Positions 1-64,000 of a stretch of 64,000 nucleotides of DNA are shown here, in pieces. The DNA lies in contig MU401641.1 of NCBI GenBank assembly GCA_022579005.1, positions 1 to 64,000 on the forward strand, given 5' to 3'. Position numbers and translations under genes: made by a program. The DNA is from Poronia punctata. Lineage: Eukaryota; Ascomycota; Sordariomycetes; Xylariales; Xylariaceae. Positions within the stretch are counted from its first letter, which is position 1; every line of letters begins with the position of its first letter. The notes below the pieces were generated by a model that ran no database searches, was not told the DNA's origin, and saw nothing but the letters and a program-made list of their open reading frames with translations.

Positions 1-94
1 AGAAGAAGAAGAAGAAGAAGAAGAAGAAGAAGAAGAAGAAGAAGAAGAAGAAGAAGAAGAAGAAGAAGAAGAAGAAGAAGAAGAAGAAGAAGAA
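1..94. repeat. (AGA)n trinucleotide microsatellite
   Basis: A pure AGA/GAA repeat of about 31 units opens the window and ends in 'aaatagg'. It directly precedes the readable part of the THOC5-like gene. Whether it is intronic, intergenic or a sequence edge cannot be told from here. Confidence 0.95.
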
Positions 95-315
95 ATAGGA
101 GGAGGGCTGCCAGTAGTTCTGGCGTCTATTATAGCTTCGAGTGAGGAAAGCCGAGTTGGCGAAAGAAGCGGACAACAACAGCCCGAGAAACCAAACACAA
201 CCCCGTAAAACCCTTTCCAATTTTTTTCCCTTTTACCTCACTCATCTTGGCACGAAGTTTCCTCTTTGCGCCGTAACTAAACTAAACTAAACTAACCTAA
301 CCAAATCATTTATAG

Positions 316-660
316 CCACTCATATCAACAACTCCCTCTAATCCCGGTCGAAGAATTCCTCGCGCTGAAACCCGAGCACGCAAACGATGACGAGAACACC
401 CTCATGATAGCGCGCATCGAACACGAGCGCAGCGAGCGAGAAGCGCTCGAGCAGAAGCGTATGGAGCTGCTCAAGCGCAAGCAGAAGCTGATTGCGGATA
501 ATAAACGCCGGAAAGACGATCTCGAGAATCTGGATAAGGAGCTCGAGAAGTTTATCGATGTGAGTGGGAATGCTGGATTGTTGGAGACGCTTTGCTTACG
601 TGTGGTGGTGGATTATAGTCTGCGAAACCGATTACCAAGTTGTTCGATAAGAATGTTTGA
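316..660 (+). CDS. THO complex subunit 5 (THOC5/FMIP-like), 3' part
   Basis: THOC5 belongs to the THO/TREX complex, which couples transcription to mRNP assembly and export in the nucleus. Two exons are readable: 316-559 and 619-660, joined across a 59-nt intron (gtgagt...gattatag). The protein runs from an 'IPVEEFLALKPEH' segment through a long basic/acidic coiled coil to the ending 'AKPITKLFDKNV'. This order and spacing match the C-terminal half of the Fmip_Thoc5 family, including the human segment that begins with a similar 'SLEEF' motif. The frame is open to a plausible acceptor at 311-315 (tatag, with a ctaac branch site near 292). Upstream exons were not resolved. A Lys/Glu-rich open stretch near 135-200 may belong to the gene. 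I see only the C-terminal part, so the gene is either cut by the window edge or damaged at the microsatellite. Confidence 0.7.
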
Positions 661-3600
661 TTGTTTAGGTACAGTGCTGCTGTGCTGTTTAAGTTGTACG
701 AGTGCCGTCCCGTCCTCGTTCTTATGGCTTCATTCAAGCCTCCGCCGACTAGGATACGTAGGGAAGCTCGTTGAGTTACGGACGCATGACGATATTACGA
801 AAAGGCCCTTGAATAGGGTCCTAGGGTGTTTATAACCGAGCACTTGCCTTGATGGGGCTTACTTGGAGAAGAGGTGCGACATACCTTTCTCGACCGCTGC
901 ATTCGCGCATATCTCTAACATGCGAAATAGCGACAGGGTGCACGATAACTATGAAGTTATACGCCACGATGGGTTGTGTGCTTCTGGTGAGGCATAGATG
1001 TATGTCGTCGCTCAGTATATGAGAGACCTACCTCGCTGAGGGAAGGTTATACGGAAGATGTGGCTCGTCACAATCATGAGGCTGCAGGATGCCGAGGTCT
1101 AATGTTAGCTGGAAAGGAGGTTGGGCCTTGAAAGGAGGCGATTGATAATCTTCCATCCCGTTGAAGCCATGGGAACGACCTCATACGAATATCCCCGGTG
1201 TTGACTATGTTACTCATGGGCCATAGTGAGGAAAGCGCCGTTTTAGAGCCATCATCTATAACATCCTAGACTAGCCAGACCTCCCTTCTCCTAAACCGGA
1301 TGAGGAAATAATAATACAAAGTCAGAACGAAAGCATTAATTGAGGCTCCTGATTCATATGTTAAATTTGAAGTCGACGTGAATATGGCAGCATTGGTTGG
1401 TTTTGAACGGTTGTAATAGGTAAGGTAATCAACTACTAAGAACCTTGAATTGTGCCTGAGAACACCCCCCCTTTTTTAAACATCCCACATACCGACCGAC
1501 ACAATATTAAATGTCCTCTATCACCTGGGGAAAAAAGGGAAACCGAGGCACGAAAATAATTCGATTCCTAGGAAATCATTATCTTCCTTTCTTTCCTTTC
1601 CTTTCTTTCAAACCTACCTGATCCGTGGAGTTTGAATGACAAAACGAGATAACAGAGCCTCATTCCTTTATCCCTCTTTCCCTTTAGGTATAGGAGTAAC
1701 TACGATTTTTTTTTTTTTTAAATGAGAGAAACGCGTACTTGACGCAAATAGATACTTAAGCAGCTTACTACCTACTCGTACGGAAGGGGCCCTGGATATG
1801 GACAAACTGAACTGAACTGAACTGAACCCCTGAACCTAGGTTAGCCAGCTGCCATTTAAGATGGTGGGGACAAAGAAGGAGAAGAAGACCCTTTTTATTT
1901 TTTTTAAAGCTTTACACGGGGTGAGAGTAATGGGGATTCGGTAGTATTACGGGTAGCAATGAAGACACCGATTCCGAAAGGGTTCATTTCTTGGCAATTC
2001 AATATTCTCCCCCCGGGGGGGGGGGGGGGGGGTTTGTTGCAAGTACGAGTACCTAGCTACATGTACACATAGGGGAGGGGTTTCTTTCTTGATGTCTTTT
2101 TGTATGTTGTTAAATCGCATCTAAGGTTAGATACTTGTTTATGTGCCTCTGTCTCCCGTCTTTTGTAGATATAAATTGCATTTGTAAGTAAAGTATTCTT
2201 TACTACTCGTATGTAGGTTAAATAGGTATTTAGATGTCTGATTTATCTACAACGTTGTATATGTTACAAGTAGTCTAGGCCGGGCGGCTCCGGCTGGGCA
2301 TCCTAGTTCGAAACGCGTGATGACGGGACTGGGCGTGCTGGGTTACCTCCCTCCCATCCATCCAACGAACGCGTGTAGGTAGTTTCTGTGGTTTAGGCGT
2401 GTCTTGATTCGCTACATTTACCTAGTTCGGTCTTTAATTGAGTTAGGTACTTACATACTTAATGTACTCCAGCGGCACATTAGGTTCGGCCGGGAAAGGA
2501 CATCAGGGGCATAACTAGGTACTCGTACAAGTACTGGTTTTTTTTTTTTTTTTTTTACACTTGAAACCGTGGGGGGATAAAGTCTTGCTCGCTATCTCTT
2601 GTGCTAATATGGCTTCTGTACAAGTAGGTAAAAAGTCAAGAGAGTCTAGAACTAGACTCGAAAGAAAAATCATCATCTTCTCACCTCTTGACAGATGAGA
2701 ATTCTCATCATACCCATTGCTCTACGAGTAGGTTAAGGTAGATGCCTCTATATTTTTAACACTGTGCCCACTATGGGTAGCTTGCGACTTTTTAATTTGT
2801 TCTAAAGCTTGAAATTAGATCCCCACCATTTTCGTTTTTTAAGGTTGTTTCTTGTCACATGAACAAAGTGGAGGAAATTTCAGGAAGTTGAAATAGGAAA
2901 AGATAAAAAAAGAGAGAGAAAAAATTTTTGTCGTGACGGGGTTTTAAGGGAAATATGAAATTTCACGACCCGACCCGCGTAGAAAATCCGCTAGTCCTAG
3001 ATAGACCTCCTTTTGTACTCGTAGTTTGGCTTTCATTTTTCCCTGTAATTCGAGTCATGGGGGAGACCCTTTTGCATCTAGCCGAAGCTACTCGCGTAAG
3101 CGATTTACGTGTAGGTAGATTCGTAGTGGTGTCAACCATCTACCTATTCCAGGAGGACGGGCATTTTTCGAGGCTTTCAAGCCAAGTAGCTTCTGAAGAT
3201 GCTTTGCTGCGTCCGTCACGTACTTGTAGATATGTGTTTCGTTTTTGCAAACTGGGGATACTAGGCTAGGAGAGTAGCTCGTATAAGTTTGACGGCGACA
3301 TTTGCCGAGACGTACGCACAGGAAACTTGAAAGGTCGTGGGATATATAGTTCAGCAGTTATGATCCTATCCTTATGTGCTTTTTTTTGACAATGTCAAAG
3401 TTGCTAATACCACTTGGCATTGGACCATCATGAAAACCTTATACCGCAGATATTTAGGTAGTCTACCTACCGCGAGTAGTCGTATATCCTCTACTCGTAC
3501 CTTTTACGCATTTGCCAAACAATTCGGGTAAGCTTATATCCAGTGCGTAGGATAGGATTTCGGTCCTCGTACGAGTACGTCCAGTCCTGAGATCCCGGGA

Positions 3601-6457
3601 TCGCGGCAAGCTCAGATAAAGATAGGATGAAGAGGGGCATAGAATCCTGCCTCGTTAGACATGGGGCGGTGTTATTTCATGAGAGAGTGTGTGGTCGCAC
3701 AACGAGGCGAACTCCAACTTTGGAGCTGCCAGCGGCCGCTTTTGGTACCTAGCATTCTAGGACGCTGTGCCAGCTTTGAATAGTCCTGCATATAATATCT
3801 ACTACTACCTAAGAAGGTATGTACTGATGCGCAAGCTGCAGTGTATTGGTATGCACACAATTACCCCCATGCCATGATGTCGGCCTGCAGCATTAGTGTA
3901 AGCAGAGATCATGTGTTTAGAAGCATACGCAGTAGCATTTCAGTAACCAAAAGGAGATCCAAGGCGCATATTGAGATCTCAAAAGAGAAAACTGGGGGAT
4001 TGCCACTCCAATAGAACGATACTGCATGTAAATACTTTGAAGATATGGTGTTATAATAGGGGGGTCAAGATGCGGCACGCCATTTCCTGCCAAGATATCT
4101 GACGGCGAGCAGGCTTCAATGGACCGACTCGTAGGTACGAGTACGTAAATGTTGAGCCTGGTTTTCGGCCGATGACTGAACATCTCTTTCCTGTCTAGTA
4201 GAGAACGAGTTGCAGTTTGTCTCGAGGACAGGATGATCGGTACAGAGTAGCTGGCATTGTGTATTAAATCTCAAGAAGCATAGGTCTAATTCAATAATCT
4301 GGCACGTATCAAGGATCAGACCCGTGGGATTCCAAAGGGACGTGGCAGGCTCCGTAAGTTCTATCAATGCAGCCAGTCACATCAAAGACCCCTCCAGTTT
4401 ATTATGGGTCTGAAGGGTTGACACTTTATTTTAGGCATCAGGCAGCAGGATATGGACATGATGGAATTGATGAAATTCTAGTCAAAATCCCCCTCGGTAA
4501 CCATGGAGGAGAAAAAAGAAGGCTACGTGAATAATGGTTTGACTAGACAAGGTACTTATCCGATAATTACTAGGTAGCTGAAGAAGCTATAGTAACGCCA
4601 CCTTTCTGCATCACCCCTCTCTGAAGTCATGCAAGGTTGCTGCTTGTCGATAGAATCATAGATAAAGCAAATACATAGCGGGGCAGCAATGGTCACATGC
4701 TCACTGTCTTGTTTCTGCAGAAACGGCAGGTACGAGACGAGGAGAATGATGCCGTTGATCAAGTTTACAACTTCAAGGCCTGGATAAGGACCTGGGTTGT
4801 TTACCCTTCCCCTCATAATACAGGATTAGCTGCGATGATCGCTTACCCACCAAAACCCCCAAGATCCAGAAGGGCTTTGTCGAGGGGCTGAGCTGACTAT
4901 AACATGACTGATTAACCGATAGGAATCCTGAATTACTGCCACGGCAGCTAGGTATTTGCGACTCAGCCTTACACTAGTACACCTATTCTTACTCCATGTT
5001 ACCTACTTCCAAGAATCTGACCGCATAGTCTAATAGGTAAAGTAGACAGTCCACCAGTAGCGAGCAACTTGAAACCTCAGGCATAGGTGACAGCGCCACA
5101 GCGCCGCATTCGCCCTACGTAGGTCGAGCGACGACTGGATGCTGAGATCGGCCACTACATGAATCCGTTCTACCTATCTAGATGCAGGTCTATGCACGTG
5201 TATCATACACTAGACTAGCCTGCAACGCGGCTTGTCTGCTTCCTAGCCCCTTTCCATGATATTTGCAGATCTTGTTAGCTATCCGCTTTGCGAATGCTGT
5301 CAAGCCCCAGGCAAAGGCACACAAGAAAAACAACAGCTATTGGCAAAAAGCCGCCTGGCCGTAGTAACTACTTGGGCCTAAGAGCTTGAAGTCCTTTGCA
5401 ACATAAGGCGTTGGGTATTAAGGCTGGTTCGGAGTCATTTCAAACCTGCTAACGTACTAGAGACGGCACAATACATCGGACGAGGGGCGTCGTAGGGGTT
5501 TTGGGAAACCTTCACAGTCTTCAGCATATAATTTATATGCAGTCAACTGACATCCCCCCAAAGATGATATCCATCATGTTGACAGGGCAGCTTTTGTGCA
5601 ACGCGCGGCTGGCGCTGGGCGTTTTCAATGCAAATCCATCTGGCAAAGAGGAAATGTTGATTACGTCGCAAGTTACCTCGTCAGAGCGATAAGAATATTA
5701 AACTACGCCAGGCAGCATGTATGCATTTAAGAAGAACACTAAAGCGATGGTAAGGTGGTATTTCGGCCCACTTAGGCTGGACTAGGACGTGGCTCGTCAT
5801 ATCTAGGTACAACAGAACGAAATAGATACTTGGCTCACGCTGAGGGTTTATTTGGTTTCGTAGGTAGTGGTACAGCAGCTTCTGGAGGTAGGTACCCCCT
5901 GCTTAGTAACATCTACCAGGGGCTCTTGGGAACCCCCTTGTATGGCTAGCTCCCTTCCTGTACCAGAGCTTCGTCCCGCTACGTCCCAAAACTCATCCTG
6001 AATGGCTACTAATCTCTCTTTTAATTTCAATGTCCCCGTACTAAAAAAGCAAGGCTCCCCTTTTCAAATTGTTATTCCCTTTGCTATTACATTCTAAGTA
6101 ATCCTGCGCGCCCAGCTCGACTCGCCTTTCCCTACCAGTACTAGGAATTTCTTTTCTACCTACTTTTTTTCATACCTTTTGATCCCATTAATCCATTAAT
6201 CCGCTTGTTCTTCTATGGCCTATGGCAGAGTGTACTAGCTTCGACGGCGCACAGACTTCCAACGCGCCCTAAGGCACCCCTTCCCTCCCAACTCCCGACT
6301 CTGCTTGTCACCTCGCCTGCCAGGACGAACACTATCTTTTCCATCTTTTGCTTCCCTTCTCTTGAACTAACCTATCGTCTCTCATTCGAGTGTCTGCTGG
6401 GTAGTTGTTGGTGTTGGCGCGTGAACCAGTATTAACAATAATCGAATCGCCGCCACC
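661..6457. other. Long gene-poor spacer
   Basis: No convincing gene was found in about 5.8 kb. Open frames here are short, lack recognisable domains and lie on both strands. The spacer holds homopolymers (C6G18 at 2009-2032, T runs near 1707 and 2538), ACCTACCTA-type runs and at least nine copies of TACTCGTA/TACGAGTA between 1.77 and 4.14 kb. The last 300 bp are C/T-rich, as expected upstream of the gene starting at 6458. Confidence 0.6.
2009..2032. repeat. C6G18 homopolymer pair
   Basis: Six C are followed directly by eighteen G. Comparable G runs occur at 21137-21151 and 36352-36369. True lengths may be uncertain because such runs are hard to sequence. Confidence 0.9.
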
Positions 6458-8682
6458 ATGTCGTCGATGCTTTTCACTTGGGTTACACGGAGGGCGCCGG
6501 GCATCGCCATGGTTTCAATCGTCGCTCTCGCATACTACGTGATCACCAGGGAAGCAGCCGCGTCAGGGTTTACTCTCACTCGCGCCGAAGGAGACTCTCT
6601 AAGCCGACCCGCTCGCATTACATTCACCACCCCCACCAGTTACGATGGAGGCGGACGCTGGACGATACTCTTTGCGTACTACTGTCTCACCATTCACATT
6701 CTGGTCTCGTCCTTCCCCTTGCGCTCTATGTGGTCCATCTTCGACATTTCGCGTTGCCTTGAGAGAACCGCCCGCAGCAAATCCCTGAAGGATTATAAGA
6801 CATCGCATCGCCGTCGTAGTTCTTTTACCTCACTTTCAAGCTCCGAAACCCTAACGTCCTCGAAGGAGGTGTCCCCGGCATCCTCCACGGCGAGCGAGGC
6901 GGGTGATACTGAGGCGGAATTTGTGCCCGACTTCGAGCACAGTATCGATCGCGTCATCCATGCCATCATTATCCCCAACTACAAGGAGGAGATGGATACG
7001 CTCCGCGAAACATTGGATGTAATGGCTTCGCATCCCCAGGCGCGTGATACCTATGATGTGAGTATATCGGTCTTTCTTGATGACATTCGTCGCTTGGAGA
7101 AAAGCTGCATCTAGTAAATTTGCATCTATATATACATCTTCCGAACCTTCCGTCTTCAATCGACTCCACATTTCGGACCAAGCTAATATGCGCAAAGGTC
7201 TTCCTAGCGATGGAAGCACGGGAACAAAAGGTCGAGGATAAGGGTTTGACGCTCATTAACGAGTTCGCAAAGAAGTTTCGCTCGATTACCTACACTTTGC
7301 ATCCTTCCGATATTCCTGGAGAGGCGCCCGGAAAGGGTAGCAACATGGCTTGGGCTGGTCGGAAACTCAGCGAGAAATACCCTCTTAGCTTGAGGAAGGA
7401 TGTCATTATCACCGGAATTGATGGTAAGTCTTTGGTGGTTTGAGGATTGATTGGTTCGGTTGCTGATAATTTGTGTGTGCCCTATAGCGGACAGCCATCT
7501 CTCGTCTAATTACTTTGCCCTGCTCACCAGCATGCATACCTCGAACCCCGAAACTGCTGCCACAACATTGTACGCCGCCCCAATCATCTTCGATCGCAAC
7601 GCCCACCAAGTTCCAGCTATTGTCCGAGTGGCCGATATCTTGTGGGGTGCTGCAGGCATGTCCGGTCTGTACCGTGGTTCCTCGATAGCGCCTCCCACCT
7701 CGGTCTACTCTCTTCCCCTCCAACTTGTCGACCGTGTGGGTGGATGGGATTGCGACTCTGAAGCCATTGGCGAGGATCTGCACATGTACCTGAAGTGCTT
7801 CTTTGCGTTGAACGGCAACTTGTCGGTCAGAACAATCCACAGTCCCGTGAGCCAAAGCAACGTCAAGGGTGATGGTGGCAAAGGAATCGGACGAATCTAT
7901 AACGACATGAATGCTCGATACAAGCAAGCTCTGCGACACATGTGGGGAGCTCTCGATGTCGGCTTTGCCATGAGGAAATTGGTGGAGCTGTGGCAGGAGC
8001 GGAAGCATACAACCCGGGCTTTCCGTCCTCTCCATGTTGCACTGTAAGACGCCAGTTTCACCTTTGTCCGTCCGATCTGATACTAACATTGAATAGACAA
8101 CACCCTAATGATTCCTACGTCAAGGGCAACTTCGATATCGACCCTGAACAGCCGTTCGAGAGTGGCATCTACTCCGAGGTTGTCACCGAGACGATCAAGG
8201 AGCCTGACTGGCAACGAACATTCCTACTCGCCCATCGCTTGTTCGAGGCTCACTTTCTTCCCCTTCAAATGACGATCTTGGTCGTGACATCGACCCTGTA
8301 CATGGCTGTCACCGAAGGCGGCTCCGATCCCCATAATGTCGACTGGATCTTCCAGATTTGCAAAGTACTACGGACTGTCGGTCTCGTGGAGTGTGCGTTC
8401 TTAATGTTCCTATATGAACGCTATCACAAGATCTGTGCTACGACTCGCGAAAAGGAGATGCAAGAAGCCGGGCTGGCAAAGGGAATGTGCTTCTCGCACC
8501 GCAATCTCAAGACAAACTTGGTGGACTACCTCATGGTTCCCTTGGTTGCGCCCCTTTACGGTTCAATCCCATCAGCGCAAGCTCAGCTGATGCATTTCTT
8601 CACACACGACCTGGTTTATACCGTCAGTAAAAAGGTCACGCGGCAAAGAGCGAAGTCATTTATAGCAGAGGTTCTTTCATAG
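6458..8682 (+). CDS. Membrane-bound family-2-like glycosyltransferase
   Basis: This is a predicted integral-membrane processive-type glycosyltransferase; its sugar substrate is unknown. Four exons (6458-7057, 7198-7423, 7488-8043, 8097-8682) join in frame to 655 residues, with introns of 140, 64 and 53 nt. The start lies in a textbook context (gccgccaccATG). An N-terminal hydrophobic segment (about 15-30) and another near 68-90 precede a Ser-rich linker (about 110-150). 'HAIIIPNYKEE' near 168 begins the GT2 nucleotide-sugar fold. 'GIDADS' near 273-278 is the DXD-type metal site and straddles the second intron. 'GWDCDSEAIGEDLHM' near 370 is the acceptor-side ED motif. Further hydrophobic segments follow near 500-545 and 590-620. 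The best family fit is Glyco_trans_2_3. The flanking genes give no hint of the pathway. Confidence 0.85.
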
Positions 8683-9896
8683 CGATTCGTCACCTCGTTT
8701 TTTTATTTTTAATGTTTATATGGCTTGTCCGGATCAACTCCTGTCCTTTCGATGTTGAGCCAGTCCGAACATGTCCTCTTTTTCGATTCTCGACTTCGCC
8801 GATGATTGTCGGACGCCGTTTGCCCGACATTTTGAACAACGACTTTCAGGAGCGTATAGATAGAGAACTTGATGTGATATGCATGGCACTGGCATTGGCA
8901 ATCTAGAAATTGGGGTCATTTTCAATAGGCTCATGGAGTTTTCGGAGCACAGCGCAGGACTTGGGGAATCTATCCTGCTGGCATTCGTTTATACAGCGAG
9001 AATGGGCAAACAGAAGACGGGAGGGCCACGGTAGGGCACCAACTTCGGGAATGCGGAAGACGCATTCAGTCCGAAAAGGGGGCGGGCTAGCCCAGCTAGG
9101 ACTACAAAGGGTCGGGGACGGCAGCAGAGACCAGCCCTTGCTAATGAGCAAACCTAGCCCGATAATACCTAATCACGATGTACATAAAGCACGGGCAGTC
9201 CTTCTGAGACGTGGCTGGGGGAGAGAGACAGAAGGCCGAACGTCGACGGAAGTTGCTAGGCATTACTCAGAAGCTTAGAACGATTAATGATATCGTATTG
9301 CTCGAAACATAGCCCTACTTGTCCAATATGTGGTTGTGTCCCCACTCGGATTTCAAACCGTCTAGCAACAAGCCATGGTTCTATCTATGTATTCGAGACG
9401 TGCATTCTTGAAGGATTTTGGCTTGGTGATTGGCTACCCGGGTGACATCTGTAACAGACGAATAACCTTTGAGCATGGCTAATGCCTACCATGAAGTCCG
9501 GGGATGCCAGTCTACCTTCTACCTAGTGCGCATTGGTCCATGCCAGGGTGTAGCCCTTGAGCCTATGTCCGGCCATGGCCGGAGTTGAAGTAGATATAAT
9601 GGCCGATTTACCACTACCATGCAAAAACAAAGAACCTTGCAATATTTGCTCAATGAATCCTCTATTGACTCTCCCGTGGACCCCAACCGCCGGGCGGCGT
9701 CGGAAGTAAGGGCGTACAGGAAAGGGGGAGTTGACCGCTTGTTGTTTCAACGACTTGTATCATGGGTGGAGGTTTTATCATATAAATAGCCGGGTATTCT
9801 CCTTGTTTTTGTGTTTGGGGGGGGAATTCATCTGAACAGATTCAATACTCACTCACATATCAACCGCTACTTACCTATACCGAATAAGAAAAAAAC
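8683..9896. other. Intergenic spacer
   Basis: No supported gene was seen. Short open frames overlap on both strands without family resemblance. A TATA-like 'tcatataaata' lies at about 9779-9788, roughly 110 bp upstream of the next start, and may be the promoter of the DJ-1/PfpI gene. Confidence 0.5.
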
Positions 9897-10490
9897 ATGT
9901 CCCACTTTACATATACCAACAACAAGAAGCCGGCCGCCTCCCCGGAGCGCAAAACGGTCCGCATCGGCGTCTTCGTCCCATCACAATGCCAAATGCTAGA
10001 CGCAGCAGCCATCGACATCTTCGGCTCCCTAGGCGTCGAGTACCTGACCATGGTGGACGGGATCCTGCCTCCCGTCGTGATCGACAGCGCGCCCCACGTG
10101 GAAATCCGCTACATCGGCATCGTGCCCGCGGGCGGCATCATCCGCATGACTGCCAGCCTGAACGTCGTGGCGACGAACCATTTCGACGACGCGGAAGTCG
10201 CGCCGGGAAAACTCGATATCGTCTATGTCCCTGGTCCGGACCCGTTCGCCGAGTTCCCCGCCGACGCGCTCGCCTGGTTGCGTAGACAGGCGGAGACGGA
10301 AGGCGTCGATGTGTTGAGTGTTTGCTCGGGGATATTTGTTTGTGGCGCGGCGGGGATCGTGAAGGATAAGGCGATTTGTGGTCCGAGGGACTTACAGCCG
10401 CTTATTATGCAGAAGGGTTGGGGGGCGAAAAGTCTCAAGGGGGGGGAGTTGAGATGGATACAGGATGGGAATTTTTGGTCGAGTGGTGAG

Positions 10491-10525
<35 letters not shown>

Positions 10526-10897
10526 ATCATCACACGCTTCGAGGATGATTTACTTGCTAACGATTCCGGGGATAAAATAGGTGGCGTGACGAATGGAAAT
10601 GATCTCGTGGCAGCTTATTGTCGGGCTAAATCCGACATCTTCCCGCGTCCTCTTGTCGAGCTCATATGTGAGCAGCTTGGTGTTGGGGATCGGCCGCAGA
10701 AATATCTTCATGGTTAGTTTCCTTTTCTCCTCTTCTTGTTTTAACTTCCCTTTCTTAACCCATGCCGCTATCTATTTCTTCTGTCGCCGCGTTACTGACA
10801 GGGTTGGACGATATTAGATATGACTGCAGAGAAACATATCCAAGACCTAGCCGCCATGTATGGGGCGAAAAATACCAGTGAAGTTGCTGCTGCTTGA
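9897..10897 (+). CDS. DJ-1/PfpI family protein
   Basis: This class-I glutamine-amidotransferase-like protein belongs to the ThiJ/DJ-1/PfpI group, whose members include isonitrile hydratase-like enzymes and stress proteins. Exons 9897-10485, 10581-10712 and most probably 10818-10897 give 266 residues. The N-terminal strand 'VRIGVFVPSQCQMLDAAAI' is the typical family opening. The nucleophile-elbow cysteine is in 'LSVCSGIFVCGAAG' near residue 142. The end of the protein depends on the last acceptor. The AG at 10817 gives a family-like ending (DMTAEKHIQDLAAMYGAK). The AG at 10801 gives an unlike tail and an earlier stop. Intron 1 (95 nt) contains a (TTA)n repeat right behind its 5' splice site. 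The exact substrate is not predictable. Confidence 0.85.
10491..10523 (+). repeat. (TTA)n microsatellite in an intron
   Basis: About eleven TTA units lie just downstream of the GTGAGT donor (10486) of the first intron of the DJ-1/PfpI gene. They make up about a third of that intron. Confidence 0.95.
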
Positions 10898-12544
10898 GAA
10901 AGGAAAGGTTGACTGGATGAATATGGGAATTGGGTCATGAGCAAGAGAAGGCAAACGCAGAGTCGTGATTATATTCATGTCGTATCAACATATAGGCCGA
11001 GCAATGAGTCTGGGCTCTTGACTTTACAAATCCCCTTTGCAAGTACTTACGCCCGTAATTATTTTACCTGTCGCATGTCTAAAACTCTAAATATATAAAT
11101 TTGAGCAGCCAAAATCCAATACCATACAAGACACAAACTAGGTAACCAACGGTTTGTTTATCTAAACTAGCTAGATAGCTCAAAGTCCAATATCAAGAAA
11201 GTTCCCATCGAGCCAGGAACCCCAAATAAATGAATTACATGAGCGGAAGCCCAGATACTGAAGAACACAGACAGACAATCCCCGTCCTTCTCTTCCCCTT
11301 TTGCTCTCTCTCTCTCTCTCTCTCTCTTGTTACTTTCTACAGGGTAATAAGTACCTTGAGAAAACTTCACACAATAAAGGGGGAGATATAGTGAAAAGAG
11401 ACAGGCCTCTCATCCTGACTCGGTGTTGTTGCATGTGTACTCGTAATCTATCGCAGTCGAGGGTAGGTTTGTTGCTGACAAGGACACACCGAAAGCCACA
11501 ACACACGACCGACCGACCGCCTTGCTTGAATTGGCTAACCTAGAAAGGGATAATACCTGGGCAAGCCGTTGTCCACAAGTTGGTCGACCAATTCATGTTC
11601 ACACCCACTACATGGTCGCGTGAATTTTGAATTGGTAACAACCAGACACTATTTGGAGTATCTACACATTATCTAATAGGCGGAGGATATCAGCCAAGTA
11701 TACAATTTGTATCTATTTACGTCTTGCACATGTACAAGGTGTTCGTTCTACATAGTTCTTGGAGGTGGATCCCCTGATTCGTCAACAAGTGGACTGACTC
11801 CTCCTCCACTGGTTGGCCAGACGTGAATAAGGCAAGGGAAAGCTCCACCGTACCTAGGTTACCTTAGATTAGATAGACATGGCTTATCTTTCTTCGCATT
11901 GATCCACACCTTTATTTCGTGGTTTGCGACGTGAATGCGCCTGTCAGAGGGGTTGAGTGATGATAACCCATCTAACATCTATTCTGGAAGGAATTGAAGA
12001 CAAACGGATGGATGCCTGTATAAGCTTGGTTCAATAGGCGCAAACAGTAGATCCTTGATATTCCCTTCACTGTCAATGTTGGCAGTTTTGCTATGCCGAT
12101 TGTCCAAACAACACAAGGCAAGTTGCGGCGCAACGGATAGTGGAGTGCACCCTGCATTAGCAGTAGCCTTGGAATATTTAGTGTTGTACAAATTTCCACA
12201 TGTACTGTTTTGTATCCTACACCAAAAAGCAGGTTTCTCAACTCTTAATAGTACATTAATGTACAAGTGTGTTTTTGGGGAAAGTGGGGTCTTGTGCTGC
12301 GTTGCCATTGATATATTTTTTTTCTCTTGCTGCTAAAAAACTTTTGGTCGCAGGAAGTAGGCCTTCCATCCCCCATCATTATTTCTGATTCTTTTATCCC
12401 GAGTCTGTAGGTCAACCTTTAAATACAGTTCTTACCTCTTTACAACATATAGGCATTTCTATTAGAAGGTCCTGCTTTAGTTTTCTCTGCATCGCTGCGC
12501 AACAACAAAAATAGCCAGCGGTCTCAACCTTTACTATTTTCACC
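10898..12544. other. Intergenic spacer
   Basis: No supported gene was seen. A (CT)n run lies at about 11304-11326 and several TAGGTA/ACCTA motifs are present. The last 200 bp before 12545 are pyrimidine-rich and fit a promoter for the FKBP gene. Confidence 0.5.
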
Positions 12545-14209
12545 ATGTCGATGATACCTGTCGGCCTCTATGGCCTCGAGGTTCCGCCTCTAGGCGTCAT
12601 GGTCCCTGCTTTGCAAGAGGACAGCATGCCCGATGCCTCTGTACGTATCATCAGTCATCCGCCCTGCTTGGTCAAAATGCTTGGGCGACAAGCGATTGGC
12701 CTAGATATTGTGCCCCAGACCAGAAGAAGCTTCAGTTACTTATGCGTTGCTCTTAGTTCCGGATCACCATGGCCGCTCTCGACCCTACTGAACCACCCGA
12801 GGCCGATGAAGATGGAAATATTCCTAACATTCCCCGCTCGACTTTGAAGCTCATTCGTCGCCGTGTCTCTCCTGAGGATGAGGAAGTGGACGAGGATCTT
12901 TTAAACCGGCTTCTGGCCAATCATAACGACGACGATGAGGATTCCGATGATGACGACGATGATGAGCCTAACGGCGGCCCCAGCGATAAAGCCAAGAGCC
13001 AAAAGGCAAAGGCGGAGGCTCTCAAGAAACTGATCGCCGCGGCTAATGCAGAGGACTCGGACGAGGAGATGGACGACGATGATGCCAAGCCCAATGGCAC
13101 AAAGTCAAGCAAAAAGGGCAAAGAGCCCGCCACCTCTAGCGACGAAGATGACGATGAGAGCATATCATCCGATGATTTGGAGATCGAGGAGCTAGTTGTC
13201 TGCACATTAGACACTGAGCGGGTAGGTCTAGGTTCTGGTCTCTTTCGGCGCTTGATCGCTAACACCACTTCCAGAATTACCAACAGCCACTAGACATCAC
13301 CATTGGCCCTGACGAGCAAGTTTTCTTCATTGCCAAAGGTACGCATGCTATTCACCTCACTGGTAACTACGTCGTCGAAGCCGATGATATATCCGACTCT
13401 GAATCGGAGGGTGATGAGGACTACGACCTGCCGGCTGGCATGGAGGGCTTTGACGAGTACGAATCGGATTCCGAGGCCGACGATCTCGATGATCTCGAAG
13501 ATCCTCGTATTACGGAGATTGAGTCGGACGAGGAGGACGCGCCTAAGCTGGTTGAATCTAAGAAGGGTAAAAACAAGCGCGCCGCTGAGGAAGAAGCCGA
13601 GAGTCTGGACGATTTGATGGCAAAGGCCGAGTCGGTTGAGAAGCTTAGCAAGAAACAGCTCAAGAAGCTCAAGAACAACAAGGGCGAAGCCGTTACCAAG
13701 GAAGAAGCCAAAGCCGAGGCCAAGGAGATGCCGGCCAAGAACGATAAGAAGGTTCAATTTGCCAAAAACCTTGAGCAAGGGCCCACGGGCTCTACCGTCG
13801 TCGAAAAGACCGGCTCTCTAGGCGTCAAGGTAGTTCAAGGTGTCACCGTCGACGACCGCAAGCTTGGAACGGGCCGCGTCGTGAAGAAGGGCAACAGGGT
13901 CGAAGTTCGGTACATCGGTAAACTGACGGACGGCAAGGTCTTTGACTGTAAGCATTACCCCTCCTTACACCCTCATCGATGGCGATTATTGACCATCGTA
14001 TAGCAAACAAGAAGGGTAAGCCTTTCAGCTTCAAGGCCGGCGCTGGTGAGGTAATTAAGGGATGGGACATCGGTGTCCAAGGCATGGCGGTCGGTGGAGA
14101 ACGCCGACTGACCATTCCTGCGCATCTCGCGTACGGCAGCAAGTCTCAGCCCGGCATTCCTGGCAACAGCCAGTTGATCTTTGACATTAAGCTGCTGGCG
14201 ATTAAATAA
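12545..14209 (+). CDS. fpr4: FK506-binding nucleolar peptidyl-prolyl isomerase (Fpr4/Fpr3 type)
   Basis: This nuclear/nucleolar prolyl cis-trans isomerase and histone chaperone acts on histone tails and ribosomal chromatin in yeast. Exons 12545-12640, 12757-13221, 13275-13947 and 14004-14209 join to 479 residues, with introns of 116, 53 and 56 nt. The N-terminus ('[17 protein letters not shown]') begins the nucleoplasmin-like domain. Long Asp/Glu tracts (about 80-125 and 230-270) alternate with Lys-rich segments that can act as nuclear and nucleolar signals. The C-terminal FKBP domain (about 390-479) has 'VEVRYIGKL', '[13 protein letters not shown]' and '[12 protein letters not shown]'. The order nucleoplasmin-like, acidic/basic, FKBP is diagnostic of this subfamily. 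The start is in a good context (caccATG). Confidence 0.95.
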
Positions 14210-15386
14210 GCAGGACCATGTCGTGATTTCTGTTCCCACCGATCTGGCGCATGGCGCGTACTCATTCCTGCGTCTTTCTTCTCGACAGCAACTTATTGCT
14301 GGTCTGCGGATACCAATCTTGCTGTACTTGATCCAGTTCAGTACTGTGTTCTTCGGAACAGAGCTGGGCTTGTGGATCGTGGATGAGGCTGGACAAGGCC
14401 TGATTAAACCCATTCATTTCATGGGTCGCGCGGTATGGGGTCTCTGACCTGCGCGAGTCTGCTAGGATCCGGTCTTTGCCCTGGACATGGGGAGCAGATG
14501 TTGTTATAAGGGATGACGAGGTCTACATTGCATCAACGGCGCATCAAAAGTGGTCCCTGGGTTGGGAGAAATGATTTACCGTCTGTACGCATTTCACTCT
14601 GATGCTTTTCTTAGGTTAGATAATATATCGTGGAATCATGGAAAATTGTGACGCTCAGCATTAATCTGCCGCCGCTTTTTTTGTACTGGCGAAGTCAGAC
14701 CTCTTGTGACCAAAAATGCCCCCCTTTCCCCATTATGTGTCTGCCCTAACACCACACGGGCGAGGAAGGAACTGGGTGCCCGGCAGGTAGGTACTTACCT
14801 AAGGTAGTAGACATTATGCCTTCCTGTGGGAGCAAACAGAGGCAAGGCAAGCTATAAGCATGAAAAGGCTGTTTCCATAACTCTTACAGACGATTTTTGG
14901 CCCATCGCCAACGGAAGTTCCGATCCAGTCCATTGGGCATGTACGCCTACAGCGACCCACGCAGCCTTACTACCTTACCTACTCCTGTCTTCCCAAGTGT
15001 CGTTGTCTTGCCTTGGTCCATATCCTTAGCTGGTCTTTGACGACCGGATAGGTAAACAATTATTAGATTCTGGTGTCCATGTCAAGCCCGGGTGGCCTCT
15101 TAGTCATTTGATGAATGGCATATCTGGGCATGGTAACGGCAGGCTGGATATTATCGCGTTCTTTTGCGTTTATAATCCATAGGTAGCTTTGCCCCAGTTC
15201 TTACCGTTGTCTTTTTATCGACATTATCGACGGTATAGTTAAGAATCGACGCGTTTCACAAGACGTGACCTCGGGAACGGTGGCTGGCCAACGGTATTGT
15301 CAAACACGATCCTTGACAACGACGCTCATATCAAACACGGATAGCTTTGAGGTAGGAGAGGGATCAGACGCCAGGGCTCCGATATC
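14210..15386. other. Intergenic spacer between the FKBP and kinase genes
   Basis: No supported gene was seen. An open stretch after 14210 continues from the FKBP gene and is best read as its 3' untranslated region. The remainder holds ACCTA/TAGGTA motifs only. Confidence 0.5.
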
Positions 15387-18300
15387 ATGTCGGCAATCCG
15401 GACAATGAATAGCAGTGGTGAGTACGAGAATCCCTTCCGCAGCCCATTTCCCGTATACATACCTCGGCCTCATTGTATTCGGGCATACACGAGGTTCAGT
15501 AGCTAATTCTCTCTTCCACTCTCATAGCATCTGCCAATTCCACTAAAGAGCCGACAACATGGCCAGCCCCTTCGCCTACGCCGAGAGACCAATTCTCTGA
15601 GAGACATCGCCTCTTCGGCAAGATGTCTCTTCCTTTCCTCAAGACAACTTTCGGGGGGGCAGTCACCGTTATCCATCGTGTCAAACAAAAGTCTAGGCCT
15701 TCGGCTCTCCCGATGGAAGCGTCAGCAAACAAGCCCATGCAAGCTAGTGCACCAGCGATTCTATCCATATCCACATCGTACAGCAATACAAACTCGAGCG
15801 GAAAATCATCAGGCCCGACGATAGGAACCGGCACGACTGCGAAAACTTCTTTCGAGTCCAAGAAATCGGGCAAAAATGAGGAGACTGAAGAGAAACGACC
15901 GGCAAGCATAGTGCATCATAAGGAACCAGAGACGACACCAATCATTTCAGATTTCGCACTCGGCACGATCCAGGAAAGGATTGTGGAACCGCCCTCGCCC
16001 ACCATTTGTACCGTTGAGAAGGCTGCGGCCGCTAAGATATACCTGGAAACGTACTTCAACGAGAAGCTCAATGTCCCTTCTCCTCGTTCCCTCCGCAAAA
16101 GATATCTGGAGAGTGAACTTTATCATTGCCTCGAACTGACCCCGGCCGAGAAGGACATGCGTAGGGCTGTCTTCTACGAGCATGAGACCAACAACCTTCG
16201 CGAAAGTCGAGCCTTGGCAGCGAAGAGCATCGGTGCCATAAAGGGGCAACACAATAAACTCGTCGACAGATATGAGGTTCTCAAGGTACTTGGGAAGGGA
16301 AGCTTCGGCGTCGTCAGGCTCGTCCGCGAGAAGACCGGCGACGGTGCCCGGCCGAGTGGTCGTGCATATGCTATGAAGGTAATTCGTAAAGCAGCAATGT
16401 TGAAGACAAGCCAAGAAGGACACTTGCGCGCAGAGAGGGACTTTCTCGTTGCCTCTGAAGGTTCGAGATGGTAAGCTATACACATACAAGCCCTCACCAT
16501 TCGTCGAGTATTTCTCTTTCTCTTTCTTTTAGTAAAGGTGCTGGATGCTCATTGTGATGCCATACAGGATCGTCCCGCTTATCACGAGTTTTCAAGATAT
16601 TGCGAATCTCTACCTCGTCATGGATTACATGCCAGGGGGTGACTTTCTTGGTCTCCTCATACGCGAGAATATCCTCAGCGAGCCCGTGGCCAAATTCTAC
16701 ATTGCCGAGATGATCCTTTGCATCGAAGAAGCGCACTCGTTACGTTGCATCCATCGAGACATCAAGCCCGACAACTTTTTAATCTCGGCCAGCGGTCACC
16801 TAAAGATATCGGATTTCGGACTAGCATTTGACGGGCACTGGTCACACGACACGGGCTATTACCATACCCAGCGGTACAGTTTGCTTTATAAGCTGGGTGT
16901 ACCTGTAGAAGGCGACCGCACGGACCGAGCCGAGGGTCTCCAAGGCACGGTGAAATGGACGCAGGGGGTCACACAGGCTATGAAGAAGCACGAGCGCCAG
17001 CCGGTTATAGACGAGGCATCCCAGGCTCCCCGCGATGAGCCATTGCTCAACTGGCGCAACCGGAACAGCATTCGTAGCAGCGCTCGGTCCTGTGTAGGAA
17101 CGAGCCAGTATATGGCACCCGAGGTCATCCGCGAGGGTGAGTACGATGCAAGATGCGACTAGTAGAGCCTCGGCGTCATCTTGTATGAGTGTCTTTACGG
17201 GCACACACCATTTCTTTCCGAAGAGGGTGGGCGCCAGCAGACAAAGAGGAACATTGTGAATCATGTACAGACCTTTGCCTTCCCGCCACGCCCTGTAATA
17301 TCCAGACGGTGTTTGGATCTCATGGCCAACCTTATTTGCCCACGCGAAGAGCGTCTCTCCTCTAAACGGTACCAGACTCGAGACGCACGACCGGAACACC
17401 CGCCACTGGGGAAAGGCCGCATGCAGCAGCGGACGAGGGACCACAGGGGCCGTGCCGTGTACCCACACGATGCCGAAGACATCAAGGCGCACAAGTGGTT
17501 CCGCGACATCCCATGGGAGCAACTGCATCTAATCACACCGCCGTTTGTGCCACAGATTTCTTCCGTCGAGGACACACACTACTTTGACGAGGAAGAGCCC
17601 ATCTCTGACTGGTCCGAGTCAGCTGACGAGGACACAGACTCCGATACAGATCAAGAAGAAGATATTGAGCCGCCGCCGCCGCCGCCGGTAGGTTTGGAGG
17701 TCAACCCGCTAGCTACCTACGCAGGGGTAAATACGCCCATCCCTAGGATGCAGGCTGGTCACCCGTCGACGGTGATCCGGCGCAGCCCACAGAAGTTGGC
17801 TGCTATTCAGTTACAGCTAGCAATTTTCCCACGGAGCGCAAGGGGGATGCTCGCGCAGTTTGTAGCGACGCCCTATGACTCAAACCGCCTCAAACACATG
17901 GACAAGGAGATTGAGGCTATGGCGCTGGTGGTCGGAAACCACTATACGAATACCACCGGGCAGCCGTTCCTGGACGAGAGCCAAGAGAATGAAACTGTGG
18001 CACTGGCACAAGAGATGAAAGCATTCGTGCGTGAATTCGGCCGCCGCGAACGCAAGAGGCCCCGTGACCGCCTCCTTCGGGACCCAAGAACCAAAGCGAC
18101 TGTGCTGGAGATACGAAAGGAGACCGCTTTTCTCGGATACCAGTTCAAATGTGCCGCGGTCAAAGCTGTGCCCGATATGATGACGTTGGATGGCGCAGAC
18201 GAAGAGGTAGAAGAGGGGATAACGGTATGGGTCGCTGAGGTGAAGAAGATGGCCGAATTCGACAGCGCACATGACAATTCTCCCTGTGCAACTGCATATG

Positions 18301-18491
18301 GAACCGTGGCCATAGGGCCCGAGGGGATGGGGCTGGGTGTCGGTTGGGCAAGGTGAGTAGAAGAAGGCGAAACTGGGCTGACTGACCGAGGTGTGGATGC
18401 GGCCCGCCTTAGGACATCAAAGCTCGGAACTGGGAGTCCGGAGGTCTCGTATAGATATCTGGTCGATGTCGAGGTGATTCGGAGAGAGTAA
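15387..18491 (+). CDS. PUK1: PUK1-type AGC/NDR-like protein kinase with tandem in-frame UAG codons
   Basis: Exons 15387-15417, 15528-16470, 16568-18352 and 18413-18491 join in frame to 946 codons, with introns of 110, 97 and 60 nt. Codons 523 and 524 (17160-17165) are TAG TAG. On either side the kinase domain is intact: P-loop 'GKGSFGVV' near 266, 'AMKVIRK' near 296, 'HRDIKPDN' near 386, 'DFGLA' at 408, 'VGTSQYMAPE' near 500, then D-stop-stop-SLGVILYECLYG. The family has Asp-Trp-Trp-Ser there, so each TAG replaces a TGG. An NDR-like N-terminal extension (about 160-255) and a long acidic, Pro-rich C-terminal part complete the protein. In Fusarium graminearum, PUK1 is known to carry two adjacent UAG codons in its kinase domain that A-to-I editing converts to UGG UGG during perithecium formation. 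I infer that this is the ortholog and not a pseudogene, because about 2.8 kb of frame is otherwise undamaged. Confidence 0.88.
17146..17186 (+). promoter_or_regulatory. Predicted RNA hairpin presenting the tandem UAG codons for A-to-I editing
   Basis: Left arm 17146-17155 (atgcaagatg) pairs with 17177-17186 (catcttgtat) over 10 bp: nine Watson-Crick pairs and one G-U. The 21-nt loop holds both UAG codons, with target adenosines at 17161 and 17164, each preceded by U. Fungal A-to-I editing is known to favour U at -1 and hairpin loops. The pairing is seen in the sequence; its role is inferred. Confidence 0.6.
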
Positions 18492-18868
18492 AACCGTACA
18501 CATTAATTTGTATGGTTACAGGCTGGAAGAAAGACGCCCTTATTATCCCATTATTATTGTTTCGTCCTTGAAACTATACCCTAGTAGTCCTGTATAAAGC
18601 TGCATCACCTTAGACCTTAGTCATCACCTATTAAATAAGACCACAGACCTATGCATTTGCCATTGATACCTGAATCCCATGAGCTGAGCCACCTAAAATC
18701 TTGCCCATCAAACATTACCTTTGATTATCTCCATACATGATCATAAGTCGTGAACACGGAAATTGGCCTAATATAACTAAGCCAAAGTACATGGGGCATT
18801 AGATGCACCCGGGGGTATATGTTTTTGTACCCGGCGTCTCATCGTCGACAGCCGAGCTTTATTTCATT
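18492..18868. other. Convergent intergenic region
   Basis: These 377 bp lie between the ends of the kinase gene (+) and the sphingomyelinase-like gene (-). AT-rich stretches fit 3' untranslated regions. Nothing else was seen. Confidence 0.6.
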
Positions 18869-20897
18869 TTACCAAACCTTTCCTCCTTCAGCGCCCTGGT
18901 GGCCAAGCGTCTCGGGCGCCATACCGCTCGCCACGGCGCGCGCATTACGGAGTTCCCACTGCAGCTCCCGCAGCTTATTAAGCTCGGTCGGGTAAAAGAA
19001 TAGGGCGAGAAGCAAGGTGACGATACCGAGGGGGAAGCCCAGACTGCTGACGACGAGTAGTCCGAAGGCGCCCTTGCCTTGGGGCAGAAACCAGACGGCT
19101 ACATAGCTGGCTAGAACGACGATACACCAGAAGATGGAATTGGCCATGCTGAGGAGGCGTCGGCGGCGGGTCTGTCGGGCGTAGATGCCGATTAATTGGA
19201 CGATCTCGTCGTAAGCGGATAAAGGGAGGCGAGGTGGGGGGGCGGAATCGAGGGAGGTGAGTTGTTGGTCGAATGCTGTGCGGTCGCGGGATCCGCGGCG
19301 GTAGGATGATGCGGTGGGGGATTGGAGGTAGGTTCCTTGTTCCATCATGGCGGTTGCGCGGTCGATGTCGTTGCCGGTGTCGGCGGATGTGAAGCTGCTG
19401 CTGCGTAGGGTTGGGTGTCTGCCTCGCTTTTGTTGTTGTTGTTGTTCTTGTGGTGGTTCTTTTGTTACTATGCCCGAGTCCATGCTAGGGGTTGGGCGGG
19501 CGCGTTGGTTGGGGTTTCGGGTTACTGTTCTCGACTTTATGGGAGCGTCATCTGCAAGGGTCGGGGATGGGGCGCGGGTCGGGGAGCGGGAACGGGAACG
19601 AGATGTGGATTTCCGCCGATGCCGCCGTCGTGGCCGCGGTGGTGTCGGCGTATGGAGTACCAGTGTAGTCTCGACGGAGAAATGATTGCTGAGACTACAT
19701 CCCAACTCCGGATGACGTGCCACTAGCCCGACGCGCGCATCTTTGACAACCCAGCCTGGCGGTGCTGCTGGTGCGCTCCGGACGTCGCTGAATGTGTTAT
19801 TCGCGCTGAGGATCTCACTCAGCTCAGTCGGCCAGACATGGGGGTCGCCGCCGCGGGAAAAGAAAATGTAGTCGATGCGTCTCCCATCACCGTCGGGCGT
19901 ATCGGGCGGAATAAGCATGGGCCGTTTGCCGGAACGCAAGGCTCGCTGCTCAGATGTCGGCCAGGTCCACGTATTATACACGCTACCAGTCGTCACACCA
20001 TTATCAGCTATGTTGAACGCGGCCGTGGGGGTCTGGCGGCCGCGAACTCGTTCTAATTCATCAGATATACCCCCTAAGGAGGAATCGGGATATAATACCC
20101 TCCAAGCGTCACGGATGGGGGCATGTGTCGTTAATAACCGGTACGGAAGGGAGAATGGTGTGGCATTAAACCCAGAAAGCACAATGGCGAGGTGGCCACG
20201 CTCAGCGGCTCCCCTTGCGAGCTTTGCAACTTCCCATGATTGCGATAGCCGATGGACGGCGGTGCTGATATAGTCCCAGGACCCCTCATAGTCTGGGTGT
20301 GTCTGCCACGCTGTTAGCTGCATTTTCTCCAAACGGCCAACTCATCTAAATAACAGTTGAATGGCTCCGAGAGTGGTATTGGAATACATTTGTGTTAAAA
20401 ACTTGGACAACGTCTTCTTCATCTTCCCCGTAATGGATCCGGGCACACGCCACACCATGACCCTGGTACCAGCCGCCTCGAAACAGCTGTGTAGGCCACC
20501 CGCAGAGCGAGTAAGGGACCACTGCACACGAAACAAGATCTTGTGGTTAGCCATTTGCTGCCCGGAAAGGGGGGCTAATATGGGGGAAGAGCCAAAAAAA
20601 ATTTGGCATACTGCTACTCTCTTCGATAGGCCATCGCGATAGGATGACCAGTCCACTACCAAAGGCACCGCTGTAATAAAACTTGCCAAAAGGTAGGGTG
20701 AAGCGCGTCTCTCGCCTGATACTCAGGTAATCTTCGTATTCGAAACATTCTTGCAGAGCAACGATATGAGGTACAGGCTCAGCTGTTGCCAAGTACCGTC
20801 CTATTGCCGCTATACGCTCTTCACGGTAGGAACTCGAGTACTTCCTACCCCAGCAGTTCAGGGTTATGAGGTTGAGCTCAACGGGTCGCTCGTCCAT
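18869..20897 (-). CDS. Neutral sphingomyelinase-like membrane protein (Isc1-like fold), probably catalytically impaired
   Basis: This endonuclease/exonuclease/phosphatase-fold protein is related to fungal inositol phosphosphingolipid phospholipase C. Exons (minus strand) 20897-20612, 20521-20388 and 20317-18869 join to 622 residues, with introns of 90 and 70 nt. The start is ATG 20897 (gccATGg). Family signatures are clear: 'LNCWG', 'IVALQECFEYEDYLSIRRETRF', 'LSRWPIEESSM' and 'WEVAKLARGAAERGHL'. The C-terminus has a Ser/Arg-rich linker and two hydrophobic segments near 525-585, a usual membrane anchor. Three active-site positions differ from the family. NTH reads NTN (near 138-140), GDFN reads SGFN (near 188-191) and SDH reads SNH (near 351). 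The Mg-binding Glu of LQE and the Asn of NCWG remain. With an intact frame and intact splice sites, this looks like a pseudoenzyme or a rapidly diverging paralog. Confidence 0.8.
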
Positions 20898-22642
20898 GGC
20901 AACCGGTTTTTGAGCAATGCGATGGATACCCTCAAGATTCAAAGCCGGCCAACCAATTTTCTTGTTACATATAGAAGTAATTGTGAACCAGATGGGATCT
21001 GGGCACTTACAAAAAAGACTTCTTAATGTTTTGCTAACGAACAGAGTAGGTAGGTAGGTTAGGGTATCCTGTGATTAGGGTGACGAATATCCAGGATAAG
21101 AACTTGGTTCCTGCGCTAAGACTCCCGCTATTGAATGGGGGGGGGGGGGGGTTGCCGTTTTTTATAGTCGACCGTCACTCGGTGGCTTTTATGTATCGAC
21201 ACCTGCTGCTTTCTTTGCACATTGGCATCCAGTTGCACCAAAACGGTTTCCACGATGTCGGGACGAACCTAGCCTTGCGCAACCAAACAGGCCATCATAA
21301 AGCCACACAATCCGACAGAGACAAATAATTGTTAGACAAACATGAGGCGGGTTGAACGGGAAATGGTGGATATACAATCTCAAACATGAAAGAAAAGAAA
21401 GTGTAGCTCGCACGCGACGGGCCGAGGAGGCGTACAAGGATGTCAGGAAATCAAATAAACGATCATGTCCCCTCAAGGCATAATACCGACGTTACAATAT
21501 ATACCAGGGAATTATGTTCGTGATAAGATGAATGATGATGATGACGACGGGCCAGACCTCGCAGGCTCCGACCCCACCGACCTTGCATCATAAGTCATTA
21601 TGGGAGTTGACTGTTGAAGTTACTTGTATGTATGTGTACAAAGACCCGTGTCTGTCCCGCTTTACGCAGGGTAGGGCAGGGCAAAAGGAACGCACGGCGA
21701 CCGAGGTGTTTGTGATATAACCGCCAACTCCCGGCAGGTTCCAAGATTGCGGATGCAACCGGATGATGGGAAAAACGCATGCAATGTAACCCTCTTTTTA
21801 AGTCTTTTAAGATTGTTGAAAAGAAGGAAGGCCCGGAGATCAGACCTATTGTATCTATAGCACCTGCCTTGTATACATCTTGACAGGCTGGGTATGACAT
21901 CTCATAAGCAGAGGGACGGGAGAAAGTAGGGGAATTTGGCGGGGCTCTGCTTAATGAACAAGTGGGAACGATCAGTAGACTACCTACTTGAAAGTTTCCC
22001 ATATAGATAGAGTGCATATAAAAGTCATTATAGTATTGTATTATCGGCTAGGATATTTTCAAGTTGCTGTATGTGGAAGTAAATCCTAGCGCTCTGACAG
22101 TCTCCCTTTGTTAACAGAATGAATCACAAATGCGAAGAAATCTGCAATCTCCCCATTTCAGCCCAATCCATTTCCTGCACTCCTTTTCATAATGCTCTTC
22201 AACTGTAGATAGCCTCACAGAATGAATGCCGTAAAAGAGGTTCCTGTAATAATTACCTACCTGCACACGAGCGACGTAGACGATGTTGAGAACTTGCAGT
22301 AGCGCGTATGCATGGTCTTCTACTTTACCTATTCCATCTTTAGCGTGAAAACCAGTAGTGGGTCAGCTCGGGGGAAAGTGTGCCTCTGTACTGACTCTGA
22401 TGTACCAATCAATTACCCCATCGTAACTCCTTCTAAAAAGTTACCCAAGGCTACAAGTTACATAATTACAACATTGTTATAATAAAGGCATCATGAAACA
22501 AGTTCAGCCTTGTCAATCCCCATTAAAATACACAAAGCTGTGAATTGTTGTCGCATTATATCCTATCCAAGTGCGACGGAAAAAAAAAAGACATCCCACC
22601 TCCAAGGAAACCGAACCTTTCTCCTACCTTCCTACATACCCG
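20898..22642. other. Divergent intergenic region
   Basis: This 1.7-kb spacer separates two divergent genes and should hold both promoters. A G15 run lies at 21137-21151 and a GATGATG run near 21530. Minus-strand open stretches near 21190-21470 show no family I recognise. Confidence 0.5.
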
Positions 22643-24425
22643 ATGGCCGGCATCGAAGTCCAAATACCTGCCATCAGGCCACCGTCCAAACGCCGCAGAG
22701 TACAAGACGATAATAAAACCGATTTCCCAACGCGTTACAAAAGCACGGAAAAAGAACCAGATCTACCACTACCAGAGCCGCAGAAGAGTAGTAGTAGTAG
22801 TAGGGTACGCGTATCAGTGCGCGGGAAGAAGAAATCATCGGCAGCAGCAGAAATACGGGGGCGATCACGGAGCACTAGTAGCAGTAGTAGTAGAAGTCGA
22901 AGTCGAAGTCGAAGTCGGAGTCGGAGTCGCAGCCGAAGTCGGACAAGCAGTCGAGAGAACAGGAAACGAGAAAACGAACCATATTACTCCAGCGATCGAT
23001 CACGGCATAGTCGCTCCCCTCTAAGCTCACGGTCGAGATCGAGATCAAGATCGACATCTTCTAGATCAAGGTCAAGATCCAGATCCCGGTCCCGGTCCCG
23101 GTCCGATAGTTTGCGGTCGAGATCGCCAACATCACCATCACCGTCCCGGGAGTCCATATCCCGCTCTCCAAGAGATGATACAGATCCATTACAACAGAAC
23201 ACCGACGAACAACAGCAACAACAACAACAACAACATGAAGACTCGACGCCACCAGCGCGACAACCCGCCCGACCACATTACGTGCCCCGACTTCTCCTAG
23301 CCGGACACCAGAAACCCATATCACAAGTACGCATCTCGCCCGACGGACGATGGATAGCGTCGTCGTCCGCCGACGCCACGATACGGATATGGGAGGTGAG
23401 TACGGGACGACACATGGACACGCTGGTCGGTCATATGGCAGGGATATCGGCGGTGGCCTGGTCGCCTGATTGCAAGACACTTGCGTCGGGGTCCGACGAC
23501 AAAGCCATTCGGTTATGGGATCGCGCCACGGGTAGACCGGCGAAGATGAAACCTCTATTGGGGCATCATAATTACGTCTACTGTCTTGCCTTTTCGCCCA
23601 AGGGGAATATCCTTGCTAGCGGAAGCTACGACGAGGCAGTGTTTTTATGGGATGTTCGCGCTGGGAGATTGATGAGGAGTCTACCGGCGCATAGTGATCC
23701 GGTCAGTGGGATCGATTTCTGCCAGGACGGTACGCTGGTCGTGAGCTGTAGTACGGACGGGTTAACGTAAGTCTCTTTTTTTTCTATTCGCACCCTTGAA
23801 TACCTAACCTACCTAGCCAAAAGAGACTCAATTTGACTGACGGAAACATCGTAGACGAATATGGGATACCTCGACCGGCCAATGTCTCCGCACCCTGGTC
23901 CACGAAGACAACCCCCCGATAACATCCGTCTGTTTCGCGCCCAACGGCCGGTACGTCCTAGCCTTCAGCATGGACTCCTGTCTCCGACTATGGGACTACG
24001 TCTCGGGAACCGTCAAGAAGACGTATTCGGGCCATAAAAACCAAGGCTTCAGCATAGGCGGATGTTTCGGTTCCGTCGACGGTGAAGCAGCCTTCATCGC
24101 CGCCCCGAGCGAGGACGGCGAGATCGTCATGTGGGACGTCAGGAGTAAAGAGGTCGTCCAGCGGATCCGGAACGCGCACGACGGTGTCTGTTTCTGGGTC
24201 GATGTCTGGAATGATGTCATGGTCAGTGCTGGCCAGGACGGCAAGATTAGAGTGTATAAGCATCGCTCGCTTCTTCCAAAGACGAAAGAAGAAGAAGAAG
24301 AAGAAGAAGGAGGAGGGACGAAGCCAGATATTAATGGTGTCGTTACAACCTTGATCCCCACCAAAGGAGAAGTGGATGATGCTGGTCCTCCTATCAAAAG
24401 CGACGACGTGGAAATGGAGGGTTAA
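22643..24425 (+). CDS. swd3: WDR5/Swd3-like WD40 protein of COMPASS with an RS-rich N-terminal extension
   Basis: This is a WD40 propeller of the Set1/COMPASS histone H3K4 methyltransferase type. Exons 22643-23766 and 23855-24425 (intron 88 nt) give 564 residues. The first ATG in frame is 22643; earlier codons in the frame lack ATG. Seven WD repeats span about 219-520. WDR5-like landmarks include 'SSSADATIRIW', 'SGSYDEAVFLWDVRAG', 'LPAHSDPVSGIDF' and 'STGQCLRTLVHEDNPP'. Before the propeller lie a Ser run, a long Arg-Ser dipeptide region (about 72-170) and a Gln run (about 189-197). After it comes a Glu-rich tail with a (GAA)n repeat (24284-24309). Yeast Swd3 and animal WDR5 are only about 315-335 residues, so the N-terminal 215 residues are extra. 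RS regions usually mark splicing or nuclear-speckle proteins, so a U5 snRNP WD40 role is an alternative, though the repeats themselves look like WDR5. Confidence 0.85.
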
Positions 24426-24964
24426 GAAATGGGAAAGACAGGGGAAGAAAAGGTAGTACAAATTACTACAATGGTAGATACGATTCTTGCCTACCATTAC
24501 TCGAATGCTTTTTCGCTCATGTTGTGATCTTGGGCTATACAAGAAATCAAAGTAATTGTGAGCATCGACCCCTATTCAGATAGTTGTCCAATTTTCAAGA
24601 TCATGTACGAGTGAGTGATGGCTCTTGTACTTGAAGGATTTGACAACAGAGGGTCAATTTGAGCGTGCCTTGGGACTTGAACCGTAATAACTACCTACCT
24701 GACTATAAGGACTCTTGCAAAATACCAAGGTGAAGACAGTCTATGGAATGTGACAGGAAACGAAGAGCGATTCAGCTATTTTTTTGCTGGTAGTCACAAA
24801 ATAGATGCAAAGTGCGCACCCTCCAAACTCCAAATTTGCCTCCAATAACTTTAAGCAGGAACATTTTATATGCCATCCTCATCCACTTTTCCCCGTTCAA
24901 GAGGTTTTTCGTAATCATCGTCGGGGCCCGCGTCTTCAGTGATCAGCAAACGAGCATACAATCT
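24426..24964. other. Convergent intergenic region
   Basis: About 540 bp lie between the ends of the WD40 gene and the UBR1 gene. No gene or structured element was seen. A tRNA T-arm-like string near 24686 lacks a pairing stem. Confidence 0.6.
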
Positions 24965-27900
24965 TTAGATGGTTTCCCATCCGCCGTTATTTATATCGGC
25001 TTCGAGCCTCCGACTGATGTAGCTGGGAATACCGTGGCTAAGCCATATGTTTCGGACCATCGAGTCGTATCTCTTCTGGCTGAGAAATAGCTGTCGACCA
25101 TGTCTCAGTCCTATGTCGACCTCGCCGTATTTGTCAATGTAAGGGGCATTGTTGAAACTCCCCGATCCTCGATGCGCGTAGTAGAGGGCACATTTGCGAA
25201 CGTTGATAAATGCTCCGATATTTCCCTGGCATCTGAAGGGAAAAGGGAAAAGGGAAAAGCTATTAGTAATTTACCCATGCCGAAATATCATCAAGCAAAT
25301 AAAGCGAGCTTACCTTAGTCGCATATGTTGTTGAGCGCCGCCGAGCCGCATCTTTGGCTTGTCAACACCAGGTTCCTGATACTCGGTAAGACAACATATC
25401 GTCTGTCCACAAAAGATATCGCCACACATAAGACAGAGGATGGGGTCGGACACGTCCTTGCCCGTCGTGGGACATCGTCGTTTCGAACATTCTTCGATGA
25501 GCGTGTCGAAGTTCTTGGGTAGCCCTATCAGCTCGAAGATGGCTGGATGGCTAATCTGTGCCGAGATGGGTAGACCGTTGTCCGGCATGTTGTTTGCTCT
25601 CCAGCGGCTCTGATGGTCGAACCAGTTGTAGACTAGGCCAACCACGTAGGGCGACCAACCGTACTGACTGCCGAACGGGGTCAATGCGCTGCACATTTCG
25701 TCAAACGACGGCAATTGCAAGGCCGTCGCCAGCCGAGTGAGTTCGTCGGCTTCGGGGTTGGTCGGCACGTGGCTGTTGAAGTCGACTCCGAAATGGACAT
25801 GGAGAAGGACTGCCGTTTTGCGGAGGAAGACTAGTGCATATTTCTTGACAAAGGAATACAAGTTTGCCAAGCCGTGCAATGCCGGCTGGTCAAACCCAAC
25901 GCTGATGGACTGGTTGGGCCTCTCTCCCCCGGCCGGGCTGACTTTCATGTCGGTCATGATGATATGGTCAAAGAAGCCGGCAAAGTTGTTCATCGCCGCG
26001 TCGTTGGGGTCACGGCTGCCCATGTCCTCGAGCCACTTGGACAGCGGCATGTTTCGGCACACCTCATGCGCCACCTTGGCAATCTCAGCGAGGTAGCAGA
26101 GACGGACGATGTGCATCGGCTCTACGCCGTGCGCGAACGATAGGCCAAACATGGCCTCGCACATGAATATAAACAGGTCTTCGTTCAGGAGCGGCGGCGT
26201 CACCGGCGCTTCCGCCAAGTCGGCCGGCGATACGAAGAGCTGACGACGTTGTCGGTCACTGTTCTGGCGGAATTCGCGCTCCATCGGGTTGAACCCCTCG
26301 CGTTTAAGGCCGCCGACCGAGATATACGAAGATACCGTCTCGGACAGGATTCGGAGTTGGATCAGCGTCTGTTCGGGCATCTTCTCAATCAACGTCATCC
26401 CGTACTGGGCTTCAACCCCGCGCTGTTGAATCTCGGCAGCTGAGATGGAGTAGCCCACGGACCGTGCTAGCGTGCTGCTGCCTGACAACAATTCGTTTTC
26501 GTCGTCGTCGTCGTCGTCGTCGCCGGCAGGACCGATGAGGTTGTTTTTCCGCAGCGTGTCGCGTAGCCGTTGGTATACAAGCCCGAACTCGGAGCTAGCC
26601 GTCCGTCCTTCGGGCGACCGAGGCCGGATACTCGAACTCGGCGTTAGTATGGAAGAGAGCATCTCCCCAAACGGGGTATTCGAAGGCGTCGAATGGGCCG
26701 TGCTGGACTCGCGCGATTTCTCTCGTGAGGGACCGCCGTGAGTGTCCGATAATCTGGTCCGTAAATGCTCGGAAAAAACGCTTAGGGAGTGCGTCCGAGA
26801 CCCTTGTATTCCCGGAGCGTCATAGTTCCTGACGTAGTATTCGATGAATTCACTGAAGTCAGACTTGCTCTGGAGGACGCCTGGGTAAGACTCGACTTTG
26901 CCATCCCACGTGATGGGAAGGAATGCGTTCCCAAGCGCTTTACAGAGCGGACAGACGAACTCTAACCGGTCCAGAAACTCGGGATGATGGCGAGCAATCT
27001 GATGTCCGTGTCTCCGGACCATGGCATCCATGTACGTGTCGAAGCAGCTGAAATGCATAATGTGGCCACACCCGACTGCGACTGGGCCCGATCGACAGAG
27101 CCGAGCTGGGAATCCCTTCCCGATACCTTGCCTTTCCGTCATGAACTTTTCACCCGCAGAACTGATCTTCTCGACCATGGTCCTATTTTCGCCAGCAACG
27201 CCGAACGGCCGGATGTCCTCTGCGGACCGATCGAGATTGCCCGGCGTATTCGCTGCCTCCCTTACGAAATCGGCGTCTTGGAGATCCGTCTGCCGCAAGA
27301 TCTGGCTCTCGGTGAAAAGTGCAAAGGTCCCGTATAGACGTCCGTCGTCTGTCTCTTCCTGACACAAAATACAGGTGCCGCTGGGATACTTCCAGAAATT
27401 CTTCTGCTCTTCTACCGGCTCCGCATCTTCCAGATCCTCCAGATCTTCCTCTCCCCAGTCAATGTCACCTTGCATTTCCAAGAAGCTCTTCTGCTGCTGC
27501 TGAAACTGTGCCATTACCTTGGCTTGCCGGTCTAGGGCCGCCCTCTTCTTCCTCTCCCGTTCTTCGTCGACGCCCTGGGTATTAGCGGGTGACGCGGTAT
27601 CGATACGATCTAGGGGTATCCCGTGTCTCAGGTATGCCGCATCGAAGTGCTGCGGTAACTTCTGCCTCATCCTCTTCAAGATGAGACCAATCTTTGGATG
27701 GCACGTCTTAAACTCCTCTTTCGTATACAGCAGATCCAAAAGTGATACAATCGTCTGCGCCGTGGGTGCATATGGTACTAGACTGCGTCGGGAATGCGTG
27801 GATAGGGCCATCTGAACGAAAGATTCCGGCCCGGCCAACTCGTTTTCTGTTGAACCGTCTTCGGCAATCGCAATAAGTACCAGATGCAAGACAACTTGTA

Positions 27901-30900
27901 AGAACGTCTCCACCCGAGTGACCGGTACTTGACGGCCAGACTGGGCCGCCACAAGGGCGTATGTGAGGGAATAGTAGATTATCTGCGCAAACATGCCTGT
28001 TGACGTGAAGTTGGCCAGACCGACAAAGGCTCCAGTCCCGATAGGCCTGAGCCTGGGCTCGTAGACTATGTCCTCGGGGGCTTTCCCCGTCTTCTTCGCC
28101 ATCCAGTTACGATAAGCAGTCTCTGATTCTTCGCGTTGGTTCTTGTTGTAGTGCGCGACGTACGGGTCGATGTCCTCGATGAAATGCGGCTTGAGCTCAA
28201 AGGTCCCCACGTCCGATACCCCCTCGGGTGACTTGAAGGTGGAAACTTGGTCCAGCACCCTGTTGAAATCCTCGTGGTCGTGGAACTTCTCCGGAAGTTT
28301 GTTCGCTATCTCGTTGAAGGATAAGGGCTTGAAACAAAGGATGTGGGTGACATCACGACGAAGGGCCATTAGATGGGTCTCTTGCTCGTCCGTGGTGGGA
28401 ACTAGGGGTATGCGATCACTTAGTAATATGATCAGCAGATGAATCATGTCTTCCACCACATCCATGCACTGGGCCGGGTCTGACGAGGCCGAGGGGACCT
28501 CGTACACGCCCTTCACCCAGCTTTCCATGCCAAACCGGTCGACAATGGAAGCCAGGACCCGCCCGGGATCGCAAACCACCATGGCGGTCTGAAGAAGGAA
28601 GATATCTCTCGCGTGAGTGACATCTCTGGTGACGATGTTCCTATAAGTCATGGCCTGATGACGTAGGCTGATACCGTTGCGAACCCACATGCCTGCCTTG
28701 ATCTGGGCCAACCATGTGCACACCCTTAGCGGAAAGTCAAAGGCGGCCATCAAATAATCTTCGGCCGTGTAATCTCGCCTCGGCAACGACTTGCGGCCCA
28801 TCGATCTAGGTGCCATTTTAAGGTCCTGGGCCGTGAAGCTCAATATCGATCTGAGTTGTTGGGTTGACATGTGCCTTCCACACTCGATAAGCCAGGAAAG
28901 CGTCGAGTGCAAGGCATGGTGGAAGCTAATCGGTTGATCTTCAACGACAAACTTTACGACATCGTACTTGGTGCTTTCTCCGGCAAACTCGAATCCGGAA
29001 ATAGGTTTGAACCGGGTTTCGTCTTTGATTTCGGATTGCGTAAATCTGGCCCGCTCAGCTCCAATCGAGTTCACGATAACGAGCTTCGCCGTAAGCCGGA
29101 TGGCTCTGGACAAAGACAGAGAATCTTCTTCCGGAAGATGTCGGAACGATGCTGCAAGAAGCCGGCAGAGTTTATTGATTTCTCGCGTCATAAGAGAAGC
29201 ACCAATCCAGCTGTCGGTTTCGTATTCGACGTGTTCTCCGACGGCACGGACGTTTGGGCAAATTCCTTGGTGGAGTTTGACCAGGTCGAGGAACTGCAAC
29301 AGATAGCGTTCTTCGGTCCGCATGCGCTCCTGGACATGGGGGGAACCGAGTAGGTATTTGAGGTCGACGTAAAAGTGATACAGACGGCGATTTGTAACGG
29401 ATCCATTGTCAAACCCCAGTACCGCGTTAGAAGCCACTTCGAATGGATGACCTACTTGTCGTGTGGTTAAGAAGGTATAGAGTATGGCCATCAGAGTCGT
29501 CAGAAAATTGCCTCTTTCCACCACCTCGGCTGTTATTGATGGCGTGGTCAACATCTGCAGCGAGATGTTGATGATGGAATGATCGGGCTCACGATCGCCT
29601 ATGAGATACAGTTGAGCCAGAGTGGTATACAGTGCCGAGAAGCGTAGACCCAGGATTCGTTTGAATGCCGGGATGGTGACAACAGTCGATATATACAGCG
29701 CTCGCAGGTCGTTGCGAACCTTCTTCCACAGACGGAGGTCAAAGAGCACAAGCCAGTCCAAGCGCACACGCTGAAACACATCCTCGTATGGGTGGAGGTT
29801 GTCACGCTCTGTATAGGCCGCAGGCGTCTCGACCCAGTATCTGCCTGGCCTGGGGGGCCTGTTTTCGTCTGCCCTGGCCATGCCTGGTGTTTTTGGTATT
29901 TCCAGATTTGCTTTAGCATAAACTGTCGGCGCTATAAGCGGCTCTGCCGTATCAGAATCGGACGGCGTGAGATCTCTCTCCCGGTTGGCTCGCCTAGGCG
30001 CGGGCGGAGGCGGTGGTGGGGGTGGGGGATATCCCCCTATCGCCTCTTCCTCCTCGAGAGATGTGACGGCCGGAACGAGCCAGTCAGCCACGGGATTGTC
30101 ATTCTGGTTTTGCCTCGGGTGGGCGTCTACCATCATGACGTCATCATCATCGTCAACATCATCTTCCTCGTCTTCATCTACATCATCGTCGCCGTCGCCG
30201 TCGTGCTCTTCTTCGTCTTCCTCCCCCCCACTCGACGGCGTTCGGTTGCCGTCATCCATATCGTCGTCTTCGTCTTCATCGTCCCCGTCGGAGTCTAACA
30301 GGCCGGCACGTGTACGTATCCGAGCTATCGTCGCACCCCGATCGAGCAAGAGAGCAGTTGCGCCGAGATCATACTGCAAGTTCTCTATCTTTTCTTCGTC
30401 TTCGATTCCGTCCTTCCCAGGGACAGCATGAGTCCCGGGGCTACCTTTACGCCAGGGGCTGAGGAGCTCCTCACAAACAATGTTTCTCAGGACGTTGTGG
30501 TCACTACCTACAGAGCAACCAGCGATGTCGTTGAGCCACTCGATCATCGAGCCACACATTTGTTCGCGGAAGGTTTCCCGTGACGAGCGGATCGTAACTG
30601 TTATCTTAATTTGCTCTAGTATGGTTGCATAGCTGAGGAGCTTGTTGATGTCCGAGTCATACGTCAAGATACTCCTCCCGATCGAATCTGTCTCGAGTGC
30701 CTTGGCATAACCCTCCTTCAAAGTAGTGCGACAAGCCCGGGCTACTTGGGATTGTACCTCGTACACCGTGTGCTTCTCATCGTTCCAGAGTAGCAGGGCG
30801 AATTCTTCGGGGGACTCGGCATCACCACCATTATAAGTTGCGCTCAAGCGGGACATCTTTTCGTCGCGTTCAATAGACTCTCTGCTCTTAGGCTGGCGGA

Positions 30901-31513
30901 GCTGTTCGGGTGCGCAGGATACAACGTCACAAATGAAGTCGAGGACCCGGGAAATAGTCATGCGAATGTTGGCCGTAAGGTCTACAGGGAGCGACGGCAC
31001 TTCTTTCCCCTTCCCTTTGGATCGCTCCTGGCTCTGTTCACTGTGGATGGTGCAAAACATGGGAAGTTTCCATGCCTCTGGATCTCCACAATCGCAGCAA
31101 CCACTATTTCCTGGGGAGACGTTTATGCGCACGATATGATCGGTATGATCGGTAGAATCAAAGCACTTGCTGCAAAGACAGCATGTGTCATCGGTGCTGC
31201 AGGTTTTACAACTGTAGGTGGCCTCGCCGGCCCTGAAAATGTGGCCACATGCTTTGCCTCGGGCCGCCTCGGTGTACTCGGCACCCTCCAGCGCGCCTTG
31301 GGCCTCCCGAAGCTTCAGAAGTCCACGCCTATTGACCTTGCCGTCCGGAAAAAACAGGCGCAGGTACTCAGGGCGGCCTCCTGCCATGGACCAAAACAGA
31401 TTGTAGAGAAGGTCACAAGACGCCGCCTCTCCGTACCGGTATCCATGTTGTTTAGGTAGCTCCCTTAGAAGCTCGCAGAGCTGCTGCTCTTGTGTAGACA
31501 TTGTCGTGTCCAT
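24965..31513 (-). CDS. ubr1: E3 ubiquitin ligase UBR1 (N-recognin of the N-degron pathway)
   Basis: UBR1 binds proteins with destabilising N-terminal residues and ubiquitinates them together with a Rad6-type E2. Exon 1 is 31513-25314 and exon 2 is 25232-24965, separated by an 81-nt intron; together they encode 2155 residues. The UBR zinc box (about 88-157) has the full Cys/His set, ending in 'CCDCGDPEAW'. A ClpS-like adaptor domain follows (about 236-310, 'LLLWNDEKHTVYEV'). Then come a very acidic stretch (about 405-460) and a run of prolines (about 495). A RING-H2 domain spans about 1380-1525 ('CILCQEE', 'CGHIMHFSCF', 'CPLCKALG'). The C-terminal autoinhibitory zinc domain is at about 2014-2045 ('CPTTGKDVSDPILC'). 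The final exon ends the family's conserved 'FINVRKCALYY...NNGGWETI' tail and is lost if splicing is ignored. The size fits the family (about 1950-2200). Confidence 0.96.
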
Positions 31514-34268
31514 GATTATGCAGAGTATTCGACCATACTTGGCTCGAAAGGACGTATATCATACGGCTCTTTAGGAGGAACGCACATGTGGCCTTTACGA
31601 GCCTCGGCCGTACGGACTTTAAAAGGTGGTATGCGTGGTTCTGGGCACGAAAGGTCGTTGTAGGATGGCAAATAGGAAAGGTGCGTCGATGAATGGTGGT
31701 CGACGGATACGTCCGGTAGCTCTTCTGGCGATGGATGGTGGGGCTTGTGAGTAGCTGACCAGTCACCAACCGCGGGGTGGCGTGGGCAGGAGTTGAACTA
31801 TGAAGACTTGCAAGAGAAACTAGGATTCTAGAACCACTCACTACGTAACGGCTCTGAAGTTACTTGGGCCTTCTATGAATGTGAAGGAACACCGAATACC
31901 GTCATTTGGCTATAGAGAGTTTGTGATTATTACAATGTTTTAAATAGACTAGAATACCTAGGCTCGAGAAACAGAACGATGTTCATCTCTCGAGGTTGGT
32001 ACGCATTAGGTAATGGTATACCTACATACCCCTACTTTAGGAACTTTAGGATGTACCTAGTCTACTAACCTTGTTTATCAGATCATCCTTCCTTCCTTTT
32101 TATTTTTCACTTCTTGAAAAGGGCCCACTACCTACCCTTTTAGGTATTATCGTCAGCTTCACTTTTGACCTGACGATAATTGGAATGGATCCGACTGCTA
32201 GGTCGTTAACATAGCAGCGAAACCATAACCTGGCTACCTACCTTACCTAGGTAGCCAAGGTCCAAAAAAGCGACTACAACCTACCTTGCGTAGGTCCAAA
32301 AAAGCGGCCTGCCTTAATGTAATTTTTTTTTTTTTTTTTTCTAGTCAAGGTTAAAACCTTAAAAAAACAAAAGAAAATTGGTATTTCGAACGCAGCCCTT
32401 AATAAAAAGGTACGGGCAGGCAAAAGGGTTTTTTTTTTAGATTTTTCCTTTTTTTTTCCCTTGTGCCCCTAAGTTTACAAGTAAAGTTACGTTATCTAAT
32501 AAAGTCTACAAACAAGATACGCAATACGCAGGTACCCCTAGCAACGCAAAATTAGTAAAAGACTTGCTTACAGTGTCCCTTTTCTTTTTTACAAGGTAAC
32601 CTAAGCTTAAGTATATTTTAGAAGCCTAAATACTCTTGCCGTCTATCCTAACATAAACCCAAAAAGAGGTCATGTAAAGAGCTATACTATTAGGTAGCAA
32701 GAGGCGTCGGCTGGCTATAGTCCTAGGTACTACCCTAGTTACATATAGCCACAGTCAAGAGGTCAAAGCCACCCTCCCCCCTTAAGATAGACGTTAAAAT
32801 TCTACTACTACTACTACTACTTGTTTATCAGATAAGAGGCTTCGTCGCAGGTGACACTGTGACAGGCCCACAGGTTCGGACGTGTAGAGAGAGGTGCCGG
32901 GTTCTCTTAAAGTGGCAGGTTAGAGCTAGGAATATTGTAGATTAGTTGGTGACTGCCTCAGAAGCTACTTTTTAGACATAATGACATGGGGGATCATCAT
33001 TTAAGTTTGACTCGCACCGATGAAGGAGTCGTCATTATAAGCTTTAGGTACATACCAGGCCTAGGCCAGTCTAGTAAACTATCTCTCACGTAAGTATTGA
33101 CCAATTCCAAGGTCAGGCATGCGTTCCAACGCTCTCTTAAACGTTGGACCAGTGTTGAATAGACTGTCTCCTTCTTTTTAGACGTCTAGAGGTATTGGTT
33201 TCTATAGTTGAAAGTATATTTTGACGTTAGGAAAGTGCGGCTATCTCCCAACCTGTAAAGGAGTGTTTGTTGACTAGACCTAGCAGGTCGTGGTATGGTA
33301 GGTATGTGATCCCAGCCGTTATGTCACATAGGTATGTAATATCCAGCTATCTACATGAGGTAGGTATGCAGGTAGCGAGTAATATCCAAATCATGTATGT
33401 TTGTATGCATTAGACAGTCCTCGTCTTTAGGACATGTGTGCATTTTGGGTATTGCTAGGATGCTCTGCCTACTCGTGTACTCGTAATAAACCAGCCCTGT
33501 TCGTCCCTGCTTCTTGTTTCCCTAACATGTGGCTCATACTATCATACCTACCTACACATGGTTTGCGGCAGGCACCCGCAGTGATTAGAATATGTAGCAA
33601 TGGTATTCATGTGTTTATATGGTACCCGGGACATATAGCTACCGCGTTACATACCTACACAGCTTCGTACATATAACAGACCATGCTCTCTGCCTGAGTT
33701 GGCCTGTCGAGTGAATGAAATCCGCCTAGCCCGATTTCGAGGATGGCGAGTTACTAACCCTGTCTTGTTACCATTTGTTCGATCAGAGACATATTGCTGA
33801 TAGGTCCAAGGCAAATAAAAATATACGCACTGGTCACTCTACTTTGCCCCAGAACACTTGGTTTAGTCCCGAGGTATGCAGATAGGCGGTCGGGTCTCCT
33901 ATTTCTCGTCATGTCCCGATTTGATCCGTTGGTTTCTAAACTAACTGTCGAGTAGCTTCCATGATCGAGCAGCTAATATTGTACGGGCATGCCATATCAC
34001 GCCTTTGCGAATTTCCGGTCCAGACACCCTTAAATAATAGATACCCAGGCGGTGGTCAAGCGAAGAAAACAGCACAATAGGTCGTATATGTGCAGTGTAC
34101 ATGGCTTGTATAAAAAGAAAAAAAATGTATTGTTGGTGACAACCGCTCTATCCCTGTGTAGATCTATATTGTACAATGCAGAGTCGCTCGTTGCGCACCT
34201 CGTCTTTGACGTCAAGTGGCCTTTGACAGGGTCGTCCCTCGTCTCTAGCGATCGGGATACGTTATGGA
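31514..34268. other. Long intergenic spacer
   Basis: No supported gene was seen in 2.75 kb. It contains T/A homopolymers (near 32322-32340 and 32430-32460), a (CTA)n run (about 32802-32820), two close copies of 'ggtccaaaaaagcg' (near 32260 and 32293), a perfect 11-bp inverted repeat (32146-32180) and many TAGGTA motifs. The first 300 bp presumably hold the UBR1 promoter. Confidence 0.5.
32146..32180. repeat. Perfect 11-bp inverted repeat
   Basis: attatcgtcag (32146-32156) is the exact reverse complement of ctgacgataat (32170-32180) around a 13-nt loop. It lies in the spacer upstream of UBR1 and is not next to a gene end, so it is unlikely to be a terminator. Confidence 0.85.
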
Positions 34269-34720
34269 TTATTCCTCGTCAACATATCGGGACCGGATAT
34301 CTTTCCATTGGCGCTATATCGTTGGTTGTCAGCTTCAACGCGCTTATCACAAATCGAGAGGGAATGCGACTCACGCCCCTGTTGATGTTGTCCCAGAGTT
34401 TGTCCATGCCAGAGTTGTATCCCCTGAGTAGCCATTAGCAAGCCTGCTCTGCCCAATCATCCCTATGCAACGTACAGCTCGAAAGCGAAAGCCCCGGCAA
34501 AGACCACGCCCAGCATAGTGACGTTCCGGCGGAATAGGAAGCTGCGGTGGCGGTCGGGGTTAGTATGTTTGGTTCGATTGTTCCGGTCGGTGGTGAACTT
34601 GCTTGTAGATGGGACTCTAAAATTGCGCGATTAGTTCCATGCCGTACATTAGGCGCCAGCGGGTTAGAGACGACGACCGTACCATTGTGACGTTTACTTG
34701 TATAGCCTGACGAGCTCGAT
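34269..34720 (-). CDS. qcr9: Cytochrome bc1 complex subunit 9 (QCR9), 5' end unresolved
   Basis: This is a small single-span subunit of mitochondrial complex III in the inner membrane. It is hidden because its exons are tiny: 34541-34476, 34423-34375 and 34313-34269, separated by introns of 52 and 61 nt. An upstream exon ends at 34698 before a 156-nt intron with donor gtaaac. Spliced, they read '..LYNFLFRRNVTMLGVVFA', then 'GAFAFELGYNSGMDKLWDNI', then 'NRGRQWKDIRSRYVDEE' and stop. The FRRN start, the hydrophobic span, the 'MDKLWDNINRG' helix and the 'RQWKDIR' ending follow the QCR9 family in order. All phases agree. The initiating exon was not found. The exon ending at 34698 has no ATG before an in-frame stop, so another short exon probably lies upstream. 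The gene is divergent from PYM. Confidence 0.85.
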
Positions 34721-35237
34721 CTTATTGTTCGACAGCGATGGGGTGTACAATTATTAGACCGTACCGAGGATGACCACACAGGTATTGAAGAATTGAAGGG
34801 CGGGCGTTTTTTACGAGGCTACAGGGTAAAGCTGTTGTAACTCGAGCGAACATCCAGGATTTTGGGAGACAAGTCGGTCCCGATTGGCCGAAGCTTTTCA
34901 ATTGACGCCCCACTCATGCTCCTCCGATTCGACCGCATTGCCGCATACCGTTGCAAAATGCCTACGAGTACACTGTACAAAGACACCCCTGCTAAGACTC
35001 AACCAACCCTCTTTTACTGGGAAGGAGTCCCGCATCTACGTACAATACCTACCTGACCTCATTTTGTGCTCGTCACTCGCCAACTTTGCCCCTCGTCCGA
35101 AGTGGCCGAGCTTTTTCATCCGCAGAACAGGTGTTTCTTTTGCTCGGACGTATTTACACCTTTGTTGAAATCTCAGCCTGTAACGAGGCGCATTTTATAG
35201 CCGTCATCGGCATCGCCCCTTCACACGGGATCACAAT
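34721..35237. other. Divergent region between QCR9 and PYM
   Basis: About 500 bp should contain the missing first exon of QCR9 and both promoters. Candidate minus-strand ATGs lie near 34913 and 34853, but none could be joined with confidence. Confidence 0.45.
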
Positions 35238-35852
35238 ATGCCTTCTGAGCCATCGAGAGCCGGTATCGTCGTCGACGAAAACAGTGGCGAGCGACACATT
35301 CCCGAATCTATGCGAGCTGATGGCACGACAAGAAAAGCCATAAAAGTTCGCCCGGGATACCGTCCCCCGGAGGATGTGGAGATTTACAAGAACCGTACGG
35401 CTGAAGGCTTTCGTAATCGCGGAAAGGGTGGTATACCCGGCGCCGAAGCCGCGAAAACCGAGCAAGTGACCTCGTCAACGACGGCCAATAAAAATGCCAA
35501 GCGTAGAGAAGCTAGGAAGAAAGCCAAGTCAACGACTGAGTCTCAGGACGCTGCACCGGACAAGACTACACCATCTTCCAACGAGATAGAGGCCGAAGAG
35601 GTTGACCCGGAAGCCGAAAAAGAAAAAAAGGCACGCAATTTGAAGAAGAAACTCAAACAGGCCAAGGATCTCAAGAGTAAAAAAGAAGGCGGCGAATCCC
35701 TATTGCCGGAGCAGATTGCCAAGGTCATCAAGATCAACGAACTCGTTCGGGAACTGGAGGCTCTAGGCTTTGATGCCGACGGCGAACCCAAAGCGCCTAC
35801 CACGGCTGGGGATAAAAAAGAACCCACTACAAAACTAGCAAAGGAGGGCTGA
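35238..35852 (+). CDS. pym1: PYM (partner of Y14 and Mago), exon-junction complex recycling factor
   Basis: PYM binds the Mago-Y14 heterodimer and removes exon-junction complexes from mRNA in association with ribosomes. It is a single exon of 204 residues. The N-terminal Mago-binding segment is highly characteristic ('SGERHIPESMRADGTTRKAI', then 'VRPGYRPPEDVEIYKNR', about residues 16-52). The rest is a charged, Lys/Glu-rich, mostly helical region, with a C-terminal conserved block near 158-182 ('LLPEQIAKVIKINELVRELE'). Length and domain order fit fungal PYM/WIBG proteins. Confidence 0.95.
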   Translation: MPSEPSRAGIVVDENSGERHIPESMRADGTTRKAIKVRPGYRPPEDVEIYKNRTAEGFRNRGKGGIPGAEAAKTEQVTSSTTANKNAKRREARKKAKSTTESQDAAPDKTTPSSNEIEAEEVDPEAEKEKKARNLKKKLKQAKDLKSKKEGGESLLPEQIAKVIKINELVRELEALGFDADGEPKAPTTAGDKKEPTTKLAKEG

Positions 35853-37730
35853 GATCGGCTCCTATTCAAAGTGATGAAGCAAGACTTTTTTGCCTAAAGA
35901 AATACGCTAGTGGCCCGGTTTATTGCACAGGGCTAAAACCATTGCTATTGCTAAAGAGGCGATGCAGCCTAGTTCGGGTTTGACCAAAGCTGCGTGGCCG
36001 AGCCTTGGTTCATACCGCAATCGCGACCGCGTCTAAGCCCCGTACCGCCGGGACAGGGCCGTCGAGCTTGGTCCAACCTCCTTGCCCGTTATGGCACCTT
36101 GGCTCTAGCTTTATTGGCCCCATTGACGACGAGATAAGCCGCGGCGATCTCCAAGACAGCGAAAGGGGATATCGGTGCTTGTGACATGATATATGGCTAA
36201 GTAGGAGAATACTGGGCCCTACTGATCAAGGCATTGACTTGCACAGACATATATTGAAGCTGCTGTGAAATTATGCATCAGAAGACGCGGCTTAGATGCG
36301 GAATGTTTAGATGGCAAATGTTTATGATGTCTGAAGACAGGAATGAAAAGAGGGGGGGGGGGGGGGGGGAGAACACGCCTGGTTCGCCTGGTTCGCCTGA
36401 TAATGGACCAAATCTACAATTCTTTGGTGCCGGTTATTCATGACTTGTTGGTTCTTGACTGCATGTCCCGTTGTAAAACTGTCGTCTGTGCGTCTGATAC
36501 CATTTATCACGTCTCACGCTCTTCTAAGCCCCCACATCCAGGCATCCAGACCCCAGATTTGGGACACGACGAGTTAACTATCGTAGACCGCCTTTTCACT
36601 TTGCTCTACAAAATCCGCCAAACTTACGCGTGCTGGACATGAAGTAAGGTTAGGTTTATTGATCAGTGTCTACACAACAATGCTAGTCACGTCCCGTTTG
36701 GCCTGGTATATCGATGGCAGGACCGCTCTGACTTAGTGCTGCCTATATCTCGTAACGATGCCTCCTGAACGGACCCCCTGAGTTGCTTTCAACATCCGAG
36801 CTGTCTAGGACGGGAGCTCTCCTTTTCGTTATATCGTAAAAGCTCCGAAAGGCGTAGACAAGAACGAGAGCTTCGCCACGAGCTCCTTAACCCAGTATCG
36901 TGTATCCGGGAAGCTGTACAGATAAAAGCGTGCGTCCTTGCTGCAATGCCATGCACGAAGAAAGTGTACTTCATGCTCTAGATGACATCATGGCCCGCGG
37001 CAACTTTGCTGGGAGCTACCCGTTCGACTGACTTGTTCACGCCCTCGACTAAAACTCCAGCAATATTATTCCCGTTGTCTTAGCATCGTACAGCCATGTA
37101 ACCGCGTTCATGTATAGAAGAGCAGAAGCTAAGGCCTATCCTCGTAGACAAGTAAGAGCGGATCAAGAACAATGACGTGTCTCCCCGTGTTAAGAACACT
37201 CCTTGATTTGTCAACTACCTCTGCTGCGGCCATTCCCAAGAGGTCAGAACGCTTGCGGGATCTACAACGCCAGACTACTGCCTAGAACAGGCCCTTTGCA
37301 GCCACTATAACGATTCCTCGCCTATTATGTTCTATATCTACTATTTGACCTAGTCACCTAGTATGCCTCTTGCAGACCTTATACCTTGCCCTTTATATTT
37401 TCTCCTAGTTATTGGGACTCTTATACCCGAGACTGGAAAAGTTTGCAATTCTAGACAAGCAAAACATTTACCCCATGTCAGCTTCTTCAATAGATGATGT
37501 GTAAATACCTCGAGACATGCTAACATATCTAATCTATCAGCCTGTTCTAAAACTTAACTGACAAAGACCAACCATTCATAAACCCTCGTCTAAATTTCCT
37601 CTTTAATAGATAACCCATTTCGGACCAGTCGAATAAGAGGCCAGTTCCTTCCCGTCCTGATATCATCTTTATCTCAACCTCTCATGTCCCTTTTCCTTCT
37701 ACTAATAATCTAAATCACCCCCCGCCCGCA
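35853..37730. other. Convergent intergenic spacer
   Basis: No firm gene was seen in 1.9 kb. A G18 run lies at 36352-36369. A 32-codon minus-strand open frame (36187-36089) encodes a hydrophobic-then-basic peptide without known family and is listed only as a finding. Confidence 0.5.
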
Positions 37731-39428
37731 TCAAAACACCCCCCTCTTGGCATTAACCTCGTCAGCCCTCTGTATACACTCCTCCACAACCCTCCAAAAC
37801 AGATCGACATCAACACCACGCGGAATCCTAACGCCCGGTTGACCCGGCTCTAGCGGCTTCACGACCGTCCGTCCCGTCTGCGCACGATTCAGAAGCGCAT
37901 CTTCGACGGACCCCTCAGTGATGACGTGGACGTCGAATCTCTCTTGTTTGGGACCCCCTGGATTGGCCGGGTCGAAATCGTAAAAGGGTATCTCCCATTT
38001 GGTACCGGTCAAGATGGCTGCTACTGCGAGAGGGTCGTGGAGGGGTGGACCTTCTATTATGCCGAAGACGTCCCTTTTATTGTCGTTATCGTTAGTAATT
38101 TCTCCCCTCTTTCTCAACTAGGTAGTTTACTTGAAAGATGGGAGGGGGAAAAGAAGACGAACAAGAAAAAAGGAAAAACTCACCGATAAGTCTCGGCAAA
38201 AAACATGAGCAACTCCACCAACATCTGTCTCAACGTACTCTTCGCTTCTTTTCCTTTTCCTTCCCCTTCCCCTTCCCCTTTCCCATCCTCGTCCCTCCCT
38301 CTCAAAAGCAACCTCTGCACCCCCCCATCCGCCAAAACCAAATGCGTAAGATCCAACGGGACGAGCGTACACTTGCCCCTCAAAACCTCGTCCTCCAACA
38401 CCATCTTCGCCGCCTCGGGATCGATCAGGACATTGAATTCCGCCCATTGCGTATAATTCCCAATCCTCTCCACATCATCCACCCTCCCCATGACGGCGGG
38501 CGTAAACTTCCCACCGACACTTCCTCCCATGATACTCACCCCTCTCACATGGTGGCGCAATTCCGGATAGGCGGCGAATAGGGCGGCGACGTTGGTCGTC
38601 GCGCCTGTCGCTGCTATCCATGCCGTGTTGGGGGCGCAGGCAAGTAATGACGTGGCCATGGCTTCGATTGCCGAGGTAGAAGATGAATCTAAAAGGTGGA
38701 GGGCTGGGGAGGGGAGGAGGCTGGTCCCGTCTAGGCCGGTTTCGCCGTGGATGGCGGTCGCGTTTACGGGGGGACGATGTAATGGCGTGGCGGAACCGGG
38801 GTATACTTTTATAGATGATGGTGATGATGATGATGATGACGATGACGATGACGATGGATTGTCTGCTTTACCTATAGCGGATAGGATGGAGAGGGCGTTG
38901 TTGGTGGTTTTTGTTAGGGGCGCGTTGCCGTGGACTGTGCTTATCCCTAGGAGTTGGATGCCTGGGTGGTAGGCGGCCAGGAGGATGGCGAATGCATCCT
39001 GTGGGATTAGTTAGATTAGGTAGTATGTGGGTGAAGAAGGGGGAGATGTGTGTGTGTGGGTGTGTGTGAAAGGATATTTAATCAGATGTCCGACTCCCTC
39101 ATCTCATAGAGGGGCAAATGGTGACGGAGGAGGAGGAGGATGAGGGGGAGGGGTGACGGGTGAATGGGGAAAGAAGTGGAATCCGGTGCCGGTGTAATCC
39201 GTGATTCCGTCCCGCGTATGGAACTTAAAAACGGGAAGTCATGTGAAAACGGAAGGGGGAAGACACGGGATGACGAGATAGATAGATAGATAAAGTCACA
39301 CAAAACTTTAAAGCCTTGCTCAACCTTATACCATCCATCCATCCATCTATCTCTGTCAATCTGATATCAAAACTCACATCGTGGCCTGGATCACAATCTA
39401 GCCAAAGAGGTACGGGTTCCGACGACAT
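37731..39428 (-). CDS. urh1: Inosine/uridine-preferring nucleoside hydrolase (Urh1-like)
   Basis: This enzyme hydrolyses nucleosides to base and ribose for pyrimidine/purine salvage. Exons 39428-39378, 38998-38184 and 38073-37731 join to 402 residues. The first intron is long for this window (379 nt); the second is 110 nt. The calcium- and ribose-binding motif 'DCDPGHDDAF' (about 11-20) is split by the first intron. Further family blocks are 'GISTVHGNAPLTKTTNNAL', 'SIMGGSVGG', 'AEFNVLIDPEAAK' and 'GPPLHDPLAV'. Two low-complexity insertions come from coding microsatellites: a Ser run near 58-70 from (GAT/GAC)n at about 38816-38855, and a Gly/Glu/Lys run near 255-265 from a TTCCCC-type repeat at about 38251-38283. 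Confidence 0.93.
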
Positions 39429-40107
39429 TGTTACTTTCTTTCTTATTTCTCAACTCGAATTTAGACAAGTAGTGCACAACGAACAACGAACGATATAAAT
39501 AAGAAGAGAGGAAAATGTGGCTTCGCAGCAAGGGAGAAGTCTAGTTTAATAACCGAGAAAAACAAAAAAACAAAAGCCGATGGTTTGCGTTGTGGGCCTC
39601 CGATCGTCAATTGACGGTTGTCGTTCCGAGCCATTCGGGTTCCTTTTTACGAGTACATTTCTGCCACTTGCGGAGTCATGGTGGAGTAAGGAAGATATTT
39701 CGGAGGAGGCCGCTCAATCCCACCCCGAAGTAACGTTGTTCGGCTACGGCAGAAACGACTTCCATCTCACATTTTTATTCTCACTTCAAACTACCAAATC
39801 ACGGTGACAGTTAAATACTTATTATTTATCAATATTATCCTCATGATATATGTTTATCAGGTAGTTGGCAGATTTCTTCACGCGACCCAGTTAACTCACC
39901 GGACCAACTACACCATATTGAGCAGGTAGGTGAACTAGCCGGGAGGTCTCGATAGCACCCGGCCTATATATACTAAAGAAAGCCATATGCGGATCTATGT
40001 AAGGCAGCCTAGGTAGATCAATTATAAATAATCAGACTTGGCGTTTATTATGTATGAATTGAATGCTGTTCATATCTGATTAATTGATTCGTGTAAAGCG
40101 CGACAAT
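39429..40107. other. Intergenic spacer
   Basis: About 680 bp lie between two minus-strand genes. They should hold the promoter of the nucleoside hydrolase gene and the 3' end of the RED-like gene. No other feature was seen. Confidence 0.5.
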
Positions 40108-41781
40108 CTATTTGGAAGCTCGTTGCCTTTCCATCTCACGCAAGACGTCAGCCGCATTGTTGCTGTCCCCCTTTCTCTTTTTTGGACCTCTCTTGCGCTT
40201 CGATCCACCTGGGCCGTCCTGCCCATCATCTGGACCTTCTCGGCCCCATTCCGATAGCTTGACTCTCGACTCGTCAAGGTCGGCGTCATCCTCAAATCTG
40301 CTTGTTCCAAAGCCCATGTCCAAATCTTCGGCATCTCTGTCACTATTTTCCAGCATTTTCCGTCGCCGCTCGGCCTTGGCCCTTGCTTCGTCGTTGTCCT
40401 CCTCTGAAGCCTTGGCAATAGCATGGAGAGATGCTGCTTTCTTGAAAGCTGCTTGGATTGCCGGATCCGATAATGAAGGTGCCTTTAGTGTTTCAGAAGA
40501 CACCAGTGTAGTCTTCGAGTCCTTGAAGTAATTGCGTGGCTCTGATGCACCGACGGGGCGTGGGGGTGGCGGCATCATTGCTTTAGCAGAGGCTTTGTCG
40601 TCCGTTTCAACAATCTTCGCTTCATCGTCCTTCTTGTCTCCCTCCGCCTCTTCCTCTGCCTCTTCCTCTGCCTCCTCTGAGCTCGAGTCGTTCCCTAGGT
40701 CTGCAAGTGGGTCGTAATCGTCTTCCACGTCATCAAATATATTGATATCGCCCTCTTCCTCTTCCTCCGCCTTGGGCTTGTATATGTCTGGAACCTCCAT
40801 TCCTAACGGCTTTGCCTTGGGATCGGGCATCATCAAGTCGCTTGCTTTTCGATCCGACTCTTCGGATGTTGCCTGGATCTTCCGTACTTTGCGCTTCTCA
40901 TTGCCATCCTCGTCCACGATGATCATCACTTCCCGGCCTCTATCGTCCCGTTCAATCCTCGTCCCCGGCTTCTTCGTGTTAATCTTTTTGAACTTGTTGC
41001 CGAGAATGGATTCTTCTTTGGCTTTCGCCGCAGCTGCATCCCTTGCGGCCTTCATATCGGCCAGGATCTGATCGCGTGTCCGTTTTCTCGAAGAACTAAC
41101 AGGCGCCGTCGACAGTTGTCCCTTCTTTTCCGTCTTTTCTCTTGCGATTGCCGCCACTTCCTCTTCTTCTAACCGCGCAAGTTCGTCCTCGACGTCGGGC
41201 GACGGTTCTTCTTCCTCGTCTTCCTTCTCGCCATCTTCTTCTTTACTGTCGCCGTATACGTCTTCGCCTTTTCGTATTCGCTCTAGGAGCTTGAAATCTA
41301 AACCTTTTACAAGATGGGTGCTCGATAAATCGCCACCCGCAATTTGACTCCTGAGATTGTCAAAGGTCTGCTGGTCAATCTCCTCCTTTTTAAAAGCCTC
41401 CTCTAGCGCTTGCAGTCTCGCAGCTCGTTCGTCGTCTTCCGCCGACTGTCTGGCTTGCGCGCGATCGACGTAACCTGCAGCTAGCTTGGAACCTTTGGGC
41501 GCGAATGCGCGAAACTTCTTCTCGGTCTTGTCGCCTTGGTTTCGTTCCGCCAACTGTCGGGCGAAGTCGGATTTATGGTGACCTGCTACAGAACGCCTTC
41601 GTTTAGTCAGAGGGGAGCTGCAAGGTGCGCGCATTGATACGTACGGTGTCATAGGTATGCTCGGCTTCTGGCGAGATCCAAGGGCGAGAGTCCTTGGGGT
41701 TGATGAGGCGCCATTATTATCGGTGGTTGGCGACTTTGCTGAATTTGCAGCAATAAGACGACGGAACTGCTCGTTGTTCAT
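40108..41781 (-). CDS. RED/IK-like spliceosomal protein
   Basis: This protein has the RED N-terminal domain of the human IK/RED family, a component of the spliceosome before activation. Exons 41781-41645 and 41596-40108 give 541 residues. The 48-nt intron (41597-41644; GTACGT, a CTGAC branch, AAG) is a multiple of three, so the unspliced frame is also open and would encode 16 more residues. I prefer splicing because it restores the family-like 'IPMTPRSVAG' and all three signals are present. Family blocks include 'DFARQLAERNQGDKTEKKFR', 'KGSKLAAGYVDRAQARQ' and 'THLVKGLDFKLLERIRKGE'. Acidic tracts and a basic 'KRKRGPKKRK' nuclear signal lie near the end. Confidence 0.88.
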   Translation of the reverse strand: MNNEQFRRLIAANSAKSPTTDNNGASSTPRTLALGSRQKPSIPMTPYVSMRAPCSSPLTKRRRSVAGHHKSDFARQLAERNQGDKTEKKFRAFAPKGSKLAAGYVDRAQARQSAEDDERAARLQALEEAFKKEEIDQQTFDNLRSQIAGGDLSSTHLVKGLDFKLLERIRKGEDVYGDSKEEDGEKEDEEEEPSPDVEDELARLEEEEVAAIAREKTEKKGQLSTAPVSSSRKRTRDQILADMKAARDAAAAKAKEESILGNKFKKINTKKPGTRIERDDRGREVMIIVDEDGNEKRKVRKIQATSEESDRKASDLMMPDPKAKPLGMEVPDIYKPKAEEEEEGDINIFDDVEDDYDPLADLGNDSSSEEAEEEAEEEAEGDKKDDEAKIVETDDKASAKAMMPPPPRPVGASEPRNYFKDSKTTLVSSETLKAPSLSDPAIQAAFKKAASLHAIAKASEEDNDEARAKAERRRKMLENSDRDAEDLDMGFGTSRFEDDADLDESRVKLSEWGREGPDDGQDGPGGSKRKRGPKKRKGDSNNAADVLREMERQRASK

Positions 41782-42457
41782 GTTCGGAAACGTGTCGACC
41801 GGCGAGCACTATTTCCACGTTAAGTAGCGAGTAGTCAAGATTGTAAATGAGTGGCCGTGACTTGACCGGACAGCAGTGCAGACGTAGAAACCTAGCCGTT
41901 CATACACGTACTGGCATCCAAAGAGGATCAAGTTGATGGTGATGCATTCAAGGACGATCTACCTACACAATACACGTTAATCGAATAGCCTCAGGTAGTA
42001 CGTACGCCAAGAGGTCACTCCAGATAAAGGGCATTTTGACCACTCTATCATCGTGGCTGTGGTCGATGGCGAATAGGAGTGGAGACAAATTAATGGAAAC
42101 GTGGCTGAGGAGTGGATCTCGTACACCAAGTCACGAGATGACGTGTAAATTAATACATTCCGAATACTTCGTCGCGTCTTCAATATGGTACACACGTACT
42201 CACATGAGTAGCCTACAAGCTGTATTGCCCGTAGTTACACATTCAGGGCTAATGTACTCTTATTGATAGGGAAAGACGCATGCTACTGGTAGGAATGTAT
42301 AAACTACATATCCTCTACCAGATGTGATTGTCCATTGCAATGGTCCGCCCTATTGTTATCCCTCCCTGGTACATATAGTCGTCAAAAGTTTGGTCCCGAG
42401 CATATTAGGACAAAAGTTGAACTACGATGAGCCCAATTCTGCCACACTTTCTAGAAA
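41782..42457. other. Divergent intergenic region
   Basis: These 676 bp separate the RED-like gene (-) and REV1 (+), and should hold both promoters. No other feature was seen. Confidence 0.5.
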
Positions 42458-45400
42458 ATGGGAAGTCGTCTCGAGGAAAACTCCAAAGCCGTACGAAAGC
42501 GCATAGAAAACCATCATTTTGACGATGAAGAAGGCGACGAGTACGAGCCAAGCGCCTTTGGCGGCTTCTCGGATTACTTTCGTCGTAAAAAGATCAAGCT
42601 CCAGAATCTGGATTCGCAACTGAGGGCTTCATCGAGCGAGAAGCCGCAGATATTCAAAGGGGTGGTCGCTCATGTCACCGGCTACACTCAACCTCCGCTG
42701 CACGTGTGAGTAGAGACAGCAACCCTTTTGTTAGTTTTACGGTATCCCAGTTAATCCCATAAAGTCTGCACCGTGAACTGGTTCAACATGGCGCTGGTTT
42801 CCTCCAATACCTGGATTCCAAGACCATGGCAACCCACATTATCGCCTCCAGTCTGCCACCTAAAAAGATGGTGGAATTCAACAAGTATAGGATTGTGAAA
42901 CCAGCTTGGGTGATGGATTCTATCAAGGCCGGCAGGCTCTTGCCTTGGTCAGAATATCGTGTCATTGAGGATACTCCCCGTCAGAAGACCATCAAACTCG
43001 ACGGAGGCGGTATATCTACGCAAGCCCGCTCGCAGCAATCGCCGCTCTCCGCTTATCGAGAGCAGACAGACAATAGCTTTTATACAGCCCAGTTCAGAAA
43101 CCCAGCTGGTACCCTTAGCAGTAACCACTTAGGAGAGAGCACACCTACTCGGTCTAGAGCTTCGCCAGCTGATATTCTAGCTCGAGCGGATATACCTGAT
43201 AAACATGACTTATCTATTCTCAGTACCGATGAAGAAGATGATATTGACGGGGCCCTCCAACCACCCGGTGACGGTACCTCAGGTGGCCCTTGTGCCGTCG
43301 AAAGCATTGAAGATGAGATGCCATCTAGGGATGACGAGGCGGGTTCGGCCCGGCAGAAGACCAAGATTGACTCAAACGAAGCCGAATCTGGGCTGTCACC
43401 CGAATCTCGTAAATTTCTAACATCAGAAGAGCATAATGCGTTACTGCTTCAGGACCCTCGAATGAAAAAGTCATCGACTGCAAATCCAGACTTTTTACGA
43501 CAATATTACTCCGAGAGCCGGCTCCATCATTTGTCGACTTGGAAGGCCGAACTAAAGTCGAGGATGCAGAAAATGGCGGCGGAAAAAGCACCTCAGCAAA
43601 AACCGGTCAAGAGAAAGCCCGGCGCCAGACGCTACGTTATGCACGTCGATTTCGATAGTTTTTTCTGTGCTGTATCGTTGAAAAAAGCACCCGACTTGGT
43701 GGACAAGCCCGCTGTTGTCGCACATGGGGCTGGATCTGGATCGGAAATTGCGAGCTGTAATTATCCAGCGAGGAAGTTTGGAGTCAAGAACGGCATGTGG
43801 ATGAAACGAGCAAAGGAATTATGCCCTGATCTCAAAGTGCTCCCGTATGACTTTCCAGCTTACGAGGACGCAAGTCGGCTCTTCTACGAGTGTATACTCT
43901 CGGTTGGGGGGGTAGTACAGAGCGTCAGCATAGACGAGGCCCTAATAGATGCGACATCGGTTATTCTTTCTGCGGTTGGGTCAGATGGTTCGGGGATAAA
44001 CGAAGGGAGTATATGGCGGGAACAAGAAAAAGCCGACCAACTAGCCACATCGCTGAGAGAACAGATCAAGCAGAAAACCGGGTGTCATGTCTCAGTTGGC
44101 ATTGGCGGCAATATCTTGCTAGCCAAAGTAGCGCTCAGAAAGGCAAAGCCAGCGGGACAGTATCAGATTAAACCTGAAGATATACAAGATGTTCTAGGGG
44201 GGCTGAAGGTGGACGATTTACCGGGTGTTGCATATAGTATTGCTGGGAAGCTGGAAGAGATTGGAGTCACGTTTGTCAGCGACATCCGGCAAACCTCTCG
44301 AGAGCGTCTGACGAGTACGCTTGGGCCCAAAACAGGGGAGAAGCTTTGGGACTACGCCCGCGGAATCGATAGGACCGAGGTCGGCGAACAGCCCGTTCGA
44401 AAATCCGTATCGGCCGAGGTCAACTGGGGTATCCGATTTATCAGCCAGGAAGAGGCAGAAGAATTCGTTTACAATCTCTGCAAGGAGTTGGAGAAGCGGC
44501 TACTGAACGAGAGCGTGAGAGGCAAACAATTCACCATGAAAATCATGAAGCGGTCCCCCGATGCGCCTCTAGACCCACCAAAGCACTTGGGCCACGGGAA
44601 ATGCGATACGTTCAGCAAAAGTGTGTCATTTGGGGTTGCAACGCATGACTACCAAGTCCTTGGTAAGGAAGCGGTATCGATCCTTCGATCTTACAATTTC
44701 AGTCCAGGTGACTTGCGTGGATTGGGCGTCCAACTGACCAAGCTAGAACCCATCAAGAATGGTCCTTCTGGCCCCGACGGAAGCCAGAAGAAACTGACTT
44801 TCGGACCTTTCAAGACACCGGGCTCTGCCAAGAAACCCGTAACAGACCCAATACAGGAGGACTACCACGATGTCGCTCAGTTTTCCGACTCGCCTCGGGG
44901 AAGACGTATCACGCCTGATCCGATTGTTGATGGTCCATTAACCCCGAGAAAGCCGAAGGCTAGTGGGCCGCACCCAGCCTTCACCCTCGCCCGAGCAGGC
45001 GACAGGGATGCAAAAGCTCAGATGCCCCTGAATATCTCGGGGACGCAGTTCATCCTGCCGTCTAATCCCGACCCTGCCGTGCTCGCCGAACTGCCTCAGG
45101 ATATCCGAAGCCGACTACTAGCCCAAGGCCGAGCAAGAAGTAGTTCCGAAGCGCGGGATGAACAAGCAGTACATTCAAGAGCACAGAGTCCAGCTCCAGT
45201 TGCTGACATGCCACCCGAGTTTGACCCGGAGGTCTTCAACGCTCTGCCCGAGGACGTGAAAGCAGAAGTGTTAGCTTCCTATAAGGCTAGACCTAGACAG
45301 ACGACACTGCCACAATCACCGCGCAAGGATCGCCTAATCCAGGTCGCAAAGAAGACAACGCCTACAAAGCGACGGGGTCCAAAACCTCGGGCAAAGGAAC

Positions 45401-45999
45401 GCTTAGCCGATGCTAATGCCAAGATCGTGCAAACCAGTCTCTTCTCTCACAGGCAGGTCGAGAATCCCGGGCCGGGCGAAGTAGAGGAGTTGGACCAGGG
45501 ATTCCTCGCCGAGCTACCAGAAGAAGTCCGAAGAGAAGTGATTGCAGACCACAGACGACGCAAGGCGCAACGCTCGGGCTTGGACCTCAAGATCAACTCT
45601 AGACGATTCCAGGATGGCGATGCCGAAGAATCCATACCCGTTGGTCAACAACGGTTGCAATTCCCTCCTCGACCACCCAAGGTTTCTTTCACGAGCGGTG
45701 GGCTGAACACGCTTCCGGAAATCAGAGACATGTTGAATGTGTGGTATAGAGAGACCAAAGATGAAGGTCCCCACCAGAGAGATGTCGAGGTGTTTGAGAA
45801 GTATCTCGCCAGGGTTGTAGTCGAAGAAAGAGATATGGACAAGGCGGATAAGCTGGCTACATGGCTCGACTTTCTTGTCGACGAAGACGATCTGGAAGGT
45901 CCGGGGAAAGAAGCTTGGCGTGTCGTGGTCGGGAATATTAAACAACAGGTCCAAAAGGCTGTTCGGTCGAGGGGTCTCGGACCTTTGGACATGAGGTAG
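42458..45999 (+). CDS. rev1: REV1, Y-family translesion DNA polymerase (dCMP transferase)
   Basis: REV1 inserts dCMP opposite damaged template bases and recruits polymerase zeta at stalled forks. Exons 42458-42705 and 42765-45999 (59-nt intron) give 1160 residues. A BRCT domain lies at about 68-155 ('GVVAHVTGYTQPP', 'MATHIIAS', 'KPAWVMDSI'). The Y-family catalytic core has 'HVDFDSFF' near 375 and 'SIDEA' near 471, with the expected carboxylates. A helix-hairpin-helix and little-finger region follows. Three ubiquitin-binding-type motifs lie at about 848, 901 and 991 ('LAELPQDIRSRLL', 'FNALPEDVKAEVLASY', 'LAELPEEVRREVIADH'). The C-terminal polymerase-interacting domain is at about 1066-1141. 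Confidence 0.95.
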
Positions 46000-46569
46000 T
46001 CCCCCGCGGGGGTATTTGATCAATTTGCTTTAGGTACTTTACATTCCCTGCATAGCTAGCAATAATGATGATGATGATGATTTTAAGAAGCAGAGTGCTC
46101 TATGAACCACTACCCAATCTCGAGGATTGTCCATTGTTTGTATGGCGTTATTTCCGTGCCCATGACCATGACCATGACCAACATCTACCACGGGGAAAAC
46201 AATTTATAATCGACTTTCATCCAAAATATACAGTGCTCAAGCATCATTACATAATGTCTGTCTACCCACAACACTCTACATTCCCTTTAATTCACCATGA
46301 ATGAGCAATACCCAATATTCAAACAAACAATAAACACAATCATGCCCCATCCTCACCAAACTCCCTCCCCTCCCAAAATCCCAACCATAGTCTCCCCAAA
46401 CACTGACCTCGACATGATCGAGTACGAGTAACGACTATTTCATTTTGTCTTTTGGGTATACTCCCCTTCTATAGACATACATCTTCATACCAACAAAAAG
46501 AAATGGAGGTCTCTATGTCTAAGTTTATTTTACATAAAATATACATTATAGTCATAATATTTTTTTTCT
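46000..46569. other. Convergent intergenic region
   Basis: About 570 AT-rich bases lie between the ends of REV1 and the peptidase gene. They include an (ATG)n run near 46062-46080 and a CCATGA tandem repeat near 46158-46180. No gene was seen. Confidence 0.6.
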
Positions 46570-49005
46570 TCATCCTTGAACGTCATCTTTAATACCCCAG
46601 CTACCCACGATCCTCATGGCCTTCTCATCACCATCAATCAGACGTTCATCTTGCAGGGCATTTGACAGACATCTCCAGGGATCACGGCTACCGCCCCACT
46701 TCAATAGGTTCTCTTTCAACCTCTCCCCGTTTTCTCTGTCTAGTGCGGCACCGTTCTGACCGGCCGAGAAGACGACCCTCCATACGCGTTCCGAGAGTAC
46801 TTGGTCGAAGAGATAGCTGTAGTATGTACTGCCGTATCCGACCAGATGACCGAAGAAACCCTGCCATCTCGTGCCTTGAGGATCGGGTGGGAGTTTTCCA
46901 AATTTCCTCTGGAGGTCTAGGTAGATTTGTGTAGAGTCAAAGTCTCCATCACGTACTGCCGGCGAGTGATACTGTTGGTCTAGCATGGCTAAGATGATCT
47001 GGTTTTCTCGTTCCGATGCCTTGAAGCGATTGGAGACGTGTAGCCGTTCAGCGACCATCTGATACGGTAGCGGTTCGTCCGTCTTATAATGGCGGGCGAA
47101 CAAGGCAAGAACAGACGGATCTGCGCAGAAATGTTCCATCAAGGTGGAGGGAAGTTCGGCAAAGTCGGTGGCGCACCGTGTTCCGGCAACGTTTTGGAGT
47201 GAAGTACGGGCCAAGACGGAATGGATAGCATGTCCCATCTCGTGGAAAAGGGTCTCCATCTGATAATACTCTAACAAGGCGGGCTGACTGCGATCTTCCT
47301 TGTCTTGATGGAAGTCGCATACTAATGCAATAGTCGGCAGTTGCTTCACCGATCCGGATTGCTGCGAAACATGCATACCGTCGTTGGCAGCTTCAAGAGG
47401 CGATTCGAATGTCGGCGATCCCTCTCGTCCGTTTTGCTCCCATACTTGTTGTATTTCGTCAGGCAAGATTTCTCGCGAGCAACGCACGGTGAAATGTGCC
47501 GGGTTGGGGGACTTGTCTTCCCGGTAAAATAAATCGCAATACAGAACAGCCACATGCCCGTCCGTATCGGAGACCACGTCCAACCGTCTCACATCCGGAT
47601 GCCATGTCTCGCCTGGGAGAGTTTCTCTGGGCACTAGCCGTATTCCGTAAAGGCGGCTAAAGAGCCGGGATAACCCTTGCATGACCGTGCCGAGAGAAAA
47701 GTAGGCGGCCAAGAAGTCATCCGTCTTGCGCCTCGATCGCATGCCGAGCCGTATGTTTTCCATGTAGTAGTCTTTATCCCAAGCTTGCAATTTGACTTCC
47801 TCGGCGACTTGGTGAGCGGCTTGAAGCTGTTTGCGCTTCTCCGCTAAGAGGTCGGCCACCTCCGCTTCTACAGAAGAAGAGTTATGTCCGGATAGGGCCT
47901 GTAGGAACTGGTGAACAGATTCCGGCGTCTTTGCCATCATTTTGTCCTGGAGTGTCATATGGCCATAGCTCTTAAACCCTGACAAATCAGCTAATTGACT
48001 ACGGAGTCTAAGCATGCTCTCCAGAGTAGTAACTGAATGCTTCGCTGCCGTCCTCGTCGCACAGTATATCGCTTTCCTGGTGTCCTCATCGTGCACCCTT
48101 CTCAAAGCCACCGCAGTTGCAGGGGCCAGAGTCGGCATTTGGACGACACCACGGCGGGTCATCTTACGAGCAATCAAAGGGTCTATACCTCTCAATTTAC
48201 TGCTGGGTAGCTCGATATATCTCTGTTCAGGCTCCATATGATCGACGAATACAGATCCAAGCTCGCTAATCTTCTGGGAAACTTGTACAAAAGTATCTCG
48301 ATATTGCTTCGGCAGGTGAATAGCGGATTTCTTGAAATCTTGCTGTAGCAACTTTGCGACTGTCACCTCCTCCTCGGTCCAACTGGCGACGACGTCGGGG
48401 GTCTCTAGAGCCTTGCCCAGTTGATCGCTGAGCGCAGTAGAGGTGTTGAGCTGGTTCATGTACATGTACACTCTGGACCAGGCAACACTCGCGGCATTTT
48501 GGATATTGGCATCCGGATGTGTTATCCGAACGAAATCAGAGACATCCAAGACTCGACAGAGAAGATCGCTTAATCTGTCCAGGTCCCGGACCAGAGTCTT
48601 GTATTCTTCTATGCTCGAGGCATTCGTAACCTTGTCAACGAGGGTTGACGCCCTCTCTATCGTGATATTGGCAAAGTCGACGAATCCCTGGGGCGACGTC
48701 AAGTATTTGTTCCGGAAAAGCCCGACATTTTTTGTTTTGGTTCCCTGAAGGAGGTTTCTAAACCCGGACGAGGACTCGACAGTCGGCGGGAAATCGAACA
48801 ATTGCCGTAAGAGCGCATCGTCGTGTTTCGCGCTGGCTGTGGACCGGTCCGCCGGCAAGCCATGGCTATATGCACCATTGTCAGGCGCCGTCGCGGGCGC
48901 AACGGAACGCCATCGTCGTTGGGGAACCGCCACTCGTTTCTGGGCTCGCGAAATCTGTCGAATACATCTTGAACAGGTCCACGGACCTGGTCGCATAGCT
49001 ATCAT
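46570..49005 (-). CDS. oct1: Mitochondrial intermediate peptidase (Oct1/MIP)
   Basis: This M3-family metalloprotease removes an octapeptide from precursors after the matrix processing peptidase has cut. It is a single exon of 811 residues. The N-terminus is Arg-rich and free of acidic residues for about 40 positions, as expected of a matrix presequence. The zinc site 'FHEMGHAIH' lies near 587-595, with the following 'DFAELPSTLMEHF' supplying the third ligand. Other M3 blocks are 'GYGSTYYSYLFDQ' and 'ASERENQIILAMLDQQYHS'. Length and order fit fungal MIP proteins (about 780-810). Confidence 0.96.
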   Translation of the reverse strand: MIAMRPGPWTCSRCIRQISRAQKRVAVPQRRWRSVAPATAPDNGAYSHGLPADRSTASAKHDDALLRQLFDFPPTVESSSGFRNLLQGTKTKNVGLFRNKYLTSPQGFVDFANITIERASTLVDKVTNASSIEEYKTLVRDLDRLSDLLCRVLDVSDFVRITHPDANIQNAASVAWSRVYMYMNQLNTSTALSDQLGKALETPDVVASWTEEEVTVAKLLQQDFKKSAIHLPKQYRDTFVQVSQKISELGSVFVDHMEPEQRYIELPSSKLRGIDPLIARKMTRRGVVQMPTLAPATAVALRRVHDEDTRKAIYCATRTAAKHSVTTLESMLRLRSQLADLSGFKSYGHMTLQDKMMAKTPESVHQFLQALSGHNSSSVEAEVADLLAEKRKQLQAAHQVAEEVKLQAWDKDYYMENIRLGMRSRRKTDDFLAAYFSLGTVMQGLSRLFSRLYGIRLVPRETLPGETWHPDVRRLDVVSDTDGHVAVLYCDLFYREDKSPNPAHFTVRCSREILPDEIQQVWEQNGREGSPTFESPLEAANDGMHVSQQSGSVKQLPTIALVCDFHQDKEDRSQPALLEYYQMETLFHEMGHAIHSVLARTSLQNVAGTRCATDFAELPSTLMEHFCADPSVLALFARHYKTDEPLPYQMVAERLHVSNRFKASERENQIILAMLDQQYHSPAVRDGDFDSTQIYLDLQRKFGKLPPDPQGTRWQGFFGHLVGYGSTYYSYLFDQVLSERVWRVVFSAGQNGAALDRENGERLKENLLKWGGSRDPWRCLSNALQDERLIDGDEKAMRIVGSWGIKDDVQG

Positions 49006-49530
49006 CTTGATGCACCGGGCATCATATCACGTATTTACAAGTTGGGTTAAAGGCAAAACTCCCAGCAATTCAACAAATACGCATGATAAAAGACGAGAAA
49101 GAAGCTGGTCAGGCGAAACGCCGAGTCATACCTACCAACAGGTAATTTAGTGACATGTACGTGAAGTACGAGAAGTAGTGGCTTCCGTCGTATTGGAAAA
49201 AGATGCTGGTACGGATATTCTATATCGATAGACGTTCTACCGGGAACAGGTCCCTCTCTGATGATGTGCCTGGTACCTTAATTTTTTTTAATTTTAGTGA
49301 GCTGCTTGGTGCTGAGAGGCGCTGGCCGAGCGCGCTGGCCCAATCACTGGGTGGAATCCCGAGCCTCCGGAAATAGCCGCAAAAAAAGCCAGGTACCGGA
49401 GGCATGTGTTGTACTTTGTACCTTGACGACGTCAATTCAGAAATTCATCTCACAACTTTCTTAAACAAGGCACAGGTTATACAACGTAGACAGCCCTCTC
49501 CCTACCCAACCCGCTGAATTTCTCGGCAAG
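49006..49530. other. Divergent intergenic region
   Basis: These 525 bp separate two divergent genes for mitochondrial proteins (the peptidase and the MICOS subunit). A shared promoter is possible. No other feature was seen. Confidence 0.5.
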
Positions 49531-50515
49531 ATGGCTGCGAGAGTGTTGCTGCGACAGGTATTTGAAACCCCCTCGGCGTCCAATTGACCTTTTTAGAGAT
49601 ACTAATATTATTTCGTCTGCACGTAGCGAGTCGCTGCGCCTTTCATGGCCGCCGCTCTAGTTGGAGGTGCCCTTATTCCCTCGGTTGCGCTCGCCGAATC
49701 ACCAGCACACCAGGGTCACGAACGTTTCTTGGTACGAATTTATTCCCACGGAAAATAAATCCATCCCGATCTTTGTTAGAATAATAGAAAGCGGAACATT
49801 AAATAAGAAGCCCCGTTCTTCTCGGCTAACAAACGACTTTAAATAGTCTCACAAGAAGCCCATCTACGATGATTTCGAGGCCCCCCTACCAAAGGCCACC
49901 ACGCCAGTCCCCTCTCCCACATCCGCCACAATCCCCGCCCCTTCAGACGCTTCCACCGAGCCCGTGGAGGTAGAATACCGTGCGATATCGCGAACCCCGA
50001 CGCCGACGGACCGTCTAGCCGCACAGGTGGGCAAAGCCCGGCTATTCCTCTACAAGCACGCCGTTGCAGCCGAGGACGGCGTCAACGCCGCCGTAGACAA
50101 GGCCTTCAGCCTCGAGCGCTCCTTCACATCGACCGTCGCGTCCCTGGCGCCGTCGCGCGAGAGCGGCGAGCAGCTGATGCCGGGACTCGTCTACGTCCTG
50201 GTGGCTTCCATGGCCGGCAGCATCATGTCGCGGAACCGCAATATCCTCCTCCGCGCCTCCCTTCCCCTGGCGCTGGGCGTTGGCGCCGGCTGGATCGTCA
50301 TCCCCGTTACTATGGGCAATGTTTCGGATCTTCTATGGACGTACGAGAAGCGGTTCCCCGTCATCGCCGACTCTCACATCCGCACGCGCGACAGCATCGA
50401 GAATGCATGGCACATGACGAGAGTCCATGCCGAACTGGGCAAGAATTATGTCGAAGAGAAGGTTGCAGATGCTCGGGATACTGTTGAGGGTTGGGTCAAG
50501 ACGGGCAAAAATTAA
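49531..50515 (+). CDS. MICOS complex subunit of the MIC26/MIC27 (apolipoprotein O-like) family
   Basis: This inner-membrane protein helps shape mitochondrial crista junctions. Exons 49531-49557, 49627-49731 and 49847-50515 give 266 residues; the first exon has only nine codons, and the introns are 69 and 115 nt. An N-terminal Arg-rich and hydrophobic stretch (about 1-32) acts as import signal. 'KKPIYDDFEAPLP' near 49 follows. A Pro/Thr-rich linker leads to 'TDRLAAQVGKARLFLYKHA', 'SFTSTVASLAPSRESGEQL' and a double hydrophobic segment ('MPGLVYVLVASMAGSIM' and 'LPLALGVGAGWIVIPVTMG') joined by a short basic loop. This is the ApoO/MIC26-27 signature. MIC26 and MIC27 cannot be told apart here. Confidence 0.9.
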
Positions 50516-50872
50516 CTTGTTAGAGCGATTGTACCACACCCCCTAAGGAAAAAGAAAATTGGCTGTACTATAGATGGGAGAATAGAAGCATAATCCATTT
50601 TTTCCTTTGTTTAGTCATAGGTTATATCGGTAATACTCGATGTTACCAATTTTCTGTCAATACTTAGGACCGAAAAGGGGCAATAAGGGGTCGGACAAAT
50701 ACCAGTGTAGTAGGATTTTGCTTCGATTGTCAGTCTATAGGGGTATACATATTTTATACTATCAGACAACATGCCAGTCTATCTACGCAATCCGTACACT
50801 TCTAAATTGAATTTTAAACAAGCCTTCAGCCTTCTTCAACGCCAGTATTAAACATGCAGTCTAGGTTCCCCG
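50516..50872. other. Convergent intergenic region
   Basis: These 357 AT-rich bases lie between the ends of the MICOS and carrier genes. Nothing beyond 3' untranslated sequence is apparent. Confidence 0.6.
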
Positions 50873-51929
50873 TCATTTGGAACTGTTTTCCCCATCATAA
50901 CTTACAAGGAGGTTTAGAATTCTTTCATACGTCCACATCGTGACAGCACTCGCTGGTGCTGCTTTCAACAAGCTGACTGTTAGCCCCCTGTACAGACCCC
51001 TCATTCCCTCTTTCTTAACAATCTGCTGGATGCTACTAATGGTGCCCCTATACTCTGGTATGTTTTTGTGTATGTACTGACTTCGGGTTGGACCTTGGAC
51101 TTGGATGCGCTTGCGTACAAGGTCGAGTGGGAAAACAGCCGTCTTCGCGATGACACTGGCAATTACACCAGCAGTTGCGTCACCGGACCCCCATGGCAGT
51201 TTCATCTCGCCAAGTGGCAGACGCGCGGTCTCGTATATAGCGAAGAAGGTGCCCATGAGTGGTACAATCTGCGCGAGACCAGGGGCCAGCCCACGGAAGA
51301 ATCCCTTCATACCCTCGTCATGATGGATTTGCCAGACGGCGCGACGAAGCGATGCGTATACACGATCGTTACCCTGCGCGGCGAAACGCGTGCGCAACAG
51401 GTCCAAGGGATATGTAGTCGCCGTGGCCGTAGCGCCGGCAGTCGCGCCGCTGAGGAACGATTCGATGGCGTGCGGGAGACGGTGTTCTTCGGGGATTAAG
51501 CGATGGATGAGCATGGTGGTGGATCGATAGGCCGTGAACTGGATAGCGGCGTACGAGACGTACATCAGCTCCGCGGGGACGTTGCCCTTCCACAACCCCG
51601 TGATTCCCTCATGTTTCAGAATGTGTTGTAGTGTCTTTATTGTGCCCTTGTAGACGGGCGAACCGCGTAGGCTCTCATGAGACAGGGGATCCGAAAGCGA
51701 GTGTGACTGCAATTGCAATCGGATCTTGACTACGTCGAGTGGCGCGATCACGAACCTCGATATCAGACCGGCCGTGGCCCCGGCCGTGACGACTTCGAGT
51801 CGTGTGCCCTGCCAGTGATGCCATTGTCAGGCTTTTCGCAGTTCCTTTCCGTGCAAGAGTGTATGATGGAATCTTCTGGCGAAGCAGCAAGCTTACCTCA
51901 TCTTGTAGGCGTTGACCGGCCTTCGACAT
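50873..51929 (-). CDS. tpc1: Mitochondrial thiamine pyrophosphate carrier (Tpc1-like)
   Basis: This SLC25-family inner-membrane carrier takes thiamine pyrophosphate into the matrix. Exons 51929-51897 (11 codons) and 51808-50873 give 322 residues; the intron is 88 nt. Three tandem carrier repeats each carry the Px[DE]xx[KR]x[KR] signature: '[10 protein letters not shown]' near 33, 'PLDLLRTRF' near 140 and '[10 protein letters not shown]' near 240. The segments '[20 protein letters not shown]' and '[20 protein letters not shown]' are typical of the TPC/CoA-carrier branch. The length equals that of fungal Tpc1 proteins. Related carriers (CoA, ADP/ATP-like) are the alternative. Confidence 0.9.
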
Positions 51930-52334
51930 ACACCCGTGGGTGTCCTACCCGGACAAGGGGGTCCCGTCTGTTCTAGTACGAGACTGACGTGTCGGTCTTT
52001 TGATATGCCCGGCCAAGTATCTGATCAAGATGGAATTACAGGACCGTATTCTCGACTCAGATCTGTTGCACTCGATTAGCGCCAAAAATACAGCTGCACT
52101 GTAAATGCGGGTTTCGGACTAGTGTCACAGTTGACATCGGGGAAATTTAGCTTTTGGCACCGATTGAGAATGCCAAGGTATGGAGATAGAATGTTTGGGT
52201 GTGGGCCTCTGGTTGATAGCATCATTGGTACCTGCTACCAGAAATTTGACTGATAGTAGCCGAATCCAGAAGTAATGGTACGGACAAGTAAAATAAGTCT
52301 GGGTAAAGATATTGTAAAGTGATATTAGCCGATC
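51930..52334. other. Promoter-side spacer between Tpc1 and the AT-rich island
   Basis: About 400 bp of normal composition lie upstream of the carrier gene. No open frame or repeat was supported. The composition changes sharply after about 52370. Confidence 0.5.
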
Positions 52335-52548
52335 TACAGCGCACTCTAGGGCATATATATTATTAGTTTAGGTTTTTTGTATTAAAGTAGAGCGTAAGCT
52401 ATTTAAGCTAGTTTGCTTAGCTAGCTTATATAAGCTAAAAGTAGTTTGTATACTTAGTAGCTAAAAGTAGTTTATACGTATAGCTTAGCAATGCTTAGCT
52501 AAGCTTTACTAGTAAGCATATATAAGCTAAAAACTAGCTAAAAACGCT
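52335..52548 (+). repeat. Left-edge repeat unit, copy 1 (less mutated)
   Basis: This unit starts 'tacagcgcactctagggcat' and matches copy 2 with an offset of 466 bp. It keeps more G and C than copy 2. Roughly 25 of its G/C positions are A/T in copy 2; I see about two changes in the other direction and no transversion. Confidence 0.85.
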
Positions 52549-52750
52549 TATAATTAAAATAACCTATACTTAAAATAATTAAAAATAAAGCTAAAAAATT
52601 TACTTTTAATAACTTAAAAAAAAAAGTAAAAATAAAAAATAAAATATTAAAAGTATTAAAATAAATACTTTTAAAGTAATATAACTTAAAAATAAAAATA
52701 AGTTAAAAGTAATTTAATTTTGTTATATATATTGCTTAAAAATAAGTTAT

Positions 52751-52805
52751 ATAAAAAAAAGTTATAAAGTAAAGCTTTAAAGCTAATAAAATAACTTATT
52801 TATAG
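52751..52805 (+). repeat. Mutated copy of the island's right edge
   Basis: This segment aligns without gaps to 58385-58439 over 55 bases. I count 20 transitions, all toward A/T in this copy, and 2 transversions close to the end. Confidence 0.85.
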
Positions 52806-53013
52806 CGCACTTTAAAGTATATATATTATTAATTTAAGTTTTTTATATTAAAATAAAATATAAGCTATTTAAGCTAGTTTGCTTAGCTAGCTTATATAAG
52901 CTAAAAATAGTTTATATACTTAGTAGTTAAAAATAGTTTATATATATAGCTTAGTAGTGCTTAGCTAAGCTTTATTAATAAGTATATATAAGCTAAAAAC
53001 TAGCTAAAAGCGC
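52801..53013 (+). repeat. Left-edge repeat unit, copy 2 (more mutated)
   Basis: This is the direct repeat of 52335-52548 with G/C to A/T transitions. It begins 'tatagcgcactttaaagtat'. It directly follows the sequence matching the right edge of the island, so the arrangement is head-to-tail. Confidence 0.85.
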
Positions 53014-53932
53014 TTAAACTTATATTTAATATATTTAAAATAAAAAATTAGTAAGTAAGTAAGTAAATATAAGTATATGTTTTTAAAAAAGTAAAGCTTA
53101 GTAAAATAAAGCTAAAAAAATAATATTAATAAGTATAAAAAAAAACGTTAATGCTTAAAAACTAAACCTAAGCACTTTTTTAATAATAATAATATTATAA
53201 ATAAGTTTATAAGTAAAAGTAAATCTTTATTAAATTTAATATTAATATGCTTTTAAGCAAAACTTTTTTTTTTTTATAAGCAATATTAATATAAATATTA
53301 AACTTATATAAGCAATAATATTATAAGCTATTTTGCTTATATTAAAAAATAAAATAAAAGCTTAAAACTTAAAGCAAATTTAATACTAATTTAATTTAAA
53401 CTAAAAAATTTTTAAGTATATTAAAAATATGCTACTATATATTTATTATATATATTATTTTATTAAAATAAGTTAAAAAAGCTTTAAAATAGCTTTGCTT
53501 TAAATTTAAGCTAATTATTTATAAAATTTTAATATTTTTTATAATTACTTTATATATTATAATATTTAAAAGTATATTTACTATATTAAAGCTTATAAAA
53601 GTAATAAAAGTAGTAAATATATAATAATAAATTAATTTTAAAGCAAAACTATATTATATTTAAGTTTAATTTAATATAAGTTAAATTTTTTAATAAGCTT
53701 ATTACTTTATAAATTAAATTTGTTTAAATATATAATATAGTTTATAAAAACTTTATTAATATAAAAAAACTTTAAAAGTTTTATTTTTAAAGTAGTAAGT
53801 AATAAACTTAACTTAAATTTACTTTAAATTTAACTTTAATAAAGCTTTTTAGCTAATTTTTAAAATTTTATTAGTTAAATTAAAAAGTTTAAATAACTTA
53901 GTTTTAATATAAGCGCTATACTTTGCTATATA

Positions 53933-54196
53933 GCTGCTGCTTTTAAAGCTAAAAAAGCTAAAAAAGCTAAAAAAGCTAAAGCTAAAAAAACTTAAGCTAA
54001 AAAAGCTTAAGCTAAAAAAGCTAAAGCTAAAAATAAAGCTTTAGCTAAAAACAAAGCTAAAAATAAGTTTAAAAAAAGCAAGGCTAAAAACAAGTTTAAA
54101 AAAAGTAAAGCTAAAAATAAATTTAAAAAAAATAAAAAAAATAAAAGAAAAATAAAAAAAATAGTAAAGAAAATAGTAAAAAAAAGTAAAAAGTAG
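53933..54196 (+). pseudogene. Fossil Lys/Ala-rich coding segment inside the RIP island
   Basis: One frame of 87 codons up to a TAG (54194-54196) reads as repeated Ala-Lys-Lys, then Lys-Asn/Phe-Lys-Lys-Ser units. It is broken only by two TAA codons (53993 and 54008). Each TAA would be CAA (Gln) before a C-to-T change, which fits RIP. A basic repetitive tail of a transposon protein is a fair guess; the family is not recognised. Confidence 0.4.
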
Positions 54197-57100
54197 TTTA
54201 AATTAATATTAAATTTAACTTACTTATAAAAAAAAAATATATAATATAAAAAAAAACTAGTTACTTTTTATAAGCAAAAAAAATATTAACTAATTTTAAT
54301 ATATAAAAAAACTAAAGCTAATATAAATTTAATATAAATTTAACTTAAAATATAATAATTATAAAAAAAGCAAGGCTTTTAATAAACTACTAGCAAAATG
54401 TTAACTTATTTAAATTTTTTTTAATATTAAAACTTTATAGTATTGTTTTATTATATTTAATATTTAGTAACTAAAAAACTAAATATTTACTTTATTTATA
54501 TTTTTATTAGCAGCGTATTATATTACGCTTTTATAAAAGCTATAGCTTAAATACTTTTTTTAGTTAATTTTTAAGTATATTAAATATAAGTTAAAAATTT
54601 GCAGTGCGCAGGTTTTTAAAAAAGCGCTGTTATTAAGCTAAAAAAAAAGGTTTTTATTAGCTATATATACTAAAATTAAGCTTTAACTAAGCAGTTAAGC
54701 TATATAATATATTAAGTAAGCTTATATATTAGTTATAGCTATAATAATATAAGTATTAAAACGTTTTTTATTTATTTTTATATTATAAAGCAATAGTTAA
54801 AAATAGTTTTTAATTAATAATAGCTAAATTAAAAACTGTGCTAAGCTAAGTGCTTGCTATTTAATTTTATTATTTTAATTATAATTTTTATATATTACTT
54901 TAATAAAGCAAAAAAAGCTATGCTAAATAGTTATAAAAATAGCGTTTATAACTATTTTTATTTATTTTAGCTTACTTTTAGTTATTATTTTAAATATAAA
55001 ATTAATTAAAAAACTTAGCAGTATTAGGTTTTTTTTATTACTAGTTTGCTTAAAAAAAAAAAGTAAATAGCTTTTTATATAAGCTGCTTTGCTTATAAGC
55101 TTTTAAAAATAATAATATTAAGTATAAAGTTAATATATACTAAATATAATATAAAAACGTAGCTTTATAGCGTTATGCTTTTTACTAAAGTTTATAATAA
55201 GCTAAATGCTTAGTTATAAAAGTATAAATAAAAAGCTTTTTTATTAACTAGCTAAAACTAAAAGTATTAAACTTTATATTATTTTTTATATTTATTTACT
55301 ATATTTTTATATTTATATTAAGTTAATAATATAAGTTTAGCATATAGTAAATATAAGTAGTTATTATGCTTATAAAAGCTATACTATTATAGCTAAGCTA
55401 AAAAGCATAAATAAAAATAAATTTTAAAAAATTTTACTATTATAAGTATAAGTTAGCAATTATTATAAAGTTATTATAAAAAAAAATATTAGCTAGTTTA
55501 TTATTTTAAAAAGTTATATAATAAATATATATTATAATATTATACTTTATTATAGTTAAAAAAATATTTTATAATATATTAAGCAATAATAAGTTTTTTA
55601 TTAATATATTTATAAAGCTAGCTTAAGCTATAATATTATTTATATAAACAATTATTATATTAGCTAATTAAAAGTTAGCTTAATAGTAAAAAGCAACTTA
55701 AATTATAATAATTTTAAAAGTATTAATATTAAAGCTTTACTTAAATAGTATATAAATATATATAAAAGCTTAGCTTTTAAAAATTAGTAAGGCTTTTTAT
55801 TATTATTTTTAAGCTTTAGTACTTTTATACTAAAAGCTGCTAATATTTAAGTTTATTGTGTTTATAAATAAATAAAAAATAAAATAAGTATGCATTTATA
55901 GTAAAAATAACTTATTAAAGCATAAAAATATGTTATACTACTATTTAAAGTTATAGTAAGCGTTTAAAAATAGTAAGTAAGCTTAGCTTAAATAAAATAC
56001 TTATAATATTGCTTAAAAGTTAAAAAAAAAGCGTAGCTAATTAAAATAACTAATAAATAAAAATAAAAGTACTTAGCTAGCTTTTTAACTTTATTATATA
56101 ATATATATAGTTTTGCTAATGCTTTAAAAATTATTTGCACTATTTTTGTTATTTTATTAAAAAATAAAAAAGCTTATATTAAAACTATATTAATTATAAT
56201 ACTAAGTACTTTAGTATAAGTACTTTTTATATTTTTTTTAAGTTAAAAATTAAGCTTAAAGCTTAAAAAAACAGCTTATACTTAATATATACTTTAGCTA
56301 TATAATAAGCATAAATTGCTTTTAATATAAAAATAAAATTATTAAAGTAATATAAAATAATAATAAATAAAAAAAGCTTTTTAAGTATTTAATATAATAC
56401 TTTTATAAAAAAGTTAAATATAAAAAAGGCTATATAAAGCCTAAATAGTAAGCAGTTTTTATAATATACTTATTTTTTTTACTTAAAGCTAAAAAGCTAT
56501 TAGTTTTAAAGCGTAACTAAAATAAGCTAAAAAGCGTTTTTTAAGTTATATTTTAGTAAGTAAGCTTTTATACTAGCTTATTAAACTATGTTAAATATAG
56601 TAATAATTAATATATACTTTAAAAACCTAAACTTAAATAAAATTTAATTATTAACTAAGTTTTAATTAAAAAAAAATAAGTAATATATATAGTAAAAAAA
56701 ACTATTTAACTTTAGCACTAAGCTTAGCAAAAAATAAAAAATATATTTTAAATTAAAAACGTATTTAATTTAACTTAGCTTTAAATTAAAAGCAATTTAT
56801 AACTTAATTATACTATAGTTATTATTTATTAATAAAAAGTTTTTTAACTACTTTAGCTTTAAAAGGTTTTTATAGCTAATTTTAGCTTTATAATATAAAA
56901 TTTTATAAACTAAGCAGTTTAGCTTGTTTAAGTATATTATAAGCGCTTAAGCTTAAGCTTTAAAAATAAGCAAGCTAAAAAAATATTATAAAATAAGCAA
57001 ATTTAAGTTAAAAACGTAAAAAGTAAAGCAAATATTAGCTATAAAGCGCGCTAGTAAAAATGCTAAAGCTTATAAAAGCTATAGTACTTATAATACTTTA

Positions 57101-58439
57101 AATTAAAACTATGCTATAGTTAATACTTTTATAGCTAATATGTTTTATTTTTTTTTAAATAGTTATAAGCTAAATATAAGTTATTATAAGCTATATATAT
57201 ATGCTTACGCTTATAATTAATAACTACTTAGTTATATTTAATAAAATTATATTTATAATAAATTTAGTTTAAAAATAATTACTAGCTAGCTTTTTTGCTT
57301 AACTTAGTATTAGTTTTAAAGTAATTTAAAGTTAATAAAGCTATTTTAAGTATGCTTAGCTTAAAATAGCTATATTTTTATTTTTAATTTTACTTTAACT
57401 ATATTGCTACTATATGCTATAATAAAAAGTAATGCTTTATTTAAGCTATAATAAAAACTATTATTAAGCATATTTTATATATTAAGCTTAATTTATAAAC
57501 TATATAAGCAAAATTATTTATAGCTAAAGTAATATATATTATATTTTTAAATAGCTAAAAATAAATTAATATAAACGTTAAAAAATAGTATGCTTAAAAG
57601 CTAATATTTTTATTATATACTTTTAGTTTAAAAGTTACTATATATATTATAATATTGCTAAACTAGCTAATATAAAGCATAGTTGCTATATTTAAAGTAT
57701 AAATTACGCTTATATAAAGCTTAATTAAGTTTATTAGCTTAAAGTTGCTTTAATAAATATAGTAAATTTACTTTTAATTAATTTTAAAAAACTAATTAGC
57801 TATAATATAAATTAAAAAAATAATAGCTAACTTATTAATATAAGTAAGCTTTAACTTACTACTAGCAAGCTAGCTTTAAAACATATTTAATATAAACATT
57901 TATTATGCTTATAGCTTTTTTTTATGCTTTTTACGTTAAAAGCGCGCAAAGCATACGCAGCGCTTATAAAGCTTAAGCTTTTTAGCTAAAAAAAAAAAGT
58001 TACTAGTTATATTAGCGTATGCTTGCTTTTTAGCTAGTTTTTTAAGCAGTAACTAAATACTAAAATTATTTAAAATAAAAAACAAGCTTAGTATTACTTT
58101 AATAAAAAAGTTTAATAACTATATAAATATAGCCTATTGCTTAAATATAGCTTATTAAAGTAAGTTTGCTTTTATAAACCTTATAAAATTTTTTGCTATA
58201 TTATTAAATTAAGCACTTTAAACTATTTTTTTAATAAAAAACGTAAAAAAAAAAAAAAGTAGTTTTTTAAAAATAATAATAGCAATGCTTTTAACTTTAT
58301 ATTTATTTAAAGTTTATTAAAATAAAGAAATAAAGCTTAAAAGCAATCTAATTTTGCTATATATACTGCTTAAAAATAAGTTATGCAAGAGAAGGTTGTA
58401 GGGTGGAGCCCTAAGGCCAGTAGAACAACCCAACAATAG

Positions 58440-59801
58440 CAAGGGGGCGCTTGCAAAAGTAAGACCGTTGCTGGAGATGGAACCTTCCCATTACGCACAA
58501 CAGATTGACTCCATCAACCCGGGCATTGCCGCAGAGGCATCCGACCTCTGACAGAAACAAATACCCAGTGCCTCCTTAGGTTAGTATTACCGACCAAAGA
58601 GGCAGTAATCAATATGGCTGACTTTATCAGATAATGTATATTTCACATAATCAACACCAAAAGGGGTACTAAGCCTGGGCGTCCCCGGGCGTGTTTTTGA
58701 GCAAATTTAGGTAATATCTAATCATGATGGAACCACTCTGCAACGGGTGACGAGTCACGGAGTTTGGTGTTGAAGTAATCGGCAATTCTATAGCCAGTGA
58801 GAAGAGGGTGGTTTTGCTGTTGGAGTAAAAATACAACCAAGGTTAGGGGATCCCCGCACCAAAGCTCCGCAAATAGGTTAGAGAGGTGCCAAATCGACTA
58901 CGAGTACCCTGACGCCCCGCAGCAAACCGCGTCTACAATACCCACCATTGACCAAAGGCTTGATCACAAGTTTCCACGGTATACGTCAAGACCAAGGGAC
59001 TGTTAGTAATGACTTGAACTCGTAGGTAGCAAGGGAGAGGCCGTATAGATAAATAGGGTATCGTATTCCCCGTCACCGTGTCTATTATGTTTAGTTATTG
59101 TCTTCAGAGCTCTTCTATCGTCAACAACAGATTCAGGCACCTGACTAACAAGAAATACTTTGCCCCGTGACCATTGACTATTATTAGCGGGCCTCGTTCA
59201 CGATCTATGTAACTTCCGTCTGCCCGAAGGACCTTAAATCTCCCCATATTACCAGCAGTTTACTGTACTGCTTATAATTTGGAGAGCAGGTTGTGTGTTG
59301 CAATAAAAGGGACGAGACCACCACCTACCTAGTTTACGTGGCTGTATGCCTACAACATAGGTTACCCAAGGTTAGAATAATCCTAGGACTTGCATATAGG
59401 TACTGTCATATGTTGCTGCCGCGCAACCTGACTCTACTTCCTGCCACGGTTACACCTGTAAGTTGGGCCACTACTAAGCTTTCTCAGACTCAAGAGTTGT
59501 CTCGCAGGCCTCGTCACCACTTGTGTGATTTTCAAACCTAAATATTAATACTGTACAGACTGATTACTTCCACCTTTGTCATCGCAAATAGGTATTTAAG
59601 TGGAGGGGCTTCTTCAACACATAGCGGCCCTCCAGCTGTTTCCACATTCCTGCTCACATAGTTGTTTCACCTCAACTGTTGCATGTGACAGAACTCCAGC
59701 ACTCCTGGACAAGTTGGGAGCGCTGGTCATCCGGGCGACTTAACGTCCTGTTCTTCAGTTGACAATCCAACATATTCTTTTGCCCTACGAAAACATTCAC
59801 C
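58440..59801. other. Spacer right of the AT-rich island
   Basis: Composition returns to normal within a few bases of 58385. Some sequence here may still belong to the unmutated end of the element. No gene was supported. The last 150 bp should hold the promoter of the next gene. Confidence 0.45.
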
Positions 59802-60953
59802 ATGTCGGGCTCGCCGATCCCACCGCCCAATATCCAGGAAACAATAGGTCCTGTGATACCTTCCCTGCGGGCTGCCGCCGTTTCGCTGAAGCCCTCCGAA
59901 TCCGTTCTGCCTCTCCTCACGCCCATTCTTCAGCAGCGTGTTCAGATGTTATCGTTTAATTCTAGCAACGATCCGTGGATTCGACTACTATGTTACGATA
60001 CCGCGAAAGTTCCCAGATTAACCGAGATCGCCCAGGGTGAACAGTTGGAACCGCATCCTGTGTCGGGCGAAGTCGAGATTGACTGGGACTACGATGTCGA
60101 AACCCGCTTCAAACGGGTAGACGAGGAAACTCTGCAGGCACTAGTAGCCTTCAAAGTGTTAGAACTGGCTTTCCGCCTCCAATACTGCACAGGCGACGGC
60201 GACGGGCTTGGCTGGAAGGTAGCAGAAGTCACCGTGACGGATACGCCCTCGCCGTTTTCCACCTTTGGGGGTGTTTCAACTATATCCGAAGCCGAGCGAC
60301 AGTTCCAAGTATCAAAACAGCCCAAGGTAGCACCCGCCTTGGCGCGAGCTCAAGAAGAAGAGGACGACGACGATGATTATTGGGCGAGATATGATGCTAC
60401 ACCTGGGGCAAAGACCCCGGCCACAAAAAAATCGCCGGCGCCGGGGTCAATGGAGCCGAATCCATGGAATAACTCTAACGAAGACGATTACTTCGACAGG
60501 TATAACGACGTGCAGCCGGCCATGGACAATCACGACCCCGATGAAGAGACCAACGTGGAAGTATCCCCACCACTCGGTTTGACCTCGAGACCAGCGGACA
60601 CGGACAAGACGCAAAAGGTAAACGGCGAGGTGGAAGTGGAGGAAAACGGCATCCAGGGTTCCTGGACGTTAGCTGAACCACCTTCGAGCTCACCACATTC
60701 ACGAAACGGCGACGGGCCAGAACTGGTGCATCCTCACCCGAGACCTGCATCTAGCACTGGGTCTAATGCGTCGGTGGAGAAGCTCGAAGCAGCGGCGGCG
60801 CGTCAAGAGCAAAACGACTTTGGCGTAAAGCAACATGTTTCTCGCTCCATCAAAAGCTTATATATGCTATCTCGCGCTTCGGGTATAGATCGCGAGGAGT
60901 TCGAACGGTTAGTCAAGACCGAACTCGACATGCTCGGTCTTATGGAAGATTGA
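59802..60953 (+). CDS. Conserved-looking protein of unknown function
   Basis: This is a single exon of 383 residues with a good start context (caccATG). I do not recognise a named family. The N-terminal 140 residues look folded and mostly helical ('SLRAAAVSLKPSESVLPLLT', 'DPWIRLLCYD', 'ALVAFKVLELAFRLQY'). An acidic run (about 187-195) leads into short Asp-Tyr motifs ('DDDYWARYDATPG' and 'DDYFDRYNDVQP'), then a disordered Pro/Ser-rich region. A C-terminal helical block (about 325-383, 'HVSRSIKSLYMLSRASGID', 'LVKTELDMLGLMED') could be an interaction domain. The pattern suggests a cytosolic or nuclear scaffold protein. No signal peptide or membrane segment was seen. Confidence 0.75.
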   Translation: MSGSPIPPPNIQETIGPVIPSLRAAAVSLKPSESVLPLLTPILQQRVQMLSFNSSNDPWIRLLCYDTAKVPRLTEIAQGEQLEPHPVSGEVEIDWDYDVETRFKRVDEETLQALVAFKVLELAFRLQYCTGDGDGLGWKVAEVTVTDTPSPFSTFGGVSTISEAERQFQVSKQPKVAPALARAQEEEDDDDDYWARYDATPGAKTPATKKSPAPGSMEPNPWNNSNEDDYFDRYNDVQPAMDNHDPDEETNVEVSPPLGLTSRPADTDKTQKVNGEVEVEENGIQGSWTLAEPPSSSPHSRNGDGPELVHPHPRPASSTGSNASVEKLEAAAARQEQNDFGVKQHVSRSIKSLYMLSRASGIDREEFERLVKTELDMLGLMED

Positions 60954-61710
60954 TTGCAACGCGGGGAGGAAGATCATGGTCGGTTCTCGGAATAAGTTTG
61001 TGCGATGATGGCGTTTCGGATGTGGCTGAATTGTTGGGTTTGATCACCAGTGTGTTTGGTGACACACATATGCTTTTCTTTCGCTCGGTATGGCATCTGG
61101 TTCTTGGTTGCATTGGATGGCGCAGGAAAAGGTTGTAACCACATACCCGCGAATCGGATCAATGCTGTATTTTTAACAAGCTCGATTTGTAGGATAAGAC
61201 TGAAATAGGTAAAATCTACATATATCTTTTTTAGAATCCTTTCACGGATGCATCAATACGTGGTGATACTCGGTCTCCGGAGACACAATTGTTCGTGTCG
61301 AACTATCGACGGGGGATACAGCGAGGTAACCTAAAATGCTGTCCGTGGTACCTTTGATTAGGCCATTGCATGTAGTCCAAAAGTATCCTTTGCTTCTGGG
61401 AGAGGTAAAATCTCCTGGAAAGTGAGAGCAAACTACAAATAGTTACCTATTTTTCCAAGCTTGTCCTGTACTCTTCAGGTGCCCGCCTCAGGCGCCGTAG
61501 TAGGGAAACAGTGACAGGAAGGGGCTACAGGGAAGAATGCCCACTCGGCAAAACCAATCTTCCATTCTAACCTCCATCTTAGCCAATCACAAGCAAGCTA
61601 CTGCCATTCGCGCTTGGTAGCCAGAAAAAAGTACCAATCGTCTCATACGACGTTTCAGAGGTCATTTTCCGATATTCTGGCCATATCGCGATAGACTCTA
61701 CACACCGACG
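60954..61710. other. Intergenic spacer
   Basis: About 750 bp lie between two plus-strand genes. No supported gene, RNA or repeat was seen. The last 100 bp are the likely promoter and leader of the mitochondrial ribosomal gene. Confidence 0.5.
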
Positions 61711-62699
61711 ATGCTACGCCCAAGATTAAGGATACCGCGGGCCGGCGCCTTAATACGGCAGACGACACCGTGCACTCGCTCATTCCACGTCATCCCACAA
61801 CTCGATCAATTCAAAGAAGAGAACGCCGTACCAGGCTTGTTAAGTCCTGCCGGTTACCAGACGGCTTGGACTGAGTACATGCAACTCGTCACACAAAGGT
61901 TGAACTATTTAACAGCTGGTATGTAGCGGAAAGCTCGTACCAGAACGGTGACGGCGTCTCGAAGAAACTCGTTCTAACCTGTCACGAAACAGGTACGGAT
62001 TACGAGCAACAGAATGCGCTCACAATCCTCAAGGGCACGGCCCGCGATTCGTCGTCGGCGGCACTCTTCAACTACGCCTCGATGGCACATAACAACCACT
62101 TCTTCTTCAAGCAATTGATGAATGTGCGACATTTGTACGAGAGCAAGACCGGAGGCGAACCAGACGCCGCCAAGACGGGCGAGGTCACACTCGAGCCATC
62201 CGAGAGCCGCATACCACCGACCTTCAAGGCGGCGATAGAGAGGGACTTCAGCTCGGTCGAGACGCTGCGACGGGAGATCTACGCGACGGCCATGGGCATG
62301 TTCGGCCCGGGCTTCGTGTGGCTGGTGAGGCCGGCCCGTCTAAAGGAGATGCGGATCCTCGTGACGTACCTGGCCGGGTCGCCGTACACGGCCGCCCACT
62401 GGCGTCGCCAGCCTATCGACACCAACACCTCTGTAGGCGACCGGGGCAGGATGGGCAACTACCTCCAGCGCACGGCGGCGGGTGCGGGCAACACGTTCGG
62501 CCGCTTCGAACACCAGGCTCCCGGCGGCACAGACGTCATCCCCCTGTTGTGCCTCAACACGTGGGAACACGTCTGGCTGACCGACTACGGTATCCAGGGC
62601 AAGAGCGACTTTATCCAGCAGTGGTGGGAGACGATCGACTGGAACAAGGTCGAGGCCTTGGCCGCTCATAACACATATAAGCCGTCGCAGCTTCCATAG
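61711..62699 (+). CDS. Mitochondrial small-subunit ribosomal protein with superoxide-dismutase fold (mS42/mS43, Rsm26-like)
   Basis: This protein of the mitochondrial 37S subunit resembles Fe/Mn superoxide dismutase but serves structurally. Exons 61711-61918 and 61993-62699 (74-nt intron) give 304 residues. The first 25 residues are Arg-rich without acidic residues and look like an import signal ending near 'RSFHVIPQLD'. The N-terminal SOD-like helices include 'ASMAHNNHFFFKQLM'. The C-terminal domain has 'MFGPGFVWLV' and 'LLCLNTWEHVWLTDYGI', where true dismutases have WEHAYYLDY with metal ligands. The fold and motif spacing match fungal Rsm26/Mrp1 proteins. A functional dismutase is unlikely because the ligand set is incomplete. 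Confidence 0.85.
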
Positions 62700-64000
62700 A
62701 TTAGCGGGAAGGGGAGAAAGGGAAAAGAAAAGCCAGCCTCCCTGTGTAAGAATAATGAAGGGAGCTCTTGTGTTACGTACAAACTGTAGACTTGTATCAA
62801 AATTTAATCTTTTTCCAAGACCCTCGCTATTCACAATGAATCGTTATTTCAAGTAGGTCACTCAACCCAAACACCCAGAGTAAAACACGTACGAGCTGTG
62901 ACTATCTACCAAGTACTTGCCTACCTAGGTGCTAGGTTACGTGGTTACCTAATAAGAAAGAGAAGATCAGGCTACCTAGCACCGCTTACAATACCGACAA
63001 GTTTGTCTCTCGTATGCCGTATATCCATGTCCTGCCAGCAAAATGGTTTTCCCTTAAATGACACTTATCCAGAAAGCTTAATAATAGATGGTCCCTCTAA
63101 AATACTAGGTTAGGTATTCTTGCCTCTGTAGATGAAAAACATTGCATACCTCGAAAATGACATGACGTCTGTCCATAGGTCCTACCCTGGAATAGGTACC
63201 TACCTACTTAAACACCACACACCATACCTACTCCTTACTTGTACGTACTTGTATCTACAAATACTCCTTCACAATAGGTACTGAAACCTCTTTGCTTGGT
63301 TTTTCTAAAACCATGCGCCCCAAGCATATCCCAACCTGTTGCTCCGGGATGTCCGATCTGCACGTTATCGGTTTCCATAAGTCCGGACGGACGGACGGAC
63401 GGACGCCGAGAGTGCCAGTTGGGAAAATCCAAGCAAGCCTAAAGCCGTTTTGTGTGCCTACACCAGCTAGGTTAGACATATTATATATGTCATTTGAAGA
63501 AAAAAACGCCTTTTGTAATGCGAACAAGTAATAAGTTTCCCAGAGGGGTCGGTCGATATGTTTTACCTACATGTAGCCCGGTAGCCTTGTGGCACCTATA
63601 GCAGGTAGGTACGGTAATTGGTGGTGGTGTATTCAAGCCCGGTTACTCGGTTAGTACATTTCACGATCGAGGATGGATATATAGATAGATAGATACATGA
63701 AGTAGAGTGAGTGAGTGAGTGAGTGAGTGGTCAGGATCAGTTTTGAATCTGAGGCTTGGTAGGCAGACTGGGTAAATGCTCTCTTTCTTTCTTTCTTTCT
63801 TTCTTTGGCGATTACTTGTTCCACTTAGATATTATCATAACAACAAGGTCCTCCGATTGAGAAACATCACCCAACTGCTTCAGATACAAATATATAAGGC
63901 GGGCAGGCAGGTAACACACATCTATCACTTTTAACCTGCAACTTAGGTGTTTAGATAATCACCAAAACATTTCACATGGAATTTTCAAAGATCAAATTCA
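62700..64000. other. Terminal intergenic region with microsatellites
   Basis: No gene was seen in 1.3 kb. Tandem repeats include (GGAC)5 at about 63385-63404, (GATA)n near 63680, (GAGT)n at about 63706-63729 and (TTTC)n at about 63783-63806. TAGGTA/ACCTACCT motifs are frequent. Confidence 0.6.

Follow-up and report, generated by a model that had tools for sequence, protein, structure and literature searches.

How can a conserved protein kinase be produced from a gene whose reading frame is closed, in the middle of the catalytic domain, by two consecutive UAG codons? The question is raised by a locus on contig MU401641.1 of the Poronia punctata assembly GCA_022579005.1, of which the first 64,000 nucleotides (hereafter, the window) were analysed. 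The gene lies on the forward strand and begins with the ATG at 15387. Its short first exon (15387..15417) encodes the same N-terminal residues as the NCBI protein P0001, and the second exon (15528..16470) covers the N-terminal region and the N-lobe, including the glycine loop GKGSFG and the AMKV lysine. The third exon (16568..18352), identified by its Pfam Pkinase match and by alignment with yeast CBK1, encodes the remainder of the kinase domain and the C-terminal tail. It also holds the tandem stops, namely, TAG at 17160..17162 (codon 523) and TAG at 17163..17165 (codon 524), with candidate edited adenosines at 17161 and 17164, respectively. The Pkinase match reaches up to and across the stops, so that both TAG codons lie inside it. 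A possible fourth exon on the same strand (18413..18491), ending with TAA at 18489-18491, is uncertain, as is the preceding intron (18353-18412); both are absent from the NCBI model, which ends in GVGWAR, corresponding to the TGA at 18354-18356.

The preliminary description of this DNA had placed TAG TAG at codons 523-524 of a frame bearing no other damage, and both the sequence and the spliced model bear this out: from the ATG at 15387, stops occur at codons 523, 524 and 946 only, with no further in-frame stop before the terminal one. Its gene model held in part. The model used here contains 945 codons before the terminal TAA rather than 944 and three introns, the last of which is the one missing from P0001. 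Across the 64 kb, there are four places where nothing more than one or two adjacent stops parts two open stretches in the same frame, each 120 codons or longer, and among these the kinase site is the sole one on the forward strand and the sole tandem one; homology on both sides of the stops was examined at the kinase site only. Elsewhere in the genome, kinase matches also show in-frame TAGs, which introns may produce.

The identity of the gene is well supported by sequence comparison. Among structure-linked matches (best 60 of 2267), the kinase domain is closest to Cbk1/NDR, the nearest solved domains being CBK1 (4lqp, E 1.1e-78) followed by kinase 38 (6bxi, 4.6e-72). In the alignment with yeast CBK1, the motif CDWWSLG sits exactly over the two stops, so that codons 523-524 correspond to the Trp-Trp of the Asp-Trp-Trp in kinase subdomain IX. 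The preliminary assignments to the AGC/NDR-type kinases, to the relatives of PUK1 and to this subdomain IX site are thus upheld, and phylogenetic analysis groups the gene with Sordariomycete orthologues. In the orthologue tree, the Xylariomycetidae proteins form one side of a branch with local support of 99, and Hypocreales, Leotiomycetes and Sordariales need two changes each, the tree broadly tracking the orders. The published genes are represented by stand-ins, a Fusarium culmorum cluster (P0163) for FGRRES_01058 and a Neurospora crassa cluster (P0194) for NCU03242; the latter is included only in the FastTree tree of 210 relatives described below and is absent from the earlier orthologue tree. 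In-frame UAG at the subdomain IX Trp codons, a feature of the PUK1/stk-21 group, is present at both codons of the window gene. Overall, the gene is the PUK1/stk-21 orthologue of P. punctata, encoding an AGC/NDR-like kinase.

The nearest annotated protein among the matches listed is P0001, from P. punctata itself (Xylariaceae). It is identical to the window product over 477 kinase columns, from which the stop region was excluded, and its gene model drops the residues around the stops; the protein and the window may come from one assembly. NDR kinases carry a phosphorylatable Ser/Thr in a C-terminal hydrophobic motif. In the window product and P0001, this motif reads FLGYQF, with Gln at the position where Thr is usual (only 2 of 190 rows). 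The motif pattern is matched by 61 other rows, with 56 Thr, 2 Ser and 3 Ala, and is unmatched in the remaining 127 of 190. Because the window kinase lacks Ser/Thr in the hydrophobic motif, we refer to it as NDR-like rather than as a strict member of the NDR group. Upstream, in the same direction, the neighbour is a gene for an NPL and FKBP-type isomerase protein (13263..14209, forward strand, the part examined). In Fusarium longipes (P0186) and Stachybotrys chartarum (P0114), annotation joins the NPL and FKBP domains to the kinase in a single protein, suggesting that the neighbourhood of the NPL-FKBP gene and the kinase is conserved and old.

To compare the gene with its orthologues, as the preliminary description had proposed, we inspected the Trp-Trp site in 210 relatives collected in three protein searches (best 120 of 2730, 2112 and 3365 matches), each row being a 90% cluster; the choice of query affects which groups are well sampled. 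Each relative was placed in the order to which we take its named species to belong. Annotation avoids the site in 154 of the 179 Sordariomycete proteins and in 154 of the 210 relatives overall (among the matches listed). The same limit to the matches listed applies to the breakdown by group. The site is missing from 69 of 72 Xylariomycetidae models, the other three having Trp-Trp; in Hypocreales, 67 of 68 skip it and one keeps Trp-Trp; the single Calosphaeriales and the single Glomerellales protein both skip it. The 25 proteins of Sordariales, Coniochaetales and Chaetosphaeriales comprise 16 that skip the site, four with Trp-Trp, four with Asp-Tyr-Trp and one with Trp-Trp followed directly by a skip. 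Trp-Trp is intact in all 26 Leotiomycetes, all six Diaporthales, all six Magnaporthales and all five unnamed proteins. In the Thozetella protein (P0197), Trp-Trp is present and the residues directly after it are skipped.

The omission is sharply confined. In Xylariomycetidae, residues 515-524 are covered by a fraction of 0.07 of the models, and the ten-residue stretches across 255-504 and 545-684 are each covered by at least 0.90; in Leotiomycetes, the site is covered by 1.00 of the models. The controls match the published states: the N. crassa protein (P0194) skips the site, and that of Pyricularia oryzae (P0201) has Trp-Trp. The sections of PMC4817773 consulted here describe N. crassa stk-21 (NCU03242) as carrying UAG at the first codon only, edited in perithecia, and Magnaporthe oryzae and Claviceps paspali as having neither stop. 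All 12 Claviceps rows listed skip the site, and none of them is named C. paspali, the species published as stop-free (PMC4817773).

Among the ways to account for these stops without RNA editing, inactivation of the gene fares best, and even this we consider very improbable. Under this scenario, the kinase was lost through two G-to-A changes, which repeat-induced point mutation, for instance, could have caused, and the frame that is still open is the vestige of a recent loss. The position of two stops within a conserved domain would fit, as would the Gln that replaces the hydrophobic-motif Thr in Poronia alone (the query and P0001, 2 of 190 rows). However, the spliced frame contains no other stop, and conservation persists beyond the tandem: mean identity to the Xylariomycetidae proteins P0002-P0071 is 0.82 before the stops (residues 257-500) and 0.72 in the kinase lobe after them (546-668), and Rosellinia necatrix P0004, a protein with Trp-Trp, shares 224 of 266 residues with the window product before the stops and 111 of 144 after them. 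Furthermore, the site is skipped in most of the relatives listed, and a pseudogene would hardly retain the C-lobe across so many species. Nor was a close second kinase copy, which would make the gene dispensable, found in the genome; the next match to a 79-residue query shows 49% identity over 51 residues.

A real intron or alternative splicing event removing the stops, as NCBI annotation has it for P. punctata and further Xylariales, is slightly less probable still. The shared omission in Xylariomycetidae models and a GTGAGT string just upstream, at 17137, would speak for it. However, the 66-nt intron that P0001 would require (17124-17189) opens with a GTCATC donor, closes with GAG and contains no CTRAY. 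Of 38 GT-AG spans, 40-250 nt long, that bridge the stops and preserve the frame, none combines a GTRNGT donor with CTRAY 12-60 nt before the end, a soft test given that the accepted second intron of the same gene also lacks CTRAY. In addition, the models of different species rejoin at different points, and the intron would delete residues from the APE motif to the Asp-Trp-Trp of subdomain IX. Sequencing of cDNA refuted the counterpart in Fusarium graminearum, a predicted third intron over the stops of PUK1 (PMC4817773).

A full-length protein would likewise result from ribosomal read-through or from a UAG suppressor tRNA. Read-through of two UAGs in a row is inefficient, which counts against the former, and the exact correspondence of UAG to Trp is accounted for by A-to-I conversion; no tRNA gene of any kind was detected in the 64-kb window, the scope of the suppressor search. 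We give these mechanisms only a slight chance. A sequencing or assembly error, conceivable given the single assembly from which P0001 may also derive, is the least credible of all: the same omission recurs in gene models of dozens of further genomes, and F. graminearum has been published with both of these stops.

The reading that we favour, and hold to be highly probable, is that the PUK1/stk-21 orthologue of P. punctata is closed by UAG UAG at the Asp-Trp-Trp of subdomain IX and opened by A-to-I editing in perithecia. The exact site and codon pair are those of F. graminearum PUK1 (FGRRES_01058), in which the tandem stops UA1831G UA1834G are edited at both adenosines in perithecia to UGG UGG (PMC4817773), at levels of 91% and 99% (PMC11156358), and we count this coincidence as evidence for editing in Poronia. 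The class of explanation put forward in the preliminary description, correction of premature stops by A-to-I editing, is well supported by comparison with PUK1/stk-21. In P. punctata, the kinase gene would be transcribed in perithecia, where Ame1 would redirect the Tad2-Tad3 tRNA deaminase to deaminate the adenosine of each UAG (17161 and 17164) as the perithecia develop. The edited codons would be read as UGG UGG, that is, Trp-Trp, and the resulting full-length, active kinase would be used in ascospore formation. The PUK1/stk-21 group is further characterized by perithecium-specific expression and by being required to form or release ascospores, both of which the Poronia gene would be expected to show. 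Editing, its restriction to this stage and the kinase function are the most likely interpretation of the comparative data. The further proposal of a truncated kinase in vegetative cells is doubtful and, in our opinion, over-reads the locus, because PUK1 is barely transcribed in vegetative Fusarium, its expression being almost perithecium-specific (PMC4817773).

Genes for a Tad2-Tad3 pair and for an Ame1 candidate are present in the genome. The editing enzyme has been described as Tad2-Tad3 acting with Ame1, a DUF726 protein in which a Met-Val pair at positions 500-501 replaced an ancestral Lys-Asn in Sordariomycetes (PMC11087585). We identified a Tad2-like gene (L016) with HAE and PCVMC motifs and a Tad3-like gene (L021) with HAA and PCVMC, that is, without the catalytic Glu. 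DUF726 is encoded in four places, one of which, L014 (C14:226822-227884), has MV where the other three copies have NQ, RN and LD, the pair being one residue off the offset predicted from the published numbering. Counted from the nucleophile position, every one of the four copies has Asp at +58 and two of them, L011 and L014, have His at +98, the spacing that the published 531/589/629 numbering of Ame1 demands. The nucleophile position of L014 is occupied by Gly instead of Ser, which fits the reported dispensability of that Ser (PMC11087585). The DUF726 domain and the MV pair make L014 a candidate Ame1. SPO22 and DNA methylase families were also searched, chosen because their Fusarium members are edited; no stop was found within the matched stretches of the SPO22 family (L023) or of the DNA methylase, family-level matches that introns may interrupt and that we leave out of the verdict.

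The immediate context differs in part between the two adenosines. Each is preceded by U (-1) and followed by G (+1). Against the base preferences around edited adenosines in section 6 of PMC9600606, the first (17161) has preferred bases at five of the six scored positions and depleted bases at none, and the second (17164) has three preferred and three depleted bases among the six. The region is predicted to fold into a hairpin (17146..17186, forward strand) whose stem has 12 pairs and a single bulge; above it come a weak tip of four pairs, which holds the first UAG, and a loop of 6 nt, which starts with the second. The second adenosine has an unpaired probability of 0.95, and the first, partly paired, of 0.34-0.52. 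Location of the adenosine in a hairpin loop is a preference of fungal editing sites, not an absolute one. The hairpin does not outperform synonymous recodings of the protein, of which 1000 were folded for each of three lengths (P 0.33-0.39 for energy and 0.24-0.67 for enclosing pairs), and relative to dinucleotide shuffles it yields z of -0.71 and -0.60. We considered the hairpin as proof of selection and rejected this idea, because synonymous recodings fold about equally well; the stem apparently follows from the conserved YDARCD-WW-SLGVILYE coding sequence. Folding of this kind agrees with editing and provides no evidence of selection for it.

The state of each codon in the relatives can be approximated from the points at which their protein models rejoin, following a rule that holds for phase-0 junctions only: a GT-AG intron ending just before the second Trp needs NAG at codon 1, and one ending just after it needs NAG at codon 2. 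Rejoining just before the second Trp, implying NAG at codon 1, is seen in 33 models, and rejoining just after it, implying NAG at codon 2, in 33. The minimum number of changes on the FastTree tree is 15 between intact and avoided; for codon 1 it is 12, and for codon 2 it is 10. All three figures are inflated by gene-model noise. In the earlier orthologue tree, a stop confined to codon 1, followed by TGG, is implied for 13 of 17 Hypoxylaceae rows and four of six Amphisphaeriales-like rows, and also for four Xylaria rows (P0002, P0005, P0023 and P0025). These first-codon-only states suggest that the tandems of Poronia and Fusarium are probably separate events, the second UAG having been gained apart. 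Plain Trp-Trp, found in three of 72 Xylariomycetidae, all 12 Diaporthales and Magnaporthales and one of 68 Hypocreales, indicates that the stops are not indispensable in Sordariomycetes.

The four proteins with Asp-Tyr-Trp instead of Asp-Trp-Trp (P0202, P0204, P0205 and P0209) all belong to Podosporaceae. TAY is one base away from TAG and two from TGG, and this proximity suggests a passage via the stop codon, with the codons deduced from the protein. It is possible, although we would lean against the combination as a whole, that a stop at the first Trp was kept as a sex-only switch in much of Sordariomycetes and tied to the origin of Ame1-dependent editing, that the Poronia tandem arose independently of that of F. 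graminearum, and that Podosporaceae escaped by UAG-to-UAY change, yielding Asp-Tyr-Trp through a once edited stop. For Leotiomycetes, where Trp-Trp is intact throughout, mRNA editing has so far not been found, according to the sections of PMC11087585 consulted.

The phenomenon, the gene and the codon pair are already known; the species and the order look new, no report of editing of the PUK1/stk-21 gene in Xylariales or Poronia being among the papers listed. Beyond the known case, sequence comparison points to the breadth of the site over Sordariomycetes and to the Asp-Tyr-Trp state in the four Podosporaceae rows. If the Poronia gene is edited, the founding example of fungal mRNA editing reaches Xylariales. 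Furthermore, an annotation defect, in which residues at a single spot are left out, points to candidate edited stops across many genomes. From existing DNA, one can then count how often such a site was gained or lost and how old it is, and long-standing stops look tolerated or selected rather than recent accidents.

The Poronia kinase can be compared with genes already characterized. AMD1, CHE1, FgAMA1 and FgRID share the UAG-to-UGG correction and the false introns in annotation (PMC5496914, PMC11169179, PMC11156358), but encode proteins unrelated to this kinase, and among the corrected genes compared, the sections of the literature consulted describe a tandem stop pair for PUK1 only. Within the orthologous group, N. 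crassa stk-21 has UAG UGG where Poronia has UAG UAG, the first-codon UAG being common to both, whereas FVEG_01191 of Fusarium verticillioides, in which the second codon only is a stop and is edited (PMC4817773), has UGG UAG and shares the second-codon UAG. The closest counterpart is PUK1 of F. graminearum, of which a non-editable TAA TAA allele fails (PMC4817773): it belongs to the same orthologous group, carries the tandem UAG UAG at the same subdomain IX Trp codons and, like the Poronia gene, had a false intron predicted over them. The Poronia gene differs in belonging to another lineage, Xylariales, in which editing and its perithecial stage are predicted from the sequence.
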